DNA of 46,930 bases from Candidatus Geothermincola primus (GTDB lineage: Bacteria > Actinomycetota > Geothermincolia > Geothermincolales > Geothermincolaceae). Positions 1 to 46,930 of the stretch are shown in pieces. The position numbers and the translations under genes were made by a program. Position 1 is the stretch's first letter. The number at the start of each line of letters is the position of its first letter. Where the stretch lies: contig JACVIX010000007.1 in the NCBI GenBank assembly GCA_015711725.1, positions 1 to 46,930 of the forward strand, in the 5' to 3' direction. Under the pieces are notes generated by a model, which saw nothing but the letters and a program-made list of their open reading frames with translations, searched no databases and was not told where the DNA came from.

Positions 1-539
1 GCCGAGACCTTGTCCAGATGATGGGTAGTGCAGCCACTCCTCTTCATATAGCTGGCAGCCTGATAGACGGCGATTCCCACCGCTCCTCCACCAAAGGCAG
101 CGAGAAATCCGGGGTCCACCCCTTGCTGGAACTGAGCTGCGGCATCCGCCAGAGCTACGGTATTCAACCCCATGGTAGAATTGCCGTCCGATTGTTTCTC
201 GAAGGCGATGGCCATCACCGTATCATAAAGACCTGACGCCACAGCATAGTAGGCTCCATGTCCCACCGAACCACCAGTGGTACCACCAGTGGTGATACGC
301 AAGAGAGGTTTACCATAGGCTCCCCAATGTCCTGCGCCCCATATCTCAGGCATATTCACGCCTTCAAAAGCGGGCATATTACCGGTGACAATGGCGTCCA
401 CATCCTTGGGCTTCAAGCCAGCATCCTCGTAACAAGCGCTCACTGCTTCCCATACTAGCTCGGCGATGTTTACATCCCGTCGCTTGCTCACGTGCCTGGA
501 GTATCCCACTCCAACCACCGCTACGTCTTTATATCCCAT
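1..539 (-). CDS. Thiolase-like protein, N-terminal part (cut by window edge)
   Basis: Reading the minus strand from an ATG at 539 gives an open frame of about 179 residues that runs off the left edge. It starts MGYKDVAVVGVGYSRH and continues with an AELVWEAV helix, a DVDAIVTGN strand and a Gly-rich stretch GGTTGGSVGHGA. This is the N-terminal half of an SCP2/SCP-x type thiolase fold. A strong ribosome binding site (GGGAGGTGAG) lies inside the end of the upstream gene, whose stop is only one base before this ATG, so the two are translationally linked. Where thiolases normally have the nucleophilic Cys (C-A/S-S/T-G), this protein has Thr/Gly, so classical thiolysis is unlikely. By analogy with known DUF35-thiolase complexes (BbsAB, Ltp2-ChsH2) it may act as one subunit of a C-C bond lyase or thiolase-like heteromer. 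Substrate unknown. The C-terminal half with the His/Cys motifs is not visible. Confidence 0.85.
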   Translation of the reverse strand, partial: MGYKDVAVVGVGYSRHVSKRRDVNIAELVWEAVSACYEDAGLKPKDVDAIVTGNMPAFEGVNMPEIWGAGHWGAYGKPLLRITTGGTTGGSVGHGAYYAVASGLYDTVMAIAFEKQSDGNSTMGLNTVALADAAAQFQQGVDPGFLAAFGGGAVGIAVYQAASYMKRSGCTTHHLDKVS

Positions 540-540
540 C

Positions 541-1683
541 CTACTCACCTCCCAGCACGAAGACCACGCTTTCCTGGGCGCAGGGACCAGTCTGTCCGGT
601 AGCCACGGCTGTCTTCACCCCGGGTATCTGGCGTTCCCCCGCCTCTCCGCGAATCTGAATCGCCGCTTCGATGATGCGGGCAAGCCCGGTTGCGCAGACC
701 ACGTTGGCCCCGATCGCCCCGCCGGAGGCGTTTACCGGGAGTTTGCCATCCCGCTTAGTGGCTCCAGAGTCGAAGAAAGCTCCCCCCTCACCACGGCCGC
801 AGAAGCCCAATGCCTCGTAGCCCATCAGCTCCTCGTGGGCGAAGTTCTCGTGCACCTCGGCTAAATCCACCTGGGAAACGGGATCTTTGATACCCGCCAT
901 GGCGTAGGCTTTTTCAGCCGCCATCTTGAGAGAAGTCATCTCCTCCAATGGACGCTCAGTTAAGTAAGAATCGTGGGCGAAGCCCACCCCTTTTATCCAC
1001 ACCGGCTTCTCCGCTTTTTTTGCCATTTCGCCTGCGGCAAGCACTAAGGCGCAGGCTCCGTCGCAGTAAGGAGCCACCATCAGCTCGGTTATGGGCTCAT
1101 AGAGCTTACGAGAAGATAGGACTTTTTCCGAGGAAGCCCCAGCAAGCTTATTAAAAGCCAGGGGGTTGCGTGAGGCGTTGTCCAGGTTCTTAGCGGCGAC
1201 GCCGGCAATCTGTTCCTCGCTCACCCCGAAGGCGTTCATATAGGCACGAGCCTGCAGGGCAGCTGCGGAGACCTCATTGAGCAGCCAGCGCTGCCGGTCG
1301 AAGGTGGGATCAAACATCATGATGCCTGGAATCCAGCGGGCATATACGGAAGCCTGGCTCTCACCAATGATTAAGGCTACATCATGATCACCGGAGAGGA
1401 TGCGCATCAAACCATAGATGGCGGCGTAAGCTCCGTCCATCTCCACTTTGGACTCATTTTTGTGCCAAGCGGCTGCAGGTTCCACCAGGCGCATGTTGGA
1501 GATGGTGCGCCCATCCAGATAGTCGTTGTTGGCGGTGATCACAGTGTAGCGGTCCTCTTGTTTGAGCCCAACGGCTTCCAAGGCAGCCTTTGCCACCTGA
1601 AGCACCTGCATTTCACGGGAAGCGTTGGCGTCTGCCTCATAGGGAGTCTGAGCATAAGCGATAATAGCGACTTCTCTTTCCAT
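541..1683 (-). CDS. Thiolase-superfamily protein lacking canonical active-site residues
   Basis: The protein has 380 residues from the ATG at 1683; a GTG three codons earlier is possible, but GGGGGTGAG sits best before the ATG. The fold is recognisable by the start EREVAIIAYAQTP, the HENFAHEE motif near residue 277 (usually NEAF or HDCF) and the C-terminal SGGAIGAN...CATG loop. The N-terminal nucleophilic Cys is absent: the position reads VEMDGAYAAIYG. In the C-terminal loop the usual GHPxGATG is GANVVCATG, so the catalytic His is also replaced. It sits between a DUF35 gene (12-base gap) and a second thiolase-like gene (1-base gap). Established knowledge: DUF35 OB-fold proteins form complexes with SCP2-type thiolases, for example Ltp2-ChsH2 in steroid side-chain retro-aldol cleavage. 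Inference: this is a non-canonical acyl-CoA lyase subunit. Confidence is high for the superfamily and low for the reaction. Confidence 0.85.
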   Translation of the reverse strand: MEREVAIIAYAQTPYEADANASREMQVLQVAKAALEAVGLKQEDRYTVITANNDYLDGRTISNMRLVEPAAAWHKNESKVEMDGAYAAIYGLMRILSGDHDVALIIGESQASVYARWIPGIMMFDPTFDRQRWLLNEVSAAALQARAYMNAFGVSEEQIAGVAAKNLDNASRNPLAFNKLAGASSEKVLSSRKLYEPITELMVAPYCDGACALVLAAGEMAKKAEKPVWIKGVGFAHDSYLTERPLEEMTSLKMAAEKAYAMAGIKDPVSQVDLAEVHENFAHEELMGYEALGFCGRGEGGAFFDSGATKRDGKLPVNASGGAIGANVVCATGLARIIEAAIQIRGEAGERQIPGVKTAVATGQTGPCAQESVVFVLGGE

Positions 1684-1695
1684 GCCTCTCACCCC

Positions 1696-2157
1696 CTACT
1701 CAGCGGGCCGATAGCCGGCCAGCATATTGACGAAATTCTCCGCTTCCGGATCTATGACCGCTTTCACCTTCATGCCCACCGAGGCGTTCTGGCCTTCCAG
1801 GCGAGCCGCCACGCAAGTGTCCGCCCCATCATGTTTGACCATAACGATTATCTCCGGCTGGGGAAGGTCCTCCAGCTCCCCATTGGCGCCAACCTTCACA
1901 TGAGCCATGGTGAAGGATTCCACCGTCCCCGTCTCCGGAAGCTCCACCCAATCCTCACATTTGGCGAAGCAGTGCTGGCAGACCATGCGGGGCGGTAATG
2001 AGACCTTGCCACATTCGGGACATTTGGAACCCCTAATCTTGCCTTCTTTCAGCCCATCGTAGAAGTAGTCCATCCAATTACCCACCGACCACTGGAAAGC
2101 CGGATTGATAGGGATGGACGACCTCGGCACCGGGCCGATATCAATTCCTGCTCCCAT
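1696..2157 (-). CDS. DUF35 OB-fold protein with zinc ribbon (thiolase partner)
   Basis: The open frame extends upstream to 2304, but the ATG at 2157 has AAAGGAG seven bases before it and gives a 153-residue protein of normal family length. An N-terminal helical segment (about 20-42) is followed by a rubredoxin-like zinc ribbon with Cys46, Cys49, Cys60 and Cys63 (CPECG...CQHC). A C-terminal OB-fold follows (about 70-150: TGTVESFTMAHV, DTCVAARLEG, VKAVIDPEAE). DUF35/ChsH2-type proteins bind acyl-CoA and scaffold thiolase-like subunits. The gene is the first full-length member of a three-gene minus-strand operon with two thiolase-like genes. A short 33-codon ORF with a strong ribosome binding site ends just 14 bases upstream of this start. 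Confidence 0.9.
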   Translation of the reverse strand: MGAGIDIGPVPRSSIPINPAFQWSVGNWMDYFYDGLKEGKIRGSKCPECGKVSLPPRMVCQHCFAKCEDWVELPETGTVESFTMAHVKVGANGELEDLPQPEIIVMVKHDGADTCVAARLEGQNASVGMKVKAVIDPEAENFVNMLAGYRPAE

Positions 2158-2171
2158 TCGACCACTCCTTT

Positions 2172-2273
2172 CTATCCACTTTGCTTGCTTTTGCTGAAAA
2201 GAAGAGTGCCGCCAACCCCAGAAGGCACTATGATGAGAAACTTGGACATAAGAACAGAGAGCATTTCTCGCAT
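2172..2273 (-). CDS. Possible 33-residue leader or small membrane peptide
   Basis: A 33-codon ORF starts at ATG 2273 and ends at TAG 2172. It is preceded by an excellent ribosome binding site (AAGGAGGGAGG, about 8 bases before the ATG). Its stop is followed at once by the AAAGGAG of the DUF35 gene, an arrangement typical of translational coupling or a leader peptide. The peptide starts MREMLSVLMSKFLIIV and is hydrophobic in its first two thirds, ending in a basic KSKQSG tail. It is in a different frame from the N-terminal extension of the DUF35 open frame. No known family recognised. It could be chance, but signal strength and spacing argue for translation. Confidence 0.4.
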   Translation of the reverse strand: MREMLSVLMSKFLIIVPSGVGGTLLFSKSKQSG

Positions 2274-2389
2274 CAAGTTGTCCTCCCTCCTTATCCTGCA
2301 CCAACAGTCTAGCAGAAAAACTAACCGCGGGGTAGCCCTTATCCTTTACTTGTAATGGATTTAATGTTTAAAATAAATGTTGGAGTCTG

Positions 2390-2416
2390 TTGGAGCCGAA
2401 GTTTACCTAGTAAAAT
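2390..2416 (+). promoter_or_regulatory. Possible tRNA promoter (weak)
   Basis: TAAAAT at 2411-2416 lies about 9 bases before the tRNA 5' end and fits a -10 element. TTGGAG at 2390-2395 could be a -35 with a short 15-base spacer. The match is weak. Confidence 0.25.
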
Positions 2417-2424
2417 GAAGACGG

Positions 2425-2501
<77 letters not shown>

Positions 2502-2510
2502 GCGAAGCAA

Positions 2511-2532
2511 GCCAGCGCAAGCTGGCTTTTTT
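2511..2532 (+). terminator. Rho-independent terminator after tRNA-fMet
   Basis: Perfect 6-bp stem GCCAGC / GCTGGC with GCAA tetraloop, followed at once by six T residues. It starts nine bases after the tRNA CCA end. Confidence 0.9.
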
Positions 2533-2853
2533 CTCAATACGCACTCAACAGCTCATTTCCAAAAGCCAACGAGCTATATTCTATTAAAAGGTCGGTTGGC
2601 TACTTCCATCGTTTCACCCAACTCGAAAAAGACTTATCACTTCCTCCATACAGACTGAAAAAAATAGGAAGACAGAACGTTCATAAAGTCGCGAAGCTAT
2701 AGATTACTCGCCAAATATATTTCGTGTTTCGCTCATTTTAATTTGTCAACAATAATAAACTTTGATAACATTAAATTACATTTGTAACAGCAGATATTAG
2801 GGATTCCATGTGCAAGGATGTCTCATGGAGCTGTATCTCCAGGAGTATCGAGT
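2533..2853 (+). other. Intergenic, AT-rich; palindrome near sortase start
   Basis: About 320 bases without a credible gene. The last third is very AT-rich and carries the 12-bp inverted repeat TTACATTTGTAA (2776-2787), 66 bases before the sortase ATG, at a place where an operator would fit. No convincing -35/-10 pair was found. Confidence 0.5.
2776..2787. repeat. Inverted repeat TTACATTTGTAA upstream of sortase
   Basis: Perfect 12-bp palindrome, a one-base-shorter relative of the TTAC-N5-GTAA motif found elsewhere in the window. It is the only copy lying in a plausible upstream regulatory position. Confidence 0.4.
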
Positions 2854-3462
2854 ATGGATTGTAAAAAGCATCTGTTAGCCGGAATTGCAGCAATACTTAT
2901 TTTGGTGACGGCTGGGACGGTACTCTGGGTATTTTTTAAAATCAGTCGCCAAGAAAGTTCCTCTCCCGATGATATCTCGGTTGAGCCGGTTGTCACCTTT
3001 ACCCATGAGCAGAACGTGGGTCCTCCTTTGAGCTTCGAAACACCCGCCTATATAAGAATCCCCGCCATAGGGCTAAACCAGGAGGTTCGGGAAGGAAGTG
3101 ATAACGAGGAGGAGTTATACAAAATACTGGAGTTGGGACCTATCCACATTCCCCATACCGCCTTTCCCGGACAGAAGGGCAACTGCGTGATATCGGGTCA
3201 TCGTACCACCTATACCCGTCCCTTCAACCGTCTGGACGAATTAAAAAAAGGCGACGTTATCTACATCGAGAATCCTCGAGGGCTTTATGAATACACAGTA
3301 TACGTCTCTTTCCTTATTAAACCCTTGGACAATCCCACCCTGCCCACACCGGACCCCGTGCTCACCCTTACCACCTGTCATCCAGAGGGCTCCGACGCCT
3401 ATCGCTTGGTGGTAAGAGCTAGTCTGACCAAGTTCACTCCGGTGGAACTGATGACCAAATGA
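2854..3462 (+). CDS. Class E-like sortase
   Basis: A 202-residue protein from the ATG at 2854, chosen because AGGAG lies 8 bases before it; an in-frame ATG at 2818 has a poor site. A short basic N-terminus is followed by one membrane segment (about 7-28), then an extracellular sortase domain. His116 (SGHRT), Cys175 (TLTTCHPEG) and Arg184 (YRLVV) form the transpeptidase triad. The TLTTC motif and compact size fit class E or D housekeeping sortases of Actinobacteria, which join sorting-signal proteins to the cell wall. No protein with an LPxTG-like tail is encoded next to it, so its substrates lie elsewhere. It stands as a single gene followed by the palindrome at 3474-3486 and a convergent UPF0182 gene. 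Confidence 0.93.
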   Translation: MDCKKHLLAGIAAILILVTAGTVLWVFFKISRQESSSPDDISVEPVVTFTHEQNVGPPLSFETPAYIRIPAIGLNQEVREGSDNEEELYKILELGPIHIPHTAFPGQKGNCVISGHRTTYTRPFNRLDELKKGDVIYIENPRGLYEYTVYVSFLIKPLDNPTLPTPDPVLTLTTCHPEGSDAYRLVVRASLTKFTPVELMTK

Positions 3463-3473
3463 GCATAATTATT

Positions 3474-3486
3474 TTACATAATGTAA
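3474..3486. repeat. TTAC-N5-GTAA palindrome (TTACATAATGTAA)
   Basis: 13-bp inverted repeat 12 bases after the sortase stop, inside a wider AT-rich imperfect palindrome. One of five exact TTAC-N5-GTAA copies in the window. Confidence 0.5.
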
Positions 3487-3621
3487 ATAAAATATCGAGT
3501 TACCCGGATGTGTATTATAAAACTTCCTCAGCGCCACTCAGTTACCGGCGACCATAAATTTTTTCGCTAACAAACTCTAATCTTTTTTTTAGGATCGCGC
3601 TATTTTTGGCTCTACCTACCT

Positions 3622-6507
3622 TTACTGCGTTCTCTTGGTCAATTCGCCCAAAACTTCCCCTAATTTTTTCATCTTTTCCCCGTAGGTGGCCCAATCGCCT
3701 GCCCTCAGCGCGCTTTGAGCCTCTTGATAGAGCTGGTTGGCCTGTTTTATCAGTTCCTCCGTGGTCACTTGAGGTTGGGGTTGGGGTTGAGGCTGTGGCT
3801 GGGGTTGAGGCTGTGGTCTACCCCCTACCAAAGCGGACAAGGCGTCCTCCAGGGTCTCCTCCATGGTCACGTTCTTGCCATCGGAGACGATCACTCGCTT
3901 CAGCTGGGGAATCGCCGGGTTCTGCGCTAAAAGATAGAGAGGCTCCACGTAGATGAGGGATTTCTCCACTGGTATCACCAAGGTGTTTCCCCTGATAACC
4001 TTGGACCCCGCCTGGTTCCACAAGGTTATCTGCTCAGAGATTTGAGTCTGCTGGTCCACAAGAGATTCGAATTGTTGCGGCCCTGCCACCAGTGTGGAAG
4101 CGGGAAAGACGAAATTGATGATCTTGCCATAATTGGGCCAATCACAGCGAGCCGCCACCCAGTTAACCATATTGGCCTTTCCATATGGAGTGAAGGGGAT
4201 CATCAGCACCATCTCTTCTTTCTCCTCTCCCGGGAGTTTGAGGATAACGTAATAAGGCCGCAGTGCCTGGGAACCCTTGTCCACGGTATAAGTCTGGGTG
4301 GGTAATTCCCAGAGGTCCTCCTTCTGATAGAAGGCACTGGGGTCGTTCATGTGATAGCTTTTGTATATCTCCATCTGAGTCTTGAAAAGGTCTTCCGGAT
4401 AACGTAGATGTTTCATCAGCTCCTGGGGCATCTCCTCATAAGGCTTGAACAGTCCAGGAAAGATCTTTGAATAGGTCTGCGCCACTGGGTCATTGGAGTC
4501 TATCAAGTAGAAGCTCGTGGTGCCATCGAAGGCATCGATCACCACCTTCACCGAGTTGCGAATGTAATTCAAATCCCCCTGGTGCTTGGAATAGGGATAG
4601 TTGTTGCTGTAGGTATAGGCATCCTGAATCCACAGCTGCCTTCCCTCCTCAGTCACCACTATATATGGATCCGCGTCCAGTCTAAGGAAAGGGGCAATGG
4701 TGTGAATCCTGTCTCTTATGTTGCGCCGGAACATTAGCCTGCTCTCCGGTTTGATGTATCCGCTGAAGAGTAAGGAAACATCCTTGAACCTAATGGTAAA
4801 CGCCAGTCTCCTTATGAAGTTACTAATGGGAATTCCCCCAGACCCTTCATAGTAAGGCTCCACATAACGATTGACGTTTCCCAGGGGATAATCGATCTCT
4901 TGAGCCGTAGTTCTCACCACCACGTAATCGTGTGCCTGCTCGCTGTAATAGAGCTGGGGAACCTGGATTTCCACGCCCAGTCCTTCCTGGGATACCGGAG
5001 GTATATCTTTGATTATCAGAATGGGGTCACCATCGAGATTCTTCTTATTGCTTGGCGCCATACACAGACCGTAACCATGAGTATAAGAGAGACGCTGGTT
5101 CTGCCAGGACTTGGCGGCGGCGCTTAGCTGATCGTAAACAAGTTCGCGGGGGGAAACCAGCATCTGGGTATATACTCCATTATTCACCGTGTAACGATCC
5201 ACGTCCACATCGTTAAAATTATACTCTTGACGCAGCTCCTGCCTCTGATTGAGTACCTGCAGCATCACCGTGGGGTCCCAAAGTCTTATATTTTCAATGG
5301 TCACCTCGTTATCGGATAAATCCTTGGCGGTGAGTCTCCCCTCAAATGGAAAGTCCTCGCTGTATATTGACGCGTCCTCCCCATCGTTTTGCAGATTATA
5401 GGCGTCCTGGGTCATCTCGATGTTATAGCCTATATAGGTGACTTCCCTGCCAAGTTCCTTCGGCTTCACCACGTAGGTCTGAATGATGAAGGGGTAGAGA
5501 GCGCTCGCCAGCAGCAACACCACAAAGAAAATTCCTAGACCGGCCAAGGGAAGCCTCCAACCTCGGTAGCGGATATTGACGACGAACAAGGCCGCGCAGA
5601 TTATGGAGATTACCAGCATGATCCAATAGGCGGGTATGTGGGCGTGCACATCGGTGTAGTTGGCACCAGTAAGAGCCGCTCTCGACCTAAATAAGGTTGC
5701 ATACATATCGAGGCGGAACCGCCAGGCCTGAATCAAGAGAATCAGCCCCGCCAACACCGAAAGATGCGCCTTTGCATGCCCAGCGAAGCGTTGGTTTTTC
5801 CGGCTGAAATTGATGGCTCCGTAGAGGAAATGCACGGCTGCGGTGAGGAAAAACACCGCGATGAGCGTGGAGAGAAGCCATCCGGAGACGTATTGATGGA
5901 GAGGGTATTTAAACATGTAAAAGCTGATGTCCTTGCCAAAGATGGGATCCGACTTGCCCATCTGGGCATGGGTAAAGTATTTCAGCACCGTCTCCCACTG
6001 CCGCGAAGACCCCCAGGCGACGAAGAAAGAAATTACGATGGAAAGAGCCAGTAACCCTCGCCCCAGCCATTTCCCTGCGCTCTCCCGGAAGTCGGAGAGG
6101 GTGGCTTCCACGGAACTGGTTCCTCCCTGAATCACCTCATACTTGGGCGTCAGTTTTTTTGCCAGATAGAGGTTTATATATAAGATAAAGAAAAAGACCG
6201 CCCCGAAGAGGAAAAATACCCAGATTCGTGTGGTGATGACCTTCCAGAAGACACCGGTATAACCCACTTCTTTGAACCAGAGGTAATCCGTATAGAAAGT
6301 GGAGAGAAAAGAGGCGGAGAGAATCAATACAATCAACACCAGGATAACTATTCCCACAATCCACTTGGTGCGTTTGCTAACTTTATCCCATCTCTCCTTC
6401 ACCCCCTCGCCACCGGAAGGGATTTTCTTGCCGCCTTTCCCAAAAAGAATGGGCGGCCATTTACCCCCTTTGAGCAGTTCTTCCCATGAAAACTTATCTT
6501 GGGGCAT
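3622..6507 (-). CDS. UPF0182 family integral membrane protein
   Basis: A 961-residue protein with an excellent ribosome binding site (AAAGGAGG) before the ATG. A charged N-terminus (about 1-45) is followed by roughly seven membrane segments within residues 48-350, for example IVGIVILVLIVLILSA and FFLFGAVFFFILYINLYLA. A large extracellular or periplasmic domain follows, with the family's GLCMAPSNKKN-like and VNRYVEPYYEGSGGIPISNF-like motifs. Length agrees with the family (COG1615), which is common in Actinobacteria, Cyanobacteria and some Firmicutes and has no established function. The C-terminal end carries a Pro-Gln dipeptide tract of about eight units and then a helical tail resembling membrane-protein regulatory tails. 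It is monocistronic, convergent with the sortase. Confidence 0.93.
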   Translation of the reverse strand: MPQDKFSWEELLKGGKWPPILFGKGGKKIPSGGEGVKERWDKVSKRTKWIVGIVILVLIVLILSASFLSTFYTDYLWFKEVGYTGVFWKVITTRIWVFFLFGAVFFFILYINLYLAKKLTPKYEVIQGGTSSVEATLSDFRESAGKWLGRGLLALSIVISFFVAWGSSRQWETVLKYFTHAQMGKSDPIFGKDISFYMFKYPLHQYVSGWLLSTLIAVFFLTAAVHFLYGAINFSRKNQRFAGHAKAHLSVLAGLILLIQAWRFRLDMYATLFRSRAALTGANYTDVHAHIPAYWIMLVISIICAALFVVNIRYRGWRLPLAGLGIFFVVLLLASALYPFIIQTYVVKPKELGREVTYIGYNIEMTQDAYNLQNDGEDASIYSEDFPFEGRLTAKDLSDNEVTIENIRLWDPTVMLQVLNQRQELRQEYNFNDVDVDRYTVNNGVYTQMLVSPRELVYDQLSAAAKSWQNQRLSYTHGYGLCMAPSNKKNLDGDPILIIKDIPPVSQEGLGVEIQVPQLYYSEQAHDYVVVRTTAQEIDYPLGNVNRYVEPYYEGSGGIPISNFIRRLAFTIRFKDVSLLFSGYIKPESRLMFRRNIRDRIHTIAPFLRLDADPYIVVTEEGRQLWIQDAYTYSNNYPYSKHQGDLNYIRNSVKVVIDAFDGTTSFYLIDSNDPVAQTYSKIFPGLFKPYEEMPQELMKHLRYPEDLFKTQMEIYKSYHMNDPSAFYQKEDLWELPTQTYTVDKGSQALRPYYVILKLPGEEKEEMVLMIPFTPYGKANMVNWVAARCDWPNYGKIINFVFPASTLVAGPQQFESLVDQQTQISEQITLWNQAGSKVIRGNTLVIPVEKSLIYVEPLYLLAQNPAIPQLKRVIVSDGKNVTMEETLEDALSALVGGRPQPQPQPQPQPQPQPQVTTEELIKQANQLYQEAQSALRAGDWATYGEKMKKLGEVLGELTKRTQ
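3771..3816. repeat. Six-base tandem repeat encoding the Pro-Gln tract
   Basis: Degenerate 6-nt units (TTGGGG / CTGTGG on the plus strand) encode repeated Pro-Gln in the UPF0182 gene. Third-position differences between units suggest an older tract kept at protein level, though slippage could still change its length. Confidence 0.8.
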
Positions 6508-6540
6508 GAAATCCTCCTTTTCCCGCCCTATCCCCTAGGA

Positions 6541-7299
6541 TTAACCCACCATCTCTTTGCAAGCTTTTACCACCTGGGGAAGTACTTCTCCCGCCTTTCC
6601 TAGACAGACCAGGTCCGCCAGTCTGTCATGTACCGTGGTGGTGGTATTGAAAAATATCAGCCTTCCCCCGTTCTTTCGGGTATACAGAGGAAGGGAAGCC
6701 GCGGGGTAAACCTCTAGGCTACATCCGATTACCAGCATAAGATCGGCGTTGGAAGCCAGTCCCGCCGCCCGCCCTAGCACCCCCGAGTCCAGGGGTTCGC
6801 CGAAAAAGATCACGTCTGGTTTGATCACACCCTGATCTATTTGGCATAGGGGCACCCGGGTATTATTCTCGCTTATTACCTTAATCTCCTCTATAGTGTA
6901 CATTTTATTGCATTTCAGACAATGTCCGCTGGAATAAGTGCCATGTAGTTCAAGAACCAAGCTGCTGCCCGCTCTCTGATGCAAGTAGTCGATGTTTTGG
7001 GTGATCACGGCATCGCACTTCCCCATCTTTTCCAAATCCACCAGGGCATAATGGGCCGGATTGGGCTCAGCGTGCTCCAGGGTGGGCGAGAGCTCCCTGG
7101 CCATCTCGTAAAAACGCTCCGGATTGCGCATAAACGATTCTAGGCTCGCATAAAGAATGGGATCGTATCTTGTCCATAACCCGCCTGGCGATCGGAAATC
7201 AGGGATACCCGACTCCACAGATATTCCCGCACCGGTCAAAGCCACTACCTTCTTTGCATCTAAGATCATTTCCGCACAACGCCGGATTTCCTCCATCAC
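6541..7299 (-). CDS. Sir2-family NAD-dependent protein deacylase
   Basis: A 252-residue sirtuin, the usual size for bacterial CobB-type enzymes. It shows GAGIS (23-27), GIPDFRS (31-37), TQNID (100-104) and catalytic His119 (ELHG), followed by the small zinc module and KPDVIFFGE. It would remove acyl groups from protein lysines using NAD, making nicotinamide and O-acyl-ADP-ribose, in the cytosol. The zinc module is odd: Cys127 and Cys130 are present, but the second pair reads Cys152-Gln-Ile-Asp155, so Asp replaces the fourth Cys. The start is uncertain: GTG at 7299 or the adjacent ATG at 7296, with AAAGG close upstream. Probably monocistronic, with a candidate promoter at 7365-7393. Confidence 0.93.
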   Translation of the reverse strand: MMEEIRRCAEMILDAKKVVALTGAGISVESGIPDFRSPGGLWTRYDPILYASLESFMRNPERFYEMARELSPTLEHAEPNPAHYALVDLEKMGKCDAVITQNIDYLHQRAGSSLVLELHGTYSSGHCLKCNKMYTIEEIKVISENNTRVPLCQIDQGVIKPDVIFFGEPLDSGVLGRAAGLASNADLMLVIGCSLEVYPAASLPLYTRKNGGRLIFFNTTTTVHDRLADLVCLGKAGEVLPQVVKACKEMVG

Positions 7300-7645
7300 C
7301 TTTTACCAACTCCTCGGCAACCTTGAATCCCTCTCTCAGCAATATGATGACGCATTGAAAAGTTATTATACTTTTCCGCGAAGCATCTGAAAAGATTATA
7401 GCCCAATTCAGGCACGAGGACTATGTGCCTTCTCGATACTTGATAGATCTATCCAGCCCGCTTTCTATGACGTTTATATGAGAAGATAATAAAGTTCAGT
7501 GCACATCCGCAAAGGATGCTTCCGTTAAATCCGTCATCCCTGCCGCCAAACCAGAGTGGTAAAGTTCTTTTTTTTCAAACTATAGGGTATAAAGAACGTG
7601 AGAATCGCAGCGCATCAGATCGATAATCCCACGCCAGGAAAAGAA
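7300..7645. other. Intergenic between sirtuin and CxxC protein
   Basis: About 350 bases. It holds the candidate sirtuin promoter at 7365-7393. A small CATCC-GCAAA-GGATG hairpin near 7505-7519 lacks a T-tract. No gene or clear terminator was seen. Confidence 0.4.
7365..7393 (-). promoter_or_regulatory. Candidate promoter of the sirtuin gene
   Basis: On the minus strand TTTTCA (7393-7388) and a perfect TATAAT (7370-7365) are separated by 17 bases. This predicts a start near 7358 and a leader of about 60 bases. Confidence 0.4.
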
Positions 7646-8716
7646 TCATGCGGGAAAGACCTCCACTTTAAGCCCTTTTTCTTCCACAATCTCCCAGCTC
7701 GCCTTGCTTTCAACGCCATAAGCGTGCTCGAAAAGCCCTTGGGCTAGACCCACCAGCATGAGATGAATGGTGGCGTTTTCCATGAGCATGGTCATTCCCC
7801 TTTCTCCAACGCTCAAAGACGCCAGGTTGCCCAACCCACGTAGCGCTAACTGCTTCCGCAATCCTTCCTCAGGGTCTTTCAAATCTAGGGAATACATCCC
7901 TTCACGGGTCAGTCGCTTTTGGGACTCGATTACCACCTCCGGTATGGTCTCACCAAGCTCCCTTTCCAGCTCATCGAAGACCGCCTCCAGCACGGAGGGG
8001 GCAAAGAAAACCATCCGTCTTCCAGTTTCGCGACTATGAATGAGGCCATTATCAAGGTCCCAGGAGAACTCGCCTAAAAGGGTGGGGGCACCACAAGAGT
8101 TGCATCTCTGATACTCTATATTTCCCTCGCTGTATGCGTATTTCCTCATGGTCAGCCTTCCTTTGAACTCCTCAGGATGGCGGGAGGGAAACGCCCTAAT
8201 CTGATAGACACCTGGGCTTACCTCCTGGTAGGAATATCCCATCTCTCTGCCCATCACCGCCTCGAAAGCCGCAACCGGGTCCACTGTCCCTAAGGTTATG
8301 GAGTAGGGATTCTCGATATTTAAAAGGATATAATCGTCATCGTCGCCTTTCACACGCCAATCCACCACCTCAAATTTTCCGTAACCAAGAACGTACCCGA
8401 TTCCCAACATCCCCTGAATCACCTTGCCTACTTCCAGTTTCCCGTCGCGTACCTGCTCCTTTAAGATGTCTGGAATCACGCGATCCATATAGGCGCGAGC
8501 CGCCCGCCTTCGAGTGTTGATCACTATGCGTTCAATGGAGACGCCTACTATATCCTCTACCCCTTTCAACAGAGTCTCTAGGTTATCGCTCTCTATGAAA
8601 ATGAGTATATGCCTGGTGTCACGGTTCTGGAGGATGAAGCCGCTTGAGTGCCAGGTGTGCTCCGCGGTAATGTAAGTGGGTATGCCGCATTGCGTGCATA
8701 CTTCGATGCCTTCCAT
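7646..8716 (-). CDS. Internally duplicated CxxC protein, function unknown
   Basis: A 356-residue soluble protein; the ATG at 8716 follows GAGGGGG. It is a tandem duplication: residues about 3-178 align along their whole length with about 201-356. Each half begins with a zinc-ribbon-like CxxCGxPT (Cys7/Cys10 and Cys205/Cys208). A W-x5-G-L/F-I segment, a strand-helix block ending in IERIVI / IPEVVI, and ENxxI...FEAVMG / FEHAYG follow, ending in QIRAFPS / KVEVFPA. Only one CxxC pair per half is present, so a metal site would need both halves or a dimer. The alpha/beta pattern recalls 4-vinyl-reductase/V4R or heme-NO-binding-like ligand domains, but I do not recognise a family with confidence. 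No close operon partner; the acyl-CoA dehydrogenase end is 365 bases upstream on the same strand. Confidence 0.75.
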   Translation of the reverse strand: MEGIEVCTQCGIPTYITAEHTWHSSGFILQNRDTRHILIFIESDNLETLLKGVEDIVGVSIERIVINTRRRAARAYMDRVIPDILKEQVRDGKLEVGKVIQGMLGIGYVLGYGKFEVVDWRVKGDDDDYILLNIENPYSITLGTVDPVAAFEAVMGREMGYSYQEVSPGVYQIRAFPSRHPEEFKGRLTMRKYAYSEGNIEYQRCNSCGAPTLLGEFSWDLDNGLIHSRETGRRMVFFAPSVLEAVFDELERELGETIPEVVIESQKRLTREGMYSLDLKDPEEGLRKQLALRGLGNLASLSVGERGMTMLMENATIHLMLVGLAQGLFEHAYGVESKASWEIVEEKGLKVEVFPA

Positions 8717-9081
8717 TTCAAACCCCCTCTTTCATCTGGACCATCCCCATCGAAGCTTAGAGGCTCCAATAATTATCGAGCTTTACCTAGAACGCTCGTA
8801 AGCAGCTACACTTGACGATCGAACCCCACGAAATATCGCTCGGAAGGCGTACTTAAAAATTTATGCCGCAAACCTTTCCTCCGTCCGACCTACCCAGGCG
8901 TTTTTCTAGGCCTCTTTATGACCAATTACATCGATCAATTACATATGAGATACATGCATGAGATACGAGGACTAAAACTATAATCTCCCTCCACACATCA
9001 AATGAACTTCTCGCCTGTTTTCATCTTAAATGCTCAAAAAAGCTAAACAAGCTTAATCCCTGCACAGATAGTGGATTTCTT
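8717..9081. other. Intergenic, no gene seen
   Basis: 365 bases between the acyl-CoA dehydrogenase stop and the CxxC protein start. It must hold the latter's promoter if the genes are not co-transcribed, but I could not pick out a clear -35/-10 pair. No RNA gene or terminator recognised. Confidence 0.4.
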
Positions 9082-10320
9082 CTATTCCCCACCGACCAAA
9101 GCCTCCCCGGCGACCAAGGCCAGGAAATCGTTGGAGCCATCCTCGATCAATCCCGCTCTCGCGTCGCGGAAGAGCTTTTCCACAGTGGACTCCTTGGAGA
9201 GGCCATAACCGCCGCAGAGCTGCACCGCCTCGTTAGCCACTTCAAAAGCGGCCTGTGTACAGAAAACCTTGGAAGCGATGGAATACTGGGTATAGGGAGG
9301 GTTGGTGTTGAAGTTGAATTCCATCACCGCCCGGGAGAAATATCTGCAGGCTTCCACCAGTTTAAACATATGAAAAAGTTTATAGCGCACCAATTGATGC
9401 TCGATGAGGGGTTTCCCTCCCTGGATGCGCTGTTTGCAGTATTCCAGAGCTTCCTCGTAACATGCCCGGGCAACTCCGGTAAAGAACGCACCCATGCATG
9501 CGTTGGCAGTGGAGAGGGTGATATCCAGCAGAGCCTCGTAGGAGTCCTGTTCAACCAACATATTTTCCTTAGGCACCCGCACGTCGTCGAAGTAGATCTC
9601 GCCCTGGTTGAGCGCCCTTTGCCCTAGCTTGTTCAGAGGCTTGCCCCGGCTCACCCCGGGAAGGTCCAATGGTACGATGCAGATGCCCCCTCCCGCCATG
9701 CCCATCTCCGGCTCGATGGTCAGATAGACCGCGGCGTGGGTGGCCACCGTTCCGCAGGAAACCCAGGCGGCCTTGGTTCCGTTGATCACCCATTCATCTC
9801 CCTCCAGCCTGGCCCGGCAGGAGCCGGCGCACTCCGGAAGACTGAATTGGGCGGTGAAAGGAGCCAGGGTATCGGAACCATGGTCAGGTTCGGTGATAGC
9901 CCAGCATCCGATTATTTTAGCCTCTTTATCCTCACAGAAGGGAAGTATAAAGGTGTTGACCAGGTAATCGTTGGGCACCATGCTGGAGAGGAAAGCGGGA
10001 AAGCAAGCCACCCCGAAAGCTATCATGAAGTCTATGCTGCCCCATGATATCTCCTCAAAGAGCATGTGCACCTCCAGAGGAGAGAATCCACCCCCGCCGT
10101 ATATCTCTGGGATGAGTATCTTATGCAAGCCTATCTCATATCCCTGCTTAAAAACTTTCCAAAAGATGGAATCCTTGGCGATAACGTCTTCCGGATCGAG
10201 TTTGTCCAGTTCCAAGCTGGCGGGGCGGAGAACGTCCCGGGCGAACTCGTGCACAGTCTTTCGGGTCATCTCCTGTTCCTTGGTTAAATTAAGGTTAAGA
10301 TCCAAATAGGGCACCAGCAA
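9082..10320 (-). CDS. Acyl-CoA dehydrogenase
   Basis: A 412-residue flavoenzyme of normal family length. The N-terminal helical domain (LTKEQEMTRKTVHEFARD) is followed by the FAD-contacting segment IIGCWAITEPDHGSD, a beta domain (WVINGTKAAWVSCG) and the C-terminal helical domain with CGGYGLSKESTVEKLFRDAR. The probable catalytic base is the Glu of LIEDGSND near residue 393, in the place of the usual YEGT motif. It oxidises an acyl-CoA to the 2,3-enoyl-CoA, passing electrons to an ETF-like acceptor. No ATG is available: TTG at 10320 or GTG at 10314 follow AAGGAG. It is the last gene of the SCP2-DUF2148-DUF2148-ACS-ACAD run, 56 bases after the synthetase. Substrate unknown. Confidence 0.93.
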   Translation of the reverse strand: MLVPYLDLNLNLTKEQEMTRKTVHEFARDVLRPASLELDKLDPEDVIAKDSIFWKVFKQGYEIGLHKILIPEIYGGGGFSPLEVHMLFEEISWGSIDFMIAFGVACFPAFLSSMVPNDYLVNTFILPFCEDKEAKIIGCWAITEPDHGSDTLAPFTAQFSLPECAGSCRARLEGDEWVINGTKAAWVSCGTVATHAAVYLTIEPEMGMAGGGICIVPLDLPGVSRGKPLNKLGQRALNQGEIYFDDVRVPKENMLVEQDSYEALLDITLSTANACMGAFFTGVARACYEEALEYCKQRIQGGKPLIEHQLVRYKLFHMFKLVEACRYFSRAVMEFNFNTNPPYTQYSIASKVFCTQAAFEVANEAVQLCGGYGLSKESTVEKLFRDARAGLIEDGSNDFLALVAGEALVGGE

Positions 10321-10376
10321 TCATCTCCTTTCCGGTGATATAGCCGTGATTCTTCCGCTTCAAGACTTACTCCGCT

Positions 10377-11987
10377 TCAGGGTTTATAATCCTCGAACTT
10401 GTACACGTTGCTTGCGTCGGGAGAGAACTCCTCTCTGAGTATACGGTCGAGAAACTTCTCCGAGGGACTCTTGGGAATCTCGTCCACCAGCTGGAGGTAA
10501 CTTGGAACCGCGTTAGCCTCCAGGCCCTCCATCGCCTTTTTAAAAATGGAGGCGGGATCGATCTGGCGGCCCTCGAAAAGCACTACCGCCGCTACTAAGT
10601 CGCTCTCACCCGGCGCTCCCGAGGCGGCGGGGATACCATATACGCACACTTCGGAGACGTCAGGATGCTCGCCGATAACCTTCTCCACATATTCGGGCTT
10701 GATGAACTCTCCCTGTCTTCTCAGAGCGGTTCCCTTACGGTAATCGAAGAAGAGCCAACCTTCCTCATCCCGGTGCACCATATCGCCTGTGCGCAGCCAG
10801 CCCCCTCGGGTCTTCTCCTTGGAGGCCTCCGGCTTCCCATAATAATCCACCTCAGCTGGCACTCCAGCCTGGCGGCAGATGAGTTCCCCTGTTACTCCTG
10901 GAGGCACCTCGTTGTCGTTCTCGTCCACCACTTTCATCTCCATGACCCCTTCGATAGGTTTCCCGAATGAGCCTATGGGTCCCTCACCAATGGGTTTGTA
11001 GGCGAAACCTCCTTCCACTGCGCCATACCACTCCAGTATTTTCACGTTGAAGCGCTTCTCGAAGGCTTCCCAGAGGGGCAGAGGGGTGCCTGCGGAGATC
11101 ACTACTTTGACTGGGTTGTCCGCGTCATCCGGCCGCGGAGGCTCGTTATAGATACCCGCCATCATGCCTCCCAACAGAGAGAAGCTGGTGCACCCATACT
11201 TGCGGCAGATATCCCAGATACGGCTCTTGGAGAAGCGCTGCCCAATCACCGCTGGAATACCTAATGAGATGGCGGGCATCATGGTCACCGCCTGGGCGTT
11301 ACCATGGGTGAGGGAAAGACCCGTGTAAAGTATGTCTTCTGGCGTATACTTCCAGACCATCTGGGCTAGCACCACGTACATGAGGGTTCGAGATGACTTT
11401 ATCAGTACTCCCTTGGGATTTCCCGTCACCCCGGAGGTGTATATGATCTCCAGAGGCAAGTTGGGATCATCCACGCGTCCAGGAAGCTCCAGCACCTCGG
11501 GACCCTCCAGCATCGCTTGAACCGTGGTATATTGGTCCTTCAAACCCTGGTCCGCATCGGGCTTCAGGTTGAGGATAACCTTATCCAGCTCGGGTGCATT
11601 CTTCGCCGCCTTCTCTACCTCGGGCAGGAGGTCGGCGGTGGTAATCACCATCTTGGCGTCAGAATCATTAAGCTGATAAGCGAGCTTCTCCCCTTTGGAG
11701 CGAGGGTCTATGGGCACCGATACGATACCGGTCAAGGCGGAGACCATGAAGGAGTAGAGCACCTCGGGATGGTTGCGCATCACCAGCGCTAACTTGTCCC
11801 CTTGGGACATCCCCAGCTCACGCAGACCCATGGCCATCTTGATGGAGTTGGAGAGTATCTCTCGATAGGTTAGTTGCTCATCGGGGTATAGGCCCCCGTT
11901 TTCGAAGATGATGCCCACGGCGTCTGGTTTCTCCTCCACCTTGGACTCCAGGAGATGGGAGAGGAGCGCGGGGCTCTTTTCCGCCAT
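10377..11987 (-). CDS. AMP-forming acyl-CoA synthetase (ligase)
   Basis: A 536-residue ANL-superfamily enzyme; the ATG at 11987 follows AAAGGAGGT. The adenylate-binding motif reads TSGVTGNPKG (184-193, with Val where Thr is usual). WYGAVEGG is the A5 motif and GGWLRTGDM the A7 motif. The C-terminal hinge region FFDYRKG is followed by the catalytic Lys region KSPSEKFLDRIL near 512. It would activate a carboxylic acid to its CoA thioester in the cytosol, feeding the acyl-CoA dehydrogenase encoded 56 bases downstream. Overall resemblance is to medium/long-chain or aromatic/crotonobetaine-type ligases. The sequence does not fix the substrate, but an SCP2 domain protein in the same operon hints at a bulky lipid or sterol-like acid. 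Confidence 0.93.
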   Translation of the reverse strand: MAEKSPALLSHLLESKVEEKPDAVGIIFENGGLYPDEQLTYREILSNSIKMAMGLRELGMSQGDKLALVMRNHPEVLYSFMVSALTGIVSVPIDPRSKGEKLAYQLNDSDAKMVITTADLLPEVEKAAKNAPELDKVILNLKPDADQGLKDQYTTVQAMLEGPEVLELPGRVDDPNLPLEIIYTSGVTGNPKGVLIKSSRTLMYVVLAQMVWKYTPEDILYTGLSLTHGNAQAVTMMPAISLGIPAVIGQRFSKSRIWDICRKYGCTSFSLLGGMMAGIYNEPPRPDDADNPVKVVISAGTPLPLWEAFEKRFNVKILEWYGAVEGGFAYKPIGEGPIGSFGKPIEGVMEMKVVDENDNEVPPGVTGELICRQAGVPAEVDYYGKPEASKEKTRGGWLRTGDMVHRDEEGWLFFDYRKGTALRRQGEFIKPEYVEKVIGEHPDVSEVCVYGIPAASGAPGESDLVAAVVLFEGRQIDPASIFKKAMEGLEANAVPSYLQLVDEIPKSPSEKFLDRILREEFSPDASNVYKFEDYKP

Positions 11988-12026
11988 TATCTTACCTCCT
12001 TTCCTCCTATATGGACCTTCGGCTTT

Positions 12027-12671
12027 TCATTCCACCGCCCCAATAAACCTGCGGGTAAAGGAAGGAAAATCCGCCGCGAAACGCTCTTGCCACTCCTCCG
12101 GCGTCCAGTACTTGTGCCGGTCGAAGAAGGGGTCGGTCTGCTGATAGCTCACTGCTACCCCTATACAGAAGTCTACATCGGAGATGAACTCGCAAGCGGT
12201 GGCGGCGGTCCCCAGGGTCTGGAAAACCCGGCAGTGCAAGCCCAGACGCCAAGCCATAGCCGCCGCTGCCATTGCGGCCATATGCATATCATAAACGGCG
12301 AAATGACAACAAGGGCCGTTGGCCACGATACCTTCCACCGTGTCGGCTTTGTTCAGCTCCTCGCAGGTGGCATATCCGCATGCGCCACAATCGAAGTTAT
12401 AAACAGATTTGCGCTTGGCGCCGATGACCAAGGCGCGGGCATCCTCCTTGGCTAGATCGGCGAAGCTTCTACCATCCCGGTCCGCAAGTGGGGAGAGACC
12501 CGCAATACCCTCGCAGAACCCCGATAGGTCCTCGAACTCCTCTGGACCAATGGCGACGATCTTCAGTTTTTTCTTCCCGAACATAAGCGCAGTGTTGGCG
12601 GCGATGGCCATGAGCTCCACCGCCCGGTCCAAACCCCCGCGGAGCAGTTCGTCCGAATTGATAATAGTCAT
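12027..12671 (-). CDS. DUF2148 ferredoxin-domain protein (second of a pair)
   Basis: A 214-residue protein with a ribosome binding site of GGGGGTGAGGG before the ATG. It has the DUF2148 layout: an N-terminal helical region (DRAVELMAIAANTAL), a strand-rich centre (DARALVIGAKRKS), then a Cys cluster Cys95-x2-Cys98-G-x3-Cys103 and Cys121-Cys122 (GPCC). A C-terminal alpha/beta segment with LGTAATACEFISDVDFCIGVAVS follows. The CxxCGxxxC...GPxC spacing could hold a 4Fe-4S cluster. It lies 15 bases after a paralogue with the same pattern, so the two probably form a heterodimer. The family is uncharacterised; its members are, from memory, mostly in anaerobes. Operon context is acyl-CoA activation and oxidation. 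Confidence 0.85.
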   Translation of the reverse strand: MTIINSDELLRGGLDRAVELMAIAANTALMFGKKKLKIVAIGPEEFEDLSGFCEGIAGLSPLADRDGRSFADLAKEDARALVIGAKRKSVYNFDCGACGYATCEELNKADTVEGIVANGPCCHFAVYDMHMAAMAAAAMAWRLGLHCRVFQTLGTAATACEFISDVDFCIGVAVSYQQTDPFFDRHKYWTPEEWQERFAADFPSFTRRFIGAVE

Positions 12672-12686
12672 CCGCCCTCACCCCCT

Positions 12687-13358
12687 TTAGCTGTATATAG
12701 ACCGGAAGGTAGGGAATAGGCGCCCAATCAAGCGGTTCTCCAGCACTGCGGCATTGTATTGATCGTACTGTCTGGGAAGGTCCTTGAAGGGGCTCTTTTC
12801 CGTTACAGACGCTAAAAATCCCAAAGCTATGTCACATTTATAGGGCGTAAGCCCCATTCTTAAAGCCGCCACGCCCACCGACATCTTTATGGCGTGATCG
12901 ATTCCCAGCTGCCTGGCAAGGGTTACCGCGCCCCCAAGGGCGTAAGCGAGATTCATGGAGCGCAACAGGCAAAAAGGGCCCCGGAAAGCCACGCTGGGCT
13001 CATCAGGCAGCTTGGGCACTTTCCTCCAAGAATCGCAGAGGGTGTGCCCGCAGAGGTTGCAGTTGGAATCCATGGGGTCGTGGCCGGAACGGCGGTCCGC
13101 CATCACTAGGACCACGTCCGAATCCCTAATCTGTACCGCGTCGGAGCGGAAAAAATCCCAGGAAGGATTGTCCTCTGCCATCTTTTCCACCACGATGGCC
13201 ATCTCCTCGATGGAGTCTCGGTCTTCAATATATTGGACGCTGATCTCGTCGATGCCTCCCACCCGAGGCGCGGTCACCGCGGAGGCGAGGAGCAATTTAG
13301 CGGCGAGTCGGGCGCTCTCCTCCCTCCGCTCATGATATTCTCTCAATGCCCTTTCCAT
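12687..13358 (-). CDS. DUF2148 ferredoxin-domain protein (first of a pair)
   Basis: A 223-residue protein from the ATG at 13358, preceded by AGGAGGTGAAG; the GTG two codons earlier overlaps the ribosome binding site and is unlikely. It is paralogous to the next gene: N-terminal helices (ESARLAAKLLLASAVTAPRVGG), then VVLVMADRR, then Cys100-x2-Cys103-G-x3-Cys108 (NCNLCGHTLC) and Cys130 (GPFC), then LGGAVTLARQLGIDHAIKMSVGVAALRMG. The shared Cys pattern suggests one Fe-S cluster per subunit. Its C-terminal half ends with FKDLPRQYDQYN, similar in place to the partner's TDPFFDRHKYW. The role is not established. A pair of such genes between an SCP2 protein and an acyl-CoA synthetase points to a redox step on a CoA-bound or lipid substrate (inference). 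Confidence 0.83.
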   Translation of the reverse strand: MERALREYHERREESARLAAKLLLASAVTAPRVGGIDEISVQYIEDRDSIEEMAIVVEKMAEDNPSWDFFRSDAVQIRDSDVVLVMADRRSGHDPMDSNCNLCGHTLCDSWRKVPKLPDEPSVAFRGPFCLLRSMNLAYALGGAVTLARQLGIDHAIKMSVGVAALRMGLTPYKCDIALGFLASVTEKSPFKDLPRQYDQYNAAVLENRLIGRLFPTFRSIYS

Positions 13359-13419
13359 CTTCACCTCCTATTCCGGGGAAAGGACCCCATCGCCAGCCTT
13401 CACAAAGCGGCGGGAAAGG

Positions 13420-13827
13420 CTATACGTCGGTGGGCAGTCCTTCCCTTTCGCAGATCTTGGGATAATTCTCATAAGCCGGTTTGAGCAGGGGGAGCAACCC
13501 CAGCACCTTAGCCATAGGCCCTTTGGCCTTGACTTTCTTCTTTGCCAGGGCGACGGGAAGGCTTAGCTTCTGGAGCCAAAAGGCATGACAGTCATCCCCG
13601 GAAATCCACATTTCGATATCCGGCTTCGCGTCACATTCCCCGGTCACCACCACCGGTTTGGGGTCTCCGTGAAGAAGCCAAATCTCCCCGTCCGGATCAT
13701 TGATGATGAAGCGGATGTTGATGTTCTCTTCATTGGCTTTAGGGCCTACCTCCGGATCATCCGCCAGCAATTGGAAAAGGCCTCCCAAGATCTCGTACAT
13801 CTTTTCTGTGCTCTCGAAGATTGGCAT
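13420..13827 (-). CDS. SCP2 sterol-binding domain protein
   Basis: A 135-residue single-domain protein; AGGAGGTGAG precedes the ATG at 13827. The pattern is that of SCP2 lipid carriers: NIRFIINDPDGEIWL, the strand PVVVTGECDAKPDIEMWISGDD, a helix AFWLQKLSLPVAL, then KVKAKGPMAKVLGLLPLLKPAYENYP. These domains bind hydrophobic acyl chains or sterol-like molecules in a pocket and can hand them to enzymes. It is the first gene of a five-gene minus-strand run (gaps 61, 15, 39 and 56 bases), with a candidate promoter at 14000-14027. It may present the acid or CoA ester to the downstream synthetase, dehydrogenase and Fe-S proteins (inference). Confidence 0.9.
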   Translation of the reverse strand: MPIFESTEKMYEILGGLFQLLADDPEVGPKANEENINIRFIINDPDGEIWLLHGDPKPVVVTGECDAKPDIEMWISGDDCHAFWLQKLSLPVALAKKKVKAKGPMAKVLGLLPLLKPAYENYPKICEREGLPTDV

Positions 13828-14130
13828 GAACTCACCTCCTAAACTAAAAACTGATATCTTTTCATGGGACTAAACGTCCAGCGTATAGGCTAATTGAAAA
13901 GGTCATAGGCGAAGAAAGTCGAGTATTTATAACAGACGATCCAGAGATATAGACCATGATAGACAGGAAAACCACAAACCGATTAGATAATTAGTTTTAT
14001 TTTTATATAGGCACTTCCCGATGTCAAGAAAACCACTTAGATTGTCATTTTTTATTTCATACTAAGGCCATAGTTTATTCCGCTTGTAAAAACTGTTTCG
14101 AAGAAAACCCCTAAAAAGACCGACCTTATT
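13828..14130 (-). other. Intergenic leader region of the SCP2 operon
   Basis: 303 bases between amidase stop and SCP2 start. It contains the candidate promoter at 14000-14027 and then about 165 bases of predicted leader in which I see no riboswitch or strong hairpin. Confidence 0.4.
14000..14027 (-). promoter_or_regulatory. Candidate promoter of the SCP2 operon
   Basis: On the minus strand a perfect TTGACA (14027-14022) is followed after 16 bases by TAAAAA (14005-14000), in an AT-rich stretch. Predicted start near 13993. Confidence 0.4.
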
Positions 14131-15546
14131 TCATTCCAGAGGGGGTTTTCTCTCCCTCCAGGAATGCTCTCTCTCCCAAGCCAATGAGGCGCGCAAGACC
14201 TTTGCTTCGTCGAAACGATCGCCCACAATCTGCAGACCCACCGGCAGTCCCTGTGAATTGAAGCCACAGGGAACCGACGACGCAGGCTGGCCGGTGAAGT
14301 TGAATGGATAGGTGAAGGGCATAAAAGCGATGGGCCCTACTTCCTTACCATCAATGGTAGCGGGAGCCATAGGTCCCACCTCTTCGATATCGAACGCGGG
14401 TACCGCCACGGTGGGGGTCATAAGCAGGTCATATTCTTCAAAGATCTTACGCACGGCTTCCCATAGCTGATAACGATGGAATTGAATGCGCACCACGTCC
14501 CGATTGTTATACAAATCCGCCAGGTCCAGAAATGGGAGATAAAGCGGGTAGGCGATGGGCTTCCACTCCTCGAGCCGCTCCTCATTAGCCGCAACCGTTT
14601 CGGAGATCACCGTGATAAGCAGGTCCATCTCTGGACTGGGCAATCCCGCTTCAACCTCCTCCACCGAGCAGCCCATCTCCTCGAAAGCGAAGGCGGCTTT
14701 TCTAGTCAGCTCCAGTACCTCGGGATCCACCGCGGGAGCGTAACCTAAATCCGAGCTGTAGGCGATGCGCAAACCCTCCACGCCGCCCCTCATCTCTTCC
14801 TGAAAGCTTCCTGGATATGCGGGGAGAGAGAGATAATCCCTGCGGTCGGGCCCAGCCGCTATGTCCAGCACCAGCGCGGCGTCCTCAACGGTACGGGCCA
14901 GCGGACCCTCATGGCCCAGGTAATCCCACCCCGGGAGATGGGGATACCAGGGAATCCTTCCGAATTGGGGCTTGATACCGAATATACCACAGAAAGAGGA
15001 AGGAATGCGGATGGAACCCCCACCGTCGTTGCCCATGGCGATGGGGCATAGCCCCGCCGCCACTGCCGCGCCTGAACCCCCGCTGGAGCCCCCCGGGGTC
15101 TTATCCAAGTTCCAAGGATTGCGGGTCTTCCCAAACAGGGGATTTTCAGTGATGGCGATAAGTCCGAACTCTGGAAGGTTGGTCTTACCCAGAATCACCG
15201 CCCCGGCTTCTCTTAATCTCTCCACCACCACAGCATCCTCCTCGGGCACGAAGTTTTCGTAGAGCTTGGAACCGAAAGTGGTCCTGATGCCTCGAGTGAA
15301 GATGTTGTCTTTGATACCAATGGGCACCCCCTCCAGAGCCTTAGCGTTTCCATCCCCATACGCCCGTTCAGCTGACTTAGCGGCCTCGATGGCCGCCTCC
15401 GGCACCAAGGTGACGAAGGCGTTTATCTTGGGGTTTATAATTTCAATCCGCTCCAGCAAGTACTTCACAACCTCCACCGGAGAGAGCTCCCTACTGCCAT
15501 AGGCTTCCATCAACTCAACAGCCGACATCCATTGAATTTCGTTCAT
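14131..15546 (-). CDS. Amidase signature family hydrolase
   Basis: The open frame reaches 15696, but the ATG at 15546 gives a normal 471-residue amidase starting MNEIQWMSAVELMEAY, with AAAGGAAAAG upstream. The Ser-cisSer-Lys triad is complete: Lys79 (GVPIGIKDN), the GGSSGG loop at 152-157 holding the cis-Ser, and Ser178 in GGGSIRIPSS. The C-terminal half has FTYPFNFTGQPASSVPCG and GLPVGLQIVGDRFDE, both typical. It hydrolyses a carboxamide to acid plus ammonia or amine; the natural substrate cannot be told from sequence. No glutamine-rich GatA partners (GatB/GatC) are nearby, so a role in tRNA amidation is unlikely. It could generate the free acid for the downstream acyl-CoA synthetase (inference). 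Confidence 0.93.
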   Translation of the reverse strand: MNEIQWMSAVELMEAYGSRELSPVEVVKYLLERIEIINPKINAFVTLVPEAAIEAAKSAERAYGDGNAKALEGVPIGIKDNIFTRGIRTTFGSKLYENFVPEEDAVVVERLREAGAVILGKTNLPEFGLIAITENPLFGKTRNPWNLDKTPGGSSGGSGAAVAAGLCPIAMGNDGGGSIRIPSSFCGIFGIKPQFGRIPWYPHLPGWDYLGHEGPLARTVEDAALVLDIAAGPDRRDYLSLPAYPGSFQEEMRGGVEGLRIAYSSDLGYAPAVDPEVLELTRKAAFAFEEMGCSVEEVEAGLPSPEMDLLITVISETVAANEERLEEWKPIAYPLYLPFLDLADLYNNRDVVRIQFHRYQLWEAVRKIFEEYDLLMTPTVAVPAFDIEEVGPMAPATIDGKEVGPIAFMPFTYPFNFTGQPASSVPCGFNSQGLPVGLQIVGDRFDEAKVLRASLAWEREHSWRERKPPLE

Positions 15547-15797
15547 CTTCACTTTTCCTTTCGCTATCTCATTTCCTTTACGCCTCACACGAAGGTAGAA
15601 ACAGTGGTTAGCCCATTTATATCCGATGAAAAATCCCCACAGGACAGTCCTAACCCACTCTTCCCACTTTTTTGTAAATATTTCCACAAACCTCAAAAGC
15701 TAAACCGATGGATGTTATAATCATATAGCCGACCTTCCGCCTCGGCCCACGAATAATCCACCGTCTGGATCAGGATTTTTAGCGAAGGGGGTATAAG

Positions 15798-16808
15798 ATG
15801 ATCGCTGCGTTTCAACACGTGGGTATGGGAGTCCATGACGCGGAAAAAAGCTACGATTTTTATAAAAAGGTCCTGGGCTTTAAGGTGAAATTAAACGACC
15901 AGACCGCCTATCTTGAGGAGATGGAACCCATCGTTGGAGCGTTGGTGGAGATGCACTCCATCATGGCTATGAACGCCTTGGGAGGCGGAGTGATCGAGAT
16001 CATCGAGCACACTTCCACCAAACCTGTGGAACCGGAGCGACCGGTGCGCTGGGGCGACCTAGGCTTTTTCGAATTAGGCATCAAAGCCAGGAACCTGGAC
16101 TCCTTCTTCCTCAGCCAAAAAAGCAGGGGAGTGGATTTCCTAACCCCGGTGCGCACCTATGAGCAGAGCAACGGCAGGATTATCAAGTACGCCTATCTCC
16201 GGGACCCCGATGGGTTACTCATCCAGCTGGTGGAAGAGGAAACCCAGGGAAAGCCCCGGGCTGGGGGAGTGCGCCACGTGACCCTGGGAGTGAAGGACTT
16301 AGAGCGAGCGCGCCGTTTCTACGGGGAAGTTCTGGGTTTCACCGAGGTGGAAGACGAGTTCAAGGGCGGACTTCCGGAAATCGAGGAGGTAACCGGAGGA
16401 GCTGAGATGGAGATGGTGACATTAATACGCCCCGGAAAACCCACGGCTCCCTATCCTTTTCTGGACAATGGGAGAATAAAGTTGGTCCACACCTATAACT
16501 ACCAGGGAAAACCTATCTTCGAGGGCAGAAGATGGGGGGATATAGGAATGATGGAGATGGCCATGGACGTAATAGATTTAGAAGAGACCTTCCAGTCATG
16601 TCTAAACAAGGGAGCCGAGTTTTACCACCCTCCCACCAAGGTTGATATGGGCAGTGGATCAGTGGGCAGATTCGCTTACCTCAAAGACCCAGAGGGAAAT
16701 ACCATTGAGCTTGTGGAAACCCTCAAGGTCTTTTGGTTGCCCCCGCGCATATTAAGCGTGCTGCTCCCACCCCTGATCAAAGCGGGAGTGAAATTGGGCA
16801 TAGTTTAA
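15798..16808 (+). CDS. Two-domain VOC (glyoxalase/dioxygenase-fold) protein
   Basis: A 336-residue protein; GGGGGTATAAG precedes the ATG. Two vicinal-oxygen-chelate domains lie in tandem, about 1-145 (FQHVGMGVHDAEKSYDFYKKVLGF ... KYAYLRDPDGLLIQLVEE, quoted in part) and about 155-310 (VRHVTLGVKDLERARRFYGE ... FAYLKDPEGNTIELVE). Each has the opening H-V-x-L/M-G and closing DP-G-x-x-I-E/Q-L-V-E signatures that carry metal ligands (His and Glu). A C-terminal tail of about 25 residues is hydrophobic (PPRILSVLLPPLIKAG). The fold covers lyases, dioxygenases, epimerases and isomerases, so the reaction is open. It is followed 56 bases later by a DUF2804 gene in the same direction. Confidence 0.88.
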   Translation: MIAAFQHVGMGVHDAEKSYDFYKKVLGFKVKLNDQTAYLEEMEPIVGALVEMHSIMAMNALGGGVIEIIEHTSTKPVEPERPVRWGDLGFFELGIKARNLDSFFLSQKSRGVDFLTPVRTYEQSNGRIIKYAYLRDPDGLLIQLVEEETQGKPRAGGVRHVTLGVKDLERARRFYGEVLGFTEVEDEFKGGLPEIEEVTGGAEMEMVTLIRPGKPTAPYPFLDNGRIKLVHTYNYQGKPIFEGRRWGDIGMMEMAMDVIDLEETFQSCLNKGAEFYHPPTKVDMGSGSVGRFAYLKDPEGNTIELVETLKVFWLPPRILSVLLPPLIKAGVKLGIV

Positions 16809-16825
16809 ATAAAATCACTGATTTT

Positions 16826-16838
16826 TTACACTATGTAG
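16826..16838. repeat. Near-match to the TTAC-N5-GTAA palindrome, with hairpin
   Basis: TTACACTATGTAG, one mismatch from the motif, begins 18 bases after the VOC stop. It sits in T6-A-CACTA-TG-TAGTG-A6, which could fold as a small hairpin flanked by A/T runs and might attenuate transcription into the DUF2804 gene. Confidence 0.4.
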
Positions 16839-16864
16839 TGAAAAAAGGGATAAGGAGGCGGATA

Positions 16865-17917
16865 ATGAGGTCCCCGCAGGATACCCCGGAGAAACTAGTG
16901 GAAAGGGATGGCTCCATCAATTTCGGAAGTTTTCGCCATCCTTTCAAAGATTTGAACATTCTGGATTCACCTCTTTATCCATCGAAAAGGGGCGTTCCTC
17001 ACTTTTGGAAGTCCATGCGCCTCAAAGAGTGGCAGCATTTCGGGATAATCACCCCCCGCCATTACCTAGGAATGGTGATATTCAACGCCAAATTCATGGC
17101 GGTCTCATTTTTATATGTCTACGACCGCGAGCGCAATATAAGGTATGAGCATTCCAGGCGGGCGCCAGGGAGCGCAGCCTACATAGCCATGCAACTCTAT
17201 AACGATCACTGCGAGTTTTCCCGTAAAGGGTACTCCATGCGTTTCGAAAACCGCCTGGAAGAAGGCTATCATCTCCTGAAATTTTCGGCAGCGGAAGCCA
17301 AAGGCAAGCCCGCAATAAGCGGGGAATTGAAAATCCTGGAAGACCTGGACAAGATGGAGCCCCTTGTACAGGTGAGCCCCGTGAGAAACTTCCGTCCTCT
17401 TTATACCCATAAGATCGCCGCCCCAGTAGAGGGCTGGGTAAATGTGGGAAGTGAAAAATTGGAGGTCTCGAGGGAAAGAGACCTGGCACTTATGGACGAA
17501 CAGAAAACCTTCTACCCCTACCGCAGTTTCTGGGAATGGGCCACCTCCGCCGGTTATGATGAAAAGGGGAGGTTGATCGCCTTCAACCTGTGTCGAAACA
17601 TGATCACCGAGGACTCGGAGGCCAATGAGAACTGCATATGGATAGATGGCCGCATCACCCTCCTGGACGCCACCCGCTTCCGTTTCAACCCAGATGATCT
17701 CCTCCAGCCCTGGGAGATGAGAACTTTAGATCATCGGGTTGAATTGGATTTCCGTCCCCTGGGAGAGCGGGCGGAGAGAATCAATCTGGGCCTGGTATTA
17801 TCCGATTTCCACCAACCCTTCGGGTTGTACTCCGGCAAACTTGAGGATAAAGATGGCCAAAAGTATCGGATAGATAATTTCTTCGGAGTGGCGGAACGAC
17901 ATATCACTCGCTATTGA
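16865..17917 (+). CDS. DUF2804 family protein
   Basis: The ATG at 16865 with AGGAGG in front gives 350 residues; the longer open frame from 16733 overlaps the VOC gene and is not supported. It has the DUF2804 pattern: an N-terminal RLKEWQHFGIITPRHYLG, then FMAVSFLYVYDRERN, a central FWEWATSAGY, then LIAFNLCRNM...NENCIWIDGR and a final SDFHQPFGLYSG. The family is predicted to be a beta-rich cytoplasmic protein, perhaps lipocalin/hydroxyneurosporene-synthase-like in fold (family memory, not shown here). No catalytic residues can be assigned. Placed directly after a VOC protein on the plus strand and divergent from the amidase/SCP2 gene group. Confidence 0.85.
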   Translation: MRSPQDTPEKLVERDGSINFGSFRHPFKDLNILDSPLYPSKRGVPHFWKSMRLKEWQHFGIITPRHYLGMVIFNAKFMAVSFLYVYDRERNIRYEHSRRAPGSAAYIAMQLYNDHCEFSRKGYSMRFENRLEEGYHLLKFSAAEAKGKPAISGELKILEDLDKMEPLVQVSPVRNFRPLYTHKIAAPVEGWVNVGSEKLEVSRERDLALMDEQKTFYPYRSFWEWATSAGYDEKGRLIAFNLCRNMITEDSEANENCIWIDGRITLLDATRFRFNPDDLLQPWEMRTLDHRVELDFRPLGERAERINLGLVLSDFHQPFGLYSGKLEDKDGQKYRIDNFFGVAERHITRY

Positions 17918-17955
17918 GGGAAATCTGAAGACGAGGAAAAAGGGGTCGTTCAGGT

Positions 17956-18477
17956 TTATTTCACTTTGGTAACGAGGAAACGGCAGTGATCATCCCCACG
18001 GGGCAACGACGCCAGGGTCTCTATCTTGAACTCCGCGCCCAGTTCCTTGGTGAGCCCGTAGAACTCATACTGGCTGCAGGCTTCCTCGCAATTGAAATCG
18101 AGATGTTTGAAGTACCAGTCATACCAGGGATCCCTGCGCACGATAAGATAGCCCTTATCACCGTCGATTTCCCCGTAAATCTGCTTGAGTTTGGGGAGAT
18201 AAGCCATGGACTCGTTGTTAAGAAGCAGGAGCAGCTTGATGGCATCCTCCACCGTGGGCTTCAACTTATACACTCTCACCAGCCTCTTCCCCGCGCTGGA
18301 ACCCAGCCCATACATGGCATAGTCGATCAAGCCCTGCAAAGCCTCTCTGTCCAGTCTTTCCTGGGCGTATCTGGCCACATCATTGAAGACGCCCATCAGC
18401 GCGGCGTAGAGAGTACGGTATTTATCATCGATGGACATGGCGGGACAGATTACTCTTTCCAGGATGCTCACCTCCAT
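17956..18477 (-). CDS. ATC-hydrolase-like / V4R-like small protein
   Basis: A 173-residue protein with AAGG shortly before the ATG. The first two thirds are helical (YRTLYAALMGVFNDVARYAQ, ALQGLIDYAMYGLGSSAGKR, VEDAIKLLLLLNNES). The last third has Cys-containing strands (HLDFNCEEACSQYEFYGLTK) and ends GDDHCRFLVTKVK. This closing G-D-x-x-C-x-F plus upstream Cys resembles L-2-amino-thiazoline-4-carboxylic acid hydrolase-like and V4R-type ligand-binding proteins. I make that call from pattern memory only. It is convergent with the DUF2804 gene (38-base gap) and 154 bases downstream of the PHP pair on the same strand. A sensing or small hydrolase role is possible. Confidence 0.55.
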   Translation of the reverse strand: MEVSILERVICPAMSIDDKYRTLYAALMGVFNDVARYAQERLDREALQGLIDYAMYGLGSSAGKRLVRVYKLKPTVEDAIKLLLLLNNESMAYLPKLKQIYGEIDGDKGYLIVRRDPWYDWYFKHLDFNCEEACSQYEFYGLTKELGAEFKIETLASLPRGDDHCRFLVTKVK

Positions 18478-18631
18478 TGTCGCCTTGGAAAATTCGCCAT
18501 TCGAAAAGAATTATATCACTTGAGAAAAGGACGCTCTAAGACTAACGATTAAAAATTTATCCCTGCCGCTCAAAGAGGACCTGCCAGAAGGACTCAAAAT
18601 AATCATCTAAATCATTTATGTCTCGGTCGCA

Positions 18632-19255
18632 TCAACTCAGTTCATCCATATAAGCGGCCCTATAATTCCCGCTTTTTAGCGCCTGGATGAGATCTTCCTC
18701 GCTCTCCAGGTGATCCTCGAAGATAGTCACGCATTTCCCCAGCTGCTCCACGCTGTGAGCATCGCTTCCCCCCACACCGAAAAGGCCGTATTTCCTTCTA
18801 ATAAGCTCCGCTTGATTATTGCTCTTGGTGGTGCTCGCCCCGTTATGGGTCTCCAGCGCCACTATGGAAGAGAGAAGCTCCTCCGGCAGGCTGTGCCGGT
18901 GGGGATGACGCACGTCCCATCCCCTACAAGGATGAGCGGGGATGATGATGCCTCCCGCGGACTCCACGTTCGTCTTCAGATCTTTGAAGGGAAAGAGATA
19001 ATAGCGTATATGTTCATTCCAGCCGAACACCAGCATGTCTCCTAGTTCGGTATATACTTCCATCCCGCGGAAGATTTTGAAGCCGCGGTCCAGGGCTATC
19101 TCGTACATCATTTGCGCTCCCTTATAGGTGGAATGCTCGGTAACGCAGACCGCGTCCAAACCTATCTCCAGTGCCCGTTCTAACAGTTCGTGAGGCTGAA
19201 TACTGGAGCAACGAGATGAGAGGTTGGTATGGACGTGCATATCCACCACCATCAT
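18632..19255 (-). CDS. PHP-domain phosphoesterase-like protein (second copy)
   Basis: A 207-residue protein with the PHP metal motifs: DMHVHT at the start (HxH), VTEHS near 40, a Glu in GMEVYTELGD, IIPAHPCRGW near 108, and GVGGSDAHS near 160. PHP proteins are metal-dependent phosphoesterases or nucleases. The closest general match in size is the stand-alone PHP phosphoesterase group (YciV/RNase AM-like and others), and the substrate is unknown. Its ATG overlaps the stop of the upstream paralogue by four bases (ATGA), so the two are translationally coupled. Alignment with the first copy is close over the whole length, which marks a tandem duplication. Confidence 0.88.
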   Translation of the reverse strand: MMVVDMHVHTNLSSRCSSIQPHELLERALEIGLDAVCVTEHSTYKGAQMMYEIALDRGFKIFRGMEVYTELGDMLVFGWNEHIRYYLFPFKDLKTNVESAGGIIIPAHPCRGWDVRHPHRHSLPEELLSSIVALETHNGASTTKSNNQAELIRRKYGLFGVGGSDAHSVEQLGKCVTIFEDHLESEEDLIQALKSGNYRAAYMDELS

Positions 19256-19908
19256 TTTTTTTCACCCCCCTGCGTTTTGCGGAGGGAAGGGACTTCCTCA
19301 ATATAACGCGCTTGGCATCTACCCGATTTGATCTCCTCGATCAAATCCTCTTCGTTCTCAAGCTCCCTCTGGAAAACGGTGAGACATCTGCCTACCTGCG
19401 CTAGGTGATGGGCGTCACTTCCCCCCACCCCGGGAAGACGATAGCTCCTGGCTATCTCCATAGCCAATCGATTGTATTCCCTGTTGGTGCCCCCATTTAG
19501 AACCTCCAGCGCGTCCGATCTTCGTAGCAGTGCCTCCGCCTTCTCGTCGCCAAGAATTTCAAATAAGCTCCCCTGGTTCCTGCAGGGATGGGCGGGAATA
19601 ATCGCTCCTCCCACCTCCCGTACCTCCCGCCAGAGCTCCTCGAAGGGTACTATCCAGGAAGGAGCGTCTCTCAACAATCCGAATACTAGCATGTCACCCA
19701 GGTCGGTATATATTTCCACGCCACGAAAAACGGAAAACCCTCTCTGTTTTCCCAACTCATAAGCGACCATGGCTCCTTCCACCTCGTCGTGCTCGGTTAC
19801 GCAGAGGGCATCCAGACCTACCTCTCGAGCCCATTCTATCAATTCTTCCGGATGAATGAAGGAGCAGGGAGATGAGATTATAGTATGAACATGCATATCT
19901 ACTAACAT
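19252..19908 (-). CDS. PHP-domain phosphoesterase-like protein (first copy)
   Basis: A 218-residue paralogue of the next gene; CAGGAG lies upstream of the ATG at 19908. Motifs: DMHVHTIISSPCS at the N-terminus, VTEHDEVEGA, GVEIYTDLGDMLVFGLL, IIPAHPCRNQ and GVGGSDAHHLAQVG. The ending EEDLIEEIKSGRCQARYIEE matches EEDLIQALKSGNYRAAYMDE of the second copy. Both keep the full set of metal-binding His/Asp/Glu, so both are probably active. The retained pair with overlapping frames suggests a heterodimer or two related substrates (inference). Confidence 0.88.
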   Translation of the reverse strand: MLVDMHVHTIISSPCSFIHPEELIEWAREVGLDALCVTEHDEVEGAMVAYELGKQRGFSVFRGVEIYTDLGDMLVFGLLRDAPSWIVPFEELWREVREVGGAIIPAHPCRNQGSLFEILGDEKAEALLRRSDALEVLNGGTNREYNRLAMEIARSYRLPGVGGSDAHHLAQVGRCLTVFQRELENEEDLIEEIKSGRCQARYIEEVPSLRKTQGGEKK

Positions 19909-20598
19909 AATCGCTCCTGGATAAACATGATGGAGGCATAAGGGGTCAGGAGGGGAGTGATTCCTCCATTAGTACCACGCTGACCACTTGTTTTCCGCAT
20001 CTCTCTCCGCTCAATATGCTACCCCGAAGAGGAGGAGAAGTCAAATTAAAAGGGCTTGAGCTTGCGCCAGGAAAAGGGAAGGAAGACGGTTTGCCAGAAG
20101 AGAATTGCCCCTTTTATAAAGTAATTTTCATCCCATAAAACAATATTTACCTAGTTTTTGTCCACTATTTGCGAGCTTTTCTCCATTGATGGTAAATATC
20201 ATTAACCCCTTAACGCCTCAAAAGCGCTTGATAAACCAGAGTACCTAAATTTTCTTTTCAACTTAAAAGATTGAGGTAATAATCTTGGTCTTCTTTTTCA
20301 ACGGTTTATAATAATTCATTCCTCAAAGATTTGAGCGACGCTCGTCCTCCTTACGCAATATAGTTCGCAATATAACCTTCGAATGACTACCCGCTCCTCA
20401 TTTCCAAGGTTATTCCGCATCGGCTAACTTGCCGCGAAAGATCAAGCGGGTCTTTTAAAAAATAGAATGCCGTAAAGACCGTCTCGTGATCCCGAATGAG
20501 CTTAAGGCGGAAAATAATCATCTTAACGATGAGGAAAACATCATCTTCATATGGAATAATTGGTTATAGAAGCATAGAGAAGAAGGGAGGTTCATATA
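19909..20598. other. Intergenic, 690 bases, no gene supported
   Basis: Divergent spacer between the PHP pair and the GerMN gene. It is AT-rich, with a perfect TATAAT at 20307-20312 preceded 16 bases earlier by a weak TTGGTC, and small hairpins such as CTCAAA-GA-TTTGAG near 20322. No RNA family was recognised and no ORF has a good ribosome binding site. Confidence 0.4.
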
Positions 20599-21243
20599 GT
20601 GGGACCGCGGAAAAGAGGTTACGTTTTCATTATGATTCTGACCATCATTGTGGCTACGACATTCATTATCATGACAGGTTGCAAAAAATCGGAGGAAGGC
20701 AATAACCGAGGCAAGGAAGATACGGGCATACCCAGCGAGGACCAAACGGGCAAACAGGATGATTCCGGAACAAAGGGGCCAATCACCCTGACGCTTTATT
20801 TCGCGGGCGATCCCCAAGTAGGTTTCTACCTTATGCCAGAGAAGCGACAGATTCCTTACACCACCGGGGTAGCTCGGGCGGCAATGGAGGAGTTGATAAA
20901 GGGGCCCGCCGCGGGAAGCTCCCTGCGTAAAGTGCTGCCCAATACCGTCAAGGTGCTGGACATCAAAGTGAGCGAGGGCATCTGCACCTTGAATTTGAGC
21001 AAGGAGATTCTCACCGACGCTGTCCAGGTAGGGGTAAGCGCGGGGACGGAAAGCAACGCCTTGAACGCTATCGCCAATACCCTCACCGAGTTTCCCACTA
21101 TCAAGAAGGTTAAACTGCTAATCGAGGGCAAAAGCAGCGGGATGGTGGACGGCTGGCACGTGGAGGATTTCTGGGGTCACATAGGGCTCCCCGACTACCT
21201 GGAGAGGAACGAAACGGTTATAGGTCCTCCTAAAAATTCTTAG
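20599..21243 (+). CDS. GerMN-domain lipoprotein
   Basis: A 214-residue secreted lipoprotein. The start is GTG at 20599, with GGGAGG eight bases upstream. Lys/Arg-rich residues 2-6 precede a hydrophobic core and a lipobox IMTGC with lipidated Cys28. A charged linker (about 29-55) leads to a GerMN domain (about 58-190): ITLTLYFAGD, ARAAMEELIKGPAAGS, CTLNLSKEIL, ESNALNAIANTLTEFPTIKKVKLLIEG. GerMN domains occur in spore germination GerM and in many non-spore surface proteins of Actinobacteria, where they probably bind cell-wall or peptide ligands. Its presence alone does not show sporulation. Single gene, followed by a perfect palindrome at 21273-21286. Confidence 0.9.
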   Translation: MGPRKRGYVFIMILTIIVATTFIIMTGCKKSEEGNNRGKEDTGIPSEDQTGKQDDSGTKGPITLTLYFAGDPQVGFYLMPEKRQIPYTTGVARAAMEELIKGPAAGSSLRKVLPNTVKVLDIKVSEGICTLNLSKEILTDAVQVGVSAGTESNALNAIANTLTEFPTIKKVKLLIEGKSSGMVDGWHVEDFWGHIGLPDYLERNETVIGPPKNS

Positions 21244-21272
21244 AGACTATTTCAGCCTTTGACAAAACCAAG

Positions 21273-21286
21273 GGGATAATTATCCC
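21273..21286. repeat. Perfect 14-bp palindrome GGGATAATTATCCC
   Basis: A gapless inverted repeat 29 bases after the GerMN stop. Without a loop and without a T-tract on the plus strand it is a poor terminator and could be a protein-binding site. Confidence 0.4.
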
Positions 21287-21460
21287 AAAAATCAAGTACA
21301 TTTAAGGGGATAGCCTAGCGCTTGATTTAAATTTTCCGATATTAACCAGCCTCGCCAAAGGGCAACCCTCTCAAAAAAACGAAAAAGGGAAAGTGGGAAT
21401 GGGCGCTTATATTATCGTCTATTATTTTTTACCGCTAAATGTGTGTACCTTTACCTCCGA

Positions 21461-21490
21461 TTGACAAGTATATGTGATAACCCTTAAAGT
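21461..21490 (+). promoter_or_regulatory. Candidate promoter of the flippase gene
   Basis: A perfect TTGACA (21461-21466) is followed after 18 bases by TAAAGT (21485-21490). A start near 21497 would place the ATG at 21537 after a 40-base leader and disfavour the TTG at 21501. Confidence 0.4.
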
Positions 21491-21536
21491 GGAACAATGA
21501 TTGGACTCAGACCAACACGGAAAAGATAGACGATAT

Positions 21537-22979
21537 ATGAGCGACGCGAAAAGAATAGCAAAAAACATAGCCCTGGTGGTAGGGGGAGGTACATTCCGCG
21601 CGGTGCTCATGCCTCTTTTCACCTTCCTCATCGCCCGTAAACTGGGAACGGAGAATTTCGGTAAGTACTCTTTTGCACTTTCCCTCGCTTACGTGCTGGT
21701 AATCCTTGGGGAGATGGGCCTCCCTAAAATGGTGGTGAGGGAACTGGCCACTCATAAAGAGGATGTAAACAAATATATAGGTGATATGACCATTCTCAGG
21801 CTGATCACTGGGCTGGCTAGTATGGGGGTTATCATCATCATCATCGAGATAAACTCGAGGACGGCGGATTCCCGCCTACCCCTCTTTCTCATTGGGCTGA
21901 GCTTCTTAGTCTTTACAGGTCTGCGCCGCTTTTTCGACGCCATCTTTCAAGCCTTCGAGGTAATGAAATACCAAGCGCTTGTGGATATGGTAGACATTCT
22001 TCTCACTTTCGGGGTAGGAACTGCCCTGCTATTTAACGGCTACGGGCTTATGGGTGTTGCTTTCGCCATGATGGCGGGAGCCACTATCTCCATGGCTTTG
22101 GACTTTATCATTCTCACTCGAAAATTGGGAAAGCCGAAATTCACCTTCGACTGGGCTTTCTGGAGAAAAATGGCCCTAGGAGCTCTGCCTTTCGGTATAA
22201 TCGGACTTATCACCTTCTTATTCGGCTACACCAGCACCGTGGTTGTCTCCCTGGTCAAGGACAATCACCAAGCCGGGCTTTTCAGCTCCGCATATCGGTT
22301 GATTATGGCAGTGACAATTATCCCCGCTACCTGCATGACGGTGATCTTCCCTTTCCTCACCAGAATTGGTAGTCACTCCCCGTCAAGATACCGGGAAGTC
22401 GTCCGTCTACTGGTTAAATATCTATCCTGCCTTTCCATCCCCATTTCGGGACTCATAGTCATAGAGGCCACTCAATTGATCTCATCTTTTTACGGAAGGG
22501 CTTACGTGGAGGCGCGGCCCGCGCTGTGGATTCTGGCAGCTATTCCCTTATTCAGCTTTATCTACATACCCCTCATCGATCTGCTGAACGCCCATTATAA
22601 GCAAAAACTCAACGTGATCGCCATACTCATGAGCGCCGCCATCAATATAACCCTGTGCTTCATCCTCTCTCCTTTATTCGGCTTCGTAGGAGCGGCCATA
22701 AGCACCCTGGTGGCTGAGGGATTCCTTTTCATCATCATGCTCTTCTTTTCCTGGAAGCACATGAAGATTCACCCTCGACACTTCAATAACTGGAAGCCGT
22801 TGCTGGCAACCGTCGCGGCGTTCTGCACCTGTCTTCCCCTTCGCAATATGCTGCCTTTCTTCCCCGTCCTCATCACCTATTTTCTTCTTTACGCGGCGGT
22901 CCTCCTCGCTCTTCGTACCTTCGATGTACGGGATATAAGCCTGTTTAAGTCCCTGCTACCTAATAAAGCCACTTATTAA
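21537..22979 (+). CDS. Polysaccharide (lipid-linked oligosaccharide) flippase
   Basis: A 480-residue integral membrane protein of the MOP superfamily (Wzx/RfbX-type). It opens SDAKRIAKNIALVVGGGTF, followed by the typical FLIARKLGTENFGKYSFAL and GLPKMVVRELA blocks of the first three membrane segments; 12-14 segments are present overall. It would flip undecaprenyl-linked sugar units across the inner membrane. The start is uncertain: a TTG at 21501 is in frame, but the promoter-like sequence just before it and the family N-terminus favour ATG 21537. No polymerase or glycosyltransferases are next to it; sugar genes lie about 20 kb to the right. Convergent with the P-type ATPase. Confidence 0.9.
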   Translation: MSDAKRIAKNIALVVGGGTFRAVLMPLFTFLIARKLGTENFGKYSFALSLAYVLVILGEMGLPKMVVRELATHKEDVNKYIGDMTILRLITGLASMGVIIIIIEINSRTADSRLPLFLIGLSFLVFTGLRRFFDAIFQAFEVMKYQALVDMVDILLTFGVGTALLFNGYGLMGVAFAMMAGATISMALDFIILTRKLGKPKFTFDWAFWRKMALGALPFGIIGLITFLFGYTSTVVVSLVKDNHQAGLFSSAYRLIMAVTIIPATCMTVIFPFLTRIGSHSPSRYREVVRLLVKYLSCLSIPISGLIVIEATQLISSFYGRAYVEARPALWILAAIPLFSFIYIPLIDLLNAHYKQKLNVIAILMSAAINITLCFILSPLFGFVGAAISTLVAEGFLFIIMLFFSWKHMKIHPRHFNNWKPLLATVAAFCTCLPLRNMLPFFPVLITYFLLYAAVLLALRTFDVRDISLFKSLLPNKATY

Positions 22980-23166
22980 CAAGAAACAGCCGTAACATAT
23001 CCCCAGATCTTTTTCCAAATTGTTGTCGTCCAGCGAAGCCCTTACCAGTATTCAACGATTCTCCTTTTGGCTCTTTGGCGCTTTTTGTGCGGAACGTTCC
23101 CATGGCATTTCCCTTAAGAAGCGGTAGTGGCTCGCAGATCAGCTCGAACAATTAGGCTCCTCAAGT

Positions 23167-25725
23167 TTATGTCTCCTCTGGCTTTCTCCCCCTGATCACC
23201 ACCTTGAATACCTCGAACCATAAAACGCTGAAACACCCAGCGGAAATACAGATAGACAGATCCACCAAAGGAAGAGGGGCAAATCTAAAAATATCGCGTA
23301 CTGGGGGGAGAACGAGAGCAATCCCTAGAATCACCAGGGTGCCAAAGAATATCCACCAGAGAGTGGAGTTGGGAGAGCCAAGGGTCTCCCGGATGGTGCT
23401 TTCTCTGGAGCGATTGGTAAGTATGAGAGCGAGGTTTGCCACTACCAGCGTGGTGAAAGTCAAGATCCTCACCTCATTCTCCGCTAGGCCTCGAATCAGC
23501 GAGATCGCGTATACGCCCCCCACGACGATTAAGACTATCAACCCCTGGAGCAGGCTCATCAACACGTTCCTCTTGCTGAACATGGAATCCTTGCTCCCGC
23601 GCGGTGGTCTTCTCATCACATTCTTTTCCTCCGGTTCCGCCTCAAAAGCCAGGGAACAGGAGGGATCGATGATGATCTCCAGAAAAGCGATGAGAAGGGG
23701 CGAGAAAATTAATGGAAGCTTGAATAACACGGGGAGGAGAGATAGCCCCGCGATGGGCACATGCACCGCTATAACATAGGATATTGCCTTTCTTAGATTG
23801 TCATATATCCTCCTTCCCATCCGCACCGCCTTCACAATAGAGGAAAAATCGTCATCTAAAAGGACTAGTGAGGCAGCCTCTCGCGCTACGTCTGTCCCCC
23901 TAAGCCCCATGGCGATGCCAATATCGGCGGCTTTCAAGGCGGGGGCGTCGTTTACCCCATCTCCGGTCATAGCCACGATCTCTCCGCTCTCCTTCAATGC
24001 TTTCACAATACGTAACTTTTGTTCAGGAACTACCCGCGCGAAAATGTTAACCGACCCGATACGTTCTTTTAATTCCTGATCGCTCATTTGATCCATCTCC
24101 AAACCAGTGATGAAATCATGGGGATAAGGCAAGGATATACTTCTGGCCACGTTTTGGGCGGTTCCGGGATAGTCCCCGGTAATCATCACCACTCTGATGC
24201 CTGCCTGTTGACATTCCCTGACGGATTCCTCAACGGAAGGGCGGACTGGATCTTCCAAGCCCACCAGTCCCAGGAACTTAAAAGCGAAGGTATGTTGATC
24301 CCTGGGCAAGTCCACCATGTGAAAGGAAGCCCTGGCCACACCCAAAACCCGCATACCCTCCGCTGCCAACCTCTCCACTTGCCTGGAAAGCTCCTCCAAT
24401 TGATCTCTATCAAAATGACATAGGTCAGCGATGGCTTCCGGTGCCCCTTTAGCGGCGATGACATAATCTTGTCCATCGGGAGACCTCCACACGAAAGAGA
24501 GAGCCATGAGCTCGGGGGAGAGGGGATATTCTCTCTCCAGAATCCAATCGCGATGGAGGTGTTCGGTATTGTCCAGGGTCATCTTGCCAAGTTCGTTTAT
24601 AGCTTTCTCAACCGGATCCACAGGATCCCGCTGGCTAGCAAGCACGCTGAACTCCACCAGCTCATGAAATCTCTCCGGAAGAGAGCTTCCCTGGAAACGG
24701 TCGAAATAATAGGATTCATTGTCAGCCACAATTTCCTTTACCGACATACGGTTAAGAGTAAGGGTGCCGGTCTTATCCACGCAGAGTACCGTGGCGGAGC
24801 CCAAAGTCTCAATCGCGGGCACGGTGCGGGTCAACACCTGGTTTTTTGACAAGCGCCACGCCCCTAGGGTGAGGAAGACGGTAAGCACCACGGGGAGCTC
24901 CTCGGGCACCATGGCCATGGCCATGGTAATTCCCACCAAAAGGCCTTCCACCCAGTGGTGCCTGGTCATTCCATAGACCACCACCACCAAGATAAATAGA
25001 GCCATACCTATGAGGGAGATTCCCAGAACTGCCCTCCTGGTCTCCCTCTGCAATGGAGTTGTCCCCGGCTTGATCTCCTGAAGAACTTTTCCAAGCCTCC
25101 CCATCTCGGTTTGGCTTCCTACCGCACACACTTCGGCAAGTCCATGTCCCTTCACCACCAGCGTACCCGCGAAGATGGAGGGCTGGCTGTCTCCACCCGG
25201 TGCACCCATTTTCAATCGTTCTTCACATGGTATTTTATGCACCGGAACCGATTCCCCAGTAAGAAGGGACTCGTCCACCATCAGGTTAGAACAGGCAATC
25301 ACCGAAGCGTCGGCGGGAACGCGATCTCCCTCGCCAAGCACCAAGATATCGCCGCGTACCACCTCAATGCCTGCTATGCGCCGCTTTTGACCGTCCCGGA
25401 TGACCAGAGCTCTAGGACTGGAGAGATTGCGCAGAGCGCCCAATGCCTTTTCTGTCCTGCGTTCCTGAATGAAAGTGATGACCATGATAAGAAGGACAAA
25501 ACTGAGGAGGGCAAGCGCTTCCCTGGTCTCGCCTAGCAGCAGATAGACTCCTCCAGCGAATACCAGGAGAAGGAACATGGGTTCTCTGAATATATCATAA
25601 GCTATCTTAAAAACGTTCCGTTTCTTTCTGGATGAGATATCATTGGGGCCCTCTTCCTTCAGCCTACGGGCTGCCTCCTCACTGCTCAACCCGGCTACCG
25701 CGCCTATCTCCCAATCCTCATCCAT
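23167..25725 (-). CDS. P-type (P2-like) cation-transporting ATPase
   Basis: An 852-residue pump with the complete core: N-terminal cation ATPase domain (GLSSEEAARRLKEEGPND), actuator TGES at 156-159, PEEL in M4 (274-277), phosphorylation motif DKTGTLT with Asp317, the nucleotide domain KGAPEAI and the hinge TGDGVNDAP. C-terminal membrane segments follow. The M4 PEEL resembles Ca2+/Na+-type P2 pumps, but M6 reads FLEIIIDPSCSLAFE instead of the Ca-ATPase NLVTDG pattern, so the ion is uncertain. The gene overlaps the end of the glycerate kinase gene by eight bases, and the ribosome binding site is weak, consistent with translational coupling. Confidence 0.93.
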   Translation of the reverse strand: MDEDWEIGAVAGLSSEEAARRLKEEGPNDISSRKKRNVFKIAYDIFREPMFLLLVFAGGVYLLLGETREALALLSFVLLIMVITFIQERRTEKALGALRNLSSPRALVIRDGQKRRIAGIEVVRGDILVLGEGDRVPADASVIACSNLMVDESLLTGESVPVHKIPCEERLKMGAPGGDSQPSIFAGTLVVKGHGLAEVCAVGSQTEMGRLGKVLQEIKPGTTPLQRETRRAVLGISLIGMALFILVVVVYGMTRHHWVEGLLVGITMAMAMVPEELPVVLTVFLTLGAWRLSKNQVLTRTVPAIETLGSATVLCVDKTGTLTLNRMSVKEIVADNESYYFDRFQGSSLPERFHELVEFSVLASQRDPVDPVEKAINELGKMTLDNTEHLHRDWILEREYPLSPELMALSFVWRSPDGQDYVIAAKGAPEAIADLCHFDRDQLEELSRQVERLAAEGMRVLGVARASFHMVDLPRDQHTFAFKFLGLVGLEDPVRPSVEESVRECQQAGIRVVMITGDYPGTAQNVARSISLPYPHDFITGLEMDQMSDQELKERIGSVNIFARVVPEQKLRIVKALKESGEIVAMTGDGVNDAPALKAADIGIAMGLRGTDVAREAASLVLLDDDFSSIVKAVRMGRRIYDNLRKAISYVIAVHVPIAGLSLLPVLFKLPLIFSPLLIAFLEIIIDPSCSLAFEAEPEEKNVMRRPPRGSKDSMFSKRNVLMSLLQGLIVLIVVGGVYAISLIRGLAENEVRILTFTTLVVANLALILTNRSRESTIRETLGSPNSTLWWIFFGTLVILGIALVLPPVRDIFRFAPLPLVDLSICISAGCFSVLWFEVFKVVIRGRKPEET

Positions 25726-26908
25726 GATCTTGCTCGCGAAAACCCATTCCTATCCTAAGCAATCTCCCCAAGTTCTCCGCCGCGAAGCGCAGGTATCTCT
25801 CGCCTCCAGTAAGCGCCTCCTTGAGATTCATTGGGGCAGGCGTAATGGAAATAAACGCGGTATATCCATGTGCCTCTAAAACTTCGATTTCTCTCTCCAG
25901 GCTGGCGTCTGTTATCTCCTCAATGTCACCGGCAAGAATTACTAAAGGGATACCTCTATCCTTAGCTTTTCTTGCCACTCCGGAGACCGTCTTGCCATAA
26001 GTGGTCTGGACATCCAACTTTCCTTCACCCGTGATGATCAAATCGCAACCATCCATTTTCTCCTCAAAGCGCAGCGCTTCCATCACCACTTCTACTCCGG
26101 GAGTTATTTTGGCTTGAAGAAAGGCGATAAGTCCAAAACCCAGACCTCCCGCAGCCCCAGCTCCGGGGATATCCGAAAACCCTTTCCCCACCATACCCTC
26201 AACTACCCTGGCATAATTAGCCATCCCTTTGTCCAGGTAATCAAGCTCTCGGGGGGTCGCCCCTTTCTGGGCACCAAAGACGCGGGCAGCCCCCTCCGGT
26301 CCCAGCAATGGGTTGGAGACGTCACTTGCCACGACAAAAGTGGACTCGCAAACCCGGGGATCCATTTCGCTGAGGTCGATGGCCCTCACCTTACCCAGCG
26401 ATCCCCCGCAGGGTGGCAGCTCTCTCCCCGCGTCGTCCAAGAATCGAGCCCCCAATGCGGAAGCCATGCCCATGCCCCCATCATTAGTGGCGCTTCCCCC
26501 GATGGCCACGATGAAATCCCGGAAACCATCTTCCAGAGCCGTCCGGATTAATTCGCCCGTCCCATAAGTGGAAGTAAGTAGAGGGTTCCGCTCTTCTGGA
26601 AGGAGCAGGGAAAGACCGGATGCCGCAGCCATCTCTATCACTGCCGTCTTTTCCTTTCCCAGGATAACGTAGTATGAGCGTATAATCCTCCCCAAGGGAT
26701 CTGAGACCATCACCTCTTTCTTTCTGCCATCTGTAGCCTCCAGAAGAACCTCAGCTGTGCCCTCCCCGCCATCCGCCATAGGAAGGGAAATCACTTCCGC
26801 GTTGGGAAGTGAGGAGGATATTCCTTGGGCAATGATTTGGGCCGCTTTAGATGAACTAAGGCAGTCTTTAAATTTATCGGGGCAGACAAGAATTTTTATC
26901 TTATGCAT
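25718..26908 (-). CDS. Glycerate 2-kinase, GlxK/GarK family
   Basis: A 396-residue kinase, the family's usual length. Hallmarks: KILVCPDKFKDCLSSSKAA at the N-terminus, LPMADGGEGTAEVL, STYGTGELI, IAIGGSATNDGG-like VAIGGSATNDGGMGMASALG, FVVASDVSNPLLGPEGAARVFGAQKGA and ITGEGKLDVQTTYGKTV. It phosphorylates glycerate to 2-phosphoglycerate with ATP, linking glyoxylate or serine-derived carbon to glycolysis. GGAG sits unusually close before the ATG (about two bases). Its last codons overlap the P-type ATPase start. No other glycerate or glyoxylate genes are in the window. Confidence 0.94.
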   Translation of the reverse strand: MHKIKILVCPDKFKDCLSSSKAAQIIAQGISSSLPNAEVISLPMADGGEGTAEVLLEATDGRKKEVMVSDPLGRIIRSYYVILGKEKTAVIEMAAASGLSLLLPEERNPLLTSTYGTGELIRTALEDGFRDFIVAIGGSATNDGGMGMASALGARFLDDAGRELPPCGGSLGKVRAIDLSEMDPRVCESTFVVASDVSNPLLGPEGAARVFGAQKGATPRELDYLDKGMANYARVVEGMVGKGFSDIPGAGAAGGLGFGLIAFLQAKITPGVEVVMEALRFEEKMDGCDLIITGEGKLDVQTTYGKTVSGVARKAKDRGIPLVILAGDIEEITDASLEREIEVLEAHGYTAFISITPAPMNLKEALTGGERYLRFAAENLGRLLRIGMGFREQDHG

Positions 26909-27167
26909 TTCTCCAACGAAGTATAATTATTTTTTGAATATATTTAGGCGCTCCTCACGAATTAACCTGGAGGCAAATGCTTTAATTTACGTTTAATTTA
27001 TATCGGCCTCAATCAACCTATACACTTCAATCCTTTTACAAGGAAAAAGCCGCGGTTCCAAGATTCCCAGCAAATCCCTCTTTTGAATGAATTTTATTGA
27101 TCTTCATCCGCCCACATTTCTGTTACGCCAGAAATCATCCATGAATCGGCATTTGTGACCTTCGGCT

Positions 27168-28034
27168 CTATTTGCTACACTGACAACCCAGTGAGCTATT
27201 TCCTGATTCCTTATGGATAAGGGCTTGATCCATGGATAACCTCTCCTCTTCTTTATACTGGGAGAGCCGTTTTTCCAGCAGGTTCCAGTCCACCTCCCTG
27301 CCATCAAACTCCGGTCCGTCCACGCAGGCGAAACGAGTCTTACCGCCCACCTCTACCCTGCATGTCCCACACATCCCGGTGCCATCCAACATGATTGAGT
27401 TGAGGCTCACCCGCACGGGAAGGTTAAAAGGTTTGGCCACCGCCGAGGCGAATTTCATCATCACCGCGGGACCGATGGCTAGAACTAGATCGATCCCGCC
27501 TCGCTTCAGTTCATTCTCCATGGCCCAAGTAACCAGGCCCTTCTGTCCCTTGCTGCCATCGTCGGTCATCACCACCAGGCGATGGGAAACAGCAGCCATC
27601 TCTTCCTCCAGAATGAGCAACGATGCCTGGCGCGCCCCGATAATGCTGATTATCTCGTTTCCCACTTCCTTCAAAGCCCGGCAGATGGGATAGATAGCGG
27701 CGATGCCCACTCCACCTCCCACACATAGAACTCTACCATAACGTTCTATCTCCGACGGCCTGCCCAAAGGACCTACCAAATCAAGCACTGCGTCTTCCTG
27801 TCCCAGACCGCTGAGTTTAAAAGTGGATCTTCCCACCACCTGAAATACTAGATAGATCCAGCCATCTTCAGCCGACCAGTCGCAAAGGGTAAGGGGGAAT
27901 CTTTCCCCACGTTCATCGATGCGTAAAATGACGAACTGACCTGGCTGGGCTTCGCGGGCCACCTGAGTTGCCTGCAGGCGAATGGAGAAGACACTATCCG
28001 ACAGTTGTTCTTTTTCCAACACCGGGAAGGTCAT
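27168..28034 (-). CDS. NfnA/SudB-like FAD/NAD(P)-binding [2Fe-2S] reductase subunit
   Basis: A 288-residue flavoprotein of the dihydroorotate dehydrogenase electron-transfer (PyrK/NfnA) type. The FAD-binding barrel is about 1-98 (PGQFVILRIDERGERFPLTL), the NAD(P)-binding Rossmann half about 99-200 (VLCVGGGVGIAAIYPICRAL). The iron-sulphur segment has Asp217 and Cys222, Cys225, Cys237 (LDGTGMCGTCRV...FACVDGPEFDG), the Asp-plus-three-Cys pattern known for NfnA. NfnA normally works with NfnB in electron-bifurcating NADH-dependent ferredoxin:NADP+ reduction; no NfnB gene follows. Its ATG overlaps the cooC stop (ATGA) with AAGGAGG in front, so it is coupled to CooC. It may serve a CODH-linked electron chain (inference). 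Confidence 0.9.
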   Translation of the reverse strand: MTFPVLEKEQLSDSVFSIRLQATQVAREAQPGQFVILRIDERGERFPLTLCDWSAEDGWIYLVFQVVGRSTFKLSGLGQEDAVLDLVGPLGRPSEIERYGRVLCVGGGVGIAAIYPICRALKEVGNEIISIIGARQASLLILEEEMAAVSHRLVVMTDDGSKGQKGLVTWAMENELKRGGIDLVLAIGPAVMMKFASAVAKPFNLPVRVSLNSIMLDGTGMCGTCRVEVGGKTRFACVDGPEFDGREVDWNLLEKRLSQYKEEERLSMDQALIHKESGNSSLGCQCSK

Positions 28035-28819
28035 CTTTCCTCCTTGCTCAACTCCTCCCTGAGACGATCCCTGATGTGGCGAATCTCCTCCACGAAATTT
28101 TCATCCGCGTCATAGGGGCTTATTCCCTTCAAGTCCGCTTCCCGCAATTTTAAGCTGTAGGAGATACTCCCAAGCAGAGGGAAACCGTCCAGGCCGCTCT
28201 CTAGTATCTTTATCTCCTGAGGATTTTCCACTTTATTGATAACCACATAGAGGCGGGGGATTTTCAGGTCGGTGGCCAATTTCCTGATAGTCTGCGCCGT
28301 CTGAACGCTTCTTTGACCAGGCTCGATCACGATGATCATGGCATCCACTGATTCAGCGGTACCTCGACCCAGGTGTTCTATGCCCGCCTCCATATCCAGG
28401 ATAACCACATCATCCCGGGCGAAGAGCATATGTTGTAACAATGCCTTTAAAAGAACCGACTCGGGGCAGACGCACCCTCCTCCTCCCTTCTTCACCGTAC
28501 CCATAACCAGTAGCTTTACTCCTTTGTGGTCCACGGAAAGCTCTTCGGGAAGGTCGTCTACCTTGGGATTCATCTTAAAGAAGGTGCCGAAGGTTCCCGG
28601 CTGGGAACCGGTGCGCTCCGCCACCAGTTCCTTCATGTCCGCGATGGGAACCACGGAAACCATCTTCTCCGCCGGTATGCCCAAACTGGAAGCCAGGTTG
28701 GCGTCGGGATCCGCGTCCACTGCCAAGACCTTGTGGCCCTCATCGGCGAAGAGGCGCGCCAATCCGCCCGCCAAGGTGGTTTTTCCCACTCCTCCCTTTC
28801 CGGTAATGGCTATCTTCAA
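28031..28819 (-). CDS. cooC: CooC-type nickel-insertion ATPase for CO dehydrogenase
   Basis: A MinD-superfamily P-loop ATPase. The start is probably TTG at 28819, seven bases after GGAGG (262 residues); the GTG at 28828 overlaps the ribosome binding site. The deviant Walker A GKGGVGKTT is followed by VLAVDADPDANLASSLG and the CooC-specific nickel-binding CxC in GGCVCPE. DVVILDMEAGIEHLGRG is the Walker B/switch region and LYVVINKV the base-recognition strand. CooC uses ATP to insert Ni into the C-cluster of CODH. No CODH or acetyl-CoA synthase gene is visible in this window, so its client lies elsewhere. Coupled to the NfnA-like gene by a four-base overlap. Confidence 0.92.
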   Translation of the reverse strand: MKIAITGKGGVGKTTLAGGLARLFADEGHKVLAVDADPDANLASSLGIPAEKMVSVVPIADMKELVAERTGSQPGTFGTFFKMNPKVDDLPEELSVDHKGVKLLVMGTVKKGGGGCVCPESVLLKALLQHMLFARDDVVILDMEAGIEHLGRGTAESVDAMIIVIEPGQRSVQTAQTIRKLATDLKIPRLYVVINKVENPQEIKILESGLDGFPLLGSISYSLKLREADLKGISPYDADENFVEEIRHIRDRLREELSKEER

Positions 28820-28828
28820 AAAATACAC

Positions 28829-29250
28829 CTCCGAACTCTACTTATCATTGTCTCTTTCCAGATCCACCCATTCACATTATTTTAACCTATCGGGAACTGG
28901 GCAACCAGAAGAAACATTAGCCTTTATCGTTGGCGGAAAAGAAAATTTTTCACTATATAGAAATGCGCAAGGGACTGGAAATTCATCGTCATCGCAGCCG
29001 AAGCATGACCTAGAGCCACGCTTGTAGATGTCATTTGTTTTACATATTTTACAGAACTCGCTAACTTCCTAAATCAACGCATCCACGGAATTCTCTCTTC
29101 TAGTTCTCTACTTATAGCCCAACACGCTGTTGGAGAAAAATATAAAATTCTTAGAAAAACAACAGATAAGCTGCTTGACCTGAAGCCTTGTCATATAATC
29201 ATAGGTAACTTATAGTCTATCCGATTCATGCGATTAAGGGGGTATATGTT
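28829..29250. other. Divergent intergenic between cooC and oxidoreductase
   Basis: About 420 bases. Near the oxidoreductase a TTGACC (29175-29180) and a perfect TATAAT (29194-29199) occur but are only 13 bases apart, so they are unlikely to act together. TTTTACATATTTTACAG near 29039 resembles half of the window's palindrome motif. No gene seen. Confidence 0.4.
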
Positions 29251-30492
29251 TTGAATTACGTAATCATAGGAAACGGTGGCGCGGGGGTGCGCGCCGCCGA
29301 GACCATCAGAAACCGGGATCGAGAAGGGAAAATCACCATTATCGATAGGGAATCCCATCGTTGCTACTATCGCATGATGCTACCGGATTACATCAGCGGC
29401 TGGAAAAGCCGGGATTCCATCTATGTTGTCCCTGAAGATTTTTACGAAAAGAATGGTATCGACTTCATGTCTTCCATCGTGGTTCAGGAGGTGAATCCGG
29501 ATAAAAGACAGGTGCTCCTCCAAGACGGAAAGGTTTTAGATTACGACCGGCTGCTAATCGCCTCCGGCGCCCGCCCAAGAATTCTAAACATTCCAGGAAT
29601 AGGCAGCTCGGGCGTGGTGACTTTGAGGACCCTGGATCAAGCCGAGGAAATCATCGCACTCGGATCTCAGGCGAAGGAAGGTGTGGTGCTGGGGGGTGGA
29701 CTTTTAGGGGTGGAATTGGCCAGGGCTTTTAACGAAATGGGTTTAAAGACCAGATACTTAATTAGAGAGAACCGCTTCTGGCCGCAGATGCTGGATAAGG
29801 TGGGATCGTCCATCGTGGAGAGGAAGCTGGAAGAGAAGGGAATCGAGATATTGAAGGAAGAGGTCATCGAGGAGATCGAGGAAAATCAGGGGAAGGTGAA
29901 AGGAGTAATAACCTCTCAAGGAAGGTACCTGGAGGCTCAATTGGTGGGATTAGCCGTGGGTATAGTGCTGAACATCGAATTTCTCGAGGGCAGCGGCATC
30001 AGCACCGATTCCGGGATACTGGTTAATCAGAGGTTAGAGAGCAATTTGGAAGGAATCTATGCGGCCGGTGATGTGGCTCAGGCTTATGATTTGGTCCACG
30101 GTGAACACCGCGTCAACACCAGTTGGATGAACGCCCAGAGACAGGGAACTATAGCGGGAATCAACATGTCGGGAGGGGAGGAAATTCTCGAAGGTTCCAT
30201 TCCCTTTAACCTCATCAATATATATGGCATACCCGTAGTGTGCATGGGACTGGATCTGCCTAGTGGAGAAGGTTACGAGGTACTCACTGGTGATTATCCC
30301 CGAGGTAATCTATACAAGAAGTACGTCTTGAAAGACGACCTATTGGTGGGAGCCACCCTCATCGGGGATATCCGAGAGGCAAGGATTCTGGAAAAAATGA
30401 TTATCAATAAGGCGTCACTTGGAAGTCACAAGAACCGGCTCTTTGAAGACGACTTCGATTTAGAGGAGGCTGCAAGAGAACTCCTGGGGTAA
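29251..30492 (+). CDS. FAD-dependent pyridine nucleotide-disulphide oxidoreductase
   Basis: A 413-residue protein starting with TTG at 29251; AAGGGGG lies eight bases before and the only nearby ATG is followed by a stop. It has the N-terminal FAD fold YVIIGNGGAGVRAAE, then LLIASGARPR, the NAD(P) fold VVLGGGLLGVELARAF near 146-161, and the second FAD motif IYAAGDVAQ near 270. A C-terminal dimerisation domain follows. No redox-active CxxxxC is present in the first 60 residues, so it belongs to the NADH oxidase/rubredoxin reductase/nitrite reductase-type group, not to disulphide reductases. Such proteins are common beside CODH genes; here cooC and an NfnA-like gene lie divergently upstream. Electron acceptor unknown. 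Confidence 0.9.
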   Translation: MNYVIIGNGGAGVRAAETIRNRDREGKITIIDRESHRCYYRMMLPDYISGWKSRDSIYVVPEDFYEKNGIDFMSSIVVQEVNPDKRQVLLQDGKVLDYDRLLIASGARPRILNIPGIGSSGVVTLRTLDQAEEIIALGSQAKEGVVLGGGLLGVELARAFNEMGLKTRYLIRENRFWPQMLDKVGSSIVERKLEEKGIEILKEEVIEEIEENQGKVKGVITSQGRYLEAQLVGLAVGIVLNIEFLEGSGISTDSGILVNQRLESNLEGIYAAGDVAQAYDLVHGEHRVNTSWMNAQRQGTIAGINMSGGEEILEGSIPFNLINIYGIPVVCMGLDLPSGEGYEVLTGDYPRGNLYKKYVLKDDLLVGATLIGDIREARILEKMIINKASLGSHKNRLFEDDFDLEEAARELLG

Positions 30493-30508
30493 ATCATTTG
30501 AGTCTGGA

Positions 30509-30712
30509 TCAATCTTTTTCTTGCCACATCTTAACTAGAGAGCCGATTATCCTATATCTAGAAGTTTGGGATAACAAGTGAGCCGTGGTCCTCCGATCGC
30601 TGAATGGATTTCGCCATGGGAGGCCCACCTCCTTCCCCTGATTTTCCTCGCTCAAAACAGAAGAAGAGCGATCCTCCCCTGAAGTAAACGGCTTATCGAG
30701 TATCCCTTTCAT
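30509..30712 (-). CDS. Possible small hypothetical protein
   Basis: A 67-codon ORF from an ATG at 30712, with AGAGGTG six bases in front, ending at 30509 and filling most of the spacer. The product is charged and hydrophilic (starts MKGILDKPFTSGED, ends KMWQEKD), with no recognised domain. It is not a shadow of another gene. The oxidoreductase ends 17 bases from its stop. Could be chance. Confidence 0.25.
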   Translation of the reverse strand: MKGILDKPFTSGEDRSSSVLSEENQGKEVGLPWRNPFSDRRTTAHLLSQTSRYRIIGSLVKMWQEKD

Positions 30713-30783
30713 TTTTTTCACCTCTTTTTGCCTTCGGAAGTTTGCATGGAAGTTATTGTCCCTTTATTGTCCTTAGTTTGATA

Positions 30784-30789
30784 TATAAT
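30784..30789 (+). promoter_or_regulatory. Perfect -10 element upstream of GNAT gene
   Basis: TATAAT 27 bases before the ATG at 30816. No good -35 at 16-18 bases, so a regulated or extended -10 promoter is possible. Confidence 0.3.
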
Positions 30790-30815
30790 TAGCTTGTTTA
30801 AGAAAGGTTGCGAGC

Positions 30816-31700
30816 ATGTTTTCAAAAAGAAAGGGAGAAATTCGAATACTGAGCCCGTGGGAAGAGAGCGCCGCCCGCATATTGCTGGAGGAGGATCCCA
30901 TTAAGAATATCTGGCTCATTTACTGTATTAAGAAGTACGGGCTTTTAAATCTTGGCCTTCCCGAACATGGCACTTTCTATGGATACTTCAAACATGACAG
31001 CTTATCCAGCATTCTTTACTGCAATAACCTCGGGTTCTGGAGATTTCACGCGGGGGATGTGGAGGAAACAGTCTCCCTTATCAGGCAGGCCCGAAGCGAC
31101 GGCCAACCCCTGGCATCCATAACCGGCGATCCCATGGTTATCGATCAAATCATCTTGGAGAAAAGATCGAACCTAAACGTGGGCATCGTGGAATATGAGG
31201 TGATATTGAAATTACAATATGAAGATTATGTCCCATACCCTGTCGAAAACGCACGCATCGCCGAGGAGAGGGATATAGACGATATGGTGGAGCTGGAAAT
31301 CGGTTTGCAAATGCACCTTCTAGGAAGATCCGCGGACAGGGAGTTTCTTCGCCAACACATTCTGCAATTGGTAAAAAGCGGCCGCGCGGCGGTTTACTCA
31401 GTTGGTTCACGCGTCGTTTCCAAGGCGGAATTCGAGGTTGAGATTGAGGGGCTCTCCCAGATGAGCGGAGTTTTCACTCAACCAGAGTACCGAAATCAGG
31501 GGTATGCTTTGGCCACCTGCTCCCTTCTATGCAGCTTAGCCTTCGAGGAAAATAGGATGGTCTGCCTGGAAACCCAAAGGTATAATCGGCAGGCCCTCTC
31601 TTTGTATAAAAAATTGGGGTTCCGCAGGCACTCCTATACCACCATATTAAGGTTGAACGGAATCCAAAAAGCCAATCCGCCGCACGATCTCGTGAAATGA
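30816..31700 (+). CDS. GNAT family N-acetyltransferase with N-terminal DUF4081-like domain
   Basis: A 294-residue protein with AAAGG before the ATG. The C-terminal half (about 145-285) is a GNAT fold: ARIAEERDIDDMVELE, the acetyl-CoA loop SGVFTQPEYRNQGYALATCSLLC (quoted in part: Q/R-x-x-G-x-A/G), and ETQRYNRQALSLYKKLGFRRHS. The N-terminal half resembles the degenerate GNAT-like domain seen in actinobacterial DUF4081-GNAT proteins. It would transfer an acyl group from CoA to an amine; the substrate is unknown. It ends in front of a strong AT-rich inverted repeat at 31717-31742. Confidence 0.85.
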   Translation: MFSKRKGEIRILSPWEESAARILLEEDPIKNIWLIYCIKKYGLLNLGLPEHGTFYGYFKHDSLSSILYCNNLGFWRFHAGDVEETVSLIRQARSDGQPLASITGDPMVIDQIILEKRSNLNVGIVEYEVILKLQYEDYVPYPVENARIAEERDIDDMVELEIGLQMHLLGRSADREFLRQHILQLVKSGRAAVYSVGSRVVSKAEFEVEIEGLSQMSGVFTQPEYRNQGYALATCSLLCSLAFEENRMVCLETQRYNRQALSLYKKLGFRRHSYTTILRLNGIQKANPPHDLVK

Positions 31701-31716
31701 TAAAACTAACGCAAAT

Positions 31717-31742
31717 AATTATTTACGTTATGTTAAATAATT
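31717..31742. repeat. AT-rich inverted repeat after GNAT gene
   Basis: Nine-base perfect arms AATTATTTA / TAAATAATT around CGTTATGT. It begins 17 bases after the GNAT stop and contains TTACGTTATGTTAA, a relative of the window's TTAC-N5-GTAA motif with one extra base. Confidence 0.5.
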
Positions 31743-31973
31743 AAAACTCGTGGTTTCCCCATATCGGCGCAAGGGCGTTGACCATTCATAGTCAGAAGTT
31801 AAAGCTACGCAATGTTGTTTCATATGTCGCTAATCATCGTGGGTCGCATCCTCCTCTTCACTCAAAAAAGCGATAATTCCACTGTTCGTTTTTTAAAGGA
31901 AAGCATCGGTCAATCGTCCTAAACCCCCGAGAGAAAAATCGATGAGGATCAAAACTTTAAATTGATCTGGCTA

Positions 31974-33047
31974 TCAAGGTGACGCCTTCGCCGGCAGATT
32001 TAGAAATTCATCCCTGAGCATCCAGGAGAGCTTCCTCACCGTTGCGAAGGATTCCTCCACCGTCCTGGTGAGATCGGGATTGACCAGGCAACAAGTTGCC
32101 GGCGCGATCATCCCATTGGTAAAGAGCTTCATCCTGTCCAACCCTTTATGCCCTAACCTATCCCATAGCGTCATCAGCTTTTCCAAGAGCGATTCCGCGT
32201 TCTCCCTTTCGTAATCAGCGAAGTTGGTAGGCACCATACCCCAGGAGATCACCCCATCCCGCACCAACATTCCCGAGAATCCCTGCGCGTAACCCTCCAG
32301 CACTTCCGCGGTGGAATAGGCATTGAAAGAGAGTAGGTCGATCCTGGCGCTGAGCAAGAAGTCCCAGTCGGGATTTCCGCAGAGATGGATTCCCTTTGGA
32401 CCCTCCAATAGTGAGACAAACAGGTCCAAATCTCCACGGGCCCTCTCCGCGGAATATCCAGTGATCCCAGTGAAGAGTAGCTCCAGCCCGGGCTCATCCA
32501 CCCAAACGAAAGCGTGGGGGTGAAGAGCCCGCAGATCTTGTAGATGGCGATTAACCTTGGCGGAGACGTGCCGGATGACCAGTTCGCGAAGGTCATCTCG
32601 ATAGATGATGGGTTTTTTCTGGTTGTCGATTACCTTCAGGCAAAGGGAGATAGGCCCCATAAATTGACCTCGGATGGACCGAAGGGAATCCCTTCTCTCC
32701 CTCGCCATCTCTTTAAAACCTGCTATAGTTACGGAAGTCTCCTCCCCTATGGAAAGGATAGTGGAATCCTCCAAGGCCTCCAGATATCCGGAAACTCGTT
32801 CCAGGAAAAGTTCCTCGTCGAAGATGAGCTTTTGATTTTCATAATCAACTACGATCCCCGGGAAACCCTTGACCGTCTGAACATAAGTGTCTTCTGAGAA
32901 AGAAAGGTTGGGAAGCTGAGGCCAGAAGGGTACATCCAAGGTAAAAGCTAAGTCGAGAGCCTGCTGTGGGTCCATGTGGGGCAGAATGCCCATGGCGGTG
33001 GTACATCCCTCGGGATTAAAGCCTAACCTGGTGAGACTATTCTCCAA
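31974..33047 (-). CDS. Short MetE-type methyltransferase (core methionine synthase-like)
   Basis: A 357-residue protein covering only the C-terminal catalytic barrel of cobalamin-independent methionine synthase. The zinc ligands are present: His221-x-Cys223 (HLCGNPDW) and a Cys in ATCCLVNPD (319/320). VDEPGLE (183-189) matches the DEP element. The N-terminal folate domain of full MetE is absent. Established knowledge: core-MetE proteins of this size in anaerobes take methyl groups from methylcobalamin/corrinoid protein. The N-terminal GCTTAMGILPHMDPQQALD is shared by the UroD/MetE-like group. The start is a TTG at 33047 inside the glutaredoxin gene (11-base overlap), preceded by GAGGG. It may alternatively be a methyltransferase for another substrate. 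Confidence 0.82.
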   Translation of the reverse strand: MENSLTRLGFNPEGCTTAMGILPHMDPQQALDLAFTLDVPFWPQLPNLSFSEDTYVQTVKGFPGIVVDYENQKLIFDEELFLERVSGYLEALEDSTILSIGEETSVTIAGFKEMARERRDSLRSIRGQFMGPISLCLKVIDNQKKPIIYRDDLRELVIRHVSAKVNRHLQDLRALHPHAFVWVDEPGLELLFTGITGYSAERARGDLDLFVSLLEGPKGIHLCGNPDWDFLLSARIDLLSFNAYSTAEVLEGYAQGFSGMLVRDGVISWGMVPTNFADYERENAESLLEKLMTLWDRLGHKGLDRMKLFTNGMIAPATCCLVNPDLTRTVEESFATVRKLSWMLRDEFLNLPAKASP

Positions 33048-33285
33048 TTATTCCCTCGTCCGCCAGCGCCTTGCGTACCGCCCCCCTATCGAAGCCCACG
33101 ATCAGGGTATTGCCGATCTCCAACACTGGGACTCCCATCTGGCCGCTTTTGTCGATCATCTCTTTGGCCGCCTGTTCGTCCTTTCCCACATCCTTTTCCT
33201 GAAAATCCACCTGCATCTGTTTGAGAAAGTCCCGAGCCATATGGCAGTAGGGGCATGTCTCCGTGGAGTAGAGAACCACAGCCAT
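33037..33285 (-). CDS. Glutaredoxin-like protein (YruB/NrdH type)
   Basis: An 82-residue thioredoxin-fold protein with active-site Cys11-Pro-Tyr-Cys14 near the N-terminus (VLYSTETCPYC). The cis-Pro segment is GVPVLEIGNTLIVGF, and the length fits single-domain glutaredoxins of the YruB type. It should reduce disulphides or accept electrons from thioredoxin reductase in the cytosol. AAGGAGGTAAAG precedes the ATG. The gene ends inside the start of the MetE-like gene, so the two are translationally linked; a redox guard for that enzyme's zinc thiolates is a fair guess. The Crp/Fnr regulator lies 107 bases upstream on the same strand. Confidence 0.9.
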   Translation of the reverse strand: MAVVLYSTETCPYCHMARDFLKQMQVDFQEKDVGKDEQAAKEMIDKSGQMGVPVLEIGNTLIVGFDRGAVRKALADEGIIGE

Positions 33286-33392
33286 AATCTTTACCTCCTT
33301 TAAGCGCTTAATCGGAGCGAGCCTTTATGCCACTAAAATAGAAAAAATAACCCATCTCTCGCTATGAGCGAGATCAGAAAAATCTCTTTGCC

Positions 33393-34109
33393 TCAAGGCC
33401 GAGCGCAACCCTCGCTCACCATCTCCTCCAAGCGCTCTCGGTCGGTGATGATGATCTTGCCTCGATCGGTCTCGCATATCCCCAGTTTCTTGAAGTTGCT
33501 GATAACCCTGATAGTGGTCTCCACCGTGGTTCCCGCCATGTCCGCGATATCTTGGCGGGTGATGGGAAGGTCGATGGTGAGTCCGTCAGCTCCCGGCACT
33601 CCAACCTTGCGCATCAGGAGCAGGAGAACCCTTGCCACCCTCCATTCCACCCGCTCCGCCGCCAGGGCGCGTATAGTGTTCTGAGCCAGGCGTAATCTGG
33701 CAGCGAATTCCGCGAGGAATTCCAGGGCGAGATCGGGATATTCTCTCAAAAAAGAGAGGAAGTCCCCTCTCTTAATGGAGAGCAGTTCGGTATTCTCCAG
33801 GGCTTGGGCGGTCATAGGGTAAGGTTCCCCGTCGAACACTGCCTCATCCCCAAACAACTCCCCTGGATAGATCAACTCCACGATCATCTCCCGACCGCTT
33901 TCAGTCTGTTTGAGCAGCTTCACCTCACCAGAGGTCACTATATACAGTTTTTTAGGGGGGTCGCACTCCATGAAGATATACTCTCCCTTGGAGTATTTCT
34001 CCGATTCGGTAAGGCTGTAGAGGTGATCCAACGCCTCCGCTTCCAGGAAGTCGAACATAGGGATCTTCCATAGCAGGTTGACTTTTGATCCTTCTTTCTT
34101 CTTTGCCAT
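33393..34109 (-). CDS. Crp/Fnr family transcription regulator
   Basis: 238 residues from the ATG at 34109 (GGAGGG five bases ahead); an upstream TTG is less likely. The cyclic-nucleotide-binding barrel covers about 12-130 (YIFMECDPPKKLYIVTSGEVKL, quoted in part, and YPGELFGDEAVFDGEPYPMTAQA). The long dimer helix follows, then the winged helix-turn-helix ITRQDIADMAGTTVETTIRVISNFKKLG near 180-208. There is no N-terminal Cys cluster of Fnr, so it is not an Fe-S oxygen sensor of that type. The effector cannot be read from the sequence. It may control the glutaredoxin/MetE-like pair just downstream. Confidence 0.93.
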   Translation of the reverse strand: MAKKKEGSKVNLLWKIPMFDFLEAEALDHLYSLTESEKYSKGEYIFMECDPPKKLYIVTSGEVKLLKQTESGREMIVELIYPGELFGDEAVFDGEPYPMTAQALENTELLSIKRGDFLSFLREYPDLALEFLAEFAARLRLAQNTIRALAAERVEWRVARVLLLLMRKVGVPGADGLTIDLPITRQDIADMAGTTVETTIRVISNFKKLGICETDRGKIIITDRERLEEMVSEGCARP

Positions 34110-34293
34110 GACTCCCTCCAATTTTTCCTCTCCAGGAACTATCGCCCTTCGGGATTACCTCCCTTAAAACTTAACCTGCCATATTTTCACACCAAGCTAC
34201 CGCCTTTCTAAAAATAGATGCCGAATAACAAGAAATCCGAAACCCACAGGGACTTAGCGCCCTTGAACGAATTACGCCTAATATCATGGTAAC

Positions 34294-34323
34294 AAAAAAG
34301 GGGGGCTTTATCCCCCCTTTTTT
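34294..34323 (-). terminator. Strong terminator after ferredoxin gene
   Basis: A6-G6 / C6-T6 arms around a six-base CTTTAT loop. Six G:C pairs are followed by a T-run on either strand, so it works in both directions. It lies 23 bases after the ferredoxin stop and insulates the Crp/Fnr gene. Confidence 0.9.
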
Positions 34324-34346
34324 AAACACGATGCTTTATATTTTTA

Positions 34347-34544
34347 CTACTCCATGGTAATGGCCTCGGAAGGACACTCCTCAGCGCAGGTTCCACATCC
34401 ATCGCAATCATCCGGCCTGGCCAAATATGCAAGGTCGTCGTCGCCCAGCTCGATACAGGAGTTGGGGCACTCGTCCACGCAGAGTCCGCATCCGGTGCAT
34501 TCATCGTTATCGAACACCGGCCTTTTGTCGCTTTTTTCTCCCAT
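34347..34544 (-). CDS. 2[4Fe-4S] ferredoxin
   Basis: A 65-residue dicluster ferredoxin. The two motifs are Cys16-x2-Cys19-x2-Cys22-x3-Cys26-Pro and Cys47-x2-Cys50-x2-Cys53-x3-Cys57-Pro, with an extra Cys30. It is very acidic, as usual for soluble low-potential electron carriers. AAAGGAGGAG precedes the ATG. It is a stand-alone gene with its own strong terminator. It could serve the NfnA-like reductase or DUF2148 proteins, but the sequence gives no direct proof. Confidence 0.96.
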   Translation of the reverse strand: MGEKSDKRPVFDNDECTGCGLCVDECPNSCIELGDDDLAYLARPDDCDGCGTCAEECPSEAITME

Positions 34545-34752
34545 TAATTTCTCCTCCTTTGCCGATTAAAACAGTATCATTCTCCCTCCAGTAAAAGAAA
34601 ATTTCCCTATATTCTATAACATATAAACCTCAATGGCGCAATCTTTTATCCTCAGAGATTTCACCGTCTTCATCATGAAAATCGATGCCGGCGTGAAGAG
34701 AGACATTCATTGTAAATCTCTCGCTCAAAACGATTCCTTTTTTTATTAAATC

Positions 34753-35475
34753 CTAGGGGAGGAAAGGAGAGCCCAAAGATAGAGGCGAACTCTCCAGCCA
34801 GGAATGCAGCCGATGGGTGAGGAAGAGCTCCAACGTCACCAGAATTAGGGAAGCCAATATGAACACCGCCATAGCCCTGCAGGATCTTCTACCAGCTGAA
34901 GAGCCATATCCACCAGAGAAAAGCGCTAATAATAAGGTAAGATTTAAAATCAGCAAGGTGCCCAGGATGGATAAGACTATCAGAACCTGCGCTAGTCCGA
35001 ATAGTTGCCTGGGATGCCATAGGAACAAACCCAGTAGCGAGAAGATGACCAGAGCTAGAACAATAAGCTGTGGGGTTTCGCTAAGCGCCCGTCTCCCGCG
35101 GAGAGTTCCCAGCGCCAGACGATTGAAATAAGGTCCCACTACCAGCGCCAGCCCTCCCCCCGCCAGCACTCCGCTTAGCAATCTCAAGAAATTGTTGCTT
35201 TCCCTCCATCCTAAGCCGGCGGTTAGGATATCCCCTACCAAAAACAGCAGCGCGAGCATGATAAGGACTTTCGCGATATTGGAAGGAAGTTCTCCCTGCT
35301 CTTTCCCCCATGGAATAATCACGGCGGCAAATACCAAAAAAAAACCGGCGTAGAGGCCGGTGTCCCGGGCGCATACGGGAAGACCTCTCTCTCCGAAGAA
35401 GATGGTGCGTTCCGGCATCTGATGGCAGATGGCATAACCGATCTCCCAAACCAGCCGGTCCCAAAAGTTCATCAT
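34753..35475 (-). CDS. DUF2085 membrane protein
   Basis: A 240-residue protein. The N-terminal motif CHQMPERTIFFGERGLPVCARDTG (seen in two parts: CHQMPERT and PVCARDTG) is diagnostic of DUF2085, followed by six or so membrane segments. The conserved Cys and His residues may bind a metal. The function is unknown. It lies five bases after the Clp1-like gene, and GGGAG lies inside that gene's last codons, so both are translated from one message. The tail after residue 200 is longer and more hydrophobic than I recall for short members. Confidence 0.85.
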   Translation of the reverse strand: MMNFWDRLVWEIGYAICHQMPERTIFFGERGLPVCARDTGLYAGFFLVFAAVIIPWGKEQGELPSNIAKVLIMLALLFLVGDILTAGLGWRESNNFLRLLSGVLAGGGLALVVGPYFNRLALGTLRGRRALSETPQLIVLALVIFSLLGLFLWHPRQLFGLAQVLIVLSILGTLLILNLTLLLALFSGGYGSSAGRRSCRAMAVFILASLILVTLELFLTHRLHSWLESSPLSLGSPFLP

Positions 35476-35480
35476 TCGGC

Positions 35481-36413
35481 TTAGCTCCCGTCCTCTATTA
35501 TGCCTTTGATCGCAACAGAATCCACACCTGAGAATTTAATGGGAATCGTATCGCCCTCTCCACCCAGGAGATGTCCGCTTACGGAGATATAATCTATATC
35601 GTCAAGCGAACCGGTATATGGAGTGAGCACGCTAATATTGGAACCCCTTTGGTGCAGTAATTTACCTATACCTAGGGTGAAACCCTCACAGTCTGCAAGG
35701 CCCAGCAGTTGTCCCCGCTCCAATCCAGGCTCTCCGAGCCAATTTTTTACAGGAAAGTGTGGCTCTATCCGCATCGCGGAAACGTCCAAGGCGCGCGGTC
35801 GGGCGTCACGGAAATATCTCCTCCACAACAAAGCCCGGTAACGCACGCGCTCCGCTCTCTCTCTTTTTCTGATTAGTGGAGGCGGTTCCATAGTGATGAC
35901 GTTCCGGCGCAAACCCTCCTCTAGCGCGCCTAGGATATGTCCCAATTCGCCCGATCTCTCTAGAGCGACGATTAAGTCGGGCAACAGTTTTCTCATTTTA
36001 CTTCGTTTGAGCAGGGCGGCGAGGTGCCCCTTCACCATGCCAGAGGTGTCGATGAGCAGATGATGATAGCCCCGCTCCCGGGCATAGCCATCCAGTTTTA
36101 GACTCGCCTCCACCACTCTGGAGACCGCATAAGCAGGAGTGGTTTCCCCGACGAAGATCATCTTGGTGGGGAAAAGAACGGTTTCCGCTTGATCATCGCT
36201 TCTCCACGGGAGCATTAAACCAACGGTCATAGGCGGCCCCACAGTTGATTGGCCCAAATCACAATCGATCACTCCTACCTTTCGTCCCCGGTCCACAAGG
36301 TAGCTGGCCAGCCGTAGAAGTAAGGTGGTCTTTCCCGTATCCGAAGCGCCGATGGCCATTATCTTGCGTATGTTCTCCCTTATTATCTTCTCCGCCAGGG
36401 CTTCGCTATCCAT
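35481..36413 (-). CDS. Clp1/NOL9-like P-loop polynucleotide kinase
   Basis: A 310-residue protein with Walker A GASDTGKTTL (22-31), the Clp1-specific VGVIDCDLGQSTVGPP (47-62) and LLIDTSGMVKG near 117. A C-terminal region with LLGLADCEGFTLGIGKLL and DYISVSGHLLGG follows. The kinase domain matches the mRNA-cleavage/polynucleotide 5'-hydroxyl kinase family (CLP1_P), which phosphorylates RNA or DNA 5'-OH ends in archaea and eukaryotes; bacterial members are little studied. It sits between a PLP enzyme (12-base gap) and a DUF2085 protein (5-base gap). Substrate type in bacteria is open. An alternative is a different P-loop NTPase that only shares the Walker-region signature. Confidence 0.82.
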   Translation of the reverse strand: MDSEALAEKIIRENIRKIMAIGASDTGKTTLLLRLASYLVDRGRKVGVIDCDLGQSTVGPPMTVGLMLPWRSDDQAETVLFPTKMIFVGETTPAYAVSRVVEASLKLDGYARERGYHHLLIDTSGMVKGHLAALLKRSKMRKLLPDLIVALERSGELGHILGALEEGLRRNVITMEPPPLIRKRERAERVRYRALLWRRYFRDARPRALDVSAMRIEPHFPVKNWLGEPGLERGQLLGLADCEGFTLGIGKLLHQRGSNISVLTPYTGSLDDIDYISVSGHLLGGEGDTIPIKFSGVDSVAIKGIIEDGS

Positions 36414-36425
36414 TATTCGGAATTA

Positions 36426-37526
36426 TCACTCCTCCAGAGGTTGGAATGGCTCCTCGAAGTAACGATGGAAGGGTCGAGGCAGCGCGCCGTATTCCTCGAA
36501 ATTCGTTTTAGTTTCCAGAGGGACGGAATTATAGGTGAGCCAAAAGAGCAGCGGCTCCTCCCTCGCTCCTCTCTCCTCTATGAATTCCAGGGCGCCCGCC
36601 ATGGTCTTGCCGGTGTAGGTTCCCTCCAGGGTTATGCCCTCTTCCTCCTTCAACCTTCTCACCATCTCCATGCCTCGAGGGGTAAAGTGGGCGTATCCTT
36701 CTCCCAACTGTCCGGGGAGGAAATTGAGTTCACCCGGGCTTACCCTCACCAGGGGTATATTATTATCTACATTATGTAATAATTTGGATGTTCCGTTTAT
36801 CAGGCGCGCCCACAACCAGGGATTACACACCCAGCGCTCCACCACCTCCACACCCACCACTTGAGATCTCATTCCGGCCAATCTCAAGCCCAGCACCAAT
36901 CCGGCAGCGGTACCCATGGTACCCAAGGTCACAAAGATATAAGTGGGTTCAGGGAGTAGCCCCTTCTCCACCTGCTCCTTGAGCTCGAAAGCAGCGTTGA
37001 CATATCCCAACGAGGTGAGAAAGTTGCTTCCCCCTGGAGGGAGGAAGTAGGGCCGTCTGTATCCCCTTCCCAGCCATCCTTTTGAGAGGGCGCGGAGGGC
37101 ATAGAAGGGAAGAGCGTACATGGAGGGAAGATATACCATCCTAGCCCCGTTGCGTAAATCCTGGAGGAGGTTTTTGCGCACGTAACTGGCATTGGGCTGA
37201 TCCCAGAGCAGAGCAACGGTTTTCAAACCCAGTCGCCTCCCGTGTATTACCGTTGCCACCACATGATTGGATCCCGCGGCGCCACAGGTAATGATGGTTT
37301 CCCTTCCCTTGCGTATGGCATCAGCCAGGGAATACTCCAGCTTCCTCACCTTGTTGCCTCCGTAATGGGAAGAGCTGAGGTCATCTCTTTTTATATAAAA
37401 CTGGTTAATCCCTTCTTTCCTTCCAAAATTTTCCAATAGCTGAACCGGGGTGGGAAATTCCCCCAGGGTGACGCGGGGTATGCGCACGGACAACATAGGA
37501 TAGGCTCTATCTATAGGTCGTTCCAT
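36426..37526 (-). CDS. PLP-dependent D-cysteine desulfhydrase / ACC deaminase family enzyme
   Basis: A 366-residue fold-type II PLP enzyme; AGGAGGGAAG precedes the ATG. The PLP Lys is Lys59 in YGGNKVRKLEY, the phosphate loop is in CGAAGSNHVVA, and TLGTMGTAAGLVLGLRL holds the second phosphate-binding Gly-rich loop. TYTGKTMAGALEF and LFWLTYNS are near the end. The family contains D-cysteine desulfhydrase (D-Cys to pyruvate, sulphide, ammonia) and ACC deaminase; the distinguishing residues are not decisive here. First gene of a three-gene run with the Clp1-like and DUF2085 genes. A near copy of the TTAC-N5-GTAA motif falls inside it. Confidence 0.88.
   Translation of the reverse strand: MERPIDRAYPMLSVRIPRVTLGEFPTPVQLLENFGRKEGINQFYIKRDDLSSSHYGGNKVRKLEYSLADAIRKGRETIITCGAAGSNHVVATVIHGRRLGLKTVALLWDQPNASYVRKNLLQDLRNGARMVYLPSMYALPFYALRALSKGWLGRGYRRPYFLPPGGSNFLTSLGYVNAAFELKEQVEKGLLPEPTYIFVTLGTMGTAAGLVLGLRLAGMRSQVVGVEVVERWVCNPWLWARLINGTSKLLHNVDNNIPLVRVSPGELNFLPGQLGEGYAHFTPRGMEMVRRLKEEEGITLEGTYTGKTMAGALEFIEERGAREEPLLFWLTYNSVPLETKTNFEEYGALPRPFHRYFEEPFQPLEE
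36767..36779. repeat. Near-match to TTAC-N5-GTAA inside the PLP enzyme gene
   Basis: CTACATTATGTAA, one mismatch, inside an AT-rich local palindrome (ATTAT...TAAT) in the codons for LLHNVDNN. The region is clearly more AT-rich than the surrounding coding sequence. Confidence 0.4.
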
Positions 37527-37721
37527 CTTCCCTCCTAATCTCGTTGATAAAATAGTTACAATCTATCGATAATCTTTTCACCCGCCCGAAGATAATCGCA
37601 ATATCCAGCGATGGTTCTCCCCCTCGTCGAGAAAATCACAAACTGTTTCAAGGGAAAACTAAAAACTTACTCCTGTTTTCCTTGCCAACGCTAACGGCGG
37701 AATCCTTTAATTTCGCAACCA

Positions 37722-38219
37722 TCATATTCTGGGATACTTTAAAATGGCTCTGAAAAATGTCGCCACCAGGATAGAGCCCGCCAACAAGAGCATAGTCCCA
37801 AAGGCGGCGATTCCCTCTCTTAAATACTTCTCCACATCTGGAGGGAACAACCATAGGAGTATCCACAAACCCATAAAGAGAAAGACCAACCCGGCATAAA
37901 GCCTAATATTAAGAAAACCCTTGCGAAGCACCACGAAGGCGGGGGTGCCCGCCGCCGCCAGACCAGACAAGCCCAGCAAAGTACCCCACCCCGTATGCCC
38001 GCTTCCTAAGCCATATAGGATGCTGGGGATAGCACAAGCCATGGCGAGTAGAAATAAACCTATAACCGTTCCCCCCCTGCTCCAGACCTCGGGCTTTCCC
38101 CCATTTTTTTGAACATCCCTTACCTCCATCTGGCAGAAGCATCGGGCACAGAGGAACCTGGCTCTCTCGTCCATGAAGTGAATATCCAGCTCCTTCCCGC
38201 ATCCTCTGCACGTTTCCAT
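37722..38219 (-). CDS. Zinc-ribbon membrane protein, function unknown
   Basis: 165 residues from the ATG at 38219 (GAGGGTGAG ahead; a GTG four codons earlier is possible). An N-terminal zinc ribbon with CRGCG and, after 16 residues, CARCF is followed by four membrane segments (TVIGLFLLAMACAIPSILYG, LLGLSGLAAAGTPAFVVL, LYAGLVFLFMGLWILLWLF, AAFGTMLLLAGSILVATFF). It likely sits in the cytoplasmic membrane with the ribbon in the cytosol. It follows the helicase gene by 37 bases on the same strand and is probably co-transcribed with it. No family recognised. Confidence 0.75.
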   Translation of the reverse strand: METCRGCGKELDIHFMDERARFLCARCFCQMEVRDVQKNGGKPEVWSRGGTVIGLFLLAMACAIPSILYGLGSGHTGWGTLLGLSGLAAAGTPAFVVLRKGFLNIRLYAGLVFLFMGLWILLWLFPPDVEKYLREGIAAFGTMLLLAGSILVATFFRAILKYPRI

Positions 38220-38256
38220 GGATTCGCTCACCCTCTGTCGCGAAAAATCGGGTTTT

Positions 38257-40962
38257 CTACTCGCCCGCCAGCAATTCCTCTTCTATGATATCCACCGCGC
38301 TAGTATAAGCCACAATGCTGCGGTGTACCATCTCTCTTGCCAAAGAGATCTTCTCCGCCAAAGCGTTCTCTTCTACCACCCCGCAAAGCTGCCGCATGAT
38401 ATCCAGCACCTGTTTCATGGAACGCACGAAGTCCCCAGCGGAAAGCTGGGGATAATTATCCACGATGTAACGCAGATCGCAACCGCCCGCCCAATCATAG
38501 ACCACCTGAAGGAAACCGGTGTCAATGGGCTTGAGAAGATCCAGACCTTCCTTCACTTCCAGCGATTTAATCCTCTCCTGATGTTCCAAGGTTAGTTTAA
38601 TTACATTACGTAAATTTATAGTTGGGAAGGTCCCTCCACCACCGGGCTTTTTCTTCCCAGCCCCCCTTTCGTTTCTCTCCCCGGAGAGAGGCGTGTCTCT
38701 CGCTTCGTAGACGAAACAGGAGAGATAGGCGGCGATTTCCTGAGGATCAAGGGGGTCCATGATTCCTTGGAATAGCGCCTCGCTCAACAGTATATCGCAC
38801 TCATTGTAGATCATGGAGAGCGCCAATCCTCGTTCGGTCAGACGGTCTCCCTCCAGATACCCCAGGCGTCTCAGGATCTCGCAGATGTTCTCCAACTTGC
38901 GGGAAACGATGTCGCTTCGGGCTTCCATCTGCCTTCCCAGGTTTTCAATCTCTCTCCTCAACTGGTTGGCCTTTCGCGCGATGCTCAAGCAGGGATCTTT
39001 ATTGACGCAGCGATGACAGGGGTGCGTCTCCAGGGCACTCCTCAACTCCTTGATCTCCTCCCTCAACCTGTGGGGGTGCTCCACATCCTCCCACGGCTCC
39101 GGAGGGGGTATCTCGAAACGGGAGAGCCATGCCCTCACTTCTTTCGCCTTTTTCTTGCTCAATCCATTGGCCAGACTTTCCTCCCAGTGACCCAGAACTT
39201 GGGGAAGGGCATTGAAGTGTTGATAATTGACATGGAGATGTCGTCCCCTTTCATCTACGGTATGCAGGCGAGGGTTGCCTCGCTGGTCCACTCCCATGGA
39301 AAGCACCATGGCCACGTGACTCCTTCCCTTACGTTGGACCACCACCACGTCCCCCACCGCCAGTTCCTGTAGCTCGTGATTGATTAATTGCACGCGTTTA
39401 CGCCTTCTCTCCTGAGCCATCTCCTTCTCCAGCCGGGATATCTCTCCCCTCTGGTGGAGGTAACTCTCTGCGTCTCCCCGCTCGCAGCTCATCTCCCCCG
39501 CCAATTTGCTCAAAAGGGATTGATGCCTGCTTCTAGCCCTCTCCAGTTTGACCACGTCCCGATCTGCGGTATACTGCGCGAAACTGGAGTTGACGATCTT
39601 TATGGACTCCCCCAAGTCATAGCTTTTAAGCAGGTTGAGCGCCATATTGTAGGAAAGCCTGAAGCTGGAAACCAAGGGAAGGCTCGCCATCCTGGCCAAT
39701 TTTTGCACTTGGTGAAAGGTGACCATAGGATGGTAGAGCACCACGCCGTTGCCCACCCGGTCCATTCCTCTGCGACCCGCCCTCCCGGTCAACTGGGTGT
39801 ATTCCGTGGAAGTAAGCAGTTCATGGGTTTCTCCGTTGAACTTAAACAGGGACTCTATAACCACCGTTTTGGCGGGCATATTTATTCCCAGAGAAAGGGT
39901 CTCGGTAGCGAAGACCACTTTGATCAAGCCCTGGGCGAAGAGGTCCTCCACAATCTCCTTGAATAGGGGAAGCATCCCCGCATGATGGGAACTGATACCT
40001 CTCTTCAAAGCCTCTAGCCATCCTTGGTAACCGAAGACCCTGAGGTCCTCCTCGGGCAGCCATTCCAAACTCGCCATCGCTTGCTCCTCAATGGAGACCT
40101 TCTCCTCCGCATTGGTAAGGTCCAGGCCTTCCTCCATGCAGTGAATGATCGCCGCGTTACAACCCGCCCGGCTGAAGATAAAATAGATGGCTGGGAGCAT
40201 TTTGGATTTAAACAGTCGGGCAACCACCTGCGATCTCCTGGGTATGAGGCTGCGGGGTCGTATGCGCTTTCCTTGATCGCCCTGCCTCCCGCTCAATTTT
40301 TTCTCATATTCCGCAACCGTCCTTTCCGACTTTTCGCTGAAGAGATTGAGCATGGCGCCGTTGATAAAATAGTAGTGACGCAGTGGCACTGGTCTCTCTT
40401 GGGTGCTCACCACTCCTACATCCCCACGGAGGGCGTTGAGCCATCCCCCGAAATCCTCGAAGTTGGAGACGGTGGCGGAGAGGGCCACGATCTTTACGGT
40501 CATCGGTAGGTGGATGATGATCTCTTCCCATACCGCCCCTCGCATTGGATCCATGAGGTAATGGCACTCGTCCAGGATCACGTATCTCAGATCATGAAGG
40601 GTATCGGAGCGCTCATAGAGCATGTTACGGAGCACCTCAGTGGTCATCACCACCACCGGAGCCTCGGGGTTGATGCTGTTATCACCGGTGAGGAGACCGG
40701 TACGGCTCAGACCATACCATGCCGAGAGGTCCCTAAATTTCTGATTGGATAGGGCCTTGATGGGGGTGGTGTAGAAAGCTTTCATCCCCTCCTCCATTGC
40801 CCGGGCGATGGCGTACTCGGCAACCACGGTCTTTCCAGCCCCGGTGGGCGCCACCACCAGGACCGACTGGTCTTCCTTCAGATACTGAATCGCTTTCTCC
40901 TGGAAGGGGTCGAGGGCGAATCCATACCGTTCTTTGAAATCTTCTTCTTCTCTCAGCTCCAT
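38257..40962 (-). CDS. SKI2/Mtr4-like DExH-box helicase (HelY-type)
   Basis: A 901-residue helicase. Walker A APTGAGKT (38-45), motif Ia TTPIKALSNQK, DECH box (131-134), SATVSNF (motif III), SSHHAGMLP, and motif VI QLTGRAGRRGMD define the SKI2 core. A middle region with a Cys set CHRCVNKDPC near 650-665 and a coiled coil precede the C-terminal helical DSHCT-like domain (NVIKLTLEHQERIKSLEVKEGLDLLKP, part). Such enzymes unwind RNA with ATP; the actinobacterial HelY group is the likely relative. The ribosome binding site is weak. An exact TTAC-N5-GTAA motif lies within the coding sequence. Upstream gene of the zinc-ribbon membrane protein. Confidence 0.93.
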   Translation of the reverse strand: MELREEEDFKERYGFALDPFQEKAIQYLKEDQSVLVVAPTGAGKTVVAEYAIARAMEEGMKAFYTTPIKALSNQKFRDLSAWYGLSRTGLLTGDNSINPEAPVVVMTTEVLRNMLYERSDTLHDLRYVILDECHYLMDPMRGAVWEEIIIHLPMTVKIVALSATVSNFEDFGGWLNALRGDVGVVSTQERPVPLRHYYFINGAMLNLFSEKSERTVAEYEKKLSGRQGDQGKRIRPRSLIPRRSQVVARLFKSKMLPAIYFIFSRAGCNAAIIHCMEEGLDLTNAEEKVSIEEQAMASLEWLPEEDLRVFGYQGWLEALKRGISSHHAGMLPLFKEIVEDLFAQGLIKVVFATETLSLGINMPAKTVVIESLFKFNGETHELLTSTEYTQLTGRAGRRGMDRVGNGVVLYHPMVTFHQVQKLARMASLPLVSSFRLSYNMALNLLKSYDLGESIKIVNSSFAQYTADRDVVKLERARSRHQSLLSKLAGEMSCERGDAESYLHQRGEISRLEKEMAQERRRKRVQLINHELQELAVGDVVVVQRKGRSHVAMVLSMGVDQRGNPRLHTVDERGRHLHVNYQHFNALPQVLGHWEESLANGLSKKKAKEVRAWLSRFEIPPPEPWEDVEHPHRLREEIKELRSALETHPCHRCVNKDPCLSIARKANQLRREIENLGRQMEARSDIVSRKLENICEILRRLGYLEGDRLTERGLALSMIYNECDILLSEALFQGIMDPLDPQEIAAYLSCFVYEARDTPLSGERNERGAGKKKPGGGGTFPTINLRNVIKLTLEHQERIKSLEVKEGLDLLKPIDTGFLQVVYDWAGGCDLRYIVDNYPQLSAGDFVRSMKQVLDIMRQLCGVVEENALAEKISLAREMVHRSIVAYTSAVDIIEEELLAGE
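38601..38613. repeat. TTAC-N5-GTAA palindrome inside helicase gene
   Basis: TTACATTACGTAA in the codons for INLRNVI, flanked by AT-rich sequence. Exact match to the motif. Confidence 0.5.
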
Positions 40963-41074
40963 AGTCCTATTTTACCCCATGGAGAAAGGAGCTACACGGC
41001 GGCGTTGCGAGGCACGTTCCGTTTCGTTCCCTTGTTTATTCGGGCAGGTGGGTAACATGAGGAGTTACGGATTG

Positions 41075-41087
41075 TAATTTGCTGTAA
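41075..41087. repeat. TTAC-N5-GTAA palindrome (TTACGGATTGTAA)
   Basis: Exact motif match about 113 bases upstream of the helicase ATG. Confidence 0.5.
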
Positions 41088-41463
41088 ACTTTCCGTTCCC
41101 ACTCCCTTGTTTATACCTTTTCCCAGCGAGGCACCAATTCCTTAAGCCTGGGATATGATGGGATAAGCGAGGGGCAAGATAGGAGAGGGAAAACCACCCC
41201 AAAATGACAAGCTCAACTCGCCCATCGACGCTCTTGCCGCTCCGGATAAACCTTTCTGATTCCAGTACTGAAAAAACATCTTGAAAAACATCTAATTTAT
41301 TTTTAGGGGGCAGTTTCAGCCTTGCGCCCGATCCCATTTTCAACCATGGATTTTCAACCTGGAATAAATAAAGAATAAGATGACGGGACTGGATTCAACC
41401 AAGCTCCATAATCGGGTTTTAAATCGTTACTTTTTTAATCCTAGAGAACGCCATGGGAAAGAT

Positions 41464-41492
41464 TTGACGGACCGTCGCCTTTAGAGTTAAAT
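41464..41492 (+). promoter_or_regulatory. Candidate promoter of the MBL gene
   Basis: TTGACG and TTAAAT with a 17-base spacer, and an 11-bp palindrome GACGGACCGTC at the -35. Predicted leader of about 175 bases. Confidence 0.25.
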
Positions 41493-41674
41493 AAAAGATT
41501 GCCAAGCAATGACACCGGCTAAAGTGGGAAGATGTCGGTTTTCCCTTATTTCCTTAAAAAGGATATATCTTTCGCCAACACTACGAAAGCGGAGCTCTAT
41601 CAGGTCAGATCCGAGTAAGGAAGGCATCGTTACAATTTAAAATAAGAATTTGACTGGGAGAGAAGGGGGGAGAG

Positions 41675-42364
41675 ATGGGAGATATCATACCGATAAGAAC
41701 CGCTATCGCCAACTGCTACCTAGTAAGGGGGGAAAGGCCTTACCTAGTGGACACTAATACCCCCAGGGGTAAAGCCAAGATCTCGCGGGCTATCAGCCAA
41801 GCGGGCCTGAAGCCCTCGGAAATTTCCTATATACTCATCACCCATTACCACTTCGACCACACCGGGAGCCTGGCGGAACTGAAGAAAGAAACCGGCGCTA
41901 AGGTGGCGGCGGGAGCGGAAGACGTCCCTTTTATCGAAGGCCGGGAACCTATGCCCGTGGCCAGCGACCTCACCCGCATGGGAAGGATTGCCCGGAAGAT
42001 GCCTCAGGCTCTCTTTAAATATCAACGTTTCCGCCCCTGCGAGGTGGATATTTCCTTAAAAGATGGGGAGAGCTTGGAGGATCTGGGTTTGGAGATAATC
42101 GCTTTGCCTGGACACACCCCAGGGGGTATCGCTTTCGTTGACCGGGATAAGAACCTCGCCTTCATAGGGGACTTGGTCTCCAACTACTTGGGGCGCCCTG
42201 GCTATCCCTATCTCATGTACAGCCAAAGTTTGCAGCAGATACAGCAGTCCATAAGGAGACTGGCCCAGCTTGACTTGGATTTCCTCTACCCCGGACATGG
42301 CAAGATCATCGGTCCCAGGGCTTCCCAGATACTTGAGGATTTTCTCAAGAAAAAAGGGCTTTAA
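41675..42364 (+). CDS. MBL-fold metallo-hydrolase
   Basis: A 229-residue protein; AAGGGGGGAGAG precedes the ATG. Metal-binding motif HYHFDH (57-62: His57, His59, Asp61, His62), a further His in LPGHTPGG, Asp in FIGDLVS and His in YPGHGK complete the dinuclear site. It is a small soluble hydrolase of the glyoxalase II/lactonase-like group. The substrate could be a thioester, lactone or phosphodiester; sequence alone does not tell. Single gene. Confidence 0.92.
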   Translation: MGDIIPIRTAIANCYLVRGERPYLVDTNTPRGKAKISRAISQAGLKPSEISYILITHYHFDHTGSLAELKKETGAKVAAGAEDVPFIEGREPMPVASDLTRMGRIARKMPQALFKYQRFRPCEVDISLKDGESLEDLGLEIIALPGHTPGGIAFVDRDKNLAFIGDLVSNYLGRPGYPYLMYSQSLQQIQQSIRRLAQLDLDFLYPGHGKIIGPRASQILEDFLKKKGL

Positions 42365-43854
<1,490 letters not shown>

Positions 43855-43859
43855 TTTCA

Positions 43860-43872
43860 TTACATATTGTAA
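43860..43872. repeat. TTAC-N5-GTAA palindrome (TTACATATTGTAA)
   Basis: Exact motif match starting six bases after the sugar-reductase stop and ending 16 bases before the DUF268 ATG. Confidence 0.5.
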
Positions 43873-43887
43873 ATATCTTTATCGAAA

Positions 43888-44670
43888 ATGAATGTCATCA
43901 AAAGATTAGCATGGCGAACTCCTGGTTTCCGCAGTCTTTATGACTGGGGCACCAGGAAATTTCCCTATCTGGGCTTCCTCAACGACTTTCGCCGTTTCAA
44001 AAAAATGTCCCATCAAAAGGAGGAGCGATTCCCCATAAAGTGGAAAGATCGTTACCCCTGCCTAATGGATAAAACCGCTTCTGCCTCATTTGATCGGCAC
44101 TACCTATATCACACCGCTTGGGCGGCGAGAGTCCTAGCTCTCCGAAGGCCCGCATTCCACGTGGATATCTCCTCTTTTCTTTATTTCTCCGCTTTGGTCT
44201 CCGCATTTATCCCCATCCAGTTCTATGACTTGAGGCCAGCGCAGATTCAGCTGGAGAACTTCTCATCGGGACAAGCGAATTTGCTTGATCTCCCATTTGA
44301 GGACGAAACCATTCCCTCTCTCTCTTGTATGCACGTTTTAGAACATGTAGGGCTGGGAAGATACGGGGATGCCTTGGACCCCGATGGAGACCTGAAAGCC
44401 ATGTCCGAACTAAAGCGAGTGCTTGCGCCAGGAGGGTCCCTGTTGCTAGTGGTGCCGGTAGGAAAGCCCAGGATCATGTTCAACGCGCACCGCATCTACT
44501 CTTGCGCTCAGATTATTAGCTATTTCTCTGACCTTGCCCTGGAGGAGTTCGCCCTCATCCCTGACCAGGATGAAGGGGGCAGAAGGGGCATTATCCGCGA
44601 CGCCCCTGAAGAACTTGCCCAGGAGCAAGAATACGGCTGTGGATGTTTTCACTTTTCAAAAAGGGTTTAA
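43888..44670 (+). CDS. DUF268 family protein (methyltransferase-like fold)
   Basis: A 260-residue protein with HYLYHTAWAARVLA, then VDISSFLYFSALVSAF, then ANLLDLPFEDETIPSLSCMHVLEHVGLGRYGD (seen as shorter blocks) and APGGSLLLVVPVG. The last block is class-I SAM methyltransferase-like (LPF, HVLEH, LKRVLAPGG), as in DUF268. Function unproven; members occur in surface polysaccharide clusters. No ribosome binding site is visible before ATG 43888, and the palindrome at 43860-43872 occupies that place, so expression may depend on translation from the preceding gene or be regulated. Confidence 0.82.
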   Translation: MNVIKRLAWRTPGFRSLYDWGTRKFPYLGFLNDFRRFKKMSHQKEERFPIKWKDRYPCLMDKTASASFDRHYLYHTAWAARVLALRRPAFHVDISSFLYFSALVSAFIPIQFYDLRPAQIQLENFSSGQANLLDLPFEDETIPSLSCMHVLEHVGLGRYGDALDPDGDLKAMSELKRVLAPGGSLLLVVPVGKPRIMFNAHRIYSCAQIISYFSDLALEEFALIPDQDEGGRRGIIRDAPEELAQEQEYGCGCFHFSKRV

Positions 44671-44997
44671 CATAGTCTTGCTCAAGCATGAGGTCATTTC
44701 TTCTTTAATACGCTAGGCTTAGACGCTTATCATCACGTAGCCATTAACTGAACGATAAAGATCTCTCGGTTGCCAGAGTGAAGGATCGAAATTCTCCAAG
44801 AATGAACGGAAATCTATCAAAATTCTATTCAGATCGATAAAATCGCACCGAGATTAATAGAATAAAGAAAAGGATTTGTATCTCACACACAGGATTATAA
44901 AGAAAAGCCGAGTGGGAGAATTCTGTTCAAATCGCCCTCTTGCCACGGCGCCTTCATTCAAGGAAAAGTCAGTGTGCCCGTAAGCGCATAGGTAAAC
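44671..44997. other. Convergent spacer, no gene seen
   Basis: 327 AT-rich bases between the DUF268 gene and the glycosyltransferase stop. No clear terminator hairpin or ORF with a ribosome binding site. Confidence 0.4.
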
Positions 44998-45957
44998 TCA
45001 TCGAGATTTTCCCATTGAATAATAAGATATCCTGCTCCTCGCCCAAAGTAGCGGTTTTTCCAGAAGGGGTCCTTTAAAAAGCATCTTCGCGTATTCCTCC
45101 GGGGTGATGGCTTTTCCAGTTCTTCCCATCTCCCCGGATTTCAAGTGCAACGGTCTGCTCTCCAGGTTCTCGAACCAAGTGTTTCTCCCCTCACGACCCA
45201 TGATATAATCCACGTCTTCGTCCACGATAAGGTGAAGAAAGGGAATGAGCACCTGCAGAGCGATAAGGGAGATCATCCCTTTCTTGGACTCCCTAACCCA
45301 TAGCGACTCATGTCCCACCCGGTGATAATAAAAGGTTCCGCGCACAACCATCATCTGGGATCCGCTGGCCAGTTGGCGAATGCCGAATCCCCAAGCATCT
45401 AGCCCTAAGGCGAACTCGGGATAGCCCCCCGCCTTCTCCCAGCTCTCCTTGGTGTACAGGTAATTACCGCTGCAGCAGGGGTTGACATTCCCGGCGAGGC
45501 AGTCGGCCAGGGTGATCCGCCCCGCCTTGAATTTCCACTTGTGGGAGATGGAGGTGATGCTATCCTGGAAAAAACGAAGCTCCCGGAAGGAAATGGCGTC
45601 GACCCCATATCTTTTTAGAGCGCGCCTCAACAAGAAAACGCTCCCTGGATAAAGAATATTGTCCGCGTCCAGGCAGAAGATCAAGTCATTTTTGGCTATT
45701 TCCACAGCTGTGTTTCTGGCCGCTGAGGTCCCCTTGTTCCTTGAATGGGAGGTGATAACTATGCCAGGATATCTATCCCCCAACTTTTGAATTATCTCTA
45801 GGGTGGAATCGGTGGAACCGTCATCCACTATCACCAGTTCGTCCCTTTCATAAAAATTGCCCTCCATGATGGAGAGCACCGACTCCTCCAAGAAGTCCTG
45901 GGCGTTATAGGCGGGCATTACGAAGCTTAAGCCTTGGCCGCCATTCCTAATTCGCAT
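44998..45957 (-). CDS. Family 2 glycosyltransferase
   Basis: A 319-residue GT-A enzyme; GGAGG lies five bases before the ATG. VMPAYNAQDFLEESVLS begins the domain, VDDGSTDST is the nucleotide-binding element and CLDADN the DxD-like metal motif near 95. A second acidic/aromatic acceptor region (GGYPEFALGLDAWGFGIRQ) follows. The C-terminal 90 residues are helical and probably membrane-associated. It transfers a sugar from a nucleotide sugar to a surface glycan or lipid; donor and acceptor are unknown. Confidence 0.92.
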   Translation of the reverse strand: MRIRNGGQGLSFVMPAYNAQDFLEESVLSIMEGNFYERDELVIVDDGSTDSTLEIIQKLGDRYPGIVITSHSRNKGTSAARNTAVEIAKNDLIFCLDADNILYPGSVFLLRRALKRYGVDAISFRELRFFQDSITSISHKWKFKAGRITLADCLAGNVNPCCSGNYLYTKESWEKAGGYPEFALGLDAWGFGIRQLASGSQMMVVRGTFYYHRVGHESLWVRESKKGMISLIALQVLIPFLHLIVDEDVDYIMGREGRNTWFENLESRPLHLKSGEMGRTGKAITPEEYAKMLFKGPLLEKPLLWARSRISYYSMGKSR

Positions 45958-46400
45958 TTTACCTCCACGTATATCATCTTTTTCGCCTAATTCTCATCTC
46001 CATCTCGCTCCCCTATCCGCGACAAACAGCGATCGAACATTTGGGCGAGACGCTCTTACCTTCCCTCTTCCCGATAACGGCATCATCTTCGAAAGATGAA
46101 AAGCCCGATTTTGAACCCTGCGATCTTAAGTAAGCGAAAAAGATTGCTTGCCATCAATATACAATATAACCTAACTAATTAAAAATATTTTACATCTACC
46201 CGTGATCACAAGAAGTGCCCAAGAATTTGAGGCAACTTATTGCTTTATATAGCGTATATAGCGTTCTTGCTAGACCAGCAAATTCCCAAACTGGAAAGAA
46301 CCCCTCACCAATAGAAGTACCACCAAAAGCCATTCCTATTGAAAAAACTCGAGACGGTGTAATAATATGAGTCAAAAACAGGAGGTCAAGCAGGGCGAAG
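45958..46400. other. Divergent intergenic with short tandem repeat
   Basis: 443 bases between two divergent glycosyltransferase genes. It contains a 9-bp tandem repeat at 46246-46263 and a minus-strand 70-codon ORF (46196-46408), discussed under findings. No other gene seen. Confidence 0.4.
46246..46263. repeat. Two tandem copies of TATATAGCG
   Basis: Perfect 2 x 9 bp direct repeat in the AT-rich spacer. Confidence 0.7.
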
Positions 46401-46930
46401 ATGCGCATATTCTATGCTTCCGATACCACTCCTAACGCTTTCTTCCAGTCCAACTTGTGGCGCAACAACCTCTATCTCCCCTTAGTGGACCTGGGCCACG
46501 AGGTGATGGAATTCCAGTATGACCTGCGCGAAACCTTTCAACGCTTGGACCCGGAGATACCCGAAAACCGGGAATTCATAAAAAACAACCGGCCCCGGGT
46601 GACGGACGAGCTTTTACGACAAATCAGAAAAGCCCACGCCTCTAAACCCATAGATCTCTTCTTTAGTTATTTCTACGACGCTTGTGTCCTGCCAGAAGCT
46701 ATCGACGAGATCAAAGCCATGGGAATCACCACGGTGAACTGGTACTGCAACGGGGCCAATTTATTACGTCTTGTAAAAGAAATAGCGCCCCGCTACGACT
46801 GGTGCCTGGTGCCGGAGAAGTTTCGCCTGGAAGAATACAAGAAAATGGGAGCTCGACCCATATATTGCCAGGAGGCGGCCAACCCTAACATCTACAAACC
46901 CTATGACCTGCCGGTGGAATTCGACGTCAC
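46401..46930 (+). CDS. CgeB-like glycosyltransferase, N-terminal part (cut by window edge)
   Basis: An open frame of about 176 codons from ATG 46401 to the right edge. It starts MRIFYASDTTPNAFFQSNLW, followed by LVDLGHEVMEFQYDLRE, PIDLFFSYFYDACVLPE, then TTVNWYCNGAN and DWCLVPEKFRLEEYKKMGA and IYCQEAANPNIY. This is the N-terminal Rossmann half of CgeB/DUF3880-type GT-B glycosyltransferases. The catalytic C-terminal domain is beyond the window. AGGAGG lies about 15 bases before the ATG, somewhat far. An exact TTAC-N5-GTAA motif lies within it at 46764-46776. Confidence 0.85.
   Translation, partial: MRIFYASDTTPNAFFQSNLWRNNLYLPLVDLGHEVMEFQYDLRETFQRLDPEIPENREFIKNNRPRVTDELLRQIRKAHASKPIDLFFSYFYDACVLPEAIDEIKAMGITTVNWYCNGANLLRLVKEIAPRYDWCLVPEKFRLEEYKKMGARPIYCQEAANPNIYKPYDLPVEFDV
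46764..46776. repeat. TTAC-N5-GTAA palindrome inside glycosyltransferase gene
   Basis: TTACGTCTTGTAA in the codons for LLRLVK. Exact outer arms, less symmetrical centre. Confidence 0.4.

Follow-up and report, generated by a model that had tools for sequence, protein, structure and literature searches.

Two diverged DUF2148 paralogues, here called D1 and D2, form part of a five-gene operon of Candidatus Geothermincola primus together with an SCP2-domain protein, an AMP-forming acyl-CoA ligase, and an acyl-CoA dehydrogenase. The five-gene order is kept gene for gene in 7 of the 18 genomes of the order Ca. Geothermincolales, which are uncultured Actinomycetota, across two families. Our preferred reading, to which we give a probability of about one half, is that D1 and D2 pair as an Fe-S heterodimer of nitroreductase fold whose task is to handle the electrons of the operon's dehydrogenase, and that the five genes together constitute an acid-processing module.

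Organization of the operon

The operon lies in the window, the 46,930-nucleotide stretch of contig JACVIX010000007.1 that we analyzed, and is read from the minus strand in the order SCP2, D2, D1, ligase, dehydrogenase (Table 1). A preliminary description of this DNA had reported five same-strand genes with gaps of 15–61 bases. Gene calls and Pfam searches confirmed this, with measured gaps of 61, 15, 39, and 56 bases, the first of which takes the adjusted start of D2 (the mechanical open reading frame gives 55). Judged from the sequence, D2 most likely starts at the ATG at 13358, 6 bases inside the open reading frame; we moved it there because the upstream GTG lies inside AGGAGGTG and because relatives start with MER or VER. 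Similarly, the dehydrogenase most likely starts at the GTG at 10314, which would give MPYLDLNL (compare MPYTDLNL in L023). A promoter-like site upstream of the SCP2 gene (14027-13999) was rejected, as it was no better than chance.

Table 1. Genes and motif region of the operon, with positions in the window
Feature	Position	Strand	Support
SCP2-domain protein, 135 aa, operon gene 1	13420..13827	-	PF02036, 28.0 bits (cut-off 21.3)
D2, DUF2148 paralogue, ~223 aa, likely start ATG 13358	12687..13358	-	PF09918, 58.7 bits (cut-off 25)
D1, DUF2148 paralogue, 214 aa	12027..12671	-	PF09918, 61.3 bits (cut-off 25)
AMP-forming acyl-CoA ligase, 536 aa	10377..11987	-	PF00501 (AMP-binding), 201.8 bits
Acyl-CoA dehydrogenase, ~410 aa, likely start GTG 10314	9082..10314	-	PF00441, PF02770, PF02771; Acyl-CoA_dh_1, 102.9 bits
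D1 cluster-motif region, Cys 95, 98, 103, 121/122	12306..12389	-	Cys 95, 98, 103, 122 invariant in D1, D2, and single DUF2148 proteins

Conservation and co-occurrence

The whole order recurs in six genomes besides that of the window, at 64–85% amino-acid identity, and the SCP2 orthologue is the first gene of the operon in each of these six (64–69% identity). Across the two families, the identity of D1 is 71–78%. Every operon gene has a dN/dS of 0.05–0.14, indicating purifying selection; together with the recurrence of the gene order in six other genomes, this argues that the operon is not a chance arrangement. The orthologous dehydrogenase (81–85%) occurs in exactly the same seven genomes as D1 and D2 and in none of the 11 others of the order. 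DUF2148 pairs occurring mostly without acyl-CoA genes would have spoken against the interpretation in the preliminary description; within Actinomycetota we found the reverse, with acyl-CoA genes accompanying the pair in all seven genomes that carry it. A scan for D2 beyond the order, which is a weak negative as it used two peptide patterns as the query, returned only metagenome-assembled genomes of the same order. Viral contigs, phages, and plasmids yielded either nothing or only single DUF2148 genes.

The pair is tied to this one dehydrogenase. A core of SCP2 and dehydrogenase genes also exists without DUF2148 (L100-L102), which suggests that D1 and D2 are an add-on to this core. Orthologues of the ligase are found in genomes both with and without the pair, and these genomes interleave in the ligase tree, suggesting more than one gain or loss of the entire unit. 

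A natural swap of redox modules

The genus of the Solincola relatives offers a direct comparison. In G166, which lacks the pair, the genes FdNTR-ACADb-ACADa-LIG lie between RACo and TetR genes, and in G188 and G177 of the same genus the genes ACAD-LIG-D1-D2-SCP2 lie between the same flanks. FdNTR is a fusion of Fer4 and PF00881, ACADa and ACADb are a two-gene dehydrogenase, and the ligases of G166 and G188/G177 are 95.5–96.5% identical. The same ligase is thus accompanied by two alternative modules, each with one or more dehydrogenases and an Fe-S/nitroreductase-fold protein, the fold being a prediction in the case of D1 and D2. Of the electron-transfer or reductive role suggested earlier for the pair, it is the transfer idea that the swap with the Fer4/nitroreductase module strengthens. 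More generally, a divergent TetR gene adjoins the operon in four relatives, and RACo and a pterin-binding methyltransferase gene, convergent from the other strand, flank it in five; the latter two genes are absent next to the operon in G015 and in the window.

The DUF2148 pair

D1 and D2 share 23% identity (E = 6e-8) and form a clade of their own (bootstrap 95) relative to single DUF2148 proteins. The CxxCGxxxC...GPxC pattern previously noted in both paralogues was borne out: its four cysteines, spaced C-x2-C-x4-C-x21-C in D2, are invariant in 7/7 D1, 7/7 D2, and 13/13 single DUF2148 proteins compared. From this pattern, D1 and D2 are predicted to bind an Fe-S cluster. Four further cysteines (53, 121, 147, and 160) are invariant in D1 alone. 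D2 retains the ERxxRE N-terminus and the T-A/S-P loop, and D1 is without the AP loop. The PF04060 FeS domain matched D1 weakly (19.3 bits, under the cut-off of 23) and did not match D2.

DUF2148 was also seen in archaea (a Methanosarcina control genome), gut Bacteroides, and clostridia. In Actinomycetota outside the pair it is single-copy and lies next to unrelated genes rather than in acyl-CoA loci, which argues that its ancestral role was not specific to acyl-CoA. One PF09918 match, in G467, was rejected, as it scored 22 bits, below the cut-off, and sits in a long membrane protein. Neither D1, D2, nor the family profiles found a relative in sequence searches of the PDB; weak matches to ring-nuclease and GTP-binding entries (E 0.2–2) were put down to chance. 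Searches of 5.39 million open papers found no mention of DUF2148 or COG4739.

A predicted nitroreductase fold

The preliminary description took DUF2148 to have no assigned role and overlooked what appears, from low-confidence AF2 models, Foldseek, and profile alignment, to be a nitroreductase fold shared by D1 and D2. The AF2 model of D1 has a pLDDT of 65 and a pTM of 0.64, that of D2 a pLDDT of 49, and the TM-scores to matches are 0.3–0.6 across both low-confidence models. For each protein, all 50 Foldseek matches listed from the PDB have the nitroreductase fold and nearly all are FMN enzymes; the best E-values are 1.4e-3 for D1 and 1.9e-4 for D2, which has 27 matches below 1e-3. Profile-profile alignment agreed with the models: hhalign scored DUF2148 against the nitroreductase profile at 31–33 (E 3–6e-4), compared with 19 or less for 40 column shuffles and unrelated families. 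The two families are collinear over 145 columns, aligning ARTAPKxKGxD of DUF2148 with ARxAPSxxNxQPW of nitroreductases, and the DLGIA helix with DVGICGQN. D1 alone gave no significant profile-profile match to nitroreductase profiles, and neither D1 nor D2 matched PF00881 in Pfam. In the low-confidence models, the four-cysteine motif is placed just ahead of the long central helix. The RRSxR FMN-phosphate motif occurs in nitroreductases encoded by the same genomes but is absent from D1, D2, and single DUF2148 proteins, making flavin binding by DUF2148 doubtful.

Ligase, dehydrogenase, and SCP2 protein

The best NCBIfam relatives of the ligase are PRK06155 and PRK06187, all matches being under their own cut-offs. 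In the dehydrogenase all three ACAD domains are present, and an Asp replaces the usual catalytic Glu (IEDGS vs IYEGT, alignment to 1ukw, SCAD) in all ten aligned members of the subfamily. This Asp could still act as the catalytic base; some members of the acyl-CoA dehydrogenase family carry the base elsewhere. The SCP2 protein is presumed to carry a hydrophobic acid or acyl-CoA, and it was from SCP2 alone that the substrate had earlier been read as bulky.

Proposed function and alternatives

In the mechanism we propose, the five genes would act as a module that degrades, or interconverts, a carboxylic acid of the fatty type. The SCP2 protein would hold the hydrophobic acid, either free or as a thioester, the ligase would convert the acid to acyl-CoA, and the dehydrogenase would form or reduce an alpha,beta double bond. 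Pairing of D1 and D2 would give a heterodimer in which both subunits contain one or more 4Fe-4S clusters in the segment just ahead of the long central helix, on the dimer-interface side of the nitroreductase fold. Such pairing is plausible by analogy: nitroreductases of solved structure are dimeric and bind their flavin where the two subunits meet. The heterodimer would then serve this module as its dedicated redox partner, with electrons moving between the flavin of the dehydrogenase on one side (with or without ETF in between) and ferredoxin or NAD(P) on the other, possibly by way of a flavin that the heterodimer itself binds. Only tentatively would we go further and see in D1/D2 a new class of redox partner, apart from ETF, that links the dehydrogenase directly to ferredoxin-level electrons, and in DUF2148 a nitroreductase branch with an internal 4Fe-4S cluster. 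ETF is encoded in 18/18 genomes of the order, which led us to reject D1/D2 as a replacement for a missing ETF and counts against our own explanation, since there is then no strict need for a special acceptor. The earlier interpretation is partly supported: it stands as regards a conserved operon unit, found in seven genomes, and needs correcting for the presence of ETF, for the DUF2148-independent core, and for the apparent nitroreductase fold.

Another possible, if rather doubtful, reading is that D1/D2 does not shuttle electrons but itself catalyzes the acyl-CoA redox step, for instance as a reductase or dehydrogenase with flavin and Fe-S that acts on a double bond or a ring. Most proteins with the nitroreductase fold are enzymes, and a two-component oxidase has this fold too (chain 8uc3_A of AlbAB is one of the D1 matches listed). 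A complete Fer4-nitroreductase is part of the sister module, and the cysteines invariant in D1 only suggest a specialized second site; however, D1 and D2 are without the phosphate-binding residues of nitroreductases. We consider it improbable that D1/D2 stands outside the electron path as a redox sensor or a cofactor or cluster maturation factor for the dehydrogenase. The unrelated contexts of single DUF2148 genes would fit such a general accessory role, but the pair accompanies this one dehydrogenase and not its 49–53% relatives, and the divergent TetR gene already covers regulation in four relatives. Still less probable is a purely positional link, in which a mobile or inherited block lacks functional coupling: although one order was sampled and independent events are few, the order and its short gaps are kept across two deeply diverged families, co-occurrence is perfect, dN/dS is well under 1, and the interleaved ligase tree speaks for a unit gained or lost whole. 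Finally, membership of D1/D2 in a corrinoid system of a RACo-type activator and a pterin methyltransferase, suggested by the flanks in five relatives and by the nitroreductase fold housing corrinoids in some enzymes, is very unlikely and was dropped, since the genes on the flanks run toward the operon from the other strand, vary between genomes, and in G166 adjoin the alternative module as well.

Significance and comparison with known systems

New here are the fold assignment for DUF2148, the natural module swap, and the SCP2 and dehydrogenase core without DUF2148. The predicted fold and the defined operon context offer a first testable handle on DUF2148, and the near-identical ligase with two alternative redox modules in one genus provides a clean natural comparison. 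If the dehydrogenase is indeed served by D1/D2, anaerobes would have a further route for coupling the oxidation of acyl-CoA to carriers of low potential, a step that poses an energetic problem.

Several known systems resemble parts of this unit. Within DUF2148 (PF09918; COG4739, "uncharacterized protein containing a ferredoxin domain"), D1 and D2 score above the Pfam cut-off and have the same four invariant cysteines and the K/x-PFxD tail common to most members; however, the known members compared here are lone genes of ~180 aa outside acyl-CoA loci, whereas D1 and D2 have C-terminal extensions and D1 four extra cysteines. The nitroreductase family (PF00881; e.g., NfsA and the FbiB C-terminal domain) shares the predicted fold, secondary-structure order, AP loop, and central helix, but DUF2148 has neither a PF00881 match nor RRSxR and has its own 4Fe-4S-type cysteine motif inside the predicted fold. 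The cyclodipeptide oxidase AlbA/AlbB is likewise a nitroreductase-fold flavoenzyme of two different subunits; it lacks an Fe-S cluster, its AlbB subunit does not resemble a DUF2148 paralogue, and its chemistry is different. A literature search for AlbAB-type heterodimers found nothing. ETF, a heterodimeric redox partner of acyl-CoA dehydrogenases, has the role proposed for D1/D2, but belongs to another family (hhalign score 12–14 against DUF2148) and is encoded elsewhere in the genome. A Fer4-nitroreductase fusion beside the LIG2 ligase occurs in the same genomes. Like the D1/D2 operon, it combines Fe-S and nitroreductase domains in an operon with a ligase paralogue and acyl-CoA dehydrogenases; unlike D1/D2, it is a single chain in which a ferredoxin-type domain at the N-terminus is joined to a standard PF00881 domain, and its partner is a two-gene rather than a single-gene dehydrogenase, without SCP2.

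Conserved operon around a DUF2148 pair

The MAG to which the window belongs, as contig C6, spans 3.17 Mb and is 99.7% complete. The five-gene operon is real, with gap sizes as given in the preliminary description, and includes two DUF2148 (PF09918) paralogues, D1 and D2. The same locus is present in MAGs named Actinomycetota, including Candidatus Solincola daggyaiensis, of the order Ca. Geothermincolales. No curated subfamily matched the ligase above its cut-off. The dehydrogenase has Asp where the catalytic Glu is usual, and both oxidation and reduction are therefore possible.

Operon genes and other features of the window
Feature	Position	Strand	Detail
SCP2	13420-13827	minus	
DUF2148 D2	12687-13364 (ORF)	minus	likely start ATG 13358
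DUF2148 D1	12027-12671	minus	
AMP-forming ligase	10377-11987	minus	
Acyl-CoA dehydrogenase	9082-10320	minus	likely start GTG 10314
Thiolase-like gene, then ChsH2-type zinc ribbon/OB-fold gene	541-2304	minus	PF22691; PF12172, PF01796
356-aa protein with CxxC motifs	7646-8716	minus	no Pfam family above cut-off
Side-by-side PHP-domain paralogues	18632-19908	minus	207 and 218 aa, ends overlapping
Bacterial CLP1-type P-loop (polynucleotide kinase-like) protein	35481-36413	minus	adjoins PALP enzyme

The pair was found in 7 of the 18 genomes of the order searched, and none of the 18 carried a lone DUF2148. All six other pair-bearing genomes keep the five-gene order, at 64-85% identity to the window, and dN/dS was 0.05-0.14 for each operon gene (two pairs of relatives). 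Within the order, the orthologous dehydrogenase (81-85%) is confined to the same seven genomes (0 of the remaining 11); its next-closest relatives reach 49-53%, a comparison repeated across 397 phylum genomes. Homologues of the 356-aa CxxC protein (36-37%) lie near the operon at three related loci (L021, L022 and L024), as a tandem pair in L024.

Few other Actinomycetota carry DUF2148, and then as a single copy: 6 of 397 phylum genomes outside the order, and above the cut-off in 7 of 200 genomes of one class and 4 of 40 of another, these samples overlapping partly. The neighbours inspected (tRNA methyltransferase, agmatine deiminase, KamA, alcohol dehydrogenase and others) are unrelated to acyl-CoA. 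The possibility that DUF2148 pairs occur mostly without acyl-CoA genes is thus not borne out within the phylum, since the pair always lies in the five-gene operon and other DUF2148 genes are single. The genome-wide scan reaching beyond the phylum comprised two peptide patterns only.

D1 and D2 share 23% identity (E 6e-8), as distant paralogues, and in a tree form a clade separate from the single DUF2148 proteins (bootstrap 95); its long branches indicate an old duplication. D2 retains the ERxxRE N-terminus and AP loop of the single proteins. In D1 this loop has been lost, and four extra Cys (53, 121, 147 and 160) are invariant; as a guess, these could carry a second cluster.

A predicted nitroreductase fold

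Sequence searches found no solved structure related to DUF2148. Structures of D1 and D2 were predicted, both with low confidence (pLDDT 65, pTM 0.64 and pLDDT 49, pTM 0.49, respectively), from alignments that combined the window sequences with those of relatives, and each model was searched separately against the PDB. For both, all 50 listed matches were nitroreductase-fold proteins, with best E-values of 1.4e-3 for D1 and 1.9e-4 for D2 (27 matches below 1e-3). TM-scores were 0.3-0.6, and therefore support the fold and not structural detail.

As an independent test, profiles of the DUF2148 singles plus D2 were compared with 29 nitroreductases of the same genomes, scoring 31-33 (E 3e-4 to 6e-4). 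Controls (reversed nitroreductases, acyl-CoA dehydrogenase, ligase, SCP2, electron-transferring flavoprotein (ETF) and 40 column-shuffled profiles) scored at most 19; D1 alone against the nitroreductase profile scored 17.8, which is not significant. The families are collinear across 145 columns: ARTAPKxKGxD of DUF2148 aligns to ARxAPSxxNxQPW, and its DLGIAxGSAVS helix to the nitroreductase central helix DVGICGQNMVLAA. The four DUF2148 Cys precede this helix, in a segment that in nitroreductases adjoins the flavin site across the dimer interface. The RRSxR motif, which holds the FMN phosphate, is absent from DUF2148, so that flavin binding is doubtful. Together, models and profile alignment support a nitroreductase fold for DUF2148, which is not filed as a PF00881 member.

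Exchange of redox modules beside a shared ligase

Orthologues of the operon ligase (LIG) also occur in genomes lacking the pair. In four of these (G340, G069, G252 and G166), the genes that come after the ligase are those of a two-gene dehydrogenase (ACADa, ACADb) and of FdNTR, a Fer4-nitroreductase (PF00881) fusion. G166 carries FdNTR-ACADb-ACADa-LIG between a RACo-type corrinoid activator and a TetR gene, whereas its congeners G188 and G177 carry ACAD-LIG-D1-D2-SCP2 between those same flanks. Ligase identity among these genomes is 95.5-96.5%; between G166 and G188, flanking DNA aligns at 79-91%, and only the ligase is alignable between the flanks. In the ligase tree, pair-bearing and pair-less genomes are interleaved, so exchanges, gains or losses occurred more than once. 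FdNTR is kept elsewhere in the pair-bearing genomes G015, G113, G331 and the window genome (contig C179), and the modules are therefore parallel rather than strict substitutes.

A ligase paralogue, LIG2, lies directly beside FdNTR in the window genome (C179, L115) and most genomes of the order (L111-L119); the G166 copy (L114, 12768-14462) has one in-frame TGA, reflecting a pseudogene or a sequence error. At L021, L022, L024, L025 and L026, the RACo-type activator and a pterin-binding methyltransferase are mutually adjacent and convergent with the operon.

SCP2 immediately precedes a dehydrogenase of the operon-type subfamily, without DUF2148, on contig C1 of G199 and at two G080 loci (L100-L102); the gene order there is SCP2-ACAD-ADC, ADC being of the acetoacetate decarboxylase family, and a TetR-type gene lies close by. 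As this core occurs without DUF2148, the pair and ligase can be seen as additions to it. All copies seen of the subfamily with Asp at the catalytic position have SCP2 adjacent.

Proposed role and relation to known systems

Both modules combine acyl-CoA activation, one or more dehydrogenases and a protein uniting Fe-S with a nitroreductase fold (predicted for D1/D2). On the simplest interpretation, D1/D2 would act as redox partner to the single-gene dehydrogenase and be the counterpart of FdNTR, which would serve the two-gene enzyme. Every one of the 18 genomes of the order examined encodes ETF, so the dehydrogenase may still use it; D1/D2 may then act after ETF, or on the substrate itself, which the presence of SCP2 suggests is a hydrophobic acid. 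The preliminary description proposed a heterodimeric Fe-S protein in an electron-transfer or reductive step on a bulky acyl-CoA; its observation is real and this interpretation right in part.

The PF22691 and ChsH2-type pairing in the window is the one known for thiolase/DUF35 partners of acyl-CoA and steroid side-chain pathways. The open literature searched makes no mention of DUF2148 or of COG4739, the matching COG entry; judged against that literature, the new points are the model-based assignment of DUF2148 to the nitroreductase fold and the observed module swap.
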